A DNA stretch of 64,000 nt from Hyphomonadaceae bacterium (GTDB taxonomy: Bacteria > Pseudomonadota > Alphaproteobacteria > Caulobacterales > Aquidulcibacteraceae): NCBI GenBank assembly GCA_023384105.1, contig JAHDXR010000018.1, positions 1 through 64,000 on the forward strand. Reading direction: 5' to 3'. Shown piece after piece: positions 1-64,000 of this stretch. Position 1 is the first letter of the stretch. Each line of letters opens with the position of its first letter. The notes below the pieces were generated by a model, which worked only from the letters and a program-made list of their open reading frames with translations, searched no databases and had not been told where the DNA came from. The position numbers and the translations under genes were made by a program.

Positions 1-22
1 ATTCGAGTCCCGTGGGAATCCC

Positions 23-46
23 TCCGATTCAATCAGATCGGATTTT
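23..46 (+). terminator. Possible terminator at window edge
   Basis: A 6-bp stem (TCCGAT at 23-28, ATCGGA at 37-42) with an 8-nt loop is followed by TTTT. It could end a rightward transcript that starts before the window. It lies just beyond the stop codon of the leftward four-helix-bundle gene but has no T run on that strand. Confidence 0.35.
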
Positions 47-49
47 GCT

Positions 50-418
50 CTAGCTGCTGGGGGTCTTTAGACGCTCGTGAAGACGAGTGAGCATTCGCCC
101 TATCTGCGCTGCGGATTCGAGCAGGGGCTCAACGTTCTTTGCGGCGAGAAAATCGGCCTGTTGCGCCAGCAGCAGCAATGTCTCGAGTTCAGCCGTCGAG
201 CCACGCGCGATGCTGACGAAATGGGCGTACTCTTTGCGCGTTGCGCGCGTGTGCCCTTCCGCAATGTTGGCAGGAATTGAAATGGCCGCACGCACCATTT
301 GCGAGGTGAGACGATATTCTTCCTTCTTGGGCATATGTTCGGCGACTCGATAGACCGCGCCCGTGAGTTCCATGGCTTTGGACCATACCTCAAGCTGCCG
401 ATAGCTGGTGATCTTCAT
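50..418 (-). CDS. Four-helix-bundle protein (23S rRNA intervening-sequence/Avd-like family)
   Basis: Encodes 122 residues that are almost wholly helical. It has the family pattern: an N-terminal YRQLEVWSKAMEL segment, then SQMVRAAISIPANIAEG near residues 50-67, then a long ELETLLLLAQQADFL helix. Relatives include proteins encoded in 23S rRNA intervening sequences and the accessory protein Avd of diversity-generating retroelements; the cellular role is unknown. The ATG at 418 is chosen because the family begins at MKITSYRQ. The 33 bp between this start and the nadC stop is entirely a G-rich array with a 7-bp period, which also supplies the only Shine-Dalgarno-like sequence. No reverse transcriptase or template repeat is in the window. 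Confidence 0.85.
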   Translation of the reverse strand: MKITSYRQLEVWSKAMELTGAVYRVAEHMPKKEEYRLTSQMVRAAISIPANIAEGHTRATRKEYAHFVSIARGSTAELETLLLLAQQADFLAAKNVEPLLESAAQIGRMLTRLHERLKTPSS

Positions 419-452
419 ACGTCCCGACCCCCAATCCCCAGACCCCAGCACC
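418..452. repeat. Degenerate heptamer array upstream of four-helix-bundle gene
   Basis: Read on the minus strand the units are GGTGCTG, GGGTCTG, GGGATTG and GGGGTCG, then GGACGTA running into the start codon, in strict 7-bp register. The array fills the space between the nadC stop codon and the ATG at 418. The G runs (about 423-446) satisfy a G-quadruplex pattern on the minus strand. Similar arrays lie at 50459-50564, 56104-56138 and 57402-57483. Confidence 0.75.
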
Positions 453-1336
453 TAAATCGCGTCCAGCCCTACATCCAGCGAACGCGCCGAGTGCGTCAGC
501 GCGCCGATGCTGATCACGTCGACGCCCGTCTCCGCCACGGCGAAGACGTTCTCGATGGTGACGCCGCCGGAGGCTTCGAGCAGCGTCTGGCCTTTCGCCA
601 GCTTCACCGCCGTACGCATGTCGGCCTGGCTGAAATTGTCCAGCAGGATCGCGCTCGGCGCATGCGGCAGCGCCTGCTTGAGCTGATCGAGCGTGTCGAC
701 CTCGATCTCGATGCAGGTGAGGTGGCCGGCCGCGGCGCGCGCGCGCTGCATGGCGTTGGCGATGGAGCCGGCGGCGGCGATGTGGTTGTCCTTGATCAGC
801 ATCGCATCGTCGAGACCGTAGCGGTGCGCGCCGCCGCCGCCGAGCTTCACCGCGCGCTTCTCCAGCGCGCGCAGGCCGGGCGTAGTCTTGCGCGTGGAGG
901 CGATGATCACGCCCATGCCCTCGACCGCATCGACATAGACGCGCGTGAGCGTGGCGACGCCGGAGAGCCGGCCGATGAAATTGAGCATCGTCCGCTCCGC
1001 CATCAGCACCGAACGCGCCGCGCCCTCGAGCGTCATGATTGCGTCGCCGGCTTTGACCCGCGCGCCGTCAGGGGCGTTCACCGTGAACTGGATTTCGGGG
1101 TCGATCAGCCAGGCGGCGAGGGTGGCCGCGTCGAGCCCGGCCACGACGCCGGCCTCTCGCGCGCGCAGCGCCCACCGGCCCTCCGTTGCGGGATCGATCA
1201 GCGCGTCGGTGGTCACGTCGCCCGCCGCGCCCAGATCTTCGGCGAGCGCGAGCTTAACGATCGGTTCGAGCACGATGTCAGGCAGCGGCGGCAGCGTCGT
1301 TCCGCGTGAGGAAGCTGCGGTGCGGTTCTGCGGCAT
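452..1336 (-). CDS. nadC: Quinolinate phosphoribosyltransferase (carboxylating)
   Basis: Converts quinolinate and PRPP to nicotinate mononucleotide, the last step of de novo NAD synthesis from aspartate. The 294-residue product has the family core STRKTTPGLRALEKRAVKLG followed by GGGAHRYGLDDAMLIKDNH, which carry active-site Lys, Arg and His residues, and a C-terminal ALTHSARSLDVGLD. The ATG at 1336 lies 59 bp inside the end of nadB. A later GTG at 1273 would avoid the overlap but would remove the PLPDIVLEP segment that is usual at the N terminus, so the overlapping start is preferred. It is the third gene of a leftward nadA-nadB-nadC operon. Confidence 0.95.
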   Translation of the reverse strand: MPQNRTAASSRGTTLPPLPDIVLEPIVKLALAEDLGAAGDVTTDALIDPATEGRWALRAREAGVVAGLDAATLAAWLIDPEIQFTVNAPDGARVKAGDAIMTLEGAARSVLMAERTMLNFIGRLSGVATLTRVYVDAVEGMGVIIASTRKTTPGLRALEKRAVKLGGGGAHRYGLDDAMLIKDNHIAAAGSIANAMQRARAAAGHLTCIEIEVDTLDQLKQALPHAPSAILLDNFSQADMRTAVKLAKGQTLLEASGGVTIENVFAVAETGVDVISIGALTHSARSLDVGLDAI

Positions 1337-2744
1337 TGGGGAAATCGCTCCTGAAATGCGCGCCGCGGCTTTCCTTGCGGGCGAGCGCGGCGGTGAGGAT
1401 GAAGCGCGCGGCGACGAGCGGGTGCGCCGGCCCGTGAGCATCGCAGAGCGCGCACACCCGGTCGAGCGCCTGGGTTAAACCCGCCGCGTCGCGGACGACG
1501 CTGGCATGGGCCTGCATCAGCCGGCGCAGTTCGGCGCGCGGCGCATCCGGCAGCGCCGGCGGCGCCGGCTCGTGTTCCAGCGGCAGCGGCGCGGGCGTAT
1601 CGGCGTCGCGCAGGCGCTCGGCGATGCGGTGCGCGAACACGACCGCTTCGAGCAGCGAATTGGAGGCGAGCCGGTTGGCGCCGTGCGCGCCGGTGGAGGC
1701 GCATTCGCCCACCGCCCACAGGCCGTCGAGCGTGGTGCGGCCCCATATGTCGGTGACGACGCCGCCCATGTGATAGTGCGCAGCGGGCGCGACCGGGATC
1801 GGCTGTTCGCGCGGATCGAGGCCGGCGCTCATGCAGGCGGCGAACACGGTCGGGAAGTGGTGCGGAAACGCTGCGCCCACGGCCTTGCGCGCATCGAGGA
1901 AAGCACCGCGGCCGGCGGCGCGTTCGAGATGGATCGCGCGCGCCACGACGTCGCGCGGCGCGAGGTCGGCGACGAACGACTCGCCCCTGGCGTTGACCAG
2001 ATGCGCGCCCTCGCCGCGCAGCGCCTCGGTGGCGAGCGGGGCGGGGTCGCGGCCGATGTCGATCGCGGTGGGGTGAAACTGCATGAACTCGGGATCGGCG
2101 ATCAGCGCGCCCGCGCGCGCGGCCATGGCGAACCCCTGGCCCTGCGCTTCGACCGGATTGGTAGTGACGGCGTAGAGCCCGCCGGCGCCGCCGGTGGCGA
2201 GGATGGTCTCGCCCGCCTCGAAGCGCGCGCCGCTTTCGCACGCCGCGCCGCAAATGCGTCCGCTGGCGTCGCGCAGCAGCACGCGCGCGCGCTCGTTCTC
2301 GACGATGCGGACGTGCGGCGCGCTGCGCGCGGCGGCGATCAGCGCGTCCATGATCGCCTTGCCGGCGAGGTCGCCGGATACGCGCACGACGCGCGGGCGC
2401 GAGTGCGCGGCTTCCAGGCTCTGCGCCAGCTCGCCCTCCGGCGTGCGGTCGAACGGCACGCCCAGCGTCACGAGGTCGACCACCCGCGCCGGGCCTTCCT
2501 TGGCGAGCAGCCGCGCCACGGCGGGGTCGACCAGCCCGGCGCCCGCGGCGATCGTATCCTGCGCGTGCAGTTCGGGGTTGTCTTCCGGTGCGAGCGCCGC
2601 GGCGAGCCCGCCCTGCGCCCAGGCCGACGACGCGGCCTGGCCGAGCGGCGCCTGGCTCAGCACGGTGACGCGCCGCGGCGCGAGCTTCAGCGCGAGAAAG
2701 AGGCCAGCAAGCCCCGCGCCGACGATGAGGATGCCGTCACGCAT
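1278..2744 (-). CDS. nadB: L-aspartate oxidase
   Basis: FAD flavoprotein that oxidises L-aspartate to iminoaspartate, the substrate of NadA. At 488 residues it has usual length. The N terminus is a dinucleotide-binding fold (ILIVGAGLAGLFLALKL), followed by SSAWAQGGLAAAL, the fumarate-reductase-type active-site region FMQFHPTAID near residue 240, and the C-terminal FAD loop GECASTGAHGANRLASNSLL. It sits between nadA and nadC on the same strand, overlaps nadC by 59 bp and is separated from nadA by 147 bp holding a palindromic repeat. Co-transcription with nadA is likely but not proven across that gap. Confidence 0.96.
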   Translation of the reverse strand: MRDGILIVGAGLAGLFLALKLAPRRVTVLSQAPLGQAASSAWAQGGLAAALAPEDNPELHAQDTIAAGAGLVDPAVARLLAKEGPARVVDLVTLGVPFDRTPEGELAQSLEAAHSRPRVVRVSGDLAGKAIMDALIAAARSAPHVRIVENERARVLLRDASGRICGAACESGARFEAGETILATGGAGGLYAVTTNPVEAQGQGFAMAARAGALIADPEFMQFHPTAIDIGRDPAPLATEALRGEGAHLVNARGESFVADLAPRDVVARAIHLERAAGRGAFLDARKAVGAAFPHHFPTVFAACMSAGLDPREQPIPVAPAAHYHMGGVVTDIWGRTTLDGLWAVGECASTGAHGANRLASNSLLEAVVFAHRIAERLRDADTPAPLPLEHEPAPPALPDAPRAELRRLMQAHASVVRDAAGLTQALDRVCALCDAHGPAHPLVAARFILTAALARKESRGAHFRSDFPNAAEPHRSFLTRNDAAAAA

Positions 2745-2858
2745 GACGAACGCTCTCCCCTGGAGGGACAGGGGGCGCGGCGAAGCGCGGCGTGTTCAGG
2801 CTATAACGCTGAGCCGTCGGCGCGAAGTTACGCACGTTCCGCATCCCCCGCTCCCCGA

Positions 2859-2882
2859 CCCCTCCCCTCAGGAGGGGAGGGG
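2859..2882. repeat. CCCCTCCCCTC palindrome between nadA and nadB
   Basis: Perfect 11-bp arms (CCCCTCCCCTC and GAGGGGAGGGG) around a 2-bp centre. It resembles the ends of the longer CTCCCC/GGGGAG palindromic elements at 27693 and 51692. It sits inside the presumed nadABC transcript and could be a processing or attenuation hairpin. Confidence 0.7.
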
Positions 2883-2891
2883 AAGCGCAGC

Positions 2892-4055
2892 CTAAACCAG
2901 CTCCACCGCGGTTTCCGGCCGGCCGACTTCGAACGCGCGCGGCTTTTCCTTCGGCAGCGCCAGCATCGCGTCGATCGCCTTCTTAGCACGCACGCGGACG
3001 TCCTCGGGGATCGTCACTTCGTGCTGCATGTCGGCGAGCGCGTCGTAGATGCCTTCGAGCGTGATGCGCTTCATGTGCGGGCAGAGATTGCAGGGGCGGA
3101 TGAAATCGACATCCGGCGCGGCGGCGGCGACGTTGTCGCTCATCGAGCACTCGGTGAGCAGCACGACTTTCGCCGGGCGCTTCTCGATTACGTAATCCTG
3201 CAGCGCCGCCGTCGAGCCGGCGAAGTCCGCCGCCGACATCACGTCCGGCGGGCATTCGGGGTGCGCCAGCACGACGATGCCCGGATGCGCCGCGCGCAGC
3301 TCGGCGATGTCTTCGACGGTGAAGCGTTCATGCACCTCGCAGCGGCCATGCCACGAGACGATCTTGATCCCGGTCTGCGCGGCGACGTTCTTGGCCAGAT
3401 ATTCGTCCGGCAGCAGGATCACGCGGTCGCTGTTCCAGGTCCGCGCCGCCCATTCGACGACGGCGGCGGCGTTCGAGGAAGTGCAGCAGACGTCGCTCTC
3501 GGCCTTCACCTCGGCCGAAGTGTTGACGTAGGTGACGACCGGCGCGCCCGGGAAACGCTCCTTGATCAGGCGTACGTCGGCGCCGGTGATCGAGGCGGCG
3601 AGCGAACAGCCGGCGCGCATGTCGGGGATCAGCACCGTTTTATCCGGCGCCAGGATCTTCGAGGTCTCGGCCATGAAGTGCACGCCGGCCTGCACGATCA
3701 CTGCGGCCTCGGTGTTCGCCGCCTCGCGGGCGAGTTGCAGCGAGTCGCCGCGGAAATCGCCGACGCAGTGGAAGATCTCGCTGGTCATGTAATTGTGCGC
3801 GAGCACCACCGCGTTCCTGGCGCGCTTCATCTTGTTGATGGCGCTGATCAGCGGCGCATAGGCCGGCCACTCGACCGCGGGGATGACGTGCTTCACGCGC
3901 TCATAGAGCGGCGCGGTCTCGGCGGCGATCTCCGGGGTGTAGGCGAGCCCCCGGCGGGCGGCGGCGTCGAGCTGGCCCCAGGTTCCATGCACGGCGTTCG
4001 GGTCGCAGCCCGAGCCTTCGCTGCCGGTGAGGGGGGCGTCGATAATGCGGGCCAT
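2892..4055 (-). CDS. nadA: Quinolinate synthase
   Basis: Condenses iminoaspartate with dihydroxyacetone phosphate to quinolinate using a [4Fe-4S] cluster. The 387-residue protein contains the expected cysteine contexts: [26 protein letters not shown] and [10 protein letters not shown], the last near the C terminus; NadA binds its cluster with three conserved cysteines. [11 protein letters not shown] and [11 protein letters not shown] match the substrate pocket. The ATG at 4055 follows a strong GAGGAGG on the minus strand. It is the first gene of nadABC. Two palindromic operator-like sites lie 32-116 bp upstream and are probably bound by the NadQ repressor encoded at 7216-8202. Confidence 0.96.
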
Positions 4056-4086
4056 GGGCGGCCTCCTCGACCCGGAATGGGCCAGT

Positions 4087-4105
4087 TATGCTCAATTGGA
4101 GCATA
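4087..4105. promoter_or_regulatory. Putative NadQ operator 1
   Basis: TATGCTCAATTGGAGCATA is a 19-bp palindrome with 7-bp perfect arms and a 5-bp centre. It lies 32 bp before the nadA start. A second site with the same 19-bp layout is centred 64 bp away, about six helical turns. NadQ-type repressors control nadABC in many Alphaproteobacteria, and a nadQ gene is nearby; the assignment to NadQ is inference. Confidence 0.75.
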
Positions 4106-4148
4106 TATGGGGTGTGAAATTGGGCCGAGAAGAGCCCGGCCCTCACCC

Positions 4149-4171
4149 CTTATGCTACGCTTGAGCATAAG
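4149..4171. promoter_or_regulatory. Putative NadQ operator 2
   Basis: Arms CTTATGCT and AGCATAAG (8 bp, perfect) flank a 7-bp centre. The core 4151-4169 aligns with operator 1 as TATGCTN-N5-GAGCATA. It lies about 94 bp before the acyltransferase start at 4265 and 96 bp before the nadA start, so it could act on either divergent promoter or form a repression loop with site 1. Confidence 0.75.
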
Positions 4172-4264
4172 TCGTGAGCGAAACTTACTCTTTTGGGATA
4201 GCCCGTTCAAGCGAAACGTCACATTTTCTTCGCCTTCACTTATTGCTGGTTGGAATGGCGCGGC

Positions 4265-5278
4265 ATGAAGTTCTTGGGCGGCGTCCAGACATTGCGGGCG
4301 TGGGCGGCGCTTGCCGTTGTGGTGTTCCACGCCAGCTCGCGCGCCGGCGATGCGATCCTGGTCGGGCAGGCGGGCGTCGACGTCTTTTTCGTCGTCAGCG
4401 GCTTCATCATGTGGGTGCTGAGCGAACGCAGCCCGGCGCCGCGCGATTTCATGCGCGACCGCATCCTGCGGATCACGCCGCTCTACTGGCTGGCGACGGC
4501 CGCCATGGTGCTGGGCGGTCTGATCGGGGCGTTCCCCAATCTCGTTCTCTCGCCGCCGTACATCTTCGCGTCATTCCTTTTCCTGCCGCACCCGTCGCCG
4601 AACGGCGACGAAATCTGGCCGATCCTGGTGCAGGGATGGACGCTCAATTACGAGATGTTCTTCTATGCGCTGTTCGCGCTCGTGCTGTTTGCGCGGCGCG
4701 CGTCGCAATTGCCGCTGCTGCTGGGCGCGATGCTGATCCTGGTCGGCGCCGGCCGGCTGTTCGGCGCCGGCAATTTCGTTTCCGCGTTCTACACCGATCC
4801 GATCCTGCTGGAGTTCGCCGCCGGCGTGCTGATCGGCGCGTTCTGGACGCGCGGCGTCGTACCCAATGCGGCAGTGGCGGCGGCGATGATCCTGGCGGGC
4901 ATGGCCGCATACGCGCTCCAGGCGGTCGCGCCGCTCGAAGGCGAGCGGGTGGTGATGTATGGCGCGCCGGCTGTGCTGATCGTCGGCGGCGTCGTCGCGC
5001 TGGAGCGGCGCGGGCGCATGGCCGTCTGGCCGCCGCTGCGTTTTCTCGGCGACGCCTCCTACTCGATCTATCTTTTCCATACTTTCGCGATTTCCGTGGT
5101 CGGCCGCTTGCTGGGCGAAATGCTGCCCTATTGGGTGGAGACCGTCGTCAGCACCGTCGCCGGCGCGCTTGCCGGCGTGATCGTGTTCGTGCTGATCGAA
5201 CGGCCGCTGATGCGCTACTTCAAGAGCCGCCGCGACGGGACCGCGAAGGAAATCGCGGCGGAGGGCGCGGCGTCCTGA
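4265..5278 (+). CDS. Acyltransferase 3 family membrane protein
   Basis: A 337-residue polytopic membrane protein of the OafA/YrhL type, which transfers acyl groups to cell-surface polysaccharides. It starts with the family signature TLRAWAALAVVVFHASS and GVDVFFVVSGFIMW, and R..RILRITPLYW follows. About ten hydrophobic segments run to the C terminus (SIYLFHTFAISVVGRLL). The ATG at 4265 is preferred over an ATG five codons earlier because it matches the family N terminus. It is divergent from nadA across two operator-like palindromes and is followed after 14 bp by mltA, so it may share a transcript with envelope genes. The substrate is unknown. Confidence 0.88.
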   Translation: MKFLGGVQTLRAWAALAVVVFHASSRAGDAILVGQAGVDVFFVVSGFIMWVLSERSPAPRDFMRDRILRITPLYWLATAAMVLGGLIGAFPNLVLSPPYIFASFLFLPHPSPNGDEIWPILVQGWTLNYEMFFYALFALVLFARRASQLPLLLGAMLILVGAGRLFGAGNFVSAFYTDPILLEFAAGVLIGAFWTRGVVPNAAVAAAMILAGMAAYALQAVAPLEGERVVMYGAPAVLIVGGVVALERRGRMAVWPPLRFLGDASYSIYLFHTFAISVVGRLLGEMLPYWVETVVSTVAGALAGVIVFVLIERPLMRYFKSRRDGTAKEIAAEGAAS

Positions 5279-5292
5279 GCCGGGAGCAATTC

Positions 5293-6483
5293 ATGAGACA
5301 CATCCGGCTGATCTGCCTCGCGTTCGCGTCGTTCGTCGCCGCATGCGCCACCGCGCCGCCTGCGGAGCGTCCGCCGGAAACGCGTCCGCCTGAGGAAGCG
5401 CCGTTCCAGCTGCGGCCGACCTCGTTCAGCGAAATCCCCGGCTGGGCCGACGCCGACCTCGCGCCGGCGCTGCTCGCGTTCAAGCGCAGCTGCGAGGGGC
5501 GCAGGCTGCGCGATCCCGCCGCGCCGCTGCCCGGCGGCGGACCCTATGGCGGCGCGGTCGCCGACTGGGCGCCGGCGTGCGCGGCGGCGCAGGCGGTGGC
5601 GCCCGGCGGCGAACGCGCGTTCTTCGAGGCGAGCTTCGCGCCGCATATCGTGCAAGGCGGCGGCGAAGCGCGGCTCACCGCCTATTACGAGCCGATCATC
5701 CAGGCGCGGCGCGCGCCCGACAGCGTGTTCTCCGCGCCGTTGCTGCGCAAGCCCTCCGACATGGTCAGCGTCGATCTCGCTGCGTTTGCGGAAGCCTACG
5801 ACAACGAAGCGCTGCGCGGCGCGCCGCGGGCGCTGACCGGACGGCTGGTCGGCGACCGGGTGCAGCCGTATCCGCGGCGCAGCGAACTCAACCCCTCGCC
5901 GGATCAGGCGTTCGCATGGGCGCATCCGGTCGATGTCTATAATCTCCAGATTCAGGGCTCGGGGCGCATCGCCTTTCCGGACGGCGCGCAGGCGCGCGCG
6001 GCGTACGCGGCGCAGAACGGCTATCGCTGGCGCTCCGCGCTCGGCGCCTTGCGCGACAGCGGCGAACTGCCGAGCGCGACGTGGGAGAACTTCCGCGCCT
6101 GGAGCGACCGGCGCGGCGCCGCCGCGACGCAGCAGGCGCTCGCGGCCGATCCGTCCTACGTCTTCTTCCAGGAAGAGCAGATCGCCGATCCCAGCGCGGG
6201 GCCGCGCGGCGCCGCCGGCGCGCCGCTGACGCCGATGGGCTCGATTGCGGTCGATCCGGCGTTTCATCCGTACGGCGCGGTCGTGTTCGTCGACGGCCAA
6301 TATCAGGGCCAGCCGTTCCGGCGCTTGCTGGTGGCGCAGGATACGGGCGGCGCGATCCGGCGCGGGCCGTTGCGCGGCGACGTGTTCTTCGGTTCCGGCG
6401 ATCGGGCCGGCGCCGCCGCCGAGCGCATGAACGCGCCGGCCCGCTGGTGGACCTTACTGCCGCGCGGGGTTCCGGTGGCCTGA
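5293..6483 (+). CDS. mltA: Membrane-bound lytic murein transglycosylase A
   Basis: Cleaves the MurNAc-GlcNAc bond of peptidoglycan to form 1,6-anhydro-MurNAc. The 396-residue precursor has a lipoprotein signal with lipobox VAAC (Cys near residue 18), so it is probably anchored in the outer membrane. Family landmarks are LTAYYEP, PYPRRSEL, VDVYNLQIQGSGRI in the inserted barrel domain, SYVFF, and the C-terminal 3D barrel with SIAVDPAFHPYGAVVFVD and AQDTGGAIRRGPLRGDVFFG, in which the last Asp is the expected catalytic residue. It lies 14 bp after the acyltransferase gene and 52 bp before another peptidoglycan-acting lipoprotein. Confidence 0.95.
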   Translation: MRHIRLICLAFASFVAACATAPPAERPPETRPPEEAPFQLRPTSFSEIPGWADADLAPALLAFKRSCEGRRLRDPAAPLPGGGPYGGAVADWAPACAAAQAVAPGGERAFFEASFAPHIVQGGGEARLTAYYEPIIQARRAPDSVFSAPLLRKPSDMVSVDLAAFAEAYDNEALRGAPRALTGRLVGDRVQPYPRRSELNPSPDQAFAWAHPVDVYNLQIQGSGRIAFPDGAQARAAYAAQNGYRWRSALGALRDSGELPSATWENFRAWSDRRGAAATQQALAADPSYVFFQEEQIADPSAGPRGAAGAPLTPMGSIAVDPAFHPYGAVVFVDGQYQGQPFRRLLVAQDTGGAIRRGPLRGDVFFGSGDRAGAAAERMNAPARWWTLLPRGVPVA

Positions 6484-6535
6484 AGCTTCCGCTAACGTTG
6501 CGGCGAGCGAGGGGTGTTGAGCGGAGGAACCGCCA

Positions 6536-7213
6536 ATGCGCAGCCTCGCGTTTGGCCTGCTTGCACTGTTGACGCTCGGCGGCTGCGCCGCCAGCCACGC
6601 CGCCTATTCCACCCATCCGTCGCCGGCAGCCGCCACGCCGTCGATTTCGCGCGAGCCGCCAGGCGCCAACAGCTACACGATGGCCGCGCGCGCGGCGCTG
6701 CAAAGCGAGTTGTTCGCGTGCACGATGAACGGCTCGAATATCGGCCAGATCGGCCCGCGCCGCGAGGCGATCGCCTACACGCCCTATATCTACACGCCTG
6801 CCGGGCCGCTGCTGCGCAATCCGACCGAAACGGCGTGCCTTTCGTCCGGCTTCGGCTGGCGCGGGCTCGCCGACGGCGGCGAACGCCAGCACAACGGCCT
6901 TGATCTCGCCAATCCCGATGGCGGCTTTGTCTACGCCGCCGCCGACGGCTGGGTGCGGTTCGCGAACTGGCGCGGCGGCTATGGCATTGCGATAGAACTC
7001 GATCACGGCCGCGGCGTACGCACGTTCTATGCGCACTTGAGCGACATCGACGCCAATCTGCGGCCGGGCGTGTTCGTCGCCGCCGGCCAGCCGATCGCGC
7101 GCATGGGCCGCACCGGCAACGCCACCGGCGTGCATCTGCATTACGAAGTGAGCGTCGATGGGCTCACCGTCGATCCGCTCCACTACGGCCGGCCGCCGGA
7201 CGCGATCATGTAG
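6536..7213 (+). CDS. M23 family metallopeptidase, lipoprotein
   Basis: A 225-residue protein with a lipoprotein signal (LLALLTLGGCAAS) and a C-terminal LytM/M23 domain. Zinc ligands are visible in RQHNGLDLANPDG (HxxxD) and GVHLHYEVSVDG (HxH), with FYAHLSDI between them, so it should be an active peptidoglycan endopeptidase rather than a degenerate activator. The ATG follows GGAGG. It is in line behind mltA, which suggests the pair acts together on the cell wall. It converges on nadQ with only 2 bp between the stop codons. Confidence 0.92.
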   Translation: MRSLAFGLLALLTLGGCAASHAAYSTHPSPAAATPSISREPPGANSYTMAARAALQSELFACTMNGSNIGQIGPRREAIAYTPYIYTPAGPLLRNPTETACLSSGFGWRGLADGGERQHNGLDLANPDGGFVYAAADGWVRFANWRGGYGIAIELDHGRGVRTFYAHLSDIDANLRPGVFVAAGQPIARMGRTGNATGVHLHYEVSVDGLTVDPLHYGRPPDAIM

Positions 7214-7215
7214 CG

Positions 7216-8202
7216 TCAGTCGCCGCGCGGGGCGGGCACGTGCACGCCGCCGCCCGGGCGCTCGCTCAGCGTCTCGCGGCGGCAGCGGAACAGCTCCGCG
7301 GGACGGCCGCCGGCGCTGGCGTCGAACTGGCCCGCGCCTTCGACCAGGCCTGTGCGGTCGAGCAGGCGGCGGAAGTTCTGCTTGTGCAGTTCGAGTCCTG
7401 AAATCGCTTCGACCAGGCGCTGCAGATGCAGCAGCGTGAACAGTTCCGGCGCGAGTTCGAAGATCACCGGGCGATATTTGATCTTCGCGCGCAGCCGCCC
7501 GATCGCGGTGGCGAGGATGCGGCGGTGGTCGGAGACCATCGGATCGCCAAGCCCAGGCGCGGGCGACATCGCCGGCGCCGGCTTGCCTTCGCGGAGCGCC
7601 GCATCGCGCGCGGCCTCCGGCGCCAGGCGCGCCTCGTACAGCAGTTCGTAGCGCTCCAGCGCGCGCTCTTCGTTCCAGACTGCGCCGTCGAGCGCGAAGG
7701 CGAGCCGCACGCGGGCGCGGCGGTGCGCGGCGACGTCCGCGTCGGACGCCGATTGCGCCCACGTTTTCAGCACGGGCGCGATGGTCTCGTCGATCAGCGC
7801 GGGGCGTCCGTTGCGCCAGTCCTCCCAGGGAAAAAAGTCGTACCAGGAGCGCCAGCGCGCGCTGGCGCGGTCCAGCACCGCGCGCGAGGGCGTCAGCGCG
7901 AGATAGGAAATGGAAATGACGCGATCGGGGCTCGACTCGATGTCGGCGAGCGGCGTTTCGCGGCCGCGGTCGCCGAACGTGTAAAGCTGTTCGACATAGC
8001 CGATGTCGAAGCCGGTCTGCTCCTTCACCCAGCGGCGCAGCGAAAGTTCGAGCGTGCGGTCGCCGGCCGGGTCGAATGGACCGAACGGCAGGCCGGAGAC
8101 GGCGCCGTCCGCCTCGCGCGTCACCACGACATAAGGCGCATCCTCGGCGACCGCGACGATCACGGCGGACAGGCCGAGGACGACGTGCGGCGTTCCGTTC
8201 AT
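7216..8202 (-). CDS. nadQ: NadQ-type transcriptional regulator (Nudix-like plus winged helix)
   Basis: A 328-residue regulator of the COG4111/NrtR-related family. Residues 1-160 form a Nudix-like fold (VVLGLSAVIVAVAEDAPYVV, FGPFDPAGDRTLE, QLYTFGDRGRET) without a catalytic Nudix box, so it should sense a nucleotide rather than hydrolyse it. The C-terminal 100 residues form a winged helix (FTLLHLQRLVEAISG, LHKQNFRRLLDRTG, GRPAELFRCRRE). In Alphaproteobacteria this family represses nadABC; the matching palindromes upstream of nadA in this window support that role. The HD hydrolase gene lies upstream on the same strand after 65 bp. Confidence 0.85.
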   Translation of the reverse strand: MNGTPHVVLGLSAVIVAVAEDAPYVVVTREADGAVSGLPFGPFDPAGDRTLELSLRRWVKEQTGFDIGYVEQLYTFGDRGRETPLADIESSPDRVISISYLALTPSRAVLDRASARWRSWYDFFPWEDWRNGRPALIDETIAPVLKTWAQSASDADVAAHRRARVRLAFALDGAVWNEERALERYELLYEARLAPEAARDAALREGKPAPAMSPAPGLGDPMVSDHRRILATAIGRLRAKIKYRPVIFELAPELFTLLHLQRLVEAISGLELHKQNFRRLLDRTGLVEGAGQFDASAGGRPAELFRCRRETLSERPGGGVHVPAPRGD

Positions 8203-8267
8203 CGCGGATCGGCCGCGCCAAGCGGCGCGCAGGAGGGAAGGCGGGCGAACGTCATGAGCCCGGCAGT

Positions 8268-8885
8268 TTAGGCTGGATCGATCAGCGAGCGGAAGCGCTT
8301 GAGGAACGCTTCCTCCACCTCCGCCGTGGCCTTGGGCCTGAGCTTGAGCGCGACCGTGCGCGGCGGCGCGCCGAAATAGCGCTTGGCCTCCGCCTCGGTG
8401 AAGCCGGCGAGCTGGGTGGCCTCGAAATAGGCGCAGATGATGTCGGCGCGCTTGATCACGCCTTTCACCGCCGCCGGCATGTGCGCGGGCAGGCCGAAGC
8501 GCAGATGGATCGCGCTTTCGAGCTTCGCCTCGAACGCCTTGTAGTCGAGCCCGAGCGCCGCCTTGAAGGGACTGATCATGTCGCCGATCACGTATTCGGG
8601 GGCGTCGTGCAGGAGCGCCATCAGCCGGCGTTTCTTGTCCCAGTCCGGCGCGAGCTTGCGGCAGATTTCCTCCACGACCAGCGAATGCTGCGCCACCGAG
8701 AAGGCGTGCTCGCCGAGCGTCTGCCCGTTCCAGCGCGCCACCCGCGCGAGGCCGTGGGCGATGTCCTCGATCTCGATGTCGAGCGGCGAGGGATCCAGCA
8801 GGTCGAGCCGCCGGCCCGACAGCATGCGCTGCCAGGCGCGCGGCGCCTCGGGCGCCTTTGGAGCTGTACGGGTGGCTCGCGCCAT
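8268..8885 (-). CDS. HD-domain hydrolase, YfbR-like (putative 5'-nucleotidase)
   Basis: A 205-residue metal-dependent phosphohydrolase of the HD superfamily. The metal ligands are visible as His in GEHAFSVAQHS, the HD pair in LMALLHDAPEYVIGD, and an Asp in IKRADIICAYFEA. Family members such as YfbR dephosphorylate (deoxy)nucleoside monophosphates. It lies directly upstream of nadQ on the same strand, so the two are probably co-transcribed. A link to NMN or nucleotide turnover is possible but is inference. Confidence 0.85.
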   Translation of the reverse strand: MARATRTAPKAPEAPRAWQRMLSGRRLDLLDPSPLDIEIEDIAHGLARVARWNGQTLGEHAFSVAQHSLVVEEICRKLAPDWDKKRRLMALLHDAPEYVIGDMISPFKAALGLDYKAFEAKLESAIHLRFGLPAHMPAAVKGVIKRADIICAYFEATQLAGFTEAEAKRYFGAPPRTVALKLRPKATAEVEEAFLKRFRSLIDPA

Positions 8886-8965
8886 GGGAATCCTTATGAT
8901 TGCGCCTGGTCAATGTAGGCGGACCGGCCGCCGGACATAAGCGGGTTCGAAAGAAGGAGCACCTG

Positions 8966-9340
8966 ATGATTGGATTGACGCGCGTCGTCTTGAGGCTCGG
9001 CCGCAACCCGGAAGCCGGTTTCCCGGACGGGAACGACGACTATGGCTATGTCATCCAGGCGCCGCTGGACTCCACCGGCAAGCTCGACGCTGCGCTGTGG
9101 CGGGACAAGAAGGAGCAGTGCACCGTGCGCCGCTTCCAGCCGCAGGAAACGCCGGCGGACGGCTGGCTGCGCCATCGCGGCGACAATTGGTACTTCTGGT
9201 ACGATGAGGAAGACGAGGGGCCCGAAGAACCCTTGTTCAAGCTCGGCGTCAAGGAATTGCGGCCCGGCGAATATGTCACCGTGCGCGAAGGCGACGGCGA
9301 CGTGCTGACCTTCCGCGTTACGGAAGCCACGCGCATCTAG
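8966..9340 (+). CDS. Conserved hypothetical protein
   Basis: A 124-residue soluble acidic protein with no signal peptide or membrane segment. It has Trp/Tyr-rich DNWYFWYDEEDEGPEEP in the middle and a C-terminal LRPGEYVTVREGDGDVLTF that looks like part of a small beta barrel. The ATG follows AAGGAG at a good distance and codon use is like its neighbours, so it is a real gene. I do not recognise a function. A 26-bp inverted repeat begins 10 bp after its stop codon. Confidence 0.75.
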   Translation: MIGLTRVVLRLGRNPEAGFPDGNDDYGYVIQAPLDSTGKLDAALWRDKKEQCTVRRFQPQETPADGWLRHRGDNWYFWYDEEDEGPEEPLFKLGVKELRPGEYVTVREGDGDVLTFRVTEATRI

Positions 9341-9350
9341 CGCCGTCCTT

Positions 9351-9450
9351 ATGGAGCGCCGGCGCCCTCGCCGGCACGGCGCAACCGCTACCGACAAACG
9401 CAGGCGCCTGTTCGATAAGGCGCATGCCGGCGAGGGCGCCGGCGCTCCAT
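9351..9450. repeat. Inverted repeat, 26-bp arms, GCCGGC-rich family
   Basis: The 26-bp arms 9351-9376 and 9425-9450 are perfect reverse complements, starting ATGGAGCGCCGGCG, around a 48-bp centre. The element sits exactly between two convergent genes. Related copies with GGACCGCCGGC cores occur at about 18962, 24647, 29827-29902 and 58040-58136. It could fold into a long hairpin and act as a bidirectional terminator. Confidence 0.85.
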
Positions 9451-9455
9451 GCTAT

Positions 9456-10340
9456 TCAGTTCGCCGGCGGCGTTCCGCCCTCCGTCAGCCACCATGGCGC
9501 CGGCCGGTCGTCGTGCTCCGCCGCCGCGTAGAGCCAGCGCAGCGCGTCGAGCGCAGCGGGGTGGAACGTGGTCGGGTGCGTCTCTTCGGCGCTGCGGTCG
9601 GAGAAACGCAGCGTGACGCGATCGGGCGCGGCGGCCAGCGAATCGCGGACGGCGGCGACGCCGTCGAGCATCGTGCCGCCTTCGTTGGCGATCGAGAGGT
9701 AGAGCCGCCGGTCCGACGGCGCGTGCCGGCCGACGCGCTGCGCCGCCGTGCGCGCGAACACGCGATCGTCCCACCAGAGGCTGGGGCTCACGGCGATATA
9801 GTCGTCGAACAGCTCCGGCTCGTTCAGGAAGGCGTCGACGATGAACAGCCCGCCCAGGGATTCGCCGATGATGGCGCGGCGCCCGCCGGTTCGGTAACGC
9901 GCCTCGACGAAGGGAATGACGTCGTCGCGCAGATAGGCGCGAAAGCGGGCCGAGCCGCCGGCGTTGGGGAACGCCGTCTGAAAGCGCGCATCCGTCGCCG
10001 GCGGCGTGAGTTCGGCGATGCGGACGCCGGTTTTGACGCCGACGATGATAAGCGGATCGTAGGTGGCGCTCGCCGCGCCGAACTGGCCGAGGCCGGCGAT
10101 GTGCGGGAAATCCTGATCGAGGCCGCCGTCGATCAGATAAAGCGCCGTGTAGCGCCGATCGCTCTCTTCGTAGCCCGGCGGCGTCCAGACATTGATCTCG
10201 CGGTCCTCGCCCAGCACCTGCGAGTGCAGCGTATAGCTGACGCCGAGCCGGATCGGCGCGCCTTCGCCAGGCGCGGGCGCCTCGGGCGCGCTGGCGCAGG
10301 CGGCGGCGAGAAGGGCGAGGGCGGCGAGCAGTCGTTTCAT
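9456..10340 (-). CDS. Alpha/beta-hydrolase lipoprotein, esterase D family
   Basis: A 294-residue putative serine esterase of the COG2819 (IroE/Fes-like) group. The signal peptide ends in a lipobox (LLAAACAS), so it is exported and lipidated. It has the strand INVWTPPGY and ALYLIDGG, the nucleophile elbow AIIGESLGGLFIV (GESLG) and a late His in EETHPTTFHP. Relatives hydrolyse siderophore or other esters; the substrate here is unknown. The start is 4 bp after the stop of the upstream LytTR regulator gene, so the two form an operon. Confidence 0.85.
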   Translation of the reverse strand: MKRLLAALALLAAACASAPEAPAPGEGAPIRLGVSYTLHSQVLGEDREINVWTPPGYEESDRRYTALYLIDGGLDQDFPHIAGLGQFGAASATYDPLIIVGVKTGVRIAELTPPATDARFQTAFPNAGGSARFRAYLRDDVIPFVEARYRTGGRRAIIGESLGGLFIVDAFLNEPELFDDYIAVSPSLWWDDRVFARTAAQRVGRHAPSDRRLYLSIANEGGTMLDGVAAVRDSLAAAPDRVTLRFSDRSAEETHPTTFHPAALDALRWLYAAAEHDDRPAPWWLTEGGTPPAN

Positions 10341-10344
10341 CGGT

Positions 10345-11172
10345 TCAGGCCTTTGCGGTTTCGAGCGCGGCGCGGTAGCGCCGGCTTCCGGCGAGCGTGC
10401 GCCCGTCGTCAAGCGTGATCTCGGCGTCGCCGGACGGCGTCGGTTTGATTGCGGCGATGCGGGCGCGGTTGACCAGCCGCGAGCGGTGGATGCGGACAAA
10501 GCCGCGCGGGCCGAGTCGCGCCTCCCAGGACGCCAGCGTCCCGCGCACCAGATGCGTGCGTGCGGCGGTGTGGAACTCGATGTAGTTGCCGGCGGCTTCC
10601 ACGAACAGCACCTCGGCTGGCGCGAGGAACACCGCCGTCGCCCCGTCGCGGATTTCGATGCGGTCGTCTCCGGACGCTGGCCGCCGCTCGGCGCGGCGGC
10701 GGCGCCACCACCAATAAACCGCGGCGATGGCGGCGTAGGTCAGCACGTCCTTGCGCCACTCATAGACGAACGTGCCGAGCACGCCGTCCTTGTCGAAGAA
10801 GCCATAATGGGCGCCCACCGCCCAGTAGGCGGTCTCGCGCATGACGAAGATCGCGAGCACGTGGGCTGCCGCGAACGGGACGGTCAGGGCGAAATGGATC
10901 AGGCCGACGCGGACGAAATTGTCCTCGCGCGGCGGCCAGCGCCACACTGCCAGTCCGACCAGCGGCGCGATCGCGACGATCACCAGCGCGCTGGTGACCT
11001 CCCACAGGATCGGCTCCGACCAGTGGACATTGGCGCCCGACCGGCGAATCTCCGTCAGGTCCGAACTCGCGGTCACGAAGGCGACGGCGATCCCCACCAA
11101 GGCGACGACGCCCCAGGGGCCGAGGCCGATGCGGCGCTCGCCGCTCGTCCCGTTTTCGCCGCCGCCGGTCAC
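10345..11172 (-). CDS. Membrane-bound LytTR-family transcriptional regulator
   Basis: A 275-residue protein with about four transmembrane helices in the first 160 residues (WGVVALVGIAVAFV, SALVIVAIAPLVGLAV, IHFALTVPFAAAHVLAIF, VLTYAAIAAVYWWW) and a C-terminal LytTR DNA-binding domain. The domain shows VLFVEAAGNYIEFHT, HLVRGTLASWE and GFVRIHRSRLVNRARI, typical of the family. It starts with GTG. The architecture suggests a membrane-sensing one-component regulator. It is co-transcribed with the esterase and divergent from an acyltransferase 83 bp away, which are its likely targets. Confidence 0.88.
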   Translation of the reverse strand: MTGGGENGTSGERRIGLGPWGVVALVGIAVAFVTASSDLTEIRRSGANVHWSEPILWEVTSALVIVAIAPLVGLAVWRWPPREDNFVRVGLIHFALTVPFAAAHVLAIFVMRETAYWAVGAHYGFFDKDGVLGTFVYEWRKDVLTYAAIAAVYWWWRRRRAERRPASGDDRIEIRDGATAVFLAPAEVLFVEAAGNYIEFHTAARTHLVRGTLASWEARLGPRGFVRIHRSRLVNRARIAAIKPTPSGDAEITLDDGRTLAGSRRYRAALETAKA

Positions 11173-11255
11173 TTCGGGGTCTCCGCTTGTCCCGGCGGGC
11201 CGCCGGACGCGGCGCCAAACTAGCGGCGTCGGCCGGGCGACGGAAGAACCGCCCC

Positions 11256-12455
11256 ATGACCGACCGCCGCTACGACCTCGACTGGCTCCGCATCATCGTG
11301 TTTGGGGTGCTCATCCTCTACCACGTCGGCATGTTCTACGTGTCCTGGGACTGGCACGTGAAATCGAGCCGCGCGAGCGCAGCGATCGAGCCGCTGATGC
11401 TGCTCTCCAGCCCGTGGCGGCTGACGCTTCTGTTCATGATCTCCGGCGTCGCGACCCGGTTCCTGGCCGACAAGTGCAGCCTTGGGAAATTCACCGCCGC
11501 GCGGATGGGCCGGCTCTGGCCGCCGCTCCTGCTCGCGGTGTTCGTGATCGTGCCGCCGCAGGCCTATTATGAAGTGGTCGAGGCGATCCAGGCTGGCGCG
11601 CCGCTGACGGTGGACCGTTTCTACCTGCGTTACGTCACTGCCTCGGGCGATTGGTGCGACGCCGACGGCTGTCTGACCACGCCGACCTACAACCATATGT
11701 GGTTCGTCGCCTATCTCATCCTCTACACGCTGGCGCTCCTGCCGCTCCTGCCGCTGCTGCGGCGCGCGCCGAAGGCGCTCTCGGCGCTGATCGCCGGGCC
11801 GTTTCTGATCCTGACGCCGTGGCTGGTCATGGCGGCGCTGCGCGTGACGCTCCTGCCGATCTTCGGCGAAAGCCATGATTTCCGCACCGACTGGTATCTG
11901 CACGCGCTGTATTTCGGCGTGTTCCTGTTCGGCTTCGCGATCGCCAAGCATGAGCCGTTCTTCGAACGCTGCATGCGCTGGCGCTGGCCCGCGCTCGTCA
12001 TTGCGCTCGCATCCTGGGCGGCGCTGATCGTTTATTTCAACGCGCACCCCGACGGCGTCGATCCGCCGGACTGGCTGCGCGCCACGATGCGGGCCGTGCG
12101 CGAACTCGACGCCTGGTGTGCGATCGTCGCCGCCATCGGGTTCGCCCACAAGCATCTGAGCGCGAAGGACGGCCCCGCGCGCCGGCTGCTGACGCAAGCC
12201 ATCTTCCCCTTCTACCTGATCCACCAGACCGTCATCGTCGCCGCTGGCCACCATCTCGACGCGCTTGCGCTGCCGCTCTGGGTCGAGGCGCCGCTGCTGA
12301 TCGCGGCCACCGCGCTCGGGTGCTGGCTTTTCTTCGATATGGGGCGTCGGGTTCCCGCCTTGCGCGTGTGGATCGGTTTGCCCTCGAACGCCGGGCCCCC
12401 GCGTGCTAAAAATCAAAACACAGCCGAGGGGGCGCGGCAGCCTTCGGGCGGGTGA
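11256..12455 (+). CDS. Acyltransferase 3 family membrane protein
   Basis: A 399-residue polytopic membrane protein of the OpgC/glucans-acyltransferase type. It opens with RYDLDWLRIIVFGVLILYHV, the usual start with the conserved His, followed by FMISGVATRF and RMGRLWPPLL. About ten hydrophobic segments are visible, and the last has FPFYLIHQTVIV. A hydrophilic loop (SGDWCDADGCLTTPTYNHMW) holds two cysteines that could be paired in the periplasm. The C-terminal 20 residues are basic and look disordered. It is divergent from the LytTR regulator. Substrate unknown. Confidence 0.88.
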   Translation: MTDRRYDLDWLRIIVFGVLILYHVGMFYVSWDWHVKSSRASAAIEPLMLLSSPWRLTLLFMISGVATRFLADKCSLGKFTAARMGRLWPPLLLAVFVIVPPQAYYEVVEAIQAGAPLTVDRFYLRYVTASGDWCDADGCLTTPTYNHMWFVAYLILYTLALLPLLPLLRRAPKALSALIAGPFLILTPWLVMAALRVTLLPIFGESHDFRTDWYLHALYFGVFLFGFAIAKHEPFFERCMRWRWPALVIALASWAALIVYFNAHPDGVDPPDWLRATMRAVRELDAWCAIVAAIGFAHKHLSAKDGPARRLLTQAIFPFYLIHQTVIVAAGHHLDALALPLWVEAPLLIAATALGCWLFFDMGRRVPALRVWIGLPSNAGPPRAKNQNTAEGARQPSGG

Positions 12456-12478
12456 ACCCGCCGGTCGCGGAGCGTGCG

Positions 12479-12601
12479 ATGTTCTTCTGGTTCCTGGTCG
12501 CGGTCGCCATCGTCGTGGGGTTGACGCTGCTCGGGGCCTACGTCGCCCGCGGCGACGCCAGCTGGAGCGACGACGGGCCCATGGGCCCCTGGGAGCATTA
12601 A
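12479..12601 (+). CDS. Small single-pass membrane protein (40 aa)
   Basis: A short reading frame starting MFFWFLVAVAIVVGLTLLG, one transmembrane helix, followed by a short polar tail ending GPMGPWEH. It begins 23 bp after the acyltransferase stop and ends 64 bp before the next gene. The hydrophobic helix and polar tail are typical of real small membrane proteins, but there is no strong Shine-Dalgarno sequence. Function unknown. Confidence 0.55.
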   Translation: MFFWFLVAVAIVVGLTLLGAYVARGDASWSDDGPMGPWEH

Positions 12602-12665
12602 GCGCAGCGCCCGGCGAGAGCGTTTTGCTTGCCAGCGGCGCAATCCCGCGCAAGATCGTTGCGGT

Positions 12666-13151
12666 ATGGCAGCGACCTATCTGATCCGGCGCGCGGTCCC
12701 GCGCGATTGCGACGGCATCGCCAGGCTCGCCGCTGCGGCGGCTGAGGAGGCCGGCGGCCCCAGTTCGCTCGAAAGCTCGCGCATCAAGGCGCACGGTTTC
12801 GGCGCCAACGCGCTGTTCGAGGCCTGGGTGGCGCAGCTCCATGCCGGGCCGCTGATCGCGCACGCCATCATCAGCACCGGCTATGACGTCCGCCGCGCGC
12901 GCCCCACGGTCGTGCTCAATGAACTCTATGTCGTCCCCGAGCATCGCCGCGGCGGATTGGCGCGCAAGATGATGTCTGCGATCGCACGCCGCGGGCGCGA
13001 TCTGGGCGCGCGGGAGTTGGCGATCACGACCGGGGTCGATAATGAGATCGCCCAACGCTTCTTCGCGGCGATCGGCGCGCACCGGCGCCAGGCGGCTGTT
13101 TTCATGATGTCGGCTGACGGCATCGAATGGCTCGCTGCGGAGGGGCTCTGA
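12666..13151 (+). CDS. GNAT family N-acetyltransferase
   Basis: A 161-residue acetyltransferase. The acetyl-CoA binding motif A is clear in LNELYVVPEHRRGGLARKMM (residues about 80-100), followed by GARELAITTGVDNEIAQRFFAAIGA. The N terminus YLIRRAVPRDCDGIARLA matches the first strand and helix of the fold. The acceptor substrate cannot be told from sequence. It lies 18 bp before the M2 peptidase gene on the same strand and may be co-transcribed with it. Confidence 0.85.
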   Translation: MAATYLIRRAVPRDCDGIARLAAAAAEEAGGPSSLESSRIKAHGFGANALFEAWVAQLHAGPLIAHAIISTGYDVRRARPTVVLNELYVVPEHRRGGLARKMMSAIARRGRDLGARELAITTGVDNEIAQRFFAAIGAHRRQAAVFMMSADGIEWLAAEGL

Positions 13152-13169
13152 AGTCAAAAGGGGATAGGA

Positions 13170-14990
13170 ATGATCGCGAAACCGTTGCTCAAGACGGCAG
13201 CGTCCTGGATCGCCATCGCTGCCTTCGCGGCCGCATGCGCGACGGCGCCGACACAACAGGCCGGGCCCGCGCCTGACGAAGCGGGGGCCTATGTGCAGGC
13301 GGCTGAAGAGGAGCTGACGGAAAAGCTCGAATACGCCGCGCGGATCGCCTGGGTGTACAACACCAACATCAACTACGACACCGAATGGCTGCTCCAGCGC
13401 TCCGACGCCGAGATGACGGAGACGCTGGTGCGCCTCGCCAGCGGCGCGGCGCGCTACGACGATCTCGATCTGCCCGCCGACACCGAACGCCAGATCAACC
13501 TGCTGCGCCTGAGCCTCACGCTGCCCGCGCCGCAGACGCCGGGCGCCGCCGACCAGCTGTCGCAGATCACGACGCGGCTCGCCTCGATCTACTCCACCGG
13601 CCGCATCGACTATCAGGGCCGCCAGGTCACGCTCGACGAACTCGAGACGCTGATGGGCACGGAGCGCAATCCCGCCCGCCTCGAAGAGATGTGGACCGAG
13701 TGGCACGCGGTCGCCGCGCCGATGCGCGAGGATTACGCCCGCATGGTCGAGATCGCCAACCAGGGCGCGCGCGATCTCGGCTTCGACAATGCCGGCGACA
13801 TGTGGCTGTCGAACTACGACATGCCGGCCGAGCGGATGGAAGCGGAAGTCGAACGGCTGTGGGGCCAGATGCAGCCGTTCTACGAACAGCTGCACTGCTA
13901 CGTCCGCGGCCGCCTCAACGCGCACTATGGCGACGCGATCCAGCCGCGCACCGGGCCGATCCGCGCCGACATCCTCGGCAATATGTGGGCGCAGGACTGG
14001 TCGGCGCTGATGCCGGTCGTGGCGCCGCGCGGCCAGAACACCTATGACTTGACCCAGCTTTTGCGCCGCGCCAACTACAACGAACGGCGCATGGTGGAGA
14101 CGGCGGAGCGCTTCTACACCTCGCTCGGCCTCGCCCCGCTGCCGCAGACGTTCTGGGAGCGCTCGCTGTTCGTGCGCCCGCAGGATCGCGACGTCGTCTG
14201 CCACGCTTCGGCCTGGGACGTCGACAATGTCGAGGATCTGCGCATCAAGCAGTGCATCCAGATCAACGCCGAGCACTTCCAGACCGTGCACCACGAACTG
14301 GGCCACAATTTCTACCAGCGCGCCTACAACCAGCAGCCGCTGCTGTTCCGCAACGGCGCCAATGACGGCTTCCACGAAGCCATCGGCGATTTCATCGCGC
14401 TGAACATCACGCCGGAATATCTGGTCGAGATCGGCCTGCTGAACCGCAACCAGATTCCGTCGGCGGCGGCCGATACGCGGCTGCTGATGGAGCAGGCGCT
14501 GGCGAAGCTCGCCTTCCTGCCGTTCGCGCTCACGGTCGACCAGTGGCGCTGGCAGGTGTTCCGCGGCGAGACGACGGCGGCGAACTACAACACTGCCTGG
14601 TGGGAGTTGCGCGAACGCTATCAGGGCATTCGCCCGCCGAGCGCGCGCGACGAGACCATGTTCGATCCCGGCGCCAAGTATCATATCGCCAACAACGTGC
14701 CGTACCTGCGCTACTTCCTTGCGCACGTGCTGCAGTTCCAGTTCTACGAGGCGGCGTGCCAGCAGGCCGGCTGGGAAGGGCCGCTGCACCGCTGCACCGT
14801 GTACGGCAATGAGGAGGTCGGCCGGCGTTTCAACGCGATGATGGAAATGGGCCAGTCGCGCCCGTGGCCGGACGCGCTCGAGGCCTTCACCGGCACGCGG
14901 CAGATGGATGGCGGCTCGATGGTCCGCTACTTCCAGCCGCTGATGACGTACTTGCAGGAGCAGAATCGCGGCCAGTCGTGCGGCTGGTGA
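13170..14990 (+). CDS. Peptidase M2 (angiotensin-converting-enzyme-like) lipoprotein
   Basis: A 606-residue exported dicarboxypeptidase. The signal peptide ends in a lipobox with Cys at about residue 23 (FAAACAT). The zinc motif HHELGHNFYQRAY places HExxH at residues 375-379, and the downstream ANDGFHEAIGDFIAL supplies the third ligand Glu. The length matches single-domain bacterial ACE homologues. It should release C-terminal dipeptides from peptides in the periplasm. A strong AAAAGGGGATAGGA precedes the ATG. A 12-bp hairpin follows the stop. Confidence 0.93.
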   Translation: MIAKPLLKTAASWIAIAAFAAACATAPTQQAGPAPDEAGAYVQAAEEELTEKLEYAARIAWVYNTNINYDTEWLLQRSDAEMTETLVRLASGAARYDDLDLPADTERQINLLRLSLTLPAPQTPGAADQLSQITTRLASIYSTGRIDYQGRQVTLDELETLMGTERNPARLEEMWTEWHAVAAPMREDYARMVEIANQGARDLGFDNAGDMWLSNYDMPAERMEAEVERLWGQMQPFYEQLHCYVRGRLNAHYGDAIQPRTGPIRADILGNMWAQDWSALMPVVAPRGQNTYDLTQLLRRANYNERRMVETAERFYTSLGLAPLPQTFWERSLFVRPQDRDVVCHASAWDVDNVEDLRIKQCIQINAEHFQTVHHELGHNFYQRAYNQQPLLFRNGANDGFHEAIGDFIALNITPEYLVEIGLLNRNQIPSAAADTRLLMEQALAKLAFLPFALTVDQWRWQVFRGETTAANYNTAWWELRERYQGIRPPSARDETMFDPGAKYHIANNVPYLRYFLAHVLQFQFYEAACQQAGWEGPLHRCTVYGNEEVGRRFNAMMEMGQSRPWPDALEAFTGTRQMDGGSMVRYFQPLMTYLQEQNRGQSCGW

Positions 14991-15009
14991 ATCGTTTGAC
15001 GTAAGGCGC

Positions 15010-15037
15010 GCCCGCTCCTGCGTCAGCAGGAGCGGGC
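15010..15037 (+). terminator. Strong hairpin after the M2 peptidase gene
   Basis: A perfect 12-bp GC-rich stem (15010-15021 with 15026-15037) has a GTCA loop. An outer ACGTAA/TTACGT pair (14999-15004, 15039-15044) extends it. There is no T run, so termination may be weak or Rho-assisted. Confidence 0.55.
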
Positions 15038-15097
15038 GTTACGTCGGTCACGGCGCGCGCGCAGGGCGGCCGCGCAAGGTTTGAGCGGAGGTGCGCA

Positions 15098-16132
15098 ATG
15101 GCGCGTTATGAAAGCATTCTCGGCACTGTCGGCCGCACGCCGATCGTGCGCATCAATCGCCTGGCGCCGCCGGGCGTCAATCTCTGGGTCAAGGTCGAGG
15201 CGTTCAATCCGCTGGGCTCGGTGAAGGACCGCCTGGCGCTCGGCGTGATCGAGGCGGCGGAGCGTTCGGGCGAATTGAAGCCCGGCATGACCGTGGTGGA
15301 GGCCACCAGCGGCAACACCGGCATCGGTCTCGCCATGGTGTGCGCGGCCAAGGGCTATCCGCTGGTGGTGACCATGGCCGAAAGCTTCAGCGTCGAGCGG
15401 CGCAAGCTGATGCGCTTCCTCGGCGCCAAGGTGGTGACGACGCCCGCGGCGCTGCGCGGCGTCGGCATGGTGCAGAAAGCGATCGAGCTGGCGCGCGAAC
15501 ACGGCTGGTACTGGACCCGCCAGTTTGAGAACGAGGCCAACCCGGAGATGCACGCGCGCACCACCGCGCGCGAGATCGTCGACGATTTCAAGGGCGACAG
15601 GCTCGATTACTGGGTCACCGGCTACGGCACCGGCGGCACGCTGAACGGCGTCTCGCGCGTGCTGCGCGAGGAAATGCCGAACACCCGGATCGTGGTGTGC
15701 GAGCCGGCGGAAGCGCCGCTCCTGTCGAGCGGAGCGGCGCAGGCGCGCAATCCCGACGGCACGCCGGCCGCCGGCCATCCGGCCTGGAAGCCGCACCCGA
15801 TGCAGGGCTGGACGCCGGACTTCATCCCCAAGCTCACCGGCGATGTCGATCTCGCCCGCGTGCACAAGGTCCTGCAGATCGCCAACGCCGACGCCATGCG
15901 CTGCAGCCAGGAGCTGGCGGCCAAGGAGGGCGTCTTCGTCGGCATCACGTCGGGCGCGACGTTCGCGGGCGCGCTGGAGATCGCGCGTCAGGCCGAGCCC
16001 GGCGCCAACGTCCTCGCCATGCTGCCAGACACCGGCGAGCGCTACCTCTCCACGCCGCTGTTCGCCGACATTCCGGCCGACATGACGGAAGAAGAGCTGC
16101 GCATCTTCAAGTCGACGCCGTACGCGCAATAA
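15098..16132 (+). CDS. cysK: Cysteine synthase A-like PLP enzyme
   Basis: Makes cysteine from O-acetylserine and sulfide using pyridoxal phosphate. The 344-residue protein contains the PLP lysine in NPLGSVKDRLA, the substrate loop VEATSGNTGIGLAMV, the phosphate-binding GYGTGGTLNGVSRVL, and the C-terminal ITSGATFAGALEIA. It is longer than a minimal CysK, with an insert near ARNPDGTPAAGHPAWKPHP in the position seen in many alphaproteobacterial CysK proteins. A related beta-replacing enzyme cannot be excluded. It is followed by a convergent membrane-protein gene after 17 bp. Confidence 0.88.
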   Translation: MARYESILGTVGRTPIVRINRLAPPGVNLWVKVEAFNPLGSVKDRLALGVIEAAERSGELKPGMTVVEATSGNTGIGLAMVCAAKGYPLVVTMAESFSVERRKLMRFLGAKVVTTPAALRGVGMVQKAIELAREHGWYWTRQFENEANPEMHARTTAREIVDDFKGDRLDYWVTGYGTGGTLNGVSRVLREEMPNTRIVVCEPAEAPLLSSGAAQARNPDGTPAAGHPAWKPHPMQGWTPDFIPKLTGDVDLARVHKVLQIANADAMRCSQELAAKEGVFVGITSGATFAGALEIARQAEPGANVLAMLPDTGERYLSTPLFADIPADMTEEELRIFKSTPYAQ

Positions 16133-16149
16133 CGGCCCGCCGGCGCGCG

Positions 16150-17640
16150 TCACCGCGACGAACAGGTGGCGTGCTGGACTTCGCACGAGGCGCCGCCATA
16201 GTCGCGGCACGAGGACAGCGCCCGTTCGCGCGCCTCGTTCTCGTTCGCGGCCCAGTTCGACGCCGCCCAGGCGCCGTCGCCGCTCATGGCGAGCGCGCCG
16301 CACGAGTCGCTAAACCAGACCACGCTCCGGCAGTCGGAAGATTCGCAATAGCCGATCGCGGCGCTTTCGGCCTCCGCGCGCGACGTGGCGTTCCAGGACA
16401 CGCCCCAGCGCCGCGTGCTGTCGGAAATGGCGTAGGCGGCGTAGGTCGTATAGGAGGCCGTCGGCGCCGGCGGCGCGGGCGTATCGTACGACGCGGCCGG
16501 CGCCGCGGCCGCATACGGATCGTAATAGGACGGCGCCGGCGCCTCGGCCGCCGGTTCCGCCGGAATCGCGTATTCGCTTTCGGTCGGGTAGTAGTCGTCA
16601 TAGGCGTAGTCGCGCCCGAAGAAGGGCAGCGAGGCCAAGCCGCCATAGCCGACCGTGGCAAACAGCGCCGCGCTGGCGACGCCGGTGACGATGAAGCCCG
16701 CGAACAGCAGCGCGCCGACCGCGCCGGCCGACAGGCCGCCGCCGGCGTGGCCGGTCTCGGCGGAGCGCATCAGCCGCCATGTGCCGCCGGAGGTCTGGAA
16801 GCTCGGGTTCATCGCCGCGAACTTCTCGAACTCCGCCGGGAAGCGCTTCTCGGCGAAGGCGATGAGGTCGAAATAGCGCGCCAGCGTGTGCGGCAGCGGC
16901 AGCGAAAGCCGCGCCAGGAACGCAAACAGCGAACCCTTCACGCGCTTGTACTGCATGACGATGCCAGCCGGATTGACCGAATAGCCGAGCTGGCGGCCGA
17001 CCATCAGCTTGTTCATAGCCGAAACCGCGGTCGAGATGTCGCCGTGAATGGCGGCGAGCGCGACGCGGTCGCCGGTGTAGGCGGTGGCGCGGATGTAGGG
17101 ATAGATGAAGAGGTTGAAGATCAGCAGCCGTTCGGCGAGCGCGATCACCCAGCTCAGCGGCCCCATGCGCCGCTTGGCGCGAATGCGCCCGACGAAGCGG
17201 CCGATCAGCCAGCGCAGCTCGTCGTCGGTGACGCCTTGCTCCAGCAGCTCCGAATTGAAGAAGATGGCGCGCCGCGCAAACAGCATGCTGAAATAGGCGT
17301 TAAACTCGCCCTGCTGATAGACGAAGATGTCGACGCGCTTGTCCACGCCGATGCGCTCCTTGGTTTCGTCGAGCAGCGCGTGCACGCGCGGGTAATTGTG
17401 CTCCGAAACCAGGATGCAGTTGGCGAGGAAATGCGCGTAGATGATCTCGAACGAGAACCACACGACGAAGGCGATCAGCAGCACATAGGCCAGCACGATC
17501 CCCATCGAGACGAAGACGGCTGCGATCAGCGCCAGCGAGAGCGGCAGCGCGAACAGCAGCGCCAGCAGGAAACGCGGAAACTCGCGCGGATGCACGCATG
17601 CGCGGAATTCCGCAGATGTCATCGCGCCCACCATTTTCAT
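16150..17640 (-). CDS. Membrane protein: M48-like domain without zinc site, plus DUF4189-like C terminus
   Basis: About 496 residues. Two N-terminal membrane helices (25-45, 48-66) precede an M48-peptidase-like domain (VYQQGEFNAYFSMLFARRAIFFNSELLEQ). Where M48 enzymes have the HELGH zinc motif this protein has LIGRFVGRI (about 147-155), and the downstream Glu ligand region reads RATAYTGDRVAL, so all ligands and the catalytic Glu are lost. A third membrane helix (305-330) and a Pro/Ala/Tyr-rich linker lead to a Cys-rich DUF4189-type module (WGVSWNATSRAEAESAAIGY, then CRSVVWFSDSCGA). The frame is intact, so this is a pseudoenzyme and not a pseudogene. A GTG one codon earlier is an alternative start. 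It is divergent from the TIR-FGE gene, 80 bp away. Confidence 0.8.
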   Translation of the reverse strand: MKMVGAMTSAEFRACVHPREFPRFLLALLFALPLSLALIAAVFVSMGIVLAYVLLIAFVVWFSFEIIYAHFLANCILVSEHNYPRVHALLDETKERIGVDKRVDIFVYQQGEFNAYFSMLFARRAIFFNSELLEQGVTDDELRWLIGRFVGRIRAKRRMGPLSWVIALAERLLIFNLFIYPYIRATAYTGDRVALAAIHGDISTAVSAMNKLMVGRQLGYSVNPAGIVMQYKRVKGSLFAFLARLSLPLPHTLARYFDLIAFAEKRFPAEFEKFAAMNPSFQTSGGTWRLMRSAETGHAGGGLSAGAVGALLFAGFIVTGVASAALFATVGYGGLASLPFFGRDYAYDDYYPTESEYAIPAEPAAEAPAPSYYDPYAAAAPAASYDTPAPPAPTASYTTYAAYAISDSTRRWGVSWNATSRAEAESAAIGYCESSDCRSVVWFSDSCGALAMSGDGAWAASNWAANENEARERALSSCRDYGGASCEVQHATCSSR

Positions 17641-17720
17641 CACCCCTCATGCGCGTTGTCGCTACACTAGTTGACGATTGTGGCGCTGTCATCACAGGTT
17701 AAGGCAGGGAGCGCGCGGCG

Positions 17721-18947
17721 ATGGCGGACGTCTTTATCAGCTACAAGAAGGAAGACGCGCCGCTGGCCCGGCGGGTCATCGGGGCGATCGAGGCTGTAGG
17801 CTTCACTACATGGTGGGACGACCGCATCGCCCCTGCCGAGCACTGGGACGAGACGATCGAGCGCGAGATCGCCGCCGCGCGTGCGGTTGTCGTGCTGTGG
17901 ACCAAGGCCTCGGTGAAGTCGCAATGGGTGCGCAGCGAGGCGCAGTTCGGGCTCGATCAGAAAAAGCTGTTGCCGCTGCTGCTGGAGGAGTGCTCGCCGC
18001 CGCTGGCGTTCGTGCTGGTGCAGGCGATCAACCTCGCGCGCTGGGATGGCGATATCGAGCACAAATCCTGGCGCAGGGTGACTGCTTATTTGCACGATAT
18101 TGCGAAGGGCGCGGCGCGCTCCGGCGCCGAGGCGCCGGCCGCCGCAGCACCGCGCGCGGACTGGCGCGGCGCGTTCGGCACGCACGTGAACGGCGAGCCG
18201 ATCCTGCTCGGTGACACCGTCACCACGGCGGCGCCGACGGGCACCGTGTTCAAGGACGGCGCCGATCTGCCGCTGATGTGCGTGATCGGCGCGGGCGGCT
18301 TCAACATGGGTTCGCCGCGCGGCGCGCCCGACAGCCGCGAGAACGAGTATCCGCAGCGCCGCGTCGACGTGAGCAAGTTCGCGCTCGGCGTCTATCCGGT
18401 GACGTTCGAGGAGTGGGACGCCGCCCGCCGCGACGGCGCCGTGGCGCACGCCCCGCGCGACGAAGGCTGGGGCCGCGGGCGCATGCCGGTGATGAACGTC
18501 TCCTGGAACGACGCGCAGCAGTTCACGCGCTGGCTCTCGAACCGCGCCGGCGTGCGCTATCGGCTGTCCAGCGAAGCGGAGTGGGAATATGCCTGCCGCA
18601 GCGGCTCGGACGAAGCGTTCTCGTTTGCGGGCGCGCTTTCGCCGGAACGCGCCGCCTACAAGCTGAAGCGGCCCGCGCCCGTCGGCTCGTTCCCGGCCAA
18701 CGCGTTCGGCCTCTACGACATGCACGGCAATGTCCGCGAATGGGTGGAGGATTCCTGGCACGACAATTACGTCGACGCCCCGCGCGACGGCATTCCCTGG
18801 ACCAGCGGCCACAGCGCCATGCACGTCGTGCGCGGCGGTTCGTGGCAGGACGAGCCCTGGTTCCTGCGCTCGGCCGGTCGCGGCCGCGCCAGCGCGCCGG
18901 AGCGCTGCAGCTTCATCGGCTTCCGCGTGGCGCGGGATATTGTCTAG
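17721..18947 (+). CDS. TIR domain-FGE/SUMF domain fusion protein
   Basis: A 408-residue cytoplasmic protein. Residues 1-125 form a TIR domain (MADVFISYKKEDAPLARRVI, GFTTWWDDRI, AAARAVVVLWTKASVKSQWV). Glu73 in WVRSE aligns with the catalytic Glu of NAD-cleaving TIR domains such as SARM1. After an Ala/Pro linker, residues about 185-405 form a formylglycine-generating-enzyme-like domain (GGFNMGSPRG, WEYACRSGSDEAFSFAG, LYDMHGNVREWVED, VVRGGSWQDEPW, GFRVARDI). The paired cysteines of true FGE are not evident, so it may be a binding or EgtB/PvdO-like domain. It is divergent from the pseudo-M48 gene. Confidence 0.88.
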   Translation: MADVFISYKKEDAPLARRVIGAIEAVGFTTWWDDRIAPAEHWDETIEREIAAARAVVVLWTKASVKSQWVRSEAQFGLDQKKLLPLLLEECSPPLAFVLVQAINLARWDGDIEHKSWRRVTAYLHDIAKGAARSGAEAPAAAAPRADWRGAFGTHVNGEPILLGDTVTTAAPTGTVFKDGADLPLMCVIGAGGFNMGSPRGAPDSRENEYPQRRVDVSKFALGVYPVTFEEWDAARRDGAVAHAPRDEGWGRGRMPVMNVSWNDAQQFTRWLSNRAGVRYRLSSEAEWEYACRSGSDEAFSFAGALSPERAAYKLKRPAPVGSFPANAFGLYDMHGNVREWVEDSWHDNYVDAPRDGIPWTSGHSAMHVVRGGSWQDEPWFLRSAGRGRASAPERCSFIGFRVARDIV

Positions 18948-18990
18948 AAAATCGCCCCCTATGGACCGCCGGCATTGGTTCGAACAGCGC

Positions 18991-20109
18991 TTAGGCCGCT
19001 TTCTGCACGAAGATGGAGCCGGCGCTGTAGCCGGCGCCGAAGGAGCAGATCAGGCCTTTGTCGCCGGTCTTGAGATCGGCGCGGTGGCTGTGGAAGGCGA
19101 TGATCGAGCCTGCGCCGGCGGTGTTGCCGTAAACGTCGAGCACGGTCGGCGCCTCGTCCTGCGAGGCCTCGTGGCCGAGCACGCGTTCGGCGATCAGCCG
19201 GTTCATGTTCGAGTTGGCCTGGTGCAGCCACAGCCGGCGCATGTCGCTCGGCTTCAGCTCCAGTTCGGCCATGTGCTGCAGGATCATCTCCGAGACCAGC
19301 GGCACCACTTCCCTGAACACCTTGCGGCCCTGCTGCGTGATCAGCTTGTCCGGATCGTCGCGATGCGCCTCGTCGGCGCGGTTGAGGAAGCCGAAATTGT
19401 TGCGGATGTTGTTGGAGAACTGCGTTTTCAGCTTGGTTCCGAGGATCGCCCAGGCGCCGGGCGGGGCGACGTCGGCGCGTTCGACCAGGATCGCCACCGC
19501 GGCGTCGCCGAAGATGAAATGGGTTTCGCGGTCGCGGAAATTGAGGTGGCCGGTCGTCAGCTCGGGATTGACCACCAGCGCCGAACGCGCATGCCCGGCC
19601 TTGACGATGTCGTGCGCGTTCTGGATCGCGAACGTCGCCGACGAGCAGGCGACGTTCATGTCGTAGCCGAACCCGCCCGCGCCCAGTTCGTTCTGCACCT
19701 CTATCGCCAGCGCCGGGTAGGGGCGCTGCAGCGACGAGCACGAGCAGATCACGGCGCCGATGTCGCCCGGATCGCGCCCGGCGCTCTCCAGCGCCTGCCG
19801 CGCCGCGTTCACCGAGGCTTCGGCCATCAGCGAAAGCTCGCTGTTCGGCCGCTCCGGGATGCGCGGAACCATCCGGCTCACGTCGAGCGAGCCCGCCTTG
19901 TCGAGCATGTAGCGGTGCTTGATGCCGGACGCCTTCTCGATGAACTCGACGCTCGACGGCAGCAGCGCCGGGCGCGCGCCGGCGGCGATTTCCTCTGCGT
20001 GTTCAGCGTTGTAGCGCTCGACATAGGCGTTGTACGAGGCGACCAGCTCGGCGTTGGTGACGGAATCGGTCGGCGTCCAGAGGCCGGTCGCGGAAATGGC
20101 AACGGTCAA
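18991..20109 (-). CDS. Beta-ketoacyl-ACP synthase III-like thiolase-fold enzyme
   Basis: A 372-residue FabH-like condensing enzyme. The Cys-His-Asn triad is visible in MNVACSSATFAIQNA, LWLHQANSNMNRL and VYGNTAGAGSII. It is about 50 residues longer than housekeeping FabH because of an insertion at residues 25-65 (SYNAYVERYNAEHAEE and following). It starts with TTG, preceded by TTGAGGAT as Shine-Dalgarno sequence. No acyl-carrier-protein or fatty-acid genes are adjacent, so a secondary role in a special acyl chain is possible. Convergent with the TIR-FGE gene. Confidence 0.9.
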   Translation of the reverse strand: MTVAISATGLWTPTDSVTNAELVASYNAYVERYNAEHAEEIAAGARPALLPSSVEFIEKASGIKHRYMLDKAGSLDVSRMVPRIPERPNSELSLMAEASVNAARQALESAGRDPGDIGAVICSCSSLQRPYPALAIEVQNELGAGGFGYDMNVACSSATFAIQNAHDIVKAGHARSALVVNPELTTGHLNFRDRETHFIFGDAAVAILVERADVAPPGAWAILGTKLKTQFSNNIRNNFGFLNRADEAHRDDPDKLITQQGRKVFREVVPLVSEMILQHMAELELKPSDMRRLWLHQANSNMNRLIAERVLGHEASQDEAPTVLDVYGNTAGAGSIIAFHSHRADLKTGDKGLICSFGAGYSAGSIFVQKAA

Positions 20110-20217
20110 GGCGGATCCTCAACGCGCTCGTTGCAGCGCTCCGTCCGCGGTTAGACCCCAGGGGCTGAACCGTCAATTACGCTCGCCAGCGGGCAGGCGC
20201 GGGACCCGCCCTCCCGC

Positions 20218-21027
20218 TCAGGCGGCGGGCGCCGGCAGCAGCAGCCAAGGCGGCGGATCGAGTTTCACCGGGCGGTCCTCCACGCTCAGCGGGACAGTAG
20301 CCGCCAGCGCCCGGTCCAGCCGCAGCAGCGCGATGGCGCGGCCCTCGGCGCCGCTGCGGACCGCGCCCAGTTCGGCGGCGCCCGCGCGGACCGTAGCGCC
20401 CGGCGCCGGCGCCGGCCCGTCGAACGCGATCGGACAGAATTTCTTGCGCGTGGTCGCGCGGCGCTTCATGCGGCTGACGTTCTCCTGCCCGATGAAGCAG
20501 CCCTTGTGGAAATCGACGCCGTTCAGTTCGTCGAGCAGCGCCTCGAGCGCGAACACTTCCTCCGCCGCCGCGTCGCGTGCGAGATCGGGCGCGCCGAGAC
20601 GGATGCGCAGCGCCTCGTATGCGGGCGAACCGTCCGGCGCATCATCGCGCGCCGGCGCAACGGCGCGCCAGCCGAACGCCTCCAGCCGCGGATCGCGGCG
20701 CGCGCCCTCGAACGGATGTTCGCTTACAAGCACGCAAAGCCGGCCGCTCACATCCTCCAGCGCCACATCGGCGCGCAGCTTATACATGGAAAGCCGCCGC
20801 AGCAGATCGGGCCCGCGCGCCGGGTCGGCGTCGATCAGCACGCCGCCCTCCGGCGCCGCCCACAGCATCATGTCGGCGATGACTTTGCCCTGTGGGCTCA
20901 GCAGCGCGCCGTAGAGCACGCCGGCGTCGTCCAGCCGGTCCAGGTTCTGCGTCAGCAGGTTCTGCAGGAAACTGCGGGCGTCCGGGCCGGCGACGCGGAT
21001 CAGGGTGCGGGGAAGGCGGCAAGCCAT
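20218..21027 (-). CDS. ygfZ: Folate-binding protein YgfZ/GcvT-like
   Basis: A 269-residue tetrahydrofolate-binding protein that helps assembly or repair of Fe-S enzymes, including radical-SAM tRNA modification enzymes. The family signature is clear at NGVDFHKGCFIGQENVSRMK, with the conserved Cys. The N terminus LIRVAGPDARSFLQNLLTQN and the SPQGKVIADMML segment match the GcvT-like fold. The ATG at 21027 gives the family N terminus. It is divergent from the GT9 gene, with 92 bp between the starts. Confidence 0.92.
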   Translation of the reverse strand: MACRLPRTLIRVAGPDARSFLQNLLTQNLDRLDDAGVLYGALLSPQGKVIADMMLWAAPEGGVLIDADPARGPDLLRRLSMYKLRADVALEDVSGRLCVLVSEHPFEGARRDPRLEAFGWRAVAPARDDAPDGSPAYEALRIRLGAPDLARDAAAEEVFALEALLDELNGVDFHKGCFIGQENVSRMKRRATTRKKFCPIAFDGPAPAPGATVRAGAAELGAVRSGAEGRAIALLRLDRALAATVPLSVEDRPVKLDPPPWLLLPAPAA

Positions 21028-21119
21028 GGCGCCCACTTGGCCTTGCCCCGCCGCGCCCGCAACCCCGTACGGCGTGTTGACTTGGCATTTACCCGCCCCA
21101 GGCCTAACCGCGGGCGACC

Positions 21120-22061
21120 ATGGCTTCCGTACTTTTCCTGGCGCCGGCCGATCTCGGCGAGGCGGTGCTCGCGACCGGCGCGCTGGCGCGCGCGCTGCGC
21201 CGGGGCGACGCGCTGACGGTCGTGTGCGCGCCGGAAGCCGCGCCGCTGTTCCGCGCCGCGCCGGGGCTCGCGGCGGTGCGCGAACTCGCGCCGAACGCCG
21301 ACGCCGCCGCCAAGTGGCGCCTGTGGGTGGAGTTGGCGCGCCGGCGCTTCGATCTGGTGCTCGATGCGCGCGGCGGCCTTCTCGGCAGGGCCTTGCCGGC
21401 CGGGCGGCGCGTGGCGCCGAAGCCCGCCGCCGTGCTGCGCCACCGCACCGAGGACTGGGCCGAGGCGCTGGGCGAGGAGCGGCCGCTCGCGCCGCGGCTC
21501 TGGCTCGACGACGCCGCACGCGCCGCCGCCGCCGAGATCGCGCCCGGCGCCGCCCTGATCGTGCTCGCGCCCGGCGGGGCGACGCAGGGCAAACGCTGGC
21601 CGGCCGAACGTTTCGCCGCGGCGGCGCGGCGGCTGGCGACCGGGCCGCTCGCCAATGCGCGCGTGCTGGTTTTGGGCGCGGCCGCGCGCGACGCGAGCAT
21701 CACCCGCGCGATCGTCTCCGGCCTCGACGCCGACGGGATCGCCGCGCTCGACTGTGGCGCGGGCCTCGATCTGCTCGCCGCCGCCGCCCTGATGGAGCGC
21801 GCCACGCTCTGCATCGGCAACGACAACGCCCTCGCGCACATCGCCGCCGCCATGGGCGCGCCGACGCTGACGCTGTTCGGCCCCACCGACGAGCGCGTGC
21901 GCGCCCCGTACGGCCCGCGCGCGCGGACGCTGCGCGGCCGCAGCCTGGAGGAGATCGCCGCACGTCCGGGCCTGGACGAAGCGCGCGCGATGGGGGATGT
22001 CAGCACCGACGCGGTGGAAGCCGCCGCGCTCGAACTGTTGCACGCCGGAGGCCTCAGATGA
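21120..22061 (+). CDS. Glycosyltransferase family 9 (heptosyltransferase-like)
   Basis: A 313-residue GT-B glycosyltransferase related to ADP-heptose:LPS heptosyltransferases. It has the N-terminal Rossmann half (SVLFLAPADLGEAVLATGALARAL), the donor-binding half with VLAPGGATQGKRWPAERF, and ATLCIGNDNALAHIAAAMG followed by LTLFGPTDE, the GT9 signature. It should act at the cytoplasmic face in envelope sugar assembly; the exact sugar is unknown. Its stop overlaps the start of the dihydroorotase gene (ATGA), so the two are translationally coupled. Confidence 0.88.
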   Translation: MASVLFLAPADLGEAVLATGALARALRRGDALTVVCAPEAAPLFRAAPGLAAVRELAPNADAAAKWRLWVELARRRFDLVLDARGGLLGRALPAGRRVAPKPAAVLRHRTEDWAEALGEERPLAPRLWLDDAARAAAAEIAPGAALIVLAPGGATQGKRWPAERFAAAARRLATGPLANARVLVLGAAARDASITRAIVSGLDADGIAALDCGAGLDLLAAAALMERATLCIGNDNALAHIAAAMGAPTLTLFGPTDERVRAPYGPRARTLRGRSLEEIAARPGLDEARAMGDVSTDAVEAAALELLHAGGLR

Positions 22062-23395
22062 ACGCGCTCGACCTCATCGTGCGTGGCGGAACCATCGTCA
22101 ATCACGCGGGCGAGGGGATCGCCGACATCGGCGCCGCCGGTGGCAAGATCGCCGTCATCGGCGATCTCTCGCGCTTCTCCGCCGATATCGACATCGACGC
22201 CAGAGGCCTGCACGTGCTGCCCGGCGTGATCGACACCCAGGTCCATTTCCGCGAGCCCGGCAATGAGCACAAGGAAGATCTGGAGACCGGGACGCGCGCG
22301 GCGGCGCTGGGCGGGGTCACCGCCGTGTTCGAAATGCCGAACACCGCGCCGCCGACCACCACGGCGGAGGCGCTGAACGACAAGCTCCGCCGCGCCAAGG
22401 GCCGCGCCCACGTCGATCACGCCTTCTATATCGGCGCCACCCGGGAGAACGCCGACCAGCTCGGCGAACTGGAGCGCCTGCCGGGCTGCGCCGGCGTCAA
22501 GACGTTCATGGGCTCGTCAACCGGCACGCTCCTGGTCGGCGACGATGACGGCCTCGATCGCGTGGTGAAGAACATCAGCCGCCGCGGCGCCTTCCACGCC
22601 GAGGACGAAGCCCGCCTCAACGCGCGCAAGACGCTCGCCCGCGAAGGCGATTGGACCAGCCATCCCGAAGTGCGCGACGACGAGGCCGCATTGCTCGCCG
22701 TGCAGCGGCTCGTCCGCGCCGCGCGCAAATGGGGCAAGCGCGTGCATGTCCTGCACGTCTCCTCCGCCGTCGAGATGGAGTTCCTCGCCACCGCCAAGGA
22801 CGTGGCGACGGTGGAGACGCTGCCGCAATTCCTCACCTTCGCCGGTCCGCAGATCTACGAACGCCTCAACGGCTTCGCGCAGATGAACCCGCCGATCCGC
22901 TACGCGCAGGACCTGGCCACGCTCTGGTCCGTCGGCGTCTTCCAGGGCGTCGTCGACATCATCGCCACCGACCACGCGCCGCATACGCGCGAGGAGAAAG
23001 CCCAGCCCTATCCGAAATCGCCGTCCGGCATGCCGGGCGTGCAGACGCTGGTTCCGGTGATGCTGACGCATGTGAACGAGGGCCGGCTGTCGCTGCAGCG
23101 CTTCGTCGACCTCTCCAGCGCCGGCCCCCAGCGCGTGTTCGGCATCGAGGGCAAGGGCCGCATCGCGCTCGGCTATGACGCCGATCTCACGCTGGTCGAC
23201 ATGAAAGCGCGCCGCCTCATCCGCGCCGAGGATCAGGCCACGCGCTGCGGCTGGACGCCGTTCGACGGCTTCGAAGCCAAGGGCTGGCCGATCGCGACGA
23301 TCATCCGCGGCCGGCTGGTAATGAGCGAGGGCGAGATCGTCACACCCGGCGCCGGCGAACCGATCCGGTTCCTGGAGACGATGCAGCCGCAGTGA
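22058..23395 (+). CDS. pyrC: Dihydroorotase
   Basis: A 445-residue amidohydrolase that cyclises carbamoyl-aspartate to dihydroorotate in pyrimidine synthesis. Metal ligands are visible in GVIDTQVHFREPGNEHKEDL (HxH plus substrate-binding residues), FHAEDEARL, VHVLHVSS and IIATDHAPHTREEK. The presence of VHFREPG favours dihydroorotase over allantoinase or hydantoinase, although the family is hard to split by eye. It overlaps the GT9 gene by 4 bp. The next gene is convergent after 170 bp of repeat-rich sequence. Confidence 0.88.
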   Translation: MNALDLIVRGGTIVNHAGEGIADIGAAGGKIAVIGDLSRFSADIDIDARGLHVLPGVIDTQVHFREPGNEHKEDLETGTRAAALGGVTAVFEMPNTAPPTTTAEALNDKLRRAKGRAHVDHAFYIGATRENADQLGELERLPGCAGVKTFMGSSTGTLLVGDDDGLDRVVKNISRRGAFHAEDEARLNARKTLAREGDWTSHPEVRDDEAALLAVQRLVRAARKWGKRVHVLHVSSAVEMEFLATAKDVATVETLPQFLTFAGPQIYERLNGFAQMNPPIRYAQDLATLWSVGVFQGVVDIIATDHAPHTREEKAQPYPKSPSGMPGVQTLVPVMLTHVNEGRLSLQRFVDLSSAGPQRVFGIEGKGRIALGYDADLTLVDMKARRLIRAEDQATRCGWTPFDGFEAKGWPIATIIRGRLVMSEGEIVTPGAGEPIRFLETMQPQ

Positions 23396-23439
23396 TGCGC
23401 GGCTGACATGGGCGCTCCGACCGTTCTGCACGCTTCCCG

Positions 23440-23532
23440 GCCAAGCATGCGAAGCACGCGTTGAGCCGGGACCGGCGCCCGCGCCGGCCTCCGCCACGCG
23501 TGGCGTCGTGCTTCGACAAGCTCAGCATGACG
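23440..23532. repeat. Repeat-rich gap between pyrC and the macro-domain gene
   Basis: CGAAGCACG near 23450 and CGTGCTTCG near 23508 are inverted, with a GCCGGGACCGGCGCC palindromic stretch between. The right end, CTTCGACAAGCTCAGCATGA, is a sequence type I know as a common dispersed repeat in GC-rich proteobacteria. No gene is evident in the 170-bp gap. Confidence 0.6.
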
Positions 23533-23565
23533 CCAAGGCGCCGCCAGGCCCGCGCCATGGCGGCG

Positions 23566-24078
23566 TCAGCTCAGCGCGGCGCGGTAGATTTGCGCGTCGT
23601 CTTCGGTGAAGCAGCAGAAGATCACGCGCTGGATCTCGGGCGCCTGCTCCAAAGCCTGCTCGCACGCGGCGATGGCGATGGCGCAGGCGAAGCCGCGCGG
23701 CCAGCCGTAATTGCCTGCGCCGAGGCACGGAAACGCGATCGATGTGAGGTTGTGCATGCGCGCCAGCTTGATCGCCGACATGTAGCAGCCCGCGAGGCCG
23801 GCGATCTTTTGGCCTTCGTCGCCGTCCTCGGCCCATACCGGCGCGGCGGTATGGATGATGTGGCCGGCGGGCAGGTTGAAGCCTGGCGTCAACACTGCTT
23901 CGCCTTCGTCCAGTCCCGGCAGGGCGTTGGTGTGCGCGGTGAGGGCGGGGCTGGCGGCGGCGCGGATGGCGCCGTCGACCCCTGTTCCCGGCGCCAGCTG
24001 GCGGTTGGCGGCGTTGACGATGACGTCCACCGCCAGCGTCTCGATCCTGCCGACCATCACTTCAAACGGCGCTGCCAT
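23566..24078 (-). CDS. Macro domain protein (ADP-ribose binding/hydrolase)
   Basis: A 170-residue macro domain. It has the ribose and phosphate loops VDVIVNAANRQLAPGTGVDG followed by AI, then LPAGHIIHTAAPVW and IAFPCLGAGNYGWP. Family members bind ADP-ribose or remove it from proteins and O-acetyl-ADP-ribose. The ATG at 24078 is chosen because the fold begins at FEVMVGRIETL; an in-frame ATG at 24102 is possible. It is divergent from a HExxH protein gene. Confidence 0.92.
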   Translation of the reverse strand: MAAPFEVMVGRIETLAVDVIVNAANRQLAPGTGVDGAIRAAASPALTAHTNALPGLDEGEAVLTPGFNLPAGHIIHTAAPVWAEDGDEGQKIAGLAGCYMSAIKLARMHNLTSIAFPCLGAGNYGWPRGFACAIAIAACEQALEQAPEIQRVIFCCFTEDDAQIYRAALS

Positions 24079-24170
24079 GGCGATCCCTGACGCCCGCTTC
24101 ATGAAGCGCGTGCGGGCTTTGCCAGCATAGCAGCTCAAGCCATATTTGCATCGTGGCTGCGCTTGATCTC

Positions 24171-24632
24171 ATGCCGTTGTGGGCGCGACGTCCGCTGACC
24201 GAGGGCGAAACCGCCATCGGCGCGCGCGTGTTCGGCGACGAGATCGCCTGGGAGAAGGTGCGCGTGCTGCAGGCGCCGCCGCAGCTTGGCTTCGGCGCGA
24301 TGGTGCCGCGCGGGCGCACCATCGTGTTCTCGCGCTGGCGCGCGGTGAACGATTTCGCCGCCGCCCCGGTGGCTGAGCAAGGCTGGTTCGTGCACGAACT
24401 GATGCACGTCTGGCAGGCCGGGCGCGGCGTCTTCCTCGCCGGTGCCAAGCTCGGCGCGCTGGGCAAGGCCGCATACGTCTACAAGCCGCAAGCGGGCGCG
24501 CGCCTCAGCCGGTACAATATCGAGCGCCAGGCCGAGATCGCGCGCCATCTCTTCCTCGCCCGCTCCGGCGCCCGCGAACCCGGCATGCCGCCGCACGGCT
24601 GGCTCGAAGAGATCTGGAAAACGAGGCGATGA
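24171..24632 (+). CDS. Putative zinc-binding protein with HExxH motif
   Basis: A 153-residue protein with GWFVHELMHVWQAGRG, a gluzincin-type HExxH at residues about 75-79, and a downstream Glu in YNIERQAEIARHLF that could be the third zinc ligand. Similar short proteins are annotated as Vgr-related in Caulobacter relatives, but no Vgr or secretion gene is nearby. A metallopeptidase-like fold is likely, activity uncertain. The ATG at 24171 is preferred; a GTG at 24153 would add six residues. Neither has a clear Shine-Dalgarno sequence. Confidence 0.7.
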   Translation: MPLWARRPLTEGETAIGARVFGDEIAWEKVRVLQAPPQLGFGAMVPRGRTIVFSRWRAVNDFAAAPVAEQGWFVHELMHVWQAGRGVFLAGAKLGALGKAAYVYKPQAGARLSRYNIERQAEIARHLFLARSGAREPGMPPHGWLEEIWKTRR

Positions 24633-24646
24633 AGCGCCGCCGCTCC

Positions 24647-24672
24647 GGACCGCCGGCGCGTTGCCGGCATGC
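24647..24672. repeat. GGACCGCCGGC dispersed repeat copy
   Basis: The copy begins GGACCGCCGGCG and ends TTGCCGGCATGC, with GAAGCG (24631-24636) and CGCTTC (24675-24680) as outer inverted ends. It lies between convergent genes and belongs to the same family as 9351-9450 and 58040-58136. Confidence 0.7.
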
Positions 24673-24695
24673 GACGCTTCCACGTCCCGCCGGCT

Positions 24696-24920
24696 TTAGC
24701 CCTTGTTCAGCGTGAATTCGCCGTTGCGGGCGCGTTCGGGCAGCGTGGCGCAGAAGTCCGCCACCGCGTCTTCGCCGTAGCGGTCGACCATGTCGGTCAG
24801 GGCGGCGTAGATCGCCACCGAAGCGACGATCTCGGGCTCCACCTCTTCGGCCAGCGCCTTGTCCCATGCGTCGAGGATCAGGTTCAGCGCGCGCGATTTG
24901 CGTTCAGTCTCGTCGTTCAC
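24696..24920 (-). CDS. Conserved small hypothetical protein
   Basis: A 74-residue acidic, helical protein: SRALNLILDAWDKALAEEV, then ASVAIYAALTDMVDRYGEDA and VADFCATLPERARNGEF. It starts with GTG at 24920, overlapping the stop of the upstream TIGR02301 gene by 4 bp (GTGA), and has AAGG at a good distance. The coupling and clean helix pattern support a real gene. No function is recognised. Confidence 0.72.
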   Translation of the reverse strand: MNDETERKSRALNLILDAWDKALAEEVEPEIVASVAIYAALTDMVDRYGEDAVADFCATLPERARNGEFTLNKG

Positions 24921-25324
24921 CGGTTTGCGTACCTTGCGCTCAAGCCCCGCGCCACGCGAAGTCCGCGGGCGCGCAGTTCGGCCTCCATCTGCCGGGTTGT
25001 AACATCGCAAACCGGGAAGCGCGTTTCCTCGTTGCGATAGCCGCGATTGAAGCCTTCGACCAGGAGCGCATTGTAGCGCGGCTCGCGGTCGATCACGCCG
25101 CGCATGTAGTCGCGCCAGCGCTGGTCGCCGCGGCCTTCGCACAGGATGCGCAGGTAATGCGAGCCGCCGAGGATCTCGGACAGCTCGATCAGTTGGCTGC
25201 GGTACCATTCCTCGCCGCCGGACGGCGCCTGTTCGGTTTCCGGCGCGTCCTGCTGTTTCTGCGCCGCGGCCGGGGCGGCCAGCAAGGCCGCAGCAACGGC
25301 GCAGGCTGCTAAGCGAATCCTCAT
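24917..25324 (-). CDS. TIGR02301 family exported protein
   Basis: A 135-residue protein with a Sec signal peptide (MRIRLAACAVAAALLAAPAAAQ) and a mature domain with WYRSQLIELSEILGGSHYLR, LCEGRGDQRWRDYMR and NRGYRNEETRFPVCDVTTRQ. Two cysteines in these segments may form a disulfide. The family is widespread in Alphaproteobacteria and has no assigned function. It is periplasmic by signal peptide. It is translationally coupled to the 74-residue gene downstream. Confidence 0.82.
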   Translation of the reverse strand: MRIRLAACAVAAALLAAPAAAQKQQDAPETEQAPSGGEEWYRSQLIELSEILGGSHYLRILCEGRGDQRWRDYMRGVIDREPRYNALLVEGFNRGYRNEETRFPVCDVTTRQMEAELRARGLRVARGLSARYANR

Positions 25325-25371
25325 GGGCGCGCTGCTATCGCTCAAACAGGGCGGCAGTATGGACCCGATTC

Positions 25372-26868
25372 TCAGCCCGCGTTCACCGCCGGCCTGCGCC
25401 CCGCCCACGGCCGCGCCTGTTCCAGTTCGTACGCCAGTTCCAGCAGGCGCCGCTCCTGGCCCTTCGCCGCCGAGAAGTGCGCCCCGATCGGCAGCCCGTC
25501 TGACGACCAGCCCAGCGGCACGCTCATCGCCGGCGCGCCGGCGACGTTCTGCAGCGGCGTGTAGCCGACATAATCGTTGAGCGTCTCGAACACGGCCATG
25601 CCGCGGGCGCCGCCGATCTGGCCCAGCGGCAGCGGCGGCTTGCCCAGCACCGGCGTGAGATAGACGTCGGCGCTGTCGAACATCGCCGCATATTGGGCTT
25701 CGACATTGCGCAGGCGCCCGATCGCCGCTTCGAGCGCCGCCGGGCCTTGCTGGCGCGCGTGCTCGGCAAGTTCCAGCGTCAGCGGTTCGAGCAGCGCATC
25801 GAGCGGCGCGCCCGCCGGCGCCTGGCTTTGCACCAGCGCCACCACGTCGGCGGCGCCGCTCGCCCACAGCAGGATGAAGTCCTGGCTGAACTGCGCGCCG
25901 TCGATCGGCGCGCGGCGCTCGCGCACCTCGTGTCCGAGCGCGCGGCACAGTTCGGCGGCGTCCTCGACGACACGCCGCACGTCCGCGTCGGGTTCGTGTC
26001 CGAGCGCGTTCGGGATGTCGACGACGATACGCAGTCGCTGCGCGCCGGGGCCGGCGACGACGCCGACCGGCGCGAACGCCGCGTCCGCGCCGGTCTGCTC
26101 GGTGGCGGCGAGCCAGGCTGCGGTGTCGCGCACGCTGCGGCTGACGCAGCCATTGACGGAGATGTCGATGCCGGCGTCGGGGCGCCCGCCGGCGACGCTG
26201 CGGCCGCGCGAGGGCTTGAGCCCGAACAGGCCGTTGCACGATGCGGGGATGCGGATCGAACCGCCGCCGTCGCTCGCGTGCGCCACCGGCACGACGCGTG
26301 CGGCCACCGCAACCGCCGCGCCGCCTGAGGAGCCGCCGCTGGAATGGGTCACGTCCCACGGATTGTGCGTGTCGCCGCCGAGCAGCGTTTCCGTCGTCGC
26401 GGTGAGGCCGAACTCGGGCGTGGTGGACTTGCCGAACGGCACTAGGCCCGCGGCCAGCAGCGCGTCCATGTAGGGCGGCTGTTCCCGCGGCACGAACCGG
26501 GCGAAGGCGCGGCTGCCGTACTTGGTCGGCTGGCCGACCATCGGCATCAGGTCCTTGATCAAGGTCGGCACGCCGGCGAACGGGCCGGAGAGGGGCTCGG
26601 CGAGGCGCGCGCGGCCATAGTCGTAGAGCGGCGTGGCGATGAAATTGAGTTCGCCGTTCACGCGCTCGCTGCGGGCGATGGCGGCGTCGAGCGCCTCCTG
26701 CGCCGTGATCTCGCCGGCGCGGATGCGGGCCGCCACGCCGGTGGCGTCGAGATCGCCCAGCGCGTCGGACGGTGCGGCGGCGTCCGGCGTCGACGTCGTC
26801 TGGCAGGCGGCCAGAACGCTCGCCGTGGCGGTGACGGCAAGCATGGCGCGGCGCGACAGCATGGTCAT
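25372..26868 (-). CDS. Amidase-signature family hydrolase, exported
   Basis: A 498-residue amidase. The catalytic triad regions are visible: Lys in GVPTLIKDLMP, the Gly/Ser-rich THSSGGSSGGAAVAVAAR, and the nucleophile in ASDGGGSIRIPASCNG. The N terminus has an Arg-Arg signal and lipobox (SRRAMLAVTATASVLAACQT), so it is exported and probably lipidated, unlike GatA. It may act on amides or peptides in the periplasm; substrate unknown. Transcribed toward the TIGR02301 gene after a 47-bp gap. Confidence 0.88.
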   Translation of the reverse strand: MTMLSRRAMLAVTATASVLAACQTTSTPDAAAPSDALGDLDATGVAARIRAGEITAQEALDAAIARSERVNGELNFIATPLYDYGRARLAEPLSGPFAGVPTLIKDLMPMVGQPTKYGSRAFARFVPREQPPYMDALLAAGLVPFGKSTTPEFGLTATTETLLGGDTHNPWDVTHSSGGSSGGAAVAVAARVVPVAHASDGGGSIRIPASCNGLFGLKPSRGRSVAGGRPDAGIDISVNGCVSRSVRDTAAWLAATEQTGADAAFAPVGVVAGPGAQRLRIVVDIPNALGHEPDADVRRVVEDAAELCRALGHEVRERRAPIDGAQFSQDFILLWASGAADVVALVQSQAPAGAPLDALLEPLTLELAEHARQQGPAALEAAIGRLRNVEAQYAAMFDSADVYLTPVLGKPPLPLGQIGGARGMAVFETLNDYVGYTPLQNVAGAPAMSVPLGWSSDGLPIGAHFSAAKGQERRLLELAYELEQARPWAGRRPAVNAG

Positions 26869-26976
26869 TCAACTCCCCCCAGTTGGTTTGCTTTGCCGGC
26901 GAGACTTGCCCGCGCCTGTGCGCGCTGCAAGCGGAAATGCTTGCCTCCACGGCAAGGCCGCGCCAGAGGCTCGCGC

Positions 26977-27753
26977 ATGAGCCGCGTGCGCGCCGATGTC
27001 CTGCTTGTCTCCCGCGGCCTGGCCGAAAGCCGCGCCAAGGCGCGCGCGGCGATCGAAGCGGGCGGGGTGACGGCGGACGGCGCGATCGTGGAGAAGCCGT
27101 CCGACCTGCTGCGCGAAGACGCCGCGCTCGAGGCGACGGCGCCGCACCCGTGGGTTTCGCGCGGCGGCGTGAAGCTCGCGGCGGCGCTCGATGCGTTCGG
27201 CGTCGACCCGCGCGGGCGCGTGTGCCTCGACGTCGGCGCCTCGACCGGCGGCTTCACCGACGTGCTGCTCGCGCGCGGCGCGGCGAAAGTCTACGCCGTC
27301 GACGTCGGCGGCGGCCAACTCCACGCCAGGCTGCGCGCCGACGCGCGCGTCGCGAGCCTGGAGCATACCGACGCCCGCGCGCTCACCCGCGACCACATCC
27401 CCGAGGCGCCGAGCCTGATCGTGTGCGACGTGAGCTTTATCGGCGCCGCGAAGGCGCTTGCAGCGCCGCTGTCTCTTGCGGCTGCGCGCGCCGATCTCAT
27501 TGCGCTGATCAAGCCGCAGTTCGAGGCCGGCCCGCACAAGCGCGCCGTGCTGGATGAAGCGACAGCACGCGCCGCCGGCGAACAGGCGATCGCCGCGCTC
27601 GACGGCCTCGCCGGCTTTGCGCGCCTCGCCGCGATCGACTCCCCCATCCGCGGCGGCGACGGCAACCTCGAACTGCTGCTGCACGCGCGCCGCTCCCCCG
27701 CACGCGGGAGAGGCGGCGACCCCGGCGCAAAGCAAGGGGCGACGGAGGGGTAA
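26977..27753 (+). CDS. tlyA: TlyA family rRNA methyltransferase/hemolysin homologue
   Basis: A 258-residue protein with an N-terminal S4 RNA-binding domain (RADVLLVSRGLAESRAKARA) and an FtsJ-like methyltransferase domain (VCLDVGASTGGFTDVLLARG, YAVDVGGGQL, SLIVCDVSFIGAAKAL, ALIKPQFEAG). TlyA proteins 2'-O-methylate 16S and/or 23S rRNA. The natural end of the fold is about residue 240 (SPIRGGDGNLELLLHA). The last 20 residues (RRSPARGRGGDPGAKQG and on) and the stop codon are encoded by a palindromic repeat element starting at 27693. The ATG at 26977 gives the family N terminus. Confidence 0.92.
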   Translation: MSRVRADVLLVSRGLAESRAKARAAIEAGGVTADGAIVEKPSDLLREDAALEATAPHPWVSRGGVKLAAALDAFGVDPRGRVCLDVGASTGGFTDVLLARGAAKVYAVDVGGGQLHARLRADARVASLEHTDARALTRDHIPEAPSLIVCDVSFIGAAKALAAPLSLAAARADLIALIKPQFEAGPHKRAVLDEATARAAGEQAIAALDGLAGFARLAAIDSPIRGGDGNLELLLHARRSPARGRGGDPGAKQGATEG

Positions 27754-27825
27754 GTCCGCCTGGCGATGCGCCCTCAGTCATCACGCTGCGCGTGCTGACA
27801 GCTCCCCCCGTAAACGGGGAGCAAA
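27693..27825. repeat. CTCCCC/GGGGAG palindromic element overlapping tlyA 3' end
   Basis: Starts with the hairpin CTCCCCCGCACGCGGGAG (27693-27710), passes through GGAGGGGTAAGTCCGCC (about 27735-27751) and ends with a hairpin GCTCCCC...CGGGGAGC and GCAAATT. Segment order and several exact words (AGTCCGCC, CTGACAGCTCCCCC, GGGGAGCAAA) match the element at 51692-51817. Confidence 0.8.
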
Positions 27826-27830
27826 TTGGC

Positions 27831-27861
27831 AAAAAATCGCCCCGGCGTTTCCGCCGGGGCG
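27831..27861 (-). terminator. Rho-independent terminator for the glycine-zipper gene
   Basis: A 10-bp GC-rich stem (27838-27847 with 27852-27861, TTTC loop on the plus strand) is followed on the minus strand by a T run (A27831-A27836 on the plus strand). It lies 35 bp after the stop of the leftward gene ending at 27896. Confidence 0.85.
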
Positions 27862-27895
27862 AGGCGCTGTACGAGGGTTCGTACTATGGAGAAGG

Positions 27896-28438
27896 TTAGC
27901 CGGGCCGCCACTGGCCGTCGGCGCCGCGGCAGAGCCAGGCGTCTTCGCGAGACTCGCGGCCATAGCGGTCGCGGGTGACGATTTCGCCCATGCGGCACTC
28001 GCGGCCGTAGCGGTCGTCGCCGCGCGCGTAGCGATCGTCGCCATAGGGGCCGCCATAGAGATCGTCGCCGCCATAGGCCGGATGCTGGGCCGGGTATTGG
28101 GCCTGGCCGTAATAGGGATCGTAGTCGCCCTGCGGGACCTGGCCGCACTGGGCCGTGCTGCGCCCGATGGCGCCGCCGGCGGTCGCGCCGACGACCGCGC
28201 CCAGCAGCGCGCCTTCGCCGCGCACGCCGCGGTCCGCCACCTCGCGTCCGAGCACGGCGCCGATGAGGCCGCCGATCACTGCGCCGCCCGCGGTGCGGTT
28301 GTTGCGCGAGGCCTGGCATTGCTGCTGGTTGGCGACGTGCGCGTCATGATAGGCGCGGTACTGCTGCGCCGACGCCGGCTGCGCGCTGACCAAGGCTGTC
28401 GCCAGGGCCGCGGCGGCGAGGAAAGCTTGACCTTTCAT
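27896..28438 (-). CDS. Glycine-zipper 2TM-type exported protein
   Basis: A 180-residue protein with a Sec signal peptide (AAAALATALVSAQPASAQ). Residues about 50-95 form a glycine zipper (GGAVIGGLIGAVLGREV, then LLGAVVGATAGGAIG), as in Rickettsia 17-kDa antigen-like proteins. A Tyr/Gly/Asp-rich low-complexity stretch with repeated YGDDRYARGDDRYGR follows, and a short C-terminal SREDAWLCRGADGQW module ends it. It is probably envelope-located. It has its own terminator and is divergent from the methyltransferase gene after 53 bp. Confidence 0.82.
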   Translation of the reverse strand: MKGQAFLAAAALATALVSAQPASAQQYRAYHDAHVANQQQCQASRNNRTAGGAVIGGLIGAVLGREVADRGVRGEGALLGAVVGATAGGAIGRSTAQCGQVPQGDYDPYYGQAQYPAQHPAYGGDDLYGGPYGDDRYARGDDRYGRECRMGEIVTRDRYGRESREDAWLCRGADGQWRPG

Positions 28439-28491
28439 GGTGCGCTCCTGTCTGTCGGGCGTGAGAGAAGCAAAATCAGTCTGAACGGCAC

Positions 28492-29814
28492 ATGAAGCGT
28501 ACGAACCGCCTCGCCCGAGGCCGCCCTCACCAGGCGCGCCAGGCCCGGAAGGGCGCGTCCCCGGCGGTCCCGGAGGAGCGCGAACTCCTGGTCACGGCCA
28601 TGGGCGCGAGGGGCGACGCCACCGCGGACGGGCCGGAAGGGGTGATCTACGTCCCCCACGCCCTGCCGGGCGAGCGGCTGCGGGCGCGGGTGAGCGGCGG
28701 CCGGGCCGAGATCATCGAACTGCTGGAGCGCAGTCCCGAGCGGCAGGAGGCCTCCTGCCGCCATTTCGGCCGCTGCGGCGGCTGCCAGCTGCAGCACTGG
28801 CGGGAGGCGCCGTACCTCGAATGGAAGCGGATGCAGGTGGCCGAGGCGCTGGGCAAGCGCGGTCTCGGCGGCGCCGAAGTGGCGCCCACGATCCCGGCCT
28901 GGGGGCAGGGCCGGCGCCGCGCCGCCTTTCACGCCGCGCGCCAGAGCGGCCAGGTCCGCGTCGGCTTCATCGAGCGGGGCGGCGCGCGGTTGACGCCGAT
29001 CGCGCAGTGCCCCGCGCTTGCGCCGCCGCTTGAAGCCCTGGCGCTGAACCTCGCGCTGCTCGCGGAACTGGCGCTGCCCGCGCGCGGCGAGATCACCATC
29101 CACTGCCTGCTCGCCGACGCCGGCGTCGACGTCGCGATCAAAGGCGCCGGGCGCGCCGAGCTGCTGCACCGCGCCGCGCTCGAAGCGCTGAGCGCGATGG
29201 CCGAGCGGCTCGATCTGGCGCGCCTCTCCATCGACGGCGAGCCGATCGTCGAGCGCCGGAAGCCGCTGCTGCGCATGGGCAAGGCTTTGGTCGCGCCGCC
29301 GCCGGGCGCGTTCCTGCAGCCCACGGCGCTGGGCGAGGAGACGCTGGCGCGTCTCGCGCTCGACGGGCTCAAGGGCGCCGCGCGCGTGATCGATCTGTTC
29401 TCCGGCATCGGCACGTTCGCGCTGCGCGTCGCCGAGCAAGCCGAAGTGCTGGCGGCGGAGGCCGACGCGGAGATGCTCGTCGCGCTGAAGAAGGCCGCCG
29501 ACGGCGCTGGCGGCGCGCTGAAGGAGGTCACGACGCTGCGCCGCGATCTCTTGCGCACGCCGATGTCGAGTCTCGAAATGAAGAAGTTCGACGCCGCCGT
29601 GATCGATCCCCCGCGCGTGGGCGCGCGGCTGCAGGCCGAACAGATCGCCCGCGCGCCGATCCGCAAGCTCGCCTACGTCTCTTGCGATCCGGGCTCGTTC
29701 GCGCGCGACGTGAAGGTGCTGGTCGAGCACGGCTTCACGCTGACGAAGATCACGCCCGTCGATCAATTCCGCTGGAGCCCGCACGTGGAAATCGTGGGGA
29801 CGATGGAGCGATGA
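28492..29814 (+). CDS. 23S rRNA/tRNA (uracil-5-)-methyltransferase family (RlmD/TrmA-like)
   Basis: A 440-residue SAM-dependent m5U methyltransferase. It has a TRAM-like N terminus (GEGVIYVPHALPGERLRARV region), the Fe-S cluster motif CRHFGRCGGCQLQHW near residues 88-102, the SAM site RVIDLFSGIGTFALRVAE, a DPPRVGA motif and the catalytic Cys in LAYVSCDPGSFARDV. The usual PF05958 signature Q-P-N is FLQPTA here. Target uridine not known. The N-terminal 25 residues are basic and could bind RNA. Confidence 0.9.
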   Translation: MKRTNRLARGRPHQARQARKGASPAVPEERELLVTAMGARGDATADGPEGVIYVPHALPGERLRARVSGGRAEIIELLERSPERQEASCRHFGRCGGCQLQHWREAPYLEWKRMQVAEALGKRGLGGAEVAPTIPAWGQGRRRAAFHAARQSGQVRVGFIERGGARLTPIAQCPALAPPLEALALNLALLAELALPARGEITIHCLLADAGVDVAIKGAGRAELLHRAALEALSAMAERLDLARLSIDGEPIVERRKPLLRMGKALVAPPPGAFLQPTALGEETLARLALDGLKGAARVIDLFSGIGTFALRVAEQAEVLAAEADAEMLVALKKAADGAGGALKEVTTLRRDLLRTPMSSLEMKKFDAAVIDPPRVGARLQAEQIARAPIRKLAYVSCDPGSFARDVKVLVEHGFTLTKITPVDQFRWSPHVEIVGTMER

Positions 29815-29826
29815 GCGCGCTCGCCG

Positions 29827-29902
29827 TGGACCGCCGGCGTCCCGCCAGCATGCGCCGACGTGACGAGGCGAAGCGCCGGCCGGCGAGGACGCCGGCGGTC
29901 CA
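29827..29902. repeat. Inverted repeat with 16-bp perfect arms, GCCGGC family
   Basis: Arms TGGACCGCCGGCGTCC (29827-29842) and its exact complement (29887-29902) enclose about 44 bp that also contains GCCAGCATGC and GCCGGCCGGCG. It occupies nearly the whole gap between two co-directional genes. Confidence 0.82.
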
Positions 29903-29917
29903 TAAGGCGCTTGCTCT

Positions 29918-30481
29918 ATGACCAAGACCACGCTGCTCGACTATCGCCACTCGCGCCGCAAGCGCGACGCCGAAGCGGACGCCAAGCCGCTGGAAGAGGG
30001 CTATTGGCGCAAGAAGAAGCTCACCGAGATGAGCGAGCGCGAATGGGAGGCACTGTGCGACCGCTGCAGCAAGTGCTGCGTCATCTCGATCGAGGACGCC
30101 GACACCGGCCAGATCTTCCTCACCGACGTCTCCTGCAAGCTGTTCGACACCAAGACCTGCGGTTGCAGCGACTACGAGAACCGCAAGAAATACGTGCCCG
30201 ATTGCGTGAAGCTCACGCCCAAGAACGTGCCGAAGCTCGACTGGCTGCCGCGCACCTGCGCCTATCGGCTCGTGAGCGAGGGCAAGGATCTGTACTGGTG
30301 GCACCCGCTCGTGTCGGGCGATCCCAACACCGTGCACGTCGCCAAGGCCTCGGTCCGCAACCGCACCCGCCCCGAAGGCCGCCTCAAAATGCCCGGCCTG
30401 ATCAAACGCATCACCCGCTGGCCCACGCCGCTGGAAAAACCGCCGGCGAAATACCGCAAGCCGAAACGCAGGAAGAAGTGA
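29918..30481 (+). CDS. YcgN family cysteine-cluster protein (UPF0260)
   Basis: A 187-residue cytoplasmic protein with the family's many cysteines: ALCDRCSKCCVISIED, SCKLFDTKTCGCSDYENR, VPDCVKL and LPRTCAYRLV. The spacing suggests metal or Fe-S binding. It ends with a basic tail (AKYRKPKRRKK). The family is conserved in proteobacteria and its function is not established. It is flanked on both sides by palindromic repeat DNA. Confidence 0.9.
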   Translation: MTKTTLLDYRHSRRKRDAEADAKPLEEGYWRKKKLTEMSEREWEALCDRCSKCCVISIEDADTGQIFLTDVSCKLFDTKTCGCSDYENRKKYVPDCVKLTPKNVPKLDWLPRTCAYRLVSEGKDLYWWHPLVSGDPNTVHVAKASVRNRTRPEGRLKMPGLIKRITRWPTPLEKPPAKYRKPKRRKK

Positions 30482-30485
30482 CCCC

Positions 30486-30612
30486 CGCTCCCCGGACGCA
30501 CCCCCGGCGAAAGCCGGGGTGCGATCCGGGCCCCAGGGGTTGAAGCGCGCTGCGGTTCGCCCCTGGGGGCCCCGGCTCTTCGCTGCGGCTGCGGGCCGGG
30601 AAGCGGGGGGCG
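30486..30612. repeat. Compound palindromic repeat downstream of the YcgN gene
   Basis: It contains the hairpin ACCCCCGGC-GAAA-GCCGGGGT (about 30498-30521) and then a larger inverted repeat, GGGCCCCAGGGG against CCCCTGGGGGCCC, around a loop of about 20 bp. The 168-bp gap has no gene. Confidence 0.7.
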
Positions 30613-30649
30613 ACATTGCGCGCGCTCCTGCGGGTGGAGGCGCGCGCCG

Positions 30650-31726
30650 ATGCCGGCTACATTCAGCGCCATGTCCCTCAAGCGCGATATTGGCCGCGCC
30701 CGTTACGCCGCCGCGCAAGGCGCGCGCGTGGCTTGGTACATGAGCCAGTACATGCTGGCGCGGCGAATCTCGGGGCCGTTCAACCGGCCGGGCGAGCCCA
30801 GGTTTCAGCCGCAGGCGCCGGAGGGCGACGCCCGGCGTATCCGCGCCGCGTTCCTCGATCTCTTCGCCAGGGACCGCGCCAATATCGAAGCGGGGCTTTA
30901 TCCCGCGCCGAACGACGTGCGGCTCACGCGCGCGGTCTCGGCGCTGCGCAATTCGGCGAACTTCTTCCTCGATCTGCCGAACGTGGATCAGCGCCGGCTG
31001 GAGCGGCGCGGCGCGGACGTGCGCGAAGCGGCGGAGAGCGAGGGACGTTTCCCCGTCTATTATCTGCAGAACTTCCACTACCAGACCGGCGGTTGGCTGA
31101 GCCAGGACAGCGCCAGGCTCTACGACACGCAGGTCGAGATCCTGTTCGGCGGCGCCGCCGACGCGATGCGCCGCATCGCCCTCGGCGCGCTGGCGCGCGC
31201 CATCCGCGGCACGGATCAGCGGCGCGTGAAGCTCCTGGACATCGCCAGCGGCAACGGCCGCTTCCTGCGCCAGGTGCTGACGGCCTTCCCGCGCATCCCC
31301 GCGACCGGCCTCGATCTTTCGCCCGCCTACTGCGCCGAAGCGCGCAAGCGGCTTGCGCATTGGCCGCAGGTGGAGATCGTCAACGGTGCGATCGAGCAGG
31401 CGCCGTTCGAGGACGCGAGCTTCGACGCGGCGACGTGCGTCTATCTGTTCCACGAACTGCCGCCGCGCGTGCGCCGCGAAGCCGCGCGCGAGATCGCCCG
31501 CATCGTGAAGCCCGGCGGCGTGTTCGTGCTGGCGGATTCGATCCAGACCGGCGACGCCGCCGACCTCGACCGCATGCTCGAATACTTCCCGGTCGGCTTT
31601 CACGAGCCGTATTTCGCGTCCTACCTGAAGGAGGACTTCGCCGCGCTGTTCGGGGAAGCCGGGTTCGAGTTGGAAGAGGTCGAACGCGCGTTCCTGACCA
31701 AGGTCACGCGGTTCCGCAAACGCTGA
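30650..31726 (+). CDS. Class I SAM-dependent methyltransferase
   Basis: A 358-residue protein. The C-terminal half is a Methyltransf_11-type domain: VKLLDIASGNGRFLRQVL (motif I), ATGLDLSPAYCAEARKRL, AIEQAPFEDASFDAATCVYLF and REIARIVKPGGVFVLADSI. The N-terminal 180 residues are a conserved family extension with FPVYYLQNFHYQTGGWLS. The ATG at 30650 follows GGAGG; MSLKRD at 30671 is an alternative. The substrate is unknown; it resembles ubiquinone/sterol-type methyltransferases only in the SAM domain. Confidence 0.85.
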   Translation: MPATFSAMSLKRDIGRARYAAAQGARVAWYMSQYMLARRISGPFNRPGEPRFQPQAPEGDARRIRAAFLDLFARDRANIEAGLYPAPNDVRLTRAVSALRNSANFFLDLPNVDQRRLERRGADVREAAESEGRFPVYYLQNFHYQTGGWLSQDSARLYDTQVEILFGGAADAMRRIALGALARAIRGTDQRRVKLLDIASGNGRFLRQVLTAFPRIPATGLDLSPAYCAEARKRLAHWPQVEIVNGAIEQAPFEDASFDAATCVYLFHELPPRVRREAAREIARIVKPGGVFVLADSIQTGDAADLDRMLEYFPVGFHEPYFASYLKEDFAALFGEAGFELEEVERAFLTKVTRFRKR

Positions 31727-31731
31727 GCCTG

Positions 31732-32178
31732 TTAGAGGCTGGCCGCCCGCGCCTTGCCGAGCGTTGCGCCGGCGGCGAATTCGCCGGGCGCCGGTTTCGC
31801 CGCCACGCGCATCGGCGCGAACGGGTCGTCCGGCCCGCCGAGCAGCTCTTCCGTGGTGAAGCTGTAGTCGACCGGTTCCGCCGCAGGCGCGGCGAGCGGC
31901 GCGAGGCTGAGCGGTTGCGCGCGCACCACTGGCTCGGACGGAGCAAGGCGCGCCGGCGCTTCCATCGCGTAGGCGACGCCGCCGTCGTTCCAGTTCGGCG
32001 CGGCGCCGGTGAACACGGCGTCCAGGCTGCTGATGGTGGAGGCGAAGATCAATGCGAACGTCGCCGTCGCCAGCACGCCCTCGCGTCGCGCCGCCCTGCG
32101 CCACGCACGCGCGATGAAGCCGCAGGCGCCGTTCAGCGCATATGTTGCGAAGCGGAGAGGAGAGGGGCGCTCAGTCAT
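31732..32178 (-). CDS. Hypothetical single-pass membrane protein
   Basis: A 148-residue protein with one hydrophobic segment (GVLATATFALIFASTISSLDA, residues about 34-54) after a basic N terminus, and an Ala/Pro-rich C-terminal part with VDYSFTTEELLGGPDDPF. N-in topology with a periplasmic tail is likely. It converges with the methyltransferase gene, with 5 bp between stops. No family is recognised. Confidence 0.65.
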   Translation of the reverse strand: MTERPSPLRFATYALNGACGFIARAWRRAARREGVLATATFALIFASTISSLDAVFTGAAPNWNDGGVAYAMEAPARLAPSEPVVRAQPLSLAPLAAPAAEPVDYSFTTEELLGGPDDPFAPMRVAAKPAPGEFAAGATLGKARAASL

Positions 32179-32283
32179 CTGCGGTTCCGGACGTATCGTT
32201 CCCGTAACGGGTCGTCAGGCGAATCGCCGAGGCTCCACGTTACGAGCCTTCGCGGCGTGCGCCAAATGTCGAAAACAAAATGT

Positions 32284-33378
32284 TCAGCGCCCGGTCTGGC
32301 CGCGGTGGCGCAGCTTGGCGTCGGCGAGCACGCAGGCGAGCATCGCTTCCGCCACCGGCGCGCCGCGAATGCCGACGCACGGATCGTGGCGGCCCTTGGT
32401 GCTCACCTCGGCGTTCTGGCGGTCGCGCGTGATCGTGCGGCGCGGCGTGAGGATCGAGGAGGTCGGCTTGATGGCGATGCGCGCGACGACCGGCTGGCCG
32501 GTGGAGACGCCGCCGAGCACGCCGCCGGCAGCGTTCGAGAGGAACACCGGCTCGCCGTCATTGCCGGCGCGCATCTCGTCGGCGTTCTCGACCCCGGTCA
32601 GCTCCGCCGCCGCGAACCCCGCGCCGATCTCGACGCCTTTGACCGCGTTGATGCTCATCATCGCGCCGGCGATTTCCGCGTCGAGCTTGCCGTAGATCGG
32701 CGCGCCCCAGCCGGCGGGAACGCCGGCTGCTTCCACCTCGATGACGGCGCCTACCGAATTGCCGTCCTTGCGCGTCTCGTCGAGCAGCGTTTCCCACTGT
32801 TTCGACGTCTCCGCGTCGGGGCACCAGAACGGGTTGTTCTCGGTCTCGCTCCAGTTCCAGCGGGCGCGGTCGATGGCGATCTTGCCGATCTGCACCACGG
32901 CGGCGCGGATCTGCACGCTTTCGCCCAGGATGCGCCGCGCCACCGCGCCCGCCGCCACGCGCGCCGCCGTCTCGCGCGCCGAGGAGCGCCCGCCGCCGCG
33001 ATAATCGCGCACGCCGTATTTGGCGTCGTAGGTGTAGTCGGCGTGGCCGGGGCGGTAGAGATCGCGGATTTCGCCATAGTCCTTGCTGCGCTGGTCGAGG
33101 TTCTCGATCATCAGCGAGATCGGCGCGCCGGTTGTGATGGGTCCGCCGGTGCGGTCGTCCTCGAACACGCCGGAGAGGATTTTCACTTCGTCCGGTTCGC
33201 GCCGCTGGGTGACGAAGCGGCTCGTGCCCGGCGCGCGCCGGTTCAGCCAGTACTGGATGTCGGCGCCGCTGAGCGGCAGTCCGGGCGGGCAGCCGTCGAC
33301 CACGCAGCCGAGCGCCGGCCCGTGGCTTTCGCCCCAGGTGGTGACGCGGAAGAGGTGGCCGAACGTGTTGTGCGACAT
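32284..33378 (-). CDS. aroC: Chorismate synthase
   Basis: Converts EPSP to chorismate with reduced FMN, the last common step of aromatic synthesis. The 364-residue protein has all three family signatures: [20 protein letters not shown] at the N terminus, [20 protein letters not shown] in the middle, and the C-terminal [34 protein letters not shown] is typical. It is divergent from pdxH, 149 bp apart. Confidence 0.97.
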
Positions 33379-33527
33379 GCACTGCTGTCAGTGGCACAGG
33401 CGCCGCCGGCGGGCAACGCGTTCCGGCGTCGCCGATTATGATCGCCGCTTGCGCCTGCGGCTCGATGGCTCACGCGCGGCCGTTCGGATGCGGCGGCCGG
33501 ACGTGCTAGGCTGTCGCATACGTGGAG

Positions 33528-34199
33528 ATGCCCTTGTCCGGCGACGACCTCATTCCTCCTTCACCGAAATACGATCCGGCCGGCGCGCCGCCGCCGGACG
33601 ATGTGGCGCTGTTCGCCGAGACCGAGCCGTTCGCGCTGTTCGAGCGCTGGTTCACCGAGGCCAAGGCGAAGGAGCCCGGCGATCCCAACGCCATGGCGCT
33701 GGCGACGGCGGACGCCTCCGGCTTCCCGGACGCACGCATGGTGCTTCTCAAGGGCGTCGATCGCACCGGCTTCGTGTTTTACACCAACGGCGAGAGCGCC
33801 AAGGGCCGCCAGCTCGAAGCCAATCCGCGCGCGGCTGCGGTGTTCCACTGGAAGAGCATCCGCCGCCAGGTGCGCGTGCGCGGGCCGATCGAGCGCGTCA
33901 GCGCCGAGGAGGCCGACGTCTATTTCCGGAGTCGCGACCGCGGCGCGCGCCTCGGCGCCTGGGCCAGCAAGCAGTCGCGCCCGCTCGAGGATCGGCTCGC
34001 GCTCGAAAAGCGCATCGCCGAGTTCGCGGCGAAGTTCAGGCTGGGCGAGGTGCCGCGGCCCGATTATTGGGGCGGCTACCGGATCGTTCCGCTGGCGATC
34101 GAGTTCTGGCGCGACCGTCCGTTCCGTCTGCACGACCGCCTGGTGTTCACGCGCGAGAGCGCCGGCGCGGCTTGGGCCAAATCGCGGCTCTATCCTTAA
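33528..34199 (+). CDS. pdxH: Pyridoxamine 5'-phosphate oxidase
   Basis: FMN enzyme that makes pyridoxal phosphate from pyridoxine or pyridoxamine phosphate. At 223 residues it has usual length, with [20 protein letters not shown] and [19 protein letters not shown] (FMN site), [20 protein letters not shown], and the C-terminal [17 protein letters not shown] and RLHDRLVF. The ATG at 33528 is chosen over a GTG two codons earlier. PLP made here is the cofactor of the CysK-like enzyme in the window. Confidence 0.95.
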
Positions 34200-34264
34200 C
34201 GCTTCCTTCAGCGGCGCAGTTCGAGCCTTGGCCTACGGGTGGATGTGGCTGCGGGGAGCGAGGC

Positions 34265-34624
34265 ATGCGCCGGCTCGACATTGCCATGACCGCTCTGGCG
34301 CTGCGGATTTCGCCCCGCAAACCGCCGGATTGCGAACGCCTGCTCGCGCCCGCCTGGGATGAGCCCAACGCGGCGTGGCTCGACCGCACCGCCATTTCGC
34401 AGCAGCGCGCCGCGCTCATCGCCTCGCTCTGGCCGGAGCCGGCGCGCCAGTGCGTCGCCGCGCCGGTCTTTCTGCAGCTGCCCGCGCCAGCGGTCTTTGG
34501 CGCTGTTTTCCAGGTGAGCGCGTCTTTGTACGGCGCCGGCGATGCGCGCGCCCTGCAATCGAAGCTGGCGAGCGCCTTTCCGGCGCCGCCCCCGACACGC
34601 GAAACCGCCGCGCGCGCGGCGTGA
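34265..34624 (+). CDS. Hypothetical protein
   Basis: A 119-residue protein starting MRRLDIAMTALALRISPRKP, with VAAPVFLQLPAPAVFGAVFQ in the middle and ALQSKLASAFPAPPPT near the end. It has no signal peptide or membrane helix. GGGGAGCGAGG precedes the ATG and the gene fits between pdxH and the acyl-CoA ligase on the same strand. An open frame on the other strand overlaps it but has less natural composition. Function unknown. Confidence 0.6.
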   Translation: MRRLDIAMTALALRISPRKPPDCERLLAPAWDEPNAAWLDRTAISQQRAALIASLWPEPARQCVAAPVFLQLPAPAVFGAVFQVSASLYGAGDARALQSKLASAFPAPPPTRETAARAA

Positions 34625-34687
34625 GATATTTGCCAGCCAGCCGCCGGCCCGCTTAAATCGCCGCAACGAAGTATCGGGAGGCGCTCA

Positions 34688-36343
<1,656 letters not shown>

Positions 36344-36354
36344 GGCCAGCGAAA

Positions 36355-36391
36355 AACGGCTCCAGGCCGGAGCCCGGAGCCGTTCTCTTTT
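36355..36391 (+). terminator. Rho-independent terminator after the acyl-CoA synthetase gene
   Basis: A 9-bp stem (AACGGCTCC 36355-36363 with GGAGCCGTT 36376-36384) is followed by CTCTTTT. Classic intrinsic terminator for the rightward gene. Confidence 0.9.
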
Positions 36392-36481
36392 GCCTGAACC
36401 TTGGATATTTCTATCTTTTGGCTCAAGCGCACGGACAACGGCGCAGGCGCGCGTTCGTTCCCTTGGGCGCAGCGAAAAAGA

Positions 36482-37387
36482 TCAGTCCGCCAGCCAGTAT
36501 TCGCTGTCGACGCAGGGCGGCCCGTCGCAGACGACGCGGCCGAGTTCCACCAGGCGGATCATGTGCGCCAGCACCGAATGGCAGGCCGCCGGGTGCAGCC
36601 GCTTGTCCACGTCGGCGTAGATCACGCTGACCATGTCCTTGATCGCATGCAGCCCGGCCTGGAGTTGGACGACGATCTGCGCTTCGCGTTCGAGGCGGTG
36701 CTCGATGAACGCCTCGACGAACGGGACGACTTCGCGCACCGGCGGGCCGTGCGTCGGCCACAGCGTGGCGTAGCCGCGGTCGCGCACTTTCTCCAGGCTT
36801 CGGAGATAGTCGGTCATGTTCCCGTCGGGCGGGCCGATCACGGTGGTGGACCAGCCCATGATGTGGTCGCCGGGGAACAGCGCGTTCTCTTCGAGCAGCG
36901 CGAAGGCCATGTGATTGGCGGTATGGCCGGGCGTGAACACCGCCTCGATGGTCCAGCCGGAGCCGGAGAAGCGCTCGCCGTCCTGCACGTCGACGTCCGG
37001 CTGGAACAGGCGGTCGTCGCCGGCCTCGAGCCGCAGGTCGTCGCACTCGCTCGGGCGCGGCGGCAGCATGCTGGCGTACACCCTGGCGCCGGTGCGCGCC
37101 GCCAGCGGGTGCGCCGCGGGGCTGTGATCCATGTGGCGGTGGGTGACGAAGATGTGCGTCACGCGCTCGCCCTCGACGGCGCGCAGCAGCGCGTCGAGAT
37201 GCCCCGGCGTATCGGGTCCGGGATCGATCACCGCGACGTCGCCGCGGCCGACGATGTAGACGCCGGTGCCGAAATACGTGAACGGGCCGGGATTGTTCGC
37301 CACCAGCAGGCGGATCAGCGGGCTCACCGCCTGCGCCTGCTCGTAGTCGAACGCCATCTCGCGGACGAAGGGGATCTTGGCCGCCAT
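36482..37387 (-). CDS. MBL-fold metallo-hydrolase (LACTB2-like)
   Basis: A 301-residue metallo-beta-lactamase-fold protein with the binuclear metal site THRHMDHSPAA (HxHxDH), GHTANHMAFAL, LFPGDHIMGW and ATLWPTHGPPV. A C-terminal winged-helix-like domain (KRLHPAACHSVLAHMIRLVE) matches the LACTB2/beta-lactamase-like-2 family, some members of which are RNases or thioesterases. The ATG is 10 bp after the stop of the upstream ATP-grasp-like gene, so the two form an operon. Confidence 0.88.
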   Translation of the reverse strand: MAAKIPFVREMAFDYEQAQAVSPLIRLLVANNPGPFTYFGTGVYIVGRGDVAVIDPGPDTPGHLDALLRAVEGERVTHIFVTHRHMDHSPAAHPLAARTGARVYASMLPPRPSECDDLRLEAGDDRLFQPDVDVQDGERFSGSGWTIEAVFTPGHTANHMAFALLEENALFPGDHIMGWSTTVIGPPDGNMTDYLRSLEKVRDRGYATLWPTHGPPVREVVPFVEAFIEHRLEREAQIVVQLQAGLHAIKDMVSVIYADVDKRLHPAACHSVLAHMIRLVELGRVVCDGPPCVDSEYWLAD

Positions 37388-37397
37388 GGCCCTGACC

Positions 37398-38351
37398 TTA
37401 CTCGCCGCGCACGAATCTGCGGAAGGCGTCGCGCATGGCGTAGGTCGCCTTGATCTTGTCCGGCAGATTCAGCCCGATCGGAGGCCCCATGTCGGTCTTG
37501 TTGGCGTCGACGATGTAGAGCTTGCCGTCGGTCCGGTCGCGGAGCACGTCCACGCCGCCCCATTCCAGGCCGATCTCGCGGGCGAAGGCGCCGATCTGAT
37601 CCAGCTCCTCGGGGCTGAACATCTCTTCCGGCGCTCTGAGCAGCACTTCCGTGTTGGTGTTGAGAAAGCGTTTGGCGACCTGGCGGCGCTTGATGAAAAC
37701 GACGACCGGTCTGCCGCCGATGGTCGAGGTGCGCAGGTCCTCCACCAGATCGAGATTGCCGGGCACGCGGTTGTCGATCACGCGCTGGTAGACCCGCCCC
37801 GGCGTGGGCTGGGTCGGGCACTGGACGATGCGGCCGTCGTGGGCGGCGTTGATCTCGGACTTCTCCACCGCCGGGCCGGCATAAGTCTGCGGATCGATCG
37901 CCAGGCGGTTGCCGAACGCGGCCTCGCAGGCGCGCGCGACGTTGGTTTTCGAGACATCGCGGCAGCCGAAATTCACCAGTTTCACGCCGGGCTTGAGCTT
38001 CGTCGGCGGATCGTTCGGACAATAGGTGGCGTCCTCGAAATGCATCACGACGTCGGCGGTGGCGGCGTCCTTAACCAGCTTCGCGCCGGCGGCGCGCGAC
38101 ACCGCCCAGACCAGATACCAGGGCCGCGCCCGTTCGGGCGTGAAGGCGATGGTGAAGCGCGGCGTCAGCGGTTCGATCCGGTGGGCGGCGAAGAAATAGC
38201 GAAACCACGCCGTCACCTGCGCCAGGACGGAAGGAGAGTAGGGAACGCGCGCGCCGGTCTTGCGCACGGTGAGCCCGGTCAGGCCGAATTCGAAGTCCTT
38301 GAGCCAGACCGAGCCTGAGGTCTGGAAGACGCGGGGCGTGGCGTCGGTCAC
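37398..38351 (-). CDS. ATP-grasp-like protein of unknown function
   Basis: A 317-residue protein whose C-terminal half looks like an ATP-grasp catalytic half: RPVVVFIKRRQVAKRF, IGLEWGGVDVLRDRTDG and LYIVDANKTDMGPPIGL, which would supply Mg/ATP ligands (D and N). The N-terminal half is unfamiliar, with VVMHFEDATYCPNDPP and VNFGCRDVSKTNVARA. It starts with GTG. It may ligate a carboxylate to an amine in an uncharacterised pathway; no substrate can be named. In operon with the MBL hydrolase. Confidence 0.65.
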   Translation of the reverse strand: MTDATPRVFQTSGSVWLKDFEFGLTGLTVRKTGARVPYSPSVLAQVTAWFRYFFAAHRIEPLTPRFTIAFTPERARPWYLVWAVSRAAGAKLVKDAATADVVMHFEDATYCPNDPPTKLKPGVKLVNFGCRDVSKTNVARACEAAFGNRLAIDPQTYAGPAVEKSEINAAHDGRIVQCPTQPTPGRVYQRVIDNRVPGNLDLVEDLRTSTIGGRPVVVFIKRRQVAKRFLNTNTEVLLRAPEEMFSPEELDQIGAFAREIGLEWGGVDVLRDRTDGKLYIVDANKTDMGPPIGLNLPDKIKATYAMRDAFRRFVRGE

Positions 38352-38394
38352 GGGTCAGACGCCTCGCGGCCCGGCGCTTGCAGAGCAGCGCCGT

Positions 38395-38508
38395 ATGGAT
38401 GCCGTGTTCGCCATCTGCATGTTTGCATTGGATCGCGTGCGCACTGTGCTGCTCGCCCTGTCCTTGATCATTATGGTGAAGATCGTCTGGCTGCTGATCG
38501 CGGCCTAA
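38395..38508 (+). CDS. Possible small membrane protein (37 aa)
   Basis: A short frame with MDAVFAICMFALDRVRTVLL followed by a second hydrophobic run ending KIVWLLIAA, one or two membrane segments. It lies between divergent and convergent genes on the other strand. Shine-Dalgarno support is weak, so this is a candidate only. Confidence 0.35.
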   Translation: MDAVFAICMFALDRVRTVLLALSLIIMVKIVWLLIAA

Positions 38509-38509
38509 A

Positions 38510-38947
38510 TCAGGTCTTCGGCGCCAACGTATCGAGCGCCCCACGCGCCCCTTCCAAGTCGTACCCTGCCTTGGCCGCCAACGCGACGATTTCGTTTGGC
38601 CGCAACTCTCCCCGCAGGGCCTCAGCCAGAGCCCATGCCATTATTGAGCGTCTGCCGGTTCGGCAATAGGCCAGGACAGGGCGTCCCTGGGTTTCGTCGA
38701 GGAGCGCGGCGGTGTCGGCCACCGCGCCCGGCGGCGGCGGCCCGGTGAAGGGGATGCAGCGCAGCTCGATTCCCGCCGCCCGGGCTGCGGCCTTCAAATC
38801 GGCGAGGCTCGGCTGGCCCGGTTCCTCACGGTCGGGCCGGTTGGCGACGATCATACGGTAACCCTCTGCGGCCGCACGGGAAATATCCTCCGGCTGGAGC
38901 TGTCCAGCGACGGCGAAGCGCGGCGTGACGCGTCGGAACTCGGTCAT
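38510..38947 (-). CDS. TIGR01244 family phosphatase/sulfurtransferase-like protein
   Basis: A 145-residue protein of the beta-lactamase-hydrolase-like (BLH) DUF442 family with a Cys-based phosphatase loop, VLAYCRTGRRSIMAWALA, preceded by the strand SRAAAEGYRMIVANRPDREE. Family members are dual-specificity phosphatase-like, and in sulfide-oxidising contexts they are fused to dioxygenase or MBL domains; neither partner is adjacent here. Stop codons of this gene and the small frame at 38395 nearly touch. Confidence 0.85.
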   Translation of the reverse strand: MTEFRRVTPRFAVAGQLQPEDISRAAAEGYRMIVANRPDREEPGQPSLADLKAAARAAGIELRCIPFTGPPPPGAVADTAALLDETQGRPVLAYCRTGRRSIMAWALAEALRGELRPNEIVALAAKAGYDLEGARGALDTLAPKT

Positions 38948-39033
38948 ATTGCAGCCACGTTGACACGGCCTGTCACAGAAGCAAGGTTTCGCGCGCGTCG
39001 CCGGCGGGGGGTCGGTGCAACCAGGACGTAGGG

Positions 39034-39963
39034 ATGCTCGCTCAAGCCGTTCGGCGCCTGCTCTTCGCTATCCCAACCCTTCTTGCCATCGTCGCGGCGG
39101 CCTTCGTGCTGATGCATCTGGCGCCGGGCGGGCCGTTCACCAAGGAGCGGCAGATGCCGCCCGAGATCGAGCGGCGGCTGCTGGCCGAATACAAGCTCGA
39201 CCTGCCCATCCACGAACAGCTCGGCCACTACATCCTCGGCCTGGTCCAGGGCGATCTTGGCCCGTCCATGACCTACAAGGACAAGGACGTCGTCGACATC
39301 ATCGCCGAAGGGGCGCCCACCAGCGCCATCCTGGGGCTCAGCGCGATGGCGCTCGCCCTGCTGGTCGGCGGCGGCCTGGGGGTCATGGCCGCGCTCAGGC
39401 AGAACAAGGCGCAAGACTACGTGGTCATGGCGCTGGCGATCGCGGGAGTGTGCCTGCCGCCCCTTGTCGTCGGCCCGCTGATGCAGCTCTTTTTCGGGGT
39501 GCAGTGGGGGATATTGCCGTCCCAGGGGCTGCACCGCGACGAGTTCGGCCTGATCTACCTCATCCTACCGGTGGCGACGCTTTCGCTGCCGCTGATCGCC
39601 ATCGTCTCGCGGCTGATGCGCGCCTCGATGATCGAGGCGCTGCGCTCGAACGCGATCCGCACCGCCCGCGCCAAGGGCCTGCCCGAGGCGCAGGTGATCT
39701 GGCGCCACGCGCTGCCGATCGCGATGCTGCCGATCGTATCCTATGCCGGCCCCGCGCTCGCTGGCGTCATGGCCGGCTCGTTCGTCATCGAAACCGTGTT
39801 CCAGCTGCCCGGCATCGGCAAGCAGTTCGTGCTCGCCGCGCAGCAGCGCGACTACACGCTCGTGATGGGCGTGGTGCTGATCTATTCGTTCCTCATCATC
39901 GTCCTCAATCTCGCGGCGGACCTAGTCTATCGCGTGCTCGATCCGAGGTCCCGCACGCCATGA
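39034..39963 (+). CDS. oppB: Oligopeptide ABC transporter permease OppB-type
   Basis: A 309-residue inner-membrane permease with six membrane helices. It has the usual N terminus AQAVRRLLFAIPTLLAIVAA, the conserved LDLPIHEQLGHYI, and the EAA loop TARAKGLPEAQVIWRHALPI that contacts the ATPase. The C-terminal FVIETVFQLPGIGKQFV is typical of the OppB/DppB family. It overlaps oppC by 4 bp (ATGA). Order is oppB-oppC-oppA; the ATPase genes oppD/oppF are absent from the cluster. Confidence 0.92.
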   Translation: MLAQAVRRLLFAIPTLLAIVAAAFVLMHLAPGGPFTKERQMPPEIERRLLAEYKLDLPIHEQLGHYILGLVQGDLGPSMTYKDKDVVDIIAEGAPTSAILGLSAMALALLVGGGLGVMAALRQNKAQDYVVMALAIAGVCLPPLVVGPLMQLFFGVQWGILPSQGLHRDEFGLIYLILPVATLSLPLIAIVSRLMRASMIEALRSNAIRTARAKGLPEAQVIWRHALPIAMLPIVSYAGPALAGVMAGSFVIETVFQLPGIGKQFVLAAQQRDYTLVMGVVLIYSFLIIVLNLAADLVYRVLDPRSRTP

Positions 39964-40868
39964 GCGACATCCTTCTCGACGACGTCCCGCCGCCGGCCGC
40001 CGTGAAGGGCCGCTCGCTGTGGGAAGACGCGCGCCGGCGCCTGATGCGCAACCCGGCGGCGGTGACGAGCCTTTATGTCGTGGCGATCCTCGTGCTCGCC
40101 GCCGCGTTCGGCCCGATGCTGTGGGTGCACAAGGTCGACACCATCTTCCGCGACAGCGTCGCCATCGCGCCCACGTTCGAGAACCTGCACCTGCTCGGCA
40201 CCGACACCGAAGGCCGCGACATGGTCGCGCGCACGTTGTTCGGCCTGCGCATTTCGCTGCTGGTCGGCCTCGCCGCAACCGTGGTGGCGCTGACCATCGG
40301 CGTCGTCTGGGGCGCCATCGCCGGCTTCATCGGCGGCTGGGTCGACGACGTGATGATGCGCATCGTCGACGTGCTCTATTCGATCCCGTTCATCTTCTTC
40401 GTCATCGTGCTGATGACGGTGGTGCAGACCGACAGCCCGATCACCAACCTGCTGCTGATCTTCATGGCGATCGGCGCGGTCGAGTGGCTGACCATGTCGC
40501 GGATCGTGCGCGGCCAGACTATCGCGCTGCGCAAGAAGGAATTCGTCGAGGCCGCGCGCGCGGCGGGAGCAAGGCCGCTCGAGATCGTGTTCCGCCACAT
40601 CGTGCCGAACGTGCTGGGCCCGGTCGTGGTGTTCGCCACGCTCAACATTCCGGTCATCATCCTGGCCGAGAGCTTCCTCTCGTTCATCGGCCTGGGCGTG
40701 CAGGAGCCGCTGACCTCGCTCGGACGGCTCATCTCCGACGGCGCGCGCCAGATGATCAACGCGCCGTGGATGCTGATCACGCCGGCCGTGACCATGCTGA
40801 TCACGCTGCTGGCGCTGAACTTCCTGGGCGACGGCCTGCGCGACGCGCTCGACCCGAAAGAACGGTGA
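39960..40868 (+). CDS. oppC: Oligopeptide ABC transporter permease OppC-type
   Basis: A 302-residue permease. The N-terminal extension SLWEDARRRLMRNPAAVTSL precedes the first helix, then a periplasmic loop with LHLLGTDTEGRDMVARTLFG (the OppC signature), and the EAA loop EAARAAGARPLEIVFRHIVP. The C-terminal LLALNFLGDGLRDALDP is diagnostic. It pairs with OppB to form the channel and is translationally coupled to it. Confidence 0.93.
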   Translation: MSDILLDDVPPPAAVKGRSLWEDARRRLMRNPAAVTSLYVVAILVLAAAFGPMLWVHKVDTIFRDSVAIAPTFENLHLLGTDTEGRDMVARTLFGLRISLLVGLAATVVALTIGVVWGAIAGFIGGWVDDVMMRIVDVLYSIPFIFFVIVLMTVVQTDSPITNLLLIFMAIGAVEWLTMSRIVRGQTIALRKKEFVEAARAAGARPLEIVFRHIVPNVLGPVVVFATLNIPVIILAESFLSFIGLGVQEPLTSLGRLISDGARQMINAPWMLITPAVTMLITLLALNFLGDGLRDALDPKER

Positions 40869-40914
40869 GGCAACCCCGGCGCGCGCCCGCAGCGCGCCAG
40901 CTGGAGAGAGAAAG

Positions 40915-42543
40915 ATGGCGTTCTGGACCAACCGCAGATCCTTGCTCGCCAAGGCCGGCGGGCTCGCCGCCGCCGCCTCGCTCGGCGCCTGCGCCAACGC
41001 CAAGGTGGTCGGCTTCGACAAGGCGCGCCGCTCGCTCGACATCGCCAATCAGGGCGAGCCGCTGTCGCTCGATCCGCACAAGGCCTCGGGCACCTGGGAG
41101 AACAACATCATCGGCAACATGCTGATCGGCCTCACCACCGAGAACGCGAAGTCGGAGCCGGTGCCGGGCATGGCCGAACGCTGGGAGACGAGCGAAGACG
41201 GGCTGATCTGGACCTTCTATCTGCGCCGCGCGCAATGGTCGGACGGCGAAGCCTGCGACGCCCACGATTTCGAGTTCGCGTTCAAGCGCATTCTCGATCC
41301 GGCCAATCTGGCCGAGTACGCGGCGATCCTTTACCCGATCAAGAACGCGCAGGCGGTGAACAGCGGCGAGCTGGCGCCGAGCGAAGTCGGCGTGCGCGCG
41401 ATCGACGATCTGACGCTGGAGATTCAGCTCGAACACCCCGCGCCGTACTTCCCGCAGATTCTCAAGCACTACACCGCCTATCCGGCGCCGAAGCATCTGG
41501 TCGAGCGCCACGGCGACGACTGGGTGCAGCCGGAGAACATCGCCGTCAACGGCCCGTACAAGCTGGTGAAGTGGTGGTCGAACTACATCGTCCATCTCGA
41601 GCGCAATCCGAGCTTCTACGACGCGCCCAACGTCGTGCTGGAGCATCTTTACTTCTACCCGTCGAACGACGTGAACGCCGCCGCGCGCAAGGTGATGAGC
41701 GGGGAGGCGGGCTGGTCGACGCGGTTTCCGTCGAACCAGGTGGAGGAGCTGCGCCGCGCGCTGCCCGGCTTCGTCCGCGTCGCGCCGTACCTCACCTGCA
41801 ACTATTTCTCGTTCAACACCACGCGCCCGCCGTTCAACGACGTGCGCGTGCGCCGCGCGCTGACGATGGCGTATGACAACGCCTGGGTCGCGGCGAACAT
41901 CTACCGCACCGGCGAGCAGCCGGCCTATTCGTTCGTGCCGCCCGGCATCGCGGACTATACGCCCGATGCGCGCTATCCGTGGGCGGATTGGCCGCTGGAG
42001 CGGCGCCGTGCGGAAGCGCTGCGCTTGCTGCAGGACGCGGGCTACGGCCCCAGCCGGCCGCTGAGCTTCGAGTTCTCGCACCGCAACACCAGCGACAACC
42101 CGCGCGTCGCCGTCGTGGTGCAGAACCATTGGCGCGCGATCGCGCCGTGGGTGACCGTGGAGCTGCGCGGCGTCGAGACCCAGGTCCACTACGCTAACCT
42201 GCGCGCCAAGAATTTCGACGTCGGCGACGGCGGCTGGATCGCCGACTACAACGACGCCAAGACCTACCTCTTCCTGCTGGAAACCCGCACCGGGCCGCAG
42301 AACTATTCCGGCTACTCGAACCCGGAATACGACCGCATGATGCACGAAAGCGATTTCGAGCCGGACGCCGCGCGCCGCGCCCAGATCATGTCGCAGGCCG
42401 AGCAGCTCATGCTCAACGACGCGCCGATCTGCATGAGCGTCTTCATCAACTCGACCAACCTCGTGCACCCGGACCTCACCGGCTACGAGGACAATCTCGA
42501 AGACATCCACCGCGCCCGCTGGTTCGGCATACGGAACGCTTAA
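40915..42543 (+). CDS. oppA: Oligopeptide ABC transporter substrate-binding protein
   Basis: A 542-residue SBP_bac_5 family binding protein. The N terminus has NRRSLLAKAGGLAAAASLG followed by ACAN, combining an Arg-Arg signal with a lipobox, so it is exported and lipid-anchored. Typical motifs are GEPLSLDPHKASGTWENNI, the segment around WTFYLRRAQWSDGEACDAHD and ENIAVNGPYKLVKWW. It is 46 bp after oppC with GGAGAGAG before the ATG. An intrinsic terminator follows. It probably imports peptides such as murein tripeptide or oligopeptides. Confidence 0.92.
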   Translation: MAFWTNRRSLLAKAGGLAAAASLGACANAKVVGFDKARRSLDIANQGEPLSLDPHKASGTWENNIIGNMLIGLTTENAKSEPVPGMAERWETSEDGLIWTFYLRRAQWSDGEACDAHDFEFAFKRILDPANLAEYAAILYPIKNAQAVNSGELAPSEVGVRAIDDLTLEIQLEHPAPYFPQILKHYTAYPAPKHLVERHGDDWVQPENIAVNGPYKLVKWWSNYIVHLERNPSFYDAPNVVLEHLYFYPSNDVNAAARKVMSGEAGWSTRFPSNQVEELRRALPGFVRVAPYLTCNYFSFNTTRPPFNDVRVRRALTMAYDNAWVAANIYRTGEQPAYSFVPPGIADYTPDARYPWADWPLERRRAEALRLLQDAGYGPSRPLSFEFSHRNTSDNPRVAVVVQNHWRAIAPWVTVELRGVETQVHYANLRAKNFDVGDGGWIADYNDAKTYLFLLETRTGPQNYSGYSNPEYDRMMHESDFEPDAARRAQIMSQAEQLMLNDAPICMSVFINSTNLVHPDLTGYEDNLEDIHRARWFGIRNA

Positions 42544-42552
42544 GGGAGCGAG

Positions 42553-42584
42553 GGACCGCGGGTCTTCAGACTCGCGGTCCTTTT
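42553..42584 (+). terminator. Rho-independent terminator after oppA
   Basis: A 12-bp stem (42553-42564 with 42569-42580, one G-T pair, TTCA loop) is followed by TTTT. It ends the opp operon and ends 2 bp before the stop codon of the convergent peptidase gene. Confidence 0.9.
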
Positions 42585-42586
42585 AC

Positions 42587-44767
42587 TCAAAACGATCCGC
42601 CCGCTTCGTCGTCGCCGATCGCCTTGATCGCGAAGGCGTAGTCGTGGGCCAGTTCGCGCAGGAACTCGAAGCGGCCGGCGCTGCCGGCGTGGCCGGCGCC
42701 CATATTCATTTTCAGCAGGATCGGCCGGCCGCTGGTCGTGTGGGGCCTGAGCTTCGCCGCCCACTTCGCCGGCTCCCAATAGGTCACGCGCGGATCGGTG
42801 AGGCCGCCGGTCGAGAGTACGGCCGGATACGCTTTCGCTTCGATGTTGGAATACGGGCAGTAGGAGGCGATGTAGTCGTACGCTTCCGGATCTTCGAGCG
42901 GATTGCCCCATTCGGGCCATTCCGGCGGCGTCAGCGGCAGCGATGTGTCGCTCATCGTGTTCAGCACGTCGATGAACGGCACGCCGCCGATCACGCCGGC
43001 CCAGAGATCGGGCCGCAGGTTGGTGATCGCGCCCATCAGCAGCCCGCCGGCCGAGCGGCCCTCGGCGACGATGGCGCCGGCGCGGCCATAGCCGCGTGAG
43101 ATCAGCTCCTCGGCGCAGGCGATGAAGTCGGTGAAGGTGTTCTTCTTCTTGAACCGGCGCCCGTCCTGGAACCAGCCGAAGCCCATCTCGGAGCCGCCGC
43201 GCACGTGCGCGATGGCGTAGATCCAGCCGCGATCCACCAGGCTGAAGCGGCGGATCGAGAAATCCGCGTCCATCGAGATGCCGTAGGAGCCGTAGCCGTA
43301 AAGATAGAGCGGCGCCGTGCCGTTGAGCGGCGTGCCGCGGCGCATTAGCACCGTGATCGGCACGCGCTTGCCGTCCTCCGCGGTGGCGAAGAAGCGGCCG
43401 GCGACGTAATCGTCCGGATTGTGGCCGGAGGGGATTTCCTGGGTCTTGCGCAGCACCTGGGTGCGCGCGGCCATGTCGTAGTCGAACCATTTCAGCGGCG
43501 TCGTCGGCGACTCGTAGATGTAGCGCACGATCGCGGTGTCGAACTCGTAGCCGCCGCTGAGTTCGAGATTGTAGGCCTGCTCATCGAGCGCGATCGCGTG
43601 CTCCTCGCCATTGCGGCGGCGGATGACGATGGAGGGCAGCGCGTTCGCGCGTTCGACGCGCACCAGATAGTCCTTGGTCGCGCCGAGGCCCAGGATGTAG
43701 CGGCCTTCCTGGTGCGGCAGGAACTCGCGCCAGTGCGCGCGGCCGGTGCGGCCGGGCTCGGCGGTCATCACCTTGAAGTCGACGGCGTTGTCGGCGTTGG
43801 TGAGGATGTGCCAGCGCCCGTTCCAGTGCGTCGGCGTGTAGAGCAGTTCGTCTTCGCGGCCGTGGAACAGCGTGGGCTGGGCGGTCAGGTCGTTGGCCGG
43901 AATGGTGTGGTATTCCGACTGCGCGCCGTTGCCGGCGCTGATCAGCATGTATTCGCGGCTCTCGCTCGGATGGACGCTGAGGAAGAAGCCGTCGTCCGGC
44001 TCGTCATAGACGAGCGTGTCTTCGCCGCCGCGCGCCGGGCGGCGATAGATTTTGGCCGGGCGGCCATTGTCGTCGCGGAAGGTCCAGAAGATCAGCTGCG
44101 AGTTGGGCGCCCAGGCGAAGTCGCCGGTGCAGTTGGCGACGGGAGACGCGAGCGTTTCGCCCGAAGCGAGGTCCTTCACATAGACGGTGTAGATTTCCGA
44201 GCCTTGCTCATCGACCGCATAAGCGAACAGCGTGTGGTCCGGCGAGTGCTCGGCGGCGATCACCTTGTAGAACGTCTTGCCGCGCGCCTGCGCGTCGACG
44301 TCGATCAGCACCTCTTCGGGGCCTTCCTGTCCGCGCGGACGGCGGCAGTATTTCGGGTGCTGCGCGCCGGTTTCGAAGCGGCGGTAGTACTCCCATGGGC
44401 CGTCCGGGGCGGGCACGGAGCTGTCGTCCTCCTTGGTGCGCCCGCGCATCTCCTGATAGATGCGCTCCTGCAGCGCCGCCGTCGACGCCATCATCGCCTC
44501 GCGATAGGCGTTCTCTTCATCAAGGTAGGCGCGCACGTCCGCGCGCAGCACCGACGGGTCGCGCATCACCTGCTGCCAGTTGTCGTCCTTCAGCCACGCA
44601 TAACTGTCGACGCGCGTCCGCCCGAGCTGTTCGATCGTTTTCGGCTCGATGCGGGCGACGGGCGGCGTGGGCGGTGCGGTCATGGTGCCTTCCGATGTGG
44701 CGCAAGCGGGGAGAAGGGCGAGCGCGGGCAGAGCGGCGCTGGCTTGGAGCAGTGTGCGTCTGTTCAT
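42587..44767 (-). CDS. ptrB: S9 family oligopeptidase B, exported lipoprotein
   Basis: A 726-residue prolyl-oligopeptidase-family serine peptidase. The propeller domain spans roughly residues 75-450, and the C-terminal hydrolase has the nucleophile AEGRSAGGLLMGAI and the catalytic His in NMGAGHAGSAGRFE. YLYGYGSYGISMD and YAIAHVRGGSEMGFGW are typical of oligopeptidase B, which cleaves small peptides after basic residues. The N terminus NRRTLLQASAALPALALLP then ACATSEG is an Arg-Arg lipoprotein signal, so unlike E. coli PtrB it acts outside the cytoplasm. It faces the opp operon. Confidence 0.92.
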   Translation of the reverse strand: MNRRTLLQASAALPALALLPACATSEGTMTAPPTPPVARIEPKTIEQLGRTRVDSYAWLKDDNWQQVMRDPSVLRADVRAYLDEENAYREAMMASTAALQERIYQEMRGRTKEDDSSVPAPDGPWEYYRRFETGAQHPKYCRRPRGQEGPEEVLIDVDAQARGKTFYKVIAAEHSPDHTLFAYAVDEQGSEIYTVYVKDLASGETLASPVANCTGDFAWAPNSQLIFWTFRDDNGRPAKIYRRPARGGEDTLVYDEPDDGFFLSVHPSESREYMLISAGNGAQSEYHTIPANDLTAQPTLFHGREDELLYTPTHWNGRWHILTNADNAVDFKVMTAEPGRTGRAHWREFLPHQEGRYILGLGATKDYLVRVERANALPSIVIRRRNGEEHAIALDEQAYNLELSGGYEFDTAIVRYIYESPTTPLKWFDYDMAARTQVLRKTQEIPSGHNPDDYVAGRFFATAEDGKRVPITVLMRRGTPLNGTAPLYLYGYGSYGISMDADFSIRRFSLVDRGWIYAIAHVRGGSEMGFGWFQDGRRFKKKNTFTDFIACAEELISRGYGRAGAIVAEGRSAGGLLMGAITNLRPDLWAGVIGGVPFIDVLNTMSDTSLPLTPPEWPEWGNPLEDPEAYDYIASYCPYSNIEAKAYPAVLSTGGLTDPRVTYWEPAKWAAKLRPHTTSGRPILLKMNMGAGHAGSAGRFEFLRELAHDYAFAIKAIGDDEAGGSF

Positions 44768-44806
44768 GGCGGTCTTGTTCCTGGATCGCGGCGGCGGGGT
44801 CAATCG

Positions 44807-44834
44807 GCTTACGACAGGCGGCTTACGACAGGCG
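44807..44834. repeat. 14-bp direct tandem duplication at the PP2C stop codon
   Basis: GCTTACGACAGGCG occurs twice in a row (44807-44820, 44821-44834). Copy 2 contains the TAA stop of the leftward phosphatase gene and copy 1 gives a second in-frame-spaced TTA/TAA just beyond it. It looks like a recent slippage duplication. Confidence 0.85.
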
Positions 44835-45650
44835 GAGCAGCAGGGCGGTGGCGTCGTCGCTGGCCTTGAAGCGCGGGTGCTTGGCGGCGCCGGCGTCCTC
44901 GGTTTCGATCGCCCGCAGTTCGCGGCCAAGCTCGTGCAGCCCTCGCTCCAGCGCCACGCGCACCAAGCCTGGCGCATCGTAGGCGCGGTAGCGGTCGGCC
45001 AGCGCCGCATAGCCGTCCGTCATCAGCAGCAGATGCGCCGGCCGCTTCAGCGCGAACGCCCATTCGCGCGCATGGTCGGCGCAGGCCGGATCGAGGCCGA
45101 ACGTCCACGACGCGCCGTCGCGGTTCAGCTCGGCCCGCATCCGCCGCAGCATCTCGATCGTCGACGCGCGCCGCAGCAGCGGCTTGTCGGCGTCGGTCTG
45201 CCTGGCCGCGAGCGCGGCTTCGTTGTCCGCCGCCGCCTGCGGCCCGCCGGTGACATACACCGCGCCGTCGGCGTCGAGCGCGAACACGCGGCTGTCGCCC
45301 AGATCGACGCCGCGCACGCCCTGGCCGGTTTCCTCGAGCATCAGCAGCGACGAGATCGGCGACCGCCATTTCTCGAAGGCGCGCCCGCCGCTCAGCCGCG
45401 CGAACGCCGCCGCAGCCGCAGCGCTCGCCTCGCGCACGCACGCGCGCAGCTCGCCCCGCGCGCCATGCAGATAGCCGTTGGCGAAGTGGGCGATCCAGGC
45501 GGCGTCGGAGGGCCAGCCGCTCAGCGGCGCCTCGTGCAGGTCGGTCGCGCCGTCGAGCACCCAGCCCCGCCCGTCGGCGAAGCCCAGCGCATCGTCGTTC
45601 TGCTTCGTGCGGTCTCCCGCCAGCGAGATGGCTTCAACGAAACTCAGCAC
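44823..45650 (-). CDS. PP2C family protein phosphatase
   Basis: A 275-residue metal-dependent Ser/Thr phosphatase-like protein. Metal-binding aspartates are visible in KQNDDALGFADGRGWVLDGATD, the segment around GVRGVDLGDSRVFALDADG, LLMTDGYAALADRY and KASDDATALLLRL. It starts with GTG preceded by GGAGG. No partner kinase or anti-sigma gene is adjacent. It is upstream of ptrB on the same strand (55-bp gap). Confidence 0.88.
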   Translation of the reverse strand: MLSFVEAISLAGDRTKQNDDALGFADGRGWVLDGATDLHEAPLSGWPSDAAWIAHFANGYLHGARGELRACVREASAAAAAAFARLSGGRAFEKWRSPISSLLMLEETGQGVRGVDLGDSRVFALDADGAVYVTGGPQAAADNEAALAARQTDADKPLLRRASTIEMLRRMRAELNRDGASWTFGLDPACADHAREWAFALKRPAHLLLMTDGYAALADRYRAYDAPGLVRVALERGLHELGRELRAIETEDAGAAKHPRFKASDDATALLLRLS

Positions 45651-45708
45651 GTTCGCCTCCAGCCAGGACGATTGCCGATCCGCCGCCTTTCAGGCCGGCC
45701 GTCAGGGC

Positions 45709-46158
45709 TCAGCCGGGATAGAGCAGCGAGACCACTTCCGCGACGCAGGCCGGGCGTTCCTCGCCCTCAAGCTCGATCGTGAACTCGTTGACGATCTGGA
45801 AGCCGCCGCCGCGCGGCTCGCACGACAGCATCTTCGAGCGCAGCCGGATGCGCGAGCCGACCGGCACCATGTTGGTGAAGCGCACCTTGTTGGAGCCGTA
45901 ATTGATGCCGCGGCTGACGCCCGTGAACGCGGCGATGTTCTTGTTCAGGAACGGGATCAGCGAAACCACCAGATAACCGTGCGCGATCGGCGCGCCGAGT
46001 TCCTTGGTCGCCCGCTCGACGTCCACATGAATCCATTGGTGGTCGCCGGTCGCATCCGCGAACCGGTTGACCCGATCCTGGGTGATCTCCAGCCAGTCCG
46101 AAACGCCGATCTCCTGGCCGACGAGGCTGGGGGCTTCAGCCAATGGGATTTCACGCAT
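45709..46158 (-). CDS. MaoC family (R)-hydratase
   Basis: A 149-residue hot-dog-fold dehydratase. The catalytic Asp/His hydratase motif is FADATGDHQWIHVDVERA followed by GAPIAHGYLVVSLIPFL, with GINYGSNKVRFTNMVPVGSR. Proteins of this form hydrate enoyl-CoA or act as nodulation-type NodN proteins. It may work in fatty-acid or PHA metabolism with the ligase and enoyl-CoA hydratase in the window, but it is not linked to them. Divergent from cdd. Confidence 0.92.
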   Translation of the reverse strand: MREIPLAEAPSLVGQEIGVSDWLEITQDRVNRFADATGDHQWIHVDVERATKELGAPIAHGYLVVSLIPFLNKNIAAFTGVSRGINYGSNKVRFTNMVPVGSRIRLRSKMLSCEPRGGGFQIVNEFTIELEGEERPACVAEVVSLLYPG

Positions 46159-46287
46159 GGTTGGTCTCCTTGGCCTCCGAGGTAAATGGACGGCGGCGGC
46201 TTGTCGAGTTGACGCCGGCGCCGCCGGGACCGAAACGAGCCCAGGGTCCGCGGCGCCACGATCCGCGGGCGGGGGGGGGAGACGGCG

Positions 46288-46698
46288 ATGCTCGATGCTT
46301 CTGTCCGCGCCGCGTTGATCGACCGGGCGAGGGCGGCCGCCCGCGGCGCTTATGCGCCATACTCGGGCGTCTGCGTCGGCGCCGCGGTGCTGTTGCCCGG
46401 CGGCGTGATCGTCGGGGCCGCCAATATCGAAAACGCCGCCCAGAACCTGAATTGCTGCGCCGAGCGCGCCGCGATCTACGCCGCCGTTTCCGTCCACGGC
46501 GTGCAGCGCATCCAGGCGCTCGCCGTCAGCATGCTGTGCGAGGGCGAAGGCGCTGGACATGGGCCGATTTCGCCGTGCGGGCCGTGCCGGCAGGTGATGG
46601 CCGAGTTCATGGACGCCGAAGCCCCCGTCATCGTCGACGGGGACGGCGCCTATGCCGTAGGCGAACTGCTGCCCAACCCCTACCGCCCGGCAAGCTGA
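46288..46698 (+). CDS. cdd: Cytidine deaminase
   Basis: A 136-residue homotetrameric-type cytidine deaminase that converts cytidine and deoxycytidine to uridines in pyrimidine salvage. Zinc site: NCCAERAAIYAAVS (the first Cys with the catalytic Glu) and PCGPCRQVMAEF. YAPYSGVCVGAAVL at the N terminus is typical. The Shine-Dalgarno region is a run of nine G (46271-46279), which is unusual and prone to slippage. It is followed by purL after 57 bp. Confidence 0.95.
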   Translation: MLDASVRAALIDRARAAARGAYAPYSGVCVGAAVLLPGGVIVGAANIENAAQNLNCCAERAAIYAAVSVHGVQRIQALAVSMLCEGEGAGHGPISPCGPCRQVMAEFMDAEAPVIVDGDGAYAVGELLPNPYRPAS

Positions 46699-46755
46699 CG
46701 CAGGGCCAACCCCGGCCGTTGCCCCTGGGCGCGACACAGGCTAACGCCTCGCCCC

Positions 46756-48987
<2,232 letters not shown>

Positions 48988-48991
48988 CTTA

Positions 48992-49050
48992 TCCTCCCCG
49001 CAGCGCGGGGAGGTCCCGAGCGCAGCGAGGGGGAGTCCGTTTCAGGATGC
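48992..49050. repeat. Short CTCCCC/GGGGAG palindromic element
   Basis: The hairpin CCTCCCCGC-AG-CGCGGGGAGG is followed by GAGCGCAGCGAGGGGGAGTCCG. The GGGGGAGTCCG word is shared with the elements at 27693 and 51692. It lies between purL and gor. Confidence 0.7.
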
Positions 49051-49079
49051 GGCGCGCTCCCTCAGAGTAAGGTCGACGC

Positions 49080-50459
49080 ATGAAATACGACTACGATCTC
49101 TTCGTCATCGGCGCGGGCTCGGGGGGCGTGCGGGCGGCGCGGCTGGCGGCGAAGGCGGGGGCCAGGGTGGCCGTGGCCGAGCAGGTGCAGGTCGGCGGCA
49201 CCTGCGTGCTGCGCGGCTGCGTGCCGAAGAAGCTCCTGCTCTACGGCGCCGAGTTCAGCCAGTCCTTCCGCGACGCCAAGGGCTTCGGCTGGACCGTCGA
49301 TTGGGCCCGCTTCGACTGGCCGACGCTGCGCGAGCGCGTGCAGGCGGAAGTGAACCGGCTCTCCGGCCTCTACATCGCGAATCTCGAAGGCGCCGGCGCC
49401 GAGATCGTCGACGACCGCGCCATCCTCGCAGGCCCGCATCGGGTGCGGCTCACCCGCGAGGGGCGCGAAGTCACCGCGGAGCGCATTCTGATCGCCACGG
49501 GCGGCCACACGTCGCGGCCCGCGGAAACGCCCGGCCAGGAACTCGGCGTCACCTCGACCGATTGCTTCACGCTCGATGAGCTGCCGTCGAGCATCGTCAT
49601 CGCCGGGGGCGGCTTCATCGCGCTCGAATTCGCCAACATCTTCTCCGGCCTCGGCGTGGAGACGACGGTCGTCTATCGCGGCGAACGCATCCTGCGCGGC
49701 TTCGATCACGACATCCGCAAGCACGTGCAGGCCGACATGCAGCGCACCGGCGTCCATGTCGTCTGCGGCTCGACAATCGGCGAGATCGCCCCGCTCGCCG
49801 GCGCGCGCAAGCTGGTGACGCTGTCGAACTCGATGCGGATCGAGACCGACCACGTGCTGTGGGCGATCGGGCGCGAGCCGAACACCGGCGGCATGGGGTT
49901 CGAAGCCGCGGGCGTGCGCCTCACCGCGCGCGGCGCCGTGGCGGTCGACGCCTATTCGCGCTCCAGCGCGCCCTCGGTCTGGGCCATCGGCGACGTCACC
50001 GACCGCATCAATCTGACGCCGGTCGCCATCCGCGAAGCCGTCGCTTTCGTGGAGACCGAATTCCACGGCCGCCCCACCGCGTTCGATCACGTCGACGTCG
50101 CCAGCGCCGTGTTCTCGCGTCCCGCGGTCGGCGCGGTCGGCCTCACCGAGGAGGAGGCGCGCGAGCGGTGCAAGATCCGCGTCTTCCGCACCGTGTTCCG
50201 GCCGATGAAAAACATTCTCGCCGACAACGAGCAGCGCACGCTGATGAAGCTCGTCGTCAACGCCGAGAGCGACCGCGTCATGGGCGTGCACCTCGCCGGG
50301 CCCGAAGCGCCGGAGCTGATCCAGCTCGCCGCCATCGCGGTGAAGGCGGGGCTCACCAAGGCGCAATGGGACGCGACCTGCGCGGTGCACCCCACCGCGG
50401 CCGAAGAACTGGTGCTAATGGGCGAGCCGATCCCGCACGACAACGAAGCGCCGGCTTAG
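49080..50459 (+). CDS. gor: Glutathione-disulfide reductase
   Basis: A 459-residue FAD enzyme that reduces glutathione disulfide with NADPH. It has the FAD site DLFVIGAGSGGVRAARLA, the redox disulfide VGGTCVLRGCVPKKLLLY, the NADPH domain IVIAGGGFIALEFANIFS with following YRGER, and the C-terminal catalytic His in AVHPTAAEELVLMG. WAIGDVTDRINLTPVA is the second FAD signature. Its stop codon TAG is immediately followed by a G-rich heptamer array. Confidence 0.93.
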   Translation: MKYDYDLFVIGAGSGGVRAARLAAKAGARVAVAEQVQVGGTCVLRGCVPKKLLLYGAEFSQSFRDAKGFGWTVDWARFDWPTLRERVQAEVNRLSGLYIANLEGAGAEIVDDRAILAGPHRVRLTREGREVTAERILIATGGHTSRPAETPGQELGVTSTDCFTLDELPSSIVIAGGGFIALEFANIFSGLGVETTVVYRGERILRGFDHDIRKHVQADMQRTGVHVVCGSTIGEIAPLAGARKLVTLSNSMRIETDHVLWAIGREPNTGGMGFEAAGVRLTARGAVAVDAYSRSSAPSVWAIGDVTDRINLTPVAIREAVAFVETEFHGRPTAFDHVDVASAVFSRPAVGAVGLTEEEARERCKIRVFRTVFRPMKNILADNEQRTLMKLVVNAESDRVMGVHLAGPEAPELIQLAAIAVKAGLTKAQWDATCAVHPTAAEELVLMGEPIPHDNEAPA

Positions 50460-50564
50460 GGGCTGGGGATTGGGGATTAGGGGTTAGCGGCGGAGCAAGC
50501 TGCTGAAACGATGCAAACGCGTCAGTGCGGTATTTCCCTAATCCCCAGCCCCCAGCCCCCAGCC
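50459..50564. repeat. Inverted pair of heptamer arrays between gor and parA
   Basis: Plus-strand units GGGGCTG, GGGATTG, GGGATTA and GGGGTTA occupy 50459-50486. Minus-strand units, three GGCTGGG and one GATTAGG, occupy 50537-50564. A spacer of about 50 bp lies between. Both arrays meet the four-G-run rule for G-quadruplexes, on opposite strands. Confidence 0.8.
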
Positions 50565-50660
50565 TGTTGCGTCTTTCACTTGATCCGGATTTACCGAAAA
50601 CTAACCATCCGGGCGGAGCGTCCGGCGTTCGGATACGCTTGAGAAAGAAGAGGGGGCGCC

Positions 50661-51533
50661 ATGCCCGCGCGCATCGTTTCGGTGATCAACATGAAGGGCG
50701 GCGTCGGCAAGTCGACGACCACCGTTTCGCTGGCCGAGACGCTCGCGCATCACCAGCGCCGCCGCGTGCTGGTGATCGATCTCGACCCGCAGACCAACGC
50801 CTCGATCATGGTGGCGGGGCCGGAGAAGTGGAACGCGATGCGCGAGGCCGAGCGCACGCTCGACTTCTACTTCGAGAGCTACATCGTTCAGCAGAAGGCC
50901 AAGCCGTTCAAGACGCTGATCGAGAAGAACGTCAGCGACCTCAAAGGCAAGCCGGACGTGGCGCTGTGCGCGTCGGCGCCGGAGTTCCGCATCGTCGAGC
51001 GCGACATGATCGAGAACTTCGTCCGCCGCGGCTTCCAGATCGAGATGATCCAGAAATGGATTCTCGAGCGCTTCGCCAACGGGCTGAAGAACGTCATCAA
51101 CGAGTACGACTATATCCTGATCGACTGTCCGCCCGGCATCTCGCTGTTCGCCGAAGCGGCGCTGATCGCCGCCGACGCGATTCTGGCGCCGTCGATCCCG
51201 GACTACGTCTCGCGGCTCGGCCTCATCACCTTCCGCAAGCGCGCGCTTCGTCTCATCAACGAGCGCCGCGGCGGGCCTTCGCAGCTCATGGTGCTGGCGA
51301 CCAAGTACGACGAGAGCTTCTCGCTGCACCGCTCGGAAGCCAGCCTGCTCAAGGACAATCTCGGCGACGCCATGTTCGACGTGCGCATTCCCCAGCACGT
51401 CGACATCGCCAAGGCGGCCGAATGGTCCGAAACGCCGCGCACGTTCGAACAGAAGTACGGCGCGATGGCCAAGGTGATCAAAACGCTGGGCGAGGAGTTC
51501 CAGGGCAAGGTGGAGCTCGCGCCCAGTCTATGA
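50661..51533 (+). CDS. ParA family ATPase (orphan)
   Basis: A 290-residue deviant Walker P-loop ATPase: VINMKGGVGKSTTTVSLAET (Walker A with signature Lys), VLVIDLDPQTNAS, and YDYILIDCPPGISLFAEAAL (Walker B). It lacks an N-terminal DNA-binding helix-turn-helix. There is no parB beside it; instead a gene for a 176-residue charged protein overlaps its stop by 4 bp. It is therefore likely an orphan ParA that positions a cargo other than the chromosome origin. It differs from MipZ at the Walker A region. Confidence 0.9.
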   Translation: MPARIVSVINMKGGVGKSTTTVSLAETLAHHQRRRVLVIDLDPQTNASIMVAGPEKWNAMREAERTLDFYFESYIVQQKAKPFKTLIEKNVSDLKGKPDVALCASAPEFRIVERDMIENFVRRGFQIEMIQKWILERFANGLKNVINEYDYILIDCPPGISLFAEAALIAADAILAPSIPDYVSRLGLITFRKRALRLINERRGGPSQLMVLATKYDESFSLHRSEASLLKDNLGDAMFDVRIPQHVDIAKAAEWSETPRTFEQKYGAMAKVIKTLGEEFQGKVELAPSL

Positions 51534-52060
51534 GCCTCAACAAAACGCTCGACCGCCTGTTCGACGAAATTCGCCGCGAGGCGAAGCGCAATCCCGATTT
51601 CGCCGACCGCCTGGACGCGGTGCTCCGGCGCCACGATTCCCGCCGCGACGTGCCGGACGAGGTGCTGGAGGATGCGGCGCGCGACACAATTTCTCCCCCG
51701 CCAGCGGGGGAGGCGGCTGCGAAGCAGCCGGAGGGGGACAGTCCGCCAGACGCTGGCGCCGCCCCCCTCTGTCAGTCCGCCGTGCGGCCTGACAGCTCCC
51801 CCGCCCGCGGGGGAGCAAAGAAGCGCGCGCCGGCGCCGCCCGCCGTCAACCCGGCCGGCCTCTACAAGAAGGAAGGCGAGGACGCGCTGACCGCGGCTCT
51901 CGTCGCCCTCGACGGCGCAGCCCTCCTGGCTCTGGTCGCCGAGCACAATCTCGATCCGGCCGGCGAAACCCCCGACATGGACGAGGCCGAACTGGTCGCC
52001 CACATCGTCGCACAGGCCAAGCGCCGGGCGGAGCGCGACGAGAAGATGTTCGACTATTGA
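51530..52060 (+). CDS. ParA-linked hypothetical protein with in-frame repeat insertion
   Basis: A 176-residue protein coupled to the ParA gene (ATGA overlap). The N-terminal 52 residues are helical and charged (LNKTLDRLFDEIRREAKRNP), and the C-terminal 75 are helical (GEDALTAALVALDGAALLAL, then DEAELVAHIVAQAKRRAERD). Residues about 53-97 (SPPPAGEAAAKQPEGDSPPD and on) are low-complexity and are encoded by a palindromic repeat element, 51692-51817. The frame stays open through it. It may be the ParA partner or cargo adaptor; no known family recognised. Confidence 0.75.
   Translation: MSLNKTLDRLFDEIRREAKRNPDFADRLDAVLRRHDSRRDVPDEVLEDAARDTISPPPAGEAAAKQPEGDSPPDAGAAPLCQSAVRPDSSPARGGAKKRAPAPPAVNPAGLYKKEGEDALTAALVALDGAALLALVAEHNLDPAGETPDMDEAELVAHIVAQAKRRAERDEKMFDY
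51692..51817. repeat. CTCCCC/GGGGAG palindromic element inside a coding sequence
   Basis: It contains the hairpin CTCCCCCG-CCAG-CGGGGGAG (51693-51712), a small GCTGCGAAGCAGC hairpin, GGAGGGGGACAGTCCGCC, and a terminal hairpin GCTCCCCCG...CGGGGGAGC (51795-51816) followed by AAA. It is the same element type as 27693-27825. It is a multiple of three in effect, since translation continues through it. Confidence 0.85.
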
Positions 52061-52094
52061 TCGGGCGTGTGCGCCCCGAGCGATTGACGCTAGG

Positions 52095-52150
52095 TAGACG
52101 CCGCCGCCCCCATGCCCGCCGGCGGGGCGGAAGGGGGCCGGCGGCGGCCC
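52095..52150. repeat. GC-rich hairpins upstream of pccA
   Basis: The core is a perfect 12-bp palindrome, CCCGCCGGCGGG (52115-52126), nested within GCCGCCGCCCCC against GGGGGCCGGCGGCGGC. It lies in the 151-bp gap between the ParA-linked gene and pccA. It could be a terminator without a T run or part of the pccA leader. Confidence 0.5.
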
Positions 52151-52211
52151 TGGACGCTCGTCAGGCGCGGAGCATTTGCGCCGCGCCGGAAACCCGCTAA
52201 TCACCCCCGCG

Positions 52212-54209
<1,998 letters not shown>

Positions 54210-54312
54210 GCGGCTCGCGCCGGGATCAATCGCGGCGACGCGGATTGCCGTCACGTCATTTGATTTGCCTCAACGCTGAGGTTCGCGCCTAGATGAGCAT
54301 GCGCCGCGGAGC

Positions 54313-55779
54313 ATGCCCATGAGCGAGCATTTTGACGTTCTGATCGTCGGCGCCGGCATTTCCGGCATCGGCTCGGCCTATCACCTGAAGCAGCAATGCC
54401 CCGACAAGAGCTTCGTCGTGCTCGAAGCGCTGGAGAGCTTCGGCGGCACCTGGCTGATGCACACCTATCCCGGCGTCCGCTCCGACAGCGATCTCTACAC
54501 CTTCGGCTATCGCTTCAAGCCGTGGCTCGGCGCCCCGATCGCGGGCGCGCGCGAGATCCTCGACTACATGGGCGAGGCGATCGAGGAGAACGATCTCGCC
54601 CCGCACATTCGTTATCATCACAAGATCGCGTCCGCCGCCTTCTCGCGCGACGCCAATCTGTGGACGCTCGAAGCCGAGAGAACCGACACCGGCGAGCGGC
54701 GCGTGTTCACCTGCAGCTTCCTCTGGATGTGCCAGGGCTATTATCGCCACGCCGAAGGCTACACGCCCGATTGGCCCGGCATGAAGGATTTCAAAGGCCG
54801 GATCGTCCATCCGCAGACCTGGCCTGAGGACATCGACCTCAAGGACAAGGACGTCCTCGTCATCGGCTCGGGCGCGACCACCGCCACCGTCGTTCCGGCC
54901 ATCGCCGGCGAATGCAGACACGTCACCGTACTGCAGCGTTCGCCGACCTATTTCATTCCCGGCCGCAACATCAACGAACTGGTCGAGATGCTGCGCCAGA
55001 TCGGCGTCGACGAGATGACGATCCACGAGATCGCGCGCAAGAAGATCCTGTTCGACCAGGATCAGTTCACGCGCCGCTCGTTCGAGGAGCCGGAAGCGCT
55101 GAAGCAGGAGCTGCTGGCGGGCGTCAGCGCCTTCCTGGGCCCTGACTACGACATGACCCATTTCACGCCGCGCTACCGCCCATGGCGCCAGCGGATCGCC
55201 TTCGTGCCCGAGGGCGATCTGTTCCAGGGCCTCGCCGCCGGCAAGGCGACGATGGTCACCGACGAGATCGACCGCTTCACCGAAAACGGCGTGCTGCTCA
55301 AGTCCGGCCGGGAACTCGCGGCCGACATCGTCATCACCGCCACCGGCTTCCATCTCAGCGTCCTCGGCGACATCCCGTTCAGCGTCGACGGCGAGCCGGT
55401 GAACTTCGCCGACACCGTCACCTATCGCGGCATGATGTTCACCGGCGTGCCCAACATGGTCTGGGTGTTCGGCTATTTCCGCGCCAGCTGGACGCTGCGC
55501 GTCGATCTGCTCGGCGATTTCGTCTGCCGCCTGCTCAAGCACATGGACGAGAAGGGCGTGAAGCGCATCGAGGTCGCCATCCCGGACGAGGCCAAGGGCA
55601 TGGAGGTGCTGCCCTGGATCGACCCCGAGAACTTCAATCCGGGCTATCTGATGCGCAGCATGCACCTGCTGCCCAAGCGCGGCTCACGCCACGAATGGCA
55701 GCACACCCAGGATTACTGGCGCGAGAAAGAGGAAATCCCCGCGATCAATCTCGACGCGCCGGAATTCCGGTACGGCTGA
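54313..55779 (+). CDS. Flavin-dependent monooxygenase (Baeyer-Villiger-like)
   Basis: A 488-residue class B flavoprotein monooxygenase. It has FAD binding at FDVLIVGAGISGIGSAYHL, an NADPH site at VLVIGSGATTATVVPAIAG, and the fingerprint FKGRIVHPQTWP, which matches FxGxxxHxxxWP of Baeyer-Villiger and FMO enzymes. YPGVRSDSDLYTFGYRFKPW is typical of the BVMO group. It may oxidise ketones or similar lipophilic substrates. A second ATG two codons later (54319) is equally possible as a start. No partner dehydrogenase or hydrolase adjacent. Confidence 0.9.
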   Translation: MPMSEHFDVLIVGAGISGIGSAYHLKQQCPDKSFVVLEALESFGGTWLMHTYPGVRSDSDLYTFGYRFKPWLGAPIAGAREILDYMGEAIEENDLAPHIRYHHKIASAAFSRDANLWTLEAERTDTGERRVFTCSFLWMCQGYYRHAEGYTPDWPGMKDFKGRIVHPQTWPEDIDLKDKDVLVIGSGATTATVVPAIAGECRHVTVLQRSPTYFIPGRNINELVEMLRQIGVDEMTIHEIARKKILFDQDQFTRRSFEEPEALKQELLAGVSAFLGPDYDMTHFTPRYRPWRQRIAFVPEGDLFQGLAAGKATMVTDEIDRFTENGVLLKSGRELAADIVITATGFHLSVLGDIPFSVDGEPVNFADTVTYRGMMFTGVPNMVWVFGYFRASWTLRVDLLGDFVCRLLKHMDEKGVKRIEVAIPDEAKGMEVLPWIDPENFNPGYLMRSMHLLPKRGSRHEWQHTQDYWREKEEIPAINLDAPEFRYG

Positions 55780-55835
55780 AGCGCCATGTATAGAGCGCGC
55801 CGGCGTTGGTGTTTCGGCGACAGGGCGGCGTTCAG

Positions 55836-56063
55836 CTAGCGGTTCGGCGCGCGCCGGCCGGCCAGGATCACCAGCTTCTCGCTCGGCGGATAGACGACGA
55901 CGCCGCCGTCGGGCGCGGTGAGCAGCACCATGTCGGGATTGGGCTTCTGGATCTGACCGGCCGGACGCGAGAGCGCGGCCGTCTTCACCCGGAACGAGGT
56001 CACCGCCTCCAGCGTCGCCGGATGGCCGTTGCGCGGCGGCAGTGGCGCTAAGGTCGAAGCCAT
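55836..56063 (-). CDS. Small hypothetical protein
   Basis: A 75-residue protein with NGHPATLEAVTSFRVKTAAL in the N-terminal half and MVLLTAPDGGVVVYPPSEKL near the end, suggesting a small beta-rich fold. It has no signal or membrane segment. ATG at 56063. Its 5' region carries a heptamer array (56104-56138) and further on the recA promoter. Function unknown. Confidence 0.55.
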   Translation of the reverse strand: MASTLAPLPPRNGHPATLEAVTSFRVKTAALSRPAGQIQKPNPDMVLLTAPDGGVVVYPPSEKLVILAGRRAPNR

Positions 56064-56103
56064 GGCTCGATCCCTCTCCGTTTCCCCAGTGCAATTAAAC
56101 GAC

Positions 56104-56138
56104 GGGATTGCGGATTAGGGAATAGGGATTGGGGGAAG
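56104..56138. repeat. Heptamer array upstream of recA
   Basis: Five units in 7-bp register: GGGATTG, CGGATTA, GGGAATA, GGGATTG, GGGGAAG. A weak inverted partner of similar period may lie at about 56164-56195 (minus-strand words CAGGGGC, CGGGATT, GTGGGAG). Same class as 418-452 and 50459-50564. Confidence 0.7.
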
Positions 56139-56205
56139 ACGCACGCCGCGCCACACCATTTTGTCCGCCCGCTCCCACAATCCCGGCCCCTGCTTCCATC
56201 TAAAT

Positions 56206-56241
56206 GTTCTGCTTGCGTTCTGAGAACAAACACAGTACATT
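56206..56241 (+). promoter_or_regulatory. recA promoter with LexA (SOS) box
   Basis: GTTCTGCTTGCGTTC (56206-56220) is a perfect alphaproteobacterial SOS box, GTTC-N7-GTTC. It overlaps a -35-like TTGCGT (56213-56218), which stands 17 bp before a -10-like TACATT (56236-56241). LexA bound here would block RNA polymerase. The recA start codon is 74 bp downstream of the -10. Confidence 0.88.
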
Positions 56242-56314
56242 CGATTCCTGATCGATGCGGTGTCGAGGCTGGTGGCGCGAGCCCTGGACTCAGGGCCTAA
56301 GGGAGGCGGAAATC

Positions 56315-57397
<1,083 letters not shown>

Positions 57398-57401
57398 GGA
57401 G

Positions 57402-57483
57402 CAGGCGCCAGGCGCCAAGCGTCAGGTGTCGGGCGTCAGCAACCGTTAGGTCAGCGTCTCTGACTCCTGGCGCCTGACACCTG
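57402..57483. repeat. Inverted pair of CAGGYGY heptamer arrays after recA
   Basis: Plus-strand units CAGGCGC, CAGGCGC, CAAGCGT, CAGGTGT and CGGGCGT occupy 57402-57436. Minus-strand units CAGGTGT, CAGGCGC, CAGGAGT and CAGAGAC occupy 57456-57483. A 19-bp spacer lies between. The pair could form a cruciform or a terminator-like hairpin. Confidence 0.82.
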
Positions 57484-57597
57484 TTTCGCCGGCCGGTTCG
57501 GGGCGCGGTAGCCGACCCGACCCCATGCCCTGGCCCGTCTCCGGGCCGGCCGGCGGATTATGTTACGTGTCTGATCCCATGTCGGCTGGAGGATGCG

Positions 57598-58023
57598 ATG
57601 GAGCCGCGCATATCGCTGATCACGCTTGGCGTCGCCGACCTGACGCGCGCCCGCGCGTTCTACGAGCGAATGGGATTTAAAGCGTCATCGGTCGGCGGCG
57701 ACGAAGTGGCGTTCCTGCAGGCGGGGCCGCTGGCGCTCAGCCTGTTTCCGCGCGAGAACCTGGCCGCCGACGCGGGCGTCGCGGCGGCGGGGAGCGGCTT
57801 TCACGGAATCGCGCTCGCCCATAACGTGCGGACGCAGGGCGAGGTCGATGCGGTGATCGCGGAGGCGGTCGGGGCCGGCGGCGCGCTGGTGAAGCCGGCG
57901 CGGGACGCGCCGTGGGGCGGCCGCTCGGGCTATTTCGCCGATCCCGACGGGCATCTCTGGGAAGTGGCGTGGAATCCGCATTTCGCGCTCGCGGAAGACG
58001 GCGCGCTGACATTGCCGCGTTGA
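57598..58023 (+). CDS. VOC family (glyoxalase-like) protein
   Basis: A 141-residue vicinal-oxygen-chelate protein with two beta-alpha-beta-beta-beta modules: ISLITLGVADLTRARAFYER at the start and SGYFADPDGHLWEVAWNPHF near the end. The Glu in WEV is the usual metal ligand; the other ligands are less clear. Relatives include glyoxalase I, antibiotic-resistance proteins and dioxygenases; the substrate is unknown. GGAGGATGCG precedes the ATG. Confidence 0.88.
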   Translation: MEPRISLITLGVADLTRARAFYERMGFKASSVGGDEVAFLQAGPLALSLFPRENLAADAGVAAAGSGFHGIALAHNVRTQGEVDAVIAEAVGAGGALVKPARDAPWGGRSGYFADPDGHLWEVAWNPHFALAEDGALTLPR

Positions 58024-58039
58024 AGCGGAGACGCCGCAT

Positions 58040-58136
58040 GCCGGCTGGAAGCCGGCGGTCCGAAGCGGCGCCGTTTCGCCAGTTCTGCAGAACGAGTCGC
58101 GGCGGGTCCGCTTCGGACCGCCGGCATCTTGCCGGC
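58040..58136. repeat. Inverted repeat with 29-bp arms, GCCGGC family
   Basis: Arms 58040-58068 and 58108-58136 match at about 25 of 29 positions, both containing GCCGGCGGTCCGAAGCGG in inverted orientation around 39 bp. It lies in the 273-bp gap before alaS. The remaining gap (58137-58296) has no gene I can support. Confidence 0.82.
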
Positions 58137-58296
58137 AACCCCGTCCATCCTGCACATGGGCTGAAGCGGAAACGCGGCCCGCCGGCGGCCATGTCACACA
58201 TCGGCGGGCGCACCGCGCCTGTGGCGGCGCGGCGCTTGGCGTACCGCCGCGCAGTACCTATACCAAGCCCAAATAAAGCTATCGGTTTCAAACCTT

Positions 58297-60963
58297 ATGA
58301 CCAGCGTCAACGACATTCGCGGGCAGTTTCTCGACTTCTTCCGCGCGCGCGGCCACGCCACGCCCGCGTCCGCGCCGCTGGTGCCGCAGGACGACCCGAC
58401 GCTGCTGTTCGTCAATGCCGGCATGGTGCCGTTCAAGAACTATTTCACCGGCGCGGCCAAGCCCCCGTTCCCAAGCGCGGCGACCAGCCAGAAGTGCGTC
58501 CGCGCCGGCGGCAAGCACAACGACCTCGACAATGTCGGCTACACCGCCCGCCACCACACCTTCTTCGAGATGCTCGGCAATTTCTCGTTCGGCGACTATT
58601 TCAAGGACGGCGCGATCGAGAACGCCTGGACGCTGCTGACGAAGGATTTCGGCCTGCCGAAGGAGAAGCTGCTCGTCACCGTCTATCACGACGACGACGA
58701 GGCGGCCTCGCTCTGGAAGAAGATCGCCGGCCTGCCCGACGACAGGATCATCCGCATCGCCACCAGCGACAATTTCTGGTCGATGGGCGACACCGGCCCG
58801 TGCGGGCCATGCTCGGAAATCTTCTACGACCACGGCCCCTCGGTCGCGGGCGGCCCGCCCGGCAGCGCCGACCAGGACGGCGACCGCTTCATCGAAATCT
58901 GGAACCTCGTGTTCATGCAGTTCGAGCAGTTCGCCGACGGCCGGCGCACGCCGCTGCCGAAGCCCTCGATCGACACCGGCGCGGGGCTGGAACGGGTCGC
59001 GGCGGTGCTGCAGGGCGTGCACTCGAACTACGAGATCGACCTGTTCAAGACGCTGATCGCGGCCTCGGTCGAGCTTACCGGCGTGGAGGCCGAGGGCGAC
59101 AAGGCGGCGAGCCATCGCGTCATCGCCGACCATCTGCGCGCGTCCTCGTTCCTGATCGCCGACGGCGTCAATCCCGCGAACGAGGGGCGCGGCTACGTGC
59201 TGCGCCGGATCATGCGCCGCGCCATGCGCCACGCCCACATTCTCGGCGCCAAGGAACCGCTGATGCATCGCCTGGCGCCCACGCTGATCGCGGAAATGGG
59301 CGAGGCTTTTCCCGAGCTGAAGCGCGCCGCGCCGGTGATCGAGGCGCAGCTGTTCGAGGAGGAAGAGCGTTTCCGCCGCACGCTCGGCAACGGCCTCAGG
59401 CTGCTTGAGGACGAACTGGCGACGCTGAAGAAAGGCCGGAAGCTCGCCGGCGAAACCGCGTTCAAGCTCTACGACACGTTCGGCTTCCCGCTCGATCTCA
59501 CGCAGGACATCCTGCGCGGGCGCGGGCTCGAAGTGGATGCGGCCGGGTTCGACGCGGCGATGGAGCGCCAGCGCGAACAGGGCCGCCAGAGCTGGCAGGG
59601 CGGCGACAGCGCCGACAACGCCGCGATCTGGCATTCGATTCTCGAACGCACGCGCGGCAACGAATTCCTCGGCTACGGCGCGGAAGCGGGCGAGGGCAAG
59701 CTGGCCGCAATCGTCGCCCAGGGCGCCGAGCAGCACGAACTGCGCCAGGGCGTGCAGGCCGCGCTCGTGTTCGACCGCACGCCGTTCTACGCCGAAAGCG
59801 GCGGCCAGGCCGGCGATCATGGCGTGATCAAATTCGCCAACGGCGCCGAGTTCGTTGTGGAGGATACGCAGAAACAAGCCGGCGCGCTGCACGCGCATAT
59901 CGGCCGGCTGGCCGAAGGCGCCGTCACGGTGGGCGAAACCGCCAGGCTCGAGATCGATCACGAGCGGCGCGCCAAGATCCGCGCCAACCATTCGGCCACG
60001 CACCTGCTGCACGCGGCTTTGCGCAACGTGCTGGGGCCGCACGTCACGCAGAAGGGCTCGCTGGTGGAGGCGGATTATTTCCGCTTCGATTTCAGCCACG
60101 GCGCGCCGATGAGCGCCGACGAGATCGGCCGCGTCGAAGACGAGGTGAACGCCGTCATCCGCCAGAACGCGGAGGGCGTGATCAAGGAGATGGCGCCGGC
60201 GAAGGCGATCGAGGAAGGGGCGCTGGCGCTGTTCGGCGAGAAGTACGGCGACACCGTGCGGGTGCTGCGGCTCGGCGATGCGCTCGCCGGCGGCGGCAAG
60301 CCCTACTCGGTCGAGCTGTGCGGCGGCACGCACGTGAAGCGCACCGGCGACATCGCCGTGTTCGCGATCCTGTCCGAGGGCGGCGTCGCCGCCGGCGTGC
60401 GCCGGATCGAAGCGGCGACCGGCGCGGCGGCGCTGGCGCATCTGAAAGCGCAGGCCGGGCTGGCGAAGGCGATCGCCGCAAACCTCAAATCGCCGGTCGC
60501 GGATGTCACCGACCGCGTGGCGCAGCTCGCGGAAGAGCGGCGCCGGCTCGAGCGCGAACTGAGCGAAGCGAAGAAGAAGCTCGCGCTGGCGGGCGGCGGC
60601 AAGGCTGCGCCGGCGGGGCCGGAGCAGGTGGCCGGCGTCGCCGTGCTCGCGCGCGTGCTCGAAGGCGTGCCGGCCAAGGAGCTGCGCGGGCTGGTCGACG
60701 AAGGCAAGAAGTCGATCGGCTCGGGCGTGATCGCCTATGTCGGCGTCGAGGACGGCAAGGCGGCGCTGGCCGTCGGCGTCACCGAGGACCTGAAGGGCAA
60801 GGTCAACGCGGTGGACCTGGTGAAGGCCGGCGTCGCGGCGGTCGGCGGCCAGGGCGGCGGCGGACGCCCCGACATGGCCCAAGGCGGCGGCCCCAATGGC
60901 GGCGAAGCAGCCAAGGCGCTCGACGCCATCCGCACCGCGCTGCAGGGCGCGCTCGCGGCGTGA
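58297..60963 (+). CDS. alaS: Alanyl-tRNA synthetase
   Basis: An 888-residue class II synthetase. The aminoacylation domain has [36 protein letters not shown] and [13 protein letters not shown]. The editing domain carries the zinc motifs [13 protein letters not shown] and [16 protein letters not shown]. The C-Ala domain runs to the end. Length is normal. Its TGA overlaps a GTG that starts the following GNAT gene. Position near recA and icd fits common alphaproteobacterial gene order. Confidence 0.98.
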
Positions 60964-61532
60964 GCGGGAACGGCTCGACAGCGCAGAACTCCCCAGCCCC
61001 CTCTCCGCAAGGGAGAGGGGGAGTCGTCTATCGCGACGCGATCGAGTCCGACGCAGCGGCGCTCGCCGCGTTCGCGCGCGTGTCGTGGCTGGCGACGTTC
61101 GGGCATCTGCCGTATCCGCCGCCGGATCTGAGCGCCTATCTGACCAAGAATTTCGGCGCCGAGATTCAACGCGAAGAGATCGGCGGCGGCGATACGCGCT
61201 ATCGGCTGGCGCTGCGCGATGGCGAGATCGTCGGCTATTGCATGATGGGTTCGCTGTCGATGCCGGTCGACGATGCGAACGGGCTCGAAGTGCATCGGCT
61301 TTATGTCGACGAAAGCGTCAAGGGCGCAGGCGTCGCGCGGGCGCTGATGGACGACGCGGCCGCCTGGGCGCGGGGCCGGGGCGCCTCTGCGCTCTATCTT
61401 AGCGTCTGGGAGAACAACGAACGGGCGCAGCGGTTCTATCGGCGCTACGGCTTCAATGATTACAGCGAGTGGACGTTCATGGTCGGCGAGACGGCGGACC
61501 GCGATTTCATCTGGAAGCTGGCGCTCTCATAA
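60960..61532 (+). CDS. GNAT family N-acetyltransferase with repeat-encoded N terminus
   Basis: About 190 residues. The GNAT core is complete: [56 protein letters not shown] with following [13 protein letters not shown], and [18 protein letters not shown]. The only usable start is the GTG at 60960 overlapping the alaS stop. The first 22 residues ([20 protein letters not shown]) are then partly encoded by a 10-bp-stem hairpin repeat at 60997-61021. Substrate unknown. Confidence 0.8.
60997..61021. repeat. CCCCCTCTCC hairpin at the start of the GNAT gene
   Basis: A perfect 10-bp stem (60997-61006 with 61012-61021) and 5-nt loop, followed by GAGTCG. It resembles the ends of the CTCCCC/GGGGAG element family and lies inside translated sequence. 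Confidence 0.75.
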
Positions 61533-61601
61533 ACAGGGTAACACCTCGGAAACCAAATCAGTCGTTTTTGGACGACTCGATTCGGTTGTGGGGACGCCGG
61601 G

Positions 61602-61943
61602 ATGACTCAAAACGATGCGCTGGCCGCTTTTCTTGGGCCAGAGCTTTTCGAGCGGCTGCAGTGGCACCGCCTCAGTCACCAGCAGCGTGACGCGATTCTG
61701 TCCGTGTTCCGAGCGGGACTTGGCGCGGGGGTGCAATCGGGGGCGGTGTCGACCATCGACGCCGTGTTGGCGCGGGGGAAAGTGCTGATCTGCGACGACG
61801 GCTCGCGCTGGCAGGCGGTCGAGCAGGACGACGCCGAGCTGATCGAGGATTGGGGCGCGGGCGCGCTGGTGGCGATCCACCGGCAGCTGGTCTACCGGCT
61901 CGACCCCTATCAAGCCGCAGAGGTTGAGTTGCTGCGGTTGTGA
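61602..61943 (+). CDS. Hypothetical protein
   Basis: A 113-residue soluble protein: NDALAAFLGPELFERLQWHR, then LSHQQRDAILSVFRAGLGAG, LARGKVLICDDGSRWQAVEQ and LVAIHRQLVYRLDPYQAAEV. A helical N-terminal half precedes a beta-rich C-terminal half. It lies between the GNAT and enoyl-CoA hydratase genes on the same strand. No family recognised. Confidence 0.7.
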   Translation: MTQNDALAAFLGPELFERLQWHRLSHQQRDAILSVFRAGLGAGVQSGAVSTIDAVLARGKVLICDDGSRWQAVEQDDAELIEDWGAGALVAIHRQLVYRLDPYQAAEVELLRL

Positions 61944-61976
61944 GCTAGCGTGGCGGCTCGCTTCGGAGCCGCGCCC

Positions 61977-62855
61977 ATGCCCACCTACGAAACCATCAAG
62001 CTCGACATTGCCGAGGGCGTCGCGACGCTGACATTGCACCGGCCCGACCGGATGAATGCGTTCACCGACACGATGATGCGCGAGATGATCGCGGCGTTCG
62101 ATGCGACCGACGCCGATGACGGCGTGCGCGCCGTCATCGTGACGGGCGAGGGGCGGGCGTTCTGCGCGGGCGCCGACCTGGGCGCCGGCGGGGCGACGTT
62201 CGACTTCGAGAAGCGGCCCTCCGCGCCTGGCGAGGCGTCCGACGAGGACCGCATGCGCGACGGCGGCGGGCGCGTGGGTCTGCGCATCTATGAGAGCCTG
62301 AAGCCGGTGATCGCGGCGATCAACGGGCCGGCGGTCGGCGTCGGCGCGACCATGACGCTGCCGATGGACATCCGCCTCGCCGTCGAAGGGACGAAGATGG
62401 GCTTCGTGTTCGCGCGGCGCGGCATCGTGCCGGAGACGCTGTCGTCCTACTTCCTGCCGCGGCTGGTCGGCGTTCAGACCGCGCTCGAATGGACGATGAC
62501 GGGGCGCGTGTTCACGAGCGAAGAGGCCCACGCGCGCGGGCTGGTGCGCTCGCTGCACAGGCCGGACGAACTGCTGCCGGCGGCGCACGCGCTGGCGCGC
62601 GAGATCGCCGACAACACCTCGCCGGTCTCCGTCGCACTGGCGCGGCGGATGATGCTCGACATGCTCGACGCATCGCATCCGATGGAGGCGCACCGGCTCG
62701 AAAGCCGGCTGATCGTGGCGCGCGGCCGCTCGGGCGACGCCAGCGAAGGCGTGACGTCGTTTCTGGAGAAGCGCGCGCCGGTCTATCCCGACAAGGTCAG
62801 CCGCGACCTGCCGCAGCCCTTCCCATGGCGGCCGACGCCGCCGTTTCGGGAGTGA
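61977..62855 (+). CDS. Enoyl-CoA hydratase/isomerase family protein
   Basis: A 292-residue crotonase-fold protein. It has VATLTLHRPDRMNAFTDTMM at the N terminus, the oxyanion-hole segment GEGRAFCAGADLGAG, and INGPAVGVGATMTLPMDIRL. At the catalytic positions there is GIVPETLSSYFLPRLVG, with one Glu, so hydratase activity is plausible but an isomerase or other crotonase reaction is possible. The C terminus FPWRPTPPFRE is longer than usual. The ATG at 61977 matches the family N terminus. Confidence 0.9.
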   Translation: MPTYETIKLDIAEGVATLTLHRPDRMNAFTDTMMREMIAAFDATDADDGVRAVIVTGEGRAFCAGADLGAGGATFDFEKRPSAPGEASDEDRMRDGGGRVGLRIYESLKPVIAAINGPAVGVGATMTLPMDIRLAVEGTKMGFVFARRGIVPETLSSYFLPRLVGVQTALEWTMTGRVFTSEEAHARGLVRSLHRPDELLPAAHALAREIADNTSPVSVALARRMMLDMLDASHPMEAHRLESRLIVARGRSGDASEGVTSFLEKRAPVYPDKVSRDLPQPFPWRPTPPFRE

Positions 62856-62968
62856 CGGGACCGCGTGACAGGACCGCGGTTCGGTTGATGTAGATCAGTC
62901 GGTGCATTGATCGGGCGCAAGGCGATGAGCGGCAGCAGGGGCAACCTTCCGGCGGGAGGACCTATTGA

Positions 62969-63109
62969 ATGCCGGATATTTCCAAGCTCAATATCGACCC
63001 CGCCGCGCTGATCGCGCTCGGCTTCCTGGGCGCGGTCATCGTGTTGTCGATTGCGCTGTTCGCCTGGCTGACGTCGCACATGGGCAAGCCGGCGAAACGC
63101 TCCGACTGA
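62969..63109 (+). CDS. Small single-pass membrane protein (46 aa)
   Basis: A short frame beginning MPDISKLNIDPAALIALGFL with one membrane helix (about residues 12-35), then a basic tail HMGKPAKRSD. GCGGGAGGACC precedes the ATG at good distance, so translation is likely. It lies between the enoyl-CoA hydratase gene and a convergent GNAT gene. Function unknown. Confidence 0.65.
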   Translation: MPDISKLNIDPAALIALGFLGAVIVLSIALFAWLTSHMGKPAKRSD

Positions 63110-63124
63110 GCCGCGGTCTTTTGT

Positions 63125-63571
63125 TTAGCGCCGCCGATACTGGATGAAGCCGCTGCGGCGGGCGATTTTGTCGTAGAGAGCGCGGGCGGTCGCGTTGGTT
63201 TCCTGCGTCAGCCAGTAGACGCGCTCGCACTTGCGTGCGTCGGCGAGCCCGTACACCGCTTCGATCAGCGCGCGGCCCACGCCCCGGTTGCGGGCGCCGG
63301 CGGCGACGAACAGATCTTCGAGATAGCAGAAGTCGCCGATCGCCCAGGTGCCGCGATGGAAGACGCAATGGACGAGGCCGATCAGGTCGTGCGTCGCCTC
63401 GTCTTCGGCGACCAGCGCCTGCATCGGCTCCGCGTGATCGAGCAGACGCGACCACGTCACCTCGATCACGACCGGCTCCATCGGCGCTTCGTAGAAATCG
63501 AGATAGCCGGCCCAGAGGTTTTCCCAGCCGGGGCGGTCTTCCTTGCGTAATTCTCGGACCGTGAATGACAT
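63125..63571 (-). CDS. GNAT family N-acetyltransferase
   Basis: A 148-residue acetyltransferase. The core is FTVRELRKEDRPGWENLWAG, then DFCYLEDLFVAAGARNRGVG followed by RALIEAVYGLAD (motif A), and VYWLTQETNATARALYDKIA with following RRSGFIQY. This pattern resembles diamine-acetyltransferase-like GNATs, but the substrate is uncertain. The ATG at 63571 is preferred to an ATG nine codons upstream because the fold starts there. Confidence 0.88.
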   Translation of the reverse strand: MSFTVRELRKEDRPGWENLWAGYLDFYEAPMEPVVIEVTWSRLLDHAEPMQALVAEDEATHDLIGLVHCVFHRGTWAIGDFCYLEDLFVAAGARNRGVGRALIEAVYGLADARKCERVYWLTQETNATARALYDKIARRSGFIQYRRR

Positions 63572-63659
63572 CGCGTTTCGACTCGTCGCACGAGCCATAG
63601 CGTACGCCCGCGCGGGTGTCCGCGCTTATCACTTCTTGGGAGACGACTGAGATCACTGG

Positions 63660-63693
63660 CGCGCGGCGGCGTGTCCGGGCGCGCCGCCGCGCG
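63660..63693 (-). terminator. GC-rich hairpin downstream of icd
   Basis: Perfect 12-bp arms CGCGCGGCGGCG (63660-63671) and CGCCGCCGCGCG (63682-63693) lie 15 bp beyond the icd stop codon. There is no T run on either side, so it may be a Rho-dependent or stabilising hairpin. Confidence 0.5.
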
Positions 63694-63707
63694 AGGTTGC
63701 GGCGCGA

Positions 63708-64000
63708 TCAGCCGGCCTTGCTCATCGCCTTGTCGAGATTGTCGCCGACGGCGTCGAGGAAGCCCTCGGTGGTGAGCCAGGATTGCTGGTCGCCGACGAG
63801 GAGCGCGAGGTCCTTGGTCATCTGGCCGCCTTCGACGGTGTCGACCGTGATCTTTTCGAGCAGGTTGGCGTAGTCGACGAGCTTCTGATTGCCGTCGAGC
63901 TTGCCGCGATGGGCCAGGCCGCGCGTCCAGGCGAAGATCGAGGCGACGGAGTTGGTGGAGGTCGGCTCGCCCTTCTGGTGCTGGCGGTAGTGGCGCGTGA
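63708..64000 (-). CDS. icd: Isocitrate dehydrogenase (NADP+), C-terminal part
   Basis: Only the last 97 codons are in the window; the gene runs off the right edge. The visible protein contains [60 protein letters not shown] and ends [17 protein letters not shown]. This is the C terminus of the eukaryotic-type homodimeric NADP-IDH common in Alphaproteobacteria; [19 protein letters not shown] is diagnostic. It makes 2-oxoglutarate and NADPH in the TCA cycle. Confidence 0.93.

What the first reader, a model, noticed from the sequence alone, without database searches (positions are those of the whole stretch)
418..452. 7-bp-period array fills the leader of the four-helix-bundle gene
The whole space between the nadC stop and the four-helix-bundle ATG is made of degenerate G-rich heptamers in strict register, and these G runs also have to serve as ribosome-binding site. 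Similar arrays occur at three other loci here, two of them as inverted pairs without a gene. I infer a mobile or spreading unit of heptamer arrays that sometimes carries a four-helix-bundle gene. The nearest known parallel I can name is the heptanucleotide STRR repeats of cyanobacteria.
Basis: partly seen in the sequence, partly recalled or inferred. Interest (0 to 1): 0.72.

Follow-up and report, generated by a model that had tools for sequence, protein, structure and literature searches.

The report
Repeat-flanked gene whose protein reads repeats
A small bacterial gene usually annotated as a "four-helix-bundle" or "S23" protein sits between two mirror-image arrays of seven-letter repeats in many bacteria; the repeat differs from copy to copy and changes together with particular amino acids of the protein, which suggests a widespread selfish DNA element whose protein recognises its own repeats.

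Summary
The leader array is real, and it is one arm of a larger unit. PF05635 (S23/IVP) genes from many bacterial phyla and one archaeon lie between inverted arrays of 7-bp, sometimes 8-bp, units: 168 of 184 loci have a periodic arm; random window pairs of the same loci 43 of 1312 (period 7) and 12 of 1312 (period 8). The heptamer differs between elements but is shared by both arms (90 of 101 with both arms periodic). S23 similarity predicts heptamer similarity at unrelated sites (0 of 2000 permutations). Single residue columns covary with single heptamer bases after correction for phylogeny, best Tyr/Phe with base 6. Arms usually hold 4-5 units; solved homologues are pentamers. Presence is lineage-specific at nadC, nuoC-nuoD and the gene-less pair in the window; at nadC a relative has the element inverted. 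Two 23S rRNA intervening sequences share the anatomy, joining published IVS elements to published heptamer repeats. Binding, RNase III processing in mRNA and transposition are inferred. The pre-registered out-of-clade test of the residue code was small and did not confirm it.

The parts
419..451 (-). Upstream (left) arm: four TGGGGNN heptamers filling the gap between the nadC stop and the S23 start
50..418 (-). S23/IVP four-helix-bundle gene, 122 aa (PF05635, 125.6 bits); predicted fold matches 2gsc, 2rld and DGR Avd
227..229 (-). Codon of Tyr64 (column 62), the residue that covaries with heptamer base 6 (Tyr with G, as in the window heptamer)
50..66 (-). Inverted heptamer-like stretch (GACCCCCAGCAGC) overlapping the 3' end of the gene, not an array by autocorrelation (5 of 14); a four-unit right arm lies on contig C20, about 51-80, outside the window, beside the GNAT-like gene that adjoins nadC in relatives
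452..1441 (-). nadC, host gene on the left side of the insertion site
50457..50487 (+). Left arm of a gene-less inverted heptamer pair; begins in the stop codon of the upstream gene
50535..50564 (-). Right arm of the gene-less pair; no such pair in the stretch printed after the orthologous upstream gene in 27 other genus genomes

Best explanation
The leader is the left arm of an S23/IVS-type genetic element: an array of four or five heptamers, one S23 gene, and the same array inverted. SHOWN: the anatomy, its generality, shared heptamers of the two arms, co-inheritance of protein and heptamer, residue-base covariation within one heptamer class, purifying selection on the protein, lineage-specific occupation of sites, one inversion at the same site, gene-less inverted pairs of the same heptamers, and the same anatomy in two 23S rRNA insertions. 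INFERRED: the S23 protein, a pentamer in its solved homologues, reads its heptamer array in RNA or DNA, plausibly one heptamer per subunit; in a transcript the two arms pair into a stem that RNase III can cut, as shown in print for the Coxiella 23S element, so the element is tolerated behind stop codons inside operons and in rRNA; protein and arms together let the element, and gene-less arm pairs, spread to new sites by an unknown reaction.
For: Association with arrays. Arms match inverted in 89 of 105 own against 274 of 2077 swapped pairings. Heptamer follows the S23 lineage at unrelated sites. Residue-base covariation (pooled hold-out for base 6, put together after the fact: 16 of 22, p 0.0018). 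Arm length peaks at 4-5 units: 62 of 96 up, 90 of 108 down. Patchy presence: 22 of 60 family genomes, 47 of 249 phylum genomes, up to 23 matches in one genome. Inversion at nadC. Gene-less pairs. 23S links. dN/dS 0.06-0.16 in 8 of 12 pairs, dS saturated in the other 4. Fold like S23 and DGR Avd.
Against: No movement was observed, and no target-site duplication or transposase was identified. The window copy has no array directly after its gene (5 of 14) and folds no better than shuffled RNA (z 0.76; 78 of 100 shuffles as good), although L003 does (z -3.89). Heptamer arrays occur in genomes in which no PF05635 gene was found (G039 24 hits, G053 10, G047 5). The residue code was pre-registered: only 10 of 63 array-bearing test elements had the needed register and 4 of 7, 5 of 10, 3 of 5 and 2 of 4 calls were right, no better than permutation. 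In pooled hold-outs only base 6 passes; bases 4, 7 and 2 give p 0.18, 0.42 and 0.60. 16 of 184 loci show no 7- or 8-bp array at the threshold.
Confidence: 0.66

Rival explanations
1. The arrays are binding sites for autoregulation only: the S23 protein controls its own translation or that of the host operon through the heptamer array (as TRAP does with triplets, recalled), and the element spreads by ordinary recombination without a mobility function of its own.
For: The upstream array ends a median of 16 nt before the approximate start codon and residues covary with bases.
Against: The downstream inverted arm, the gene-less inverted pairs and the inversion at the same site are not needed for autoregulation.
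Confidence: 0.2
2. The heptamer pairs are independent mobile or hotspot sequences (a kind of MITE) into which S23 genes hop; the gene is a passenger.
For: Arrays exist in genomes in which no PF05635 gene was found, and 7-bp runs are the commonest 5-11 bp period in the flanks even away from S23 (68 against 1-10).
Against: Heptamer similarity follows S23 similarity across sites and single residue columns follow single bases. Three S23 genes in G000 have three different heptamers.
Confidence: 0.1
3. A transposase elsewhere moves the arm pairs in trans, as RAYT proteins are thought to move REPINs (recalled); S23 is an accessory.
For: Gene-less inverted pairs outnumber gene-bearing elements in G000 (at least 8 against 3).
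Against: No such transposase was searched for, and no fixed terminal sequence common to all elements is seen because the heptamer varies.
Confidence: 0.15
4. The element is a retroelement relative in which the Avd-like protein works with a reverse transcriptase.
For: The predicted fold matches Avd in DGR ribonucleoproteins (8ube, 4dwl).
Against: No RVT_1 match in G000, which carries three S23 elements.
Confidence: 0.04

Closest known systems
S23-coding intervening sequence (IVS) of 23S rRNA, e.g. Coxiella burnetii (PMC4990558: abstract and passages seen)
   Same: S23 ORF inside terminal inverted repeats that form a stem; tandem heptamers (GACAGAT, 2-3 copies varying by strain) just upstream of the S23 start; sporadic distribution; called a selfish genetic element in the abstract. 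Two 23S IVS found here have 7-bp periodic arms.
   Different: Most elements here are not in rRNA, many lie behind stop codons of protein-coding genes; their S23 genes are under purifying selection in the pairs tested, whereas the Coxiella ORF is reported to undergo reductive evolution; gene-less derivatives exist.
Heptameric G-rich repeats of Xanthomonas and Nostoc (PMC4692102: abstract, section 13 and passages read)
   Same: 7-bp period, preference for four units, G-rich strand, 70 and 75 convergent inverted pairs in two Xanthomonas genomes (few in Nostoc), position close to stop codons.
   Different: The terms S23, four helix and intervening do not occur in its main text, and it reports no general association with mobile elements; here the arrays bracket S23 genes and the heptamer varies with the protein.
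STRR heptanucleotide repeats of cyanobacteria (recalled; the full name shows only as a search term with occurrences)
   Same: Tandem heptamers; STRR1 as recalled (CCCCART) is the complement of the window heptamer.
   Different: Membership not tested here.
Avd of diversity-generating retroelements (4dwl, 8ube; PMC10053308 passages)
   Same: Same fold by Foldseek; that paper states structural homology of PF05635 (2GSC) to Avd.
   Different: No reverse transcriptase match in G000; no template or variable repeat was looked for.
REPIN/RAYT elements (PMC3116915, search listing only; otherwise recalled)
   Same: Short inverted pairs, gene-bearing and gene-less forms, dispersed between genes.
   Different: Different protein family; the arms are 7-bp arrays of variable sequence, not one conserved palindrome.

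Membership tests
23S rRNA IVS / S23 element | ORF of the PF05635 family | tested here: met
   125.6 bits, cut-off 33.8
23S rRNA IVS / S23 element | Terminal inverted repeats around the ORF | tested here: met
   Family-wide: 89 of 105. For the window copy only indirectly: left arm 419-451, no array directly after the gene, right arm placed on contig C20 by comparison with relatives, not joined
23S rRNA IVS / S23 element | Located inside a 23S rRNA gene | tested here: not met
   The window copy lies beside nadC. Of the six loci given to Rfam L299 (G245) and L311 (G330) lie in LSU rRNA
23S rRNA IVS / S23 element | Excision from the transcript by RNase III | not testable with these tools
   Shown in print for Coxiella
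Xanthomonas/Nostoc type heptamer repeats | Tandem GGGNATC-like heptamers, dispersed, often inverted pairs | tested here: met
   Window arrays and the G-run arrays of G000
DGR (Avd) | Reverse transcriptase in the genome | tested here: not met
   No PF00078 match in G000
REPIN/RAYT | Y1 (REP-associated) transposase gene | not tested
   No search made
TRAP-like ring binding of tandem repeats (way of working) | Oligomeric ring, one repeat bound per subunit | not testable with these tools
   Solved homologues have five chains and 2GSC is titled an assembly of five four-helix bundles (reference seen); arms peak at 4-5 units

The most novel reading that the evidence does not exclude
S23/IVP proteins are ring-shaped, sequence-specific nucleic-acid readers in which each subunit reads one heptamer through single-residue contacts (Tyr/Phe for base 6, Glu and others for base 4, Lys/Arg for base 7), and protein plus inverted arrays form a mobile-element class without transposase or reverse transcriptase. 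In this class protein and repeat co-diversify; it is found in many bacterial phyla and an archaeon, and it is the source of both the 23S intervening sequences and many bacterial heptamer repeats.
Probability: 0.33. Interest if true: 0.93.

Novelty: new variant of a known kind. Interest (0 to 1): 0.83.

Why it matters
It would give a function to a widespread small protein family of unknown role (PF05635), explain heptamer repeats that have been described without a cause, and generalise the 23S intervening sequence to a large family of elements. If the residue-base covariation holds, it is a compact natural recognition code in a 120-residue protein that can be tested by one amino-acid swap and one base swap.

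Tried and rejected
RNA folding of the window copy gave no excess stability, so I do not claim a stem for this copy; it has no array directly after the gene. A strand-orientation count of neighbouring genes was discarded: on the nuoC-S23-nuoD loci among the named set, where the answer is known, the ORF heuristic called only 16 of 34 co-directional. G-quadruplex formation as a common cause was rejected because many heptamers lack G runs (e.g. AGTAGTG, AATAGCG). Two Calothrix plasmids with similar S23 regions show the same gene order over a longer segment, so they were not used as element copies; their DNA was not aligned. The two identical S23 genes of G245 proved to be in duplicated rRNA operons. 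A Brucella/Ochrobactrum group with 8-bp units was counted under period 8, not dropped. In one search I left out four split or partial relatives (L051-L054) and two loci with short flanks, 184 of 189 loci were kept (one without a hit, four with under 85 aa). Searches used only loci with array score 12 or more (129 of 184; the window copy, score 11, is not among them), and of these 86 with a unique A-N-T-N-G-N-S register, 70 after removal of sequences over 85% identical. The counts "27/27" and "34/34" in that note come from a list of the 14 commonest combinations only. The hold-outs and their pooling (one duplicate dropped) were not pre-registered; one element (L510) is 89% identical to a training sequence. 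The phage collection gave no S23 match. Paper searches that found no link of S23 genes with heptamers beyond Coxiella, judged from listings and the passages cited: in a library without most subscription journals.

Full report
WHAT IS THERE. On the minus strand of window 419-451 the nadC stop is followed by GTGC TGGGGTC TGGGGAT TGGGGGT CGGGACG T and then the ATG of a 122-residue PF05635 protein. The loose pattern of three such heptamers gives 49 partly overlapping hits in the 3.67-Mb genome, the reversed control 1. The window also holds one gene-less inverted pair at 50457-50564.

THE ARRAY IS ONE ARM OF A UNIT. The genome has three PF05635 genes. Each has a heptamer array upstream, with three different heptamers: TGGGGNY at nadC, GGCGAAT between nuoC and nuoD, GGTGTCR in L003. 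L003 has three inverted heptamers right after its stop and L002 a shorter inverted match. For the nadC copy there is no array directly after the gene (5 of 14), only one inverted heptamer-like stretch; a four-unit right arm lies on another contig. The same anatomy appears in relatives and in 80 named loci whose titles span many phyla, including a Methanosarcinales archaeon. At least one arm is periodic (>=11/14, period 7) in 71 of 79 named loci, 25 of 28 relatives, 40 of 49 phylum loci and 18 of 28 viral-collection loci. No S23 match exists in the phage record collection.

STATISTICS. In the 80 named loci, 7-bp periodicity of at least 17/21 occurs upstream in 41 and downstream in 46, against 5 of 863 and 10 of 920 control ORFs of the same loci; period 8 gives 7 and 5 of 80; the other periods from 3 to 13 give none. 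In 184 S23 loci (of 189 scanned), a looser threshold finds period 7 or 8 in at least one arm of 168; random window pairs from the same loci give 43 of 1312 for period 7 and 12 for period 8. Where both arms are periodic they share the heptamer to within one mismatch in 90 of 101, against 1387 of 10100 swapped pairings. In a later set of 130 loci from the 29 genomes behind 30 of the named loci, 124 S23 genes were read (32 of them over 85% identical to earlier ones); 96 have a periodic arm, and the arms agree in 40 of 54. Arms have four or five units in 62 of 96 upstream and 90 of 108 downstream cases.

PROTEIN AND HEPTAMER GO TOGETHER. Among 129 elements, S23 identity correlates with heptamer distance at -0.370 for 7345 pairs at different sites, and no permutation of 2000 was as low. 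The 63 non-redundant array-bearing elements of the later set give -0.121, 0 of 1000 permutations as low. At the nuoC-nuoD site, 43 loci were collected; the 40 with score 12 or more have ten heptamers and all 40 fit A-R-T-N-G-B-S; of the three with score 11 one fits. Over all elements 18 of 60 distinct heptamers, making up 79 of 129 elements, fit A-R-T-N-G-N-S, against 4.6 (sd 1.9) for shuffled letters.

A POSSIBLE CODE. In 70 non-redundant elements with that kind of register (A-N-T-N-G-N-S), association stratified by overall identity singles out one protein column per variable base (which prints the 14 commonest residue-base combinations). Base 6: column 62, Tyr with G in 35 of 36, Phe with T or C in 31 of 32. 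Base 4: column 103, Glu with A in the 27 Glu cases listed, other residues mostly with G or C. Base 7: column 118, Lys or Arg with G in the 34 cases listed. Base 2: column 54, weaker. Simulating the bases along a tree built without these columns, the best column reached the observed value in 0, 1 and 0 of 400 simulations for bases 6, 4 and 7, but in 27 of 400 for base 2. For base 6 columns 54 and 62 are nearly tied in that analysis. Trained only on relatives below 50% identity, column 62 predicts base 6 (G against pyrimidine) with 96% accuracy, first of 118 columns (majority class 53%); columns 103 and 118 rank first below 60% identity (70% and 84%) and lose power below 50%. Before seeing new data I wrote the predictions down. 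The planned cyanobacterial set could not be had; in the set used instead only 10 of 63 array-bearing elements had the register, and the results, 4 of 7, 5 of 10, 3 of 5 and 2 of 4, do not confirm them. Further hold-outs, not pre-registered, gave 6 of 9, 4 of 8, 2 of 3, 2 of 6 and 6 of 7, 4 of 7, 3 of 5, 1 of 5. Pooled after the fact over 28 elements, base 6 is right in 16 of 22 (p 0.0018); base 4 in 13 of 24, base 7 in 8 of 13 and base 2 in 5 of 15, not better than permutation. Without any register, the four columns together explain heptamer distance in the later set better than all but 17 of 1000 random column sets. I regard base 6 as likely, bases 4 and 7 as supported within one class, base 2 as open.

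STRUCTURE. The window protein is predicted with pLDDT 94.9 as helices 10-26, 31-56, 61-87 and 93-118. The best fold matches are 2gsc and 2rld (S23 family, five chains each), then Avd in DGR ribonucleoproteins. The covarying columns fall at residues 56, 64, 105 and 120: the end of helix 2, the start of helix 3, helix 4, and just beyond its end. In an up-down bundle three of them would lie at one pole; this is inference from topology.

SITES. At nadC, the G000 left arm follows the nadC stop; contig C20 begins with a heptamer right arm beside a GNAT-like gene (name from its sequence by eye) that in relatives adjoins nadC. G044 has the same element there in the opposite orientation (S23 76.4% identical, flanks about 80%). 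Of 29 genus genomes printed for 130 nt after nadC only these two carry the S23 element, and G042 has a gene-less heptamer-like array. At nuoC-nuoD, of 27 genus genomes printed likewise, G000 is filled and G044 keeps a single right arm; I see no array in the others. The gene-less pair at window 50457-50564 is not seen in the stretches printed for 27 other genomes. Eight of 25 G000 stretches tested hold gene-less inverted pairs with at least 75% ungapped match. PF05635 is patchy: 22 of 60 family genomes, 47 of 249 phylum genomes; split and stop-containing copies occur. S23 genes are under purifying selection, dN/dS 0.06-0.16 in 8 of 12 pairs, dS saturated in 4.

LINK TO KNOWN ELEMENTS. In G245 an S23 gene lies in a 439-nt segment within a complete LSU rRNA match, in the place I recall as helix 45, with 7-bp periodic arms (up 10, down 12 of 14); G330 has a similar, stop-containing copy (up 10, down 14 of 14). 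The Coxiella IVS is reported to have tandem heptamers before its S23 ORF, a 28-bp terminal stem and RNase III excision (PMC4990558, passages). Heptamer repeats of Xanthomonas and Nostoc, with four-unit preference and, in Xanthomonas, inverted pairs, are reported without S23 (PMC4692102). I found no paper joining the two in the searches made.

AGAINST. Arrays occur in genomes in which no S23 gene was found, no movement was seen, the window stem is weak, and the code did not pass its one pre-registered test. RT-based mobility is unlikely in G000.

VERDICT. A widespread element family that unites S23 intervening sequences with heptamer repeats; very likely as anatomy, likely as a protein-repeat pair, open as to how it moves.

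Noticed in passing
L230, L235, L172, L180, L181: Other dispersed hairpins (GTCATTCCGGG..CCCGGAATGAC and CTTCGACAAGCTCAG types) occur inside spacers of gene-less pairs and at nadC ends of relatives (by eye).
   Followed up: no
G566, G581, G585 (genomes of L065/L139, L117, L123): Three genomes titled Acidobacteria or Terriglobia carry 19-23 PF05635 matches each, a good place to look for recent spread.
   Followed up: partly
L111, L124, L129, L135: Some Ochrobactrum/Brucella-group and Paramesorhizobium elements have 8-bp units (GGGGAGTA-like) in place of 7 (by eye).
   Followed up: partly
window 1-49 and L301 1-51: Unidentified sequence lies between the S23 stop and the right arm at the assembly gap, probably an insertion inside the element.
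   Followed up: no
L320, L334: S23 elements ending beside sequences that look like tRNA genes (by eye).
   Followed up: no
nuoC-nuoD junction, 43 loci: One operon junction holds the element in 43 of 184 loci; the reason is unknown.
   Followed up: partly
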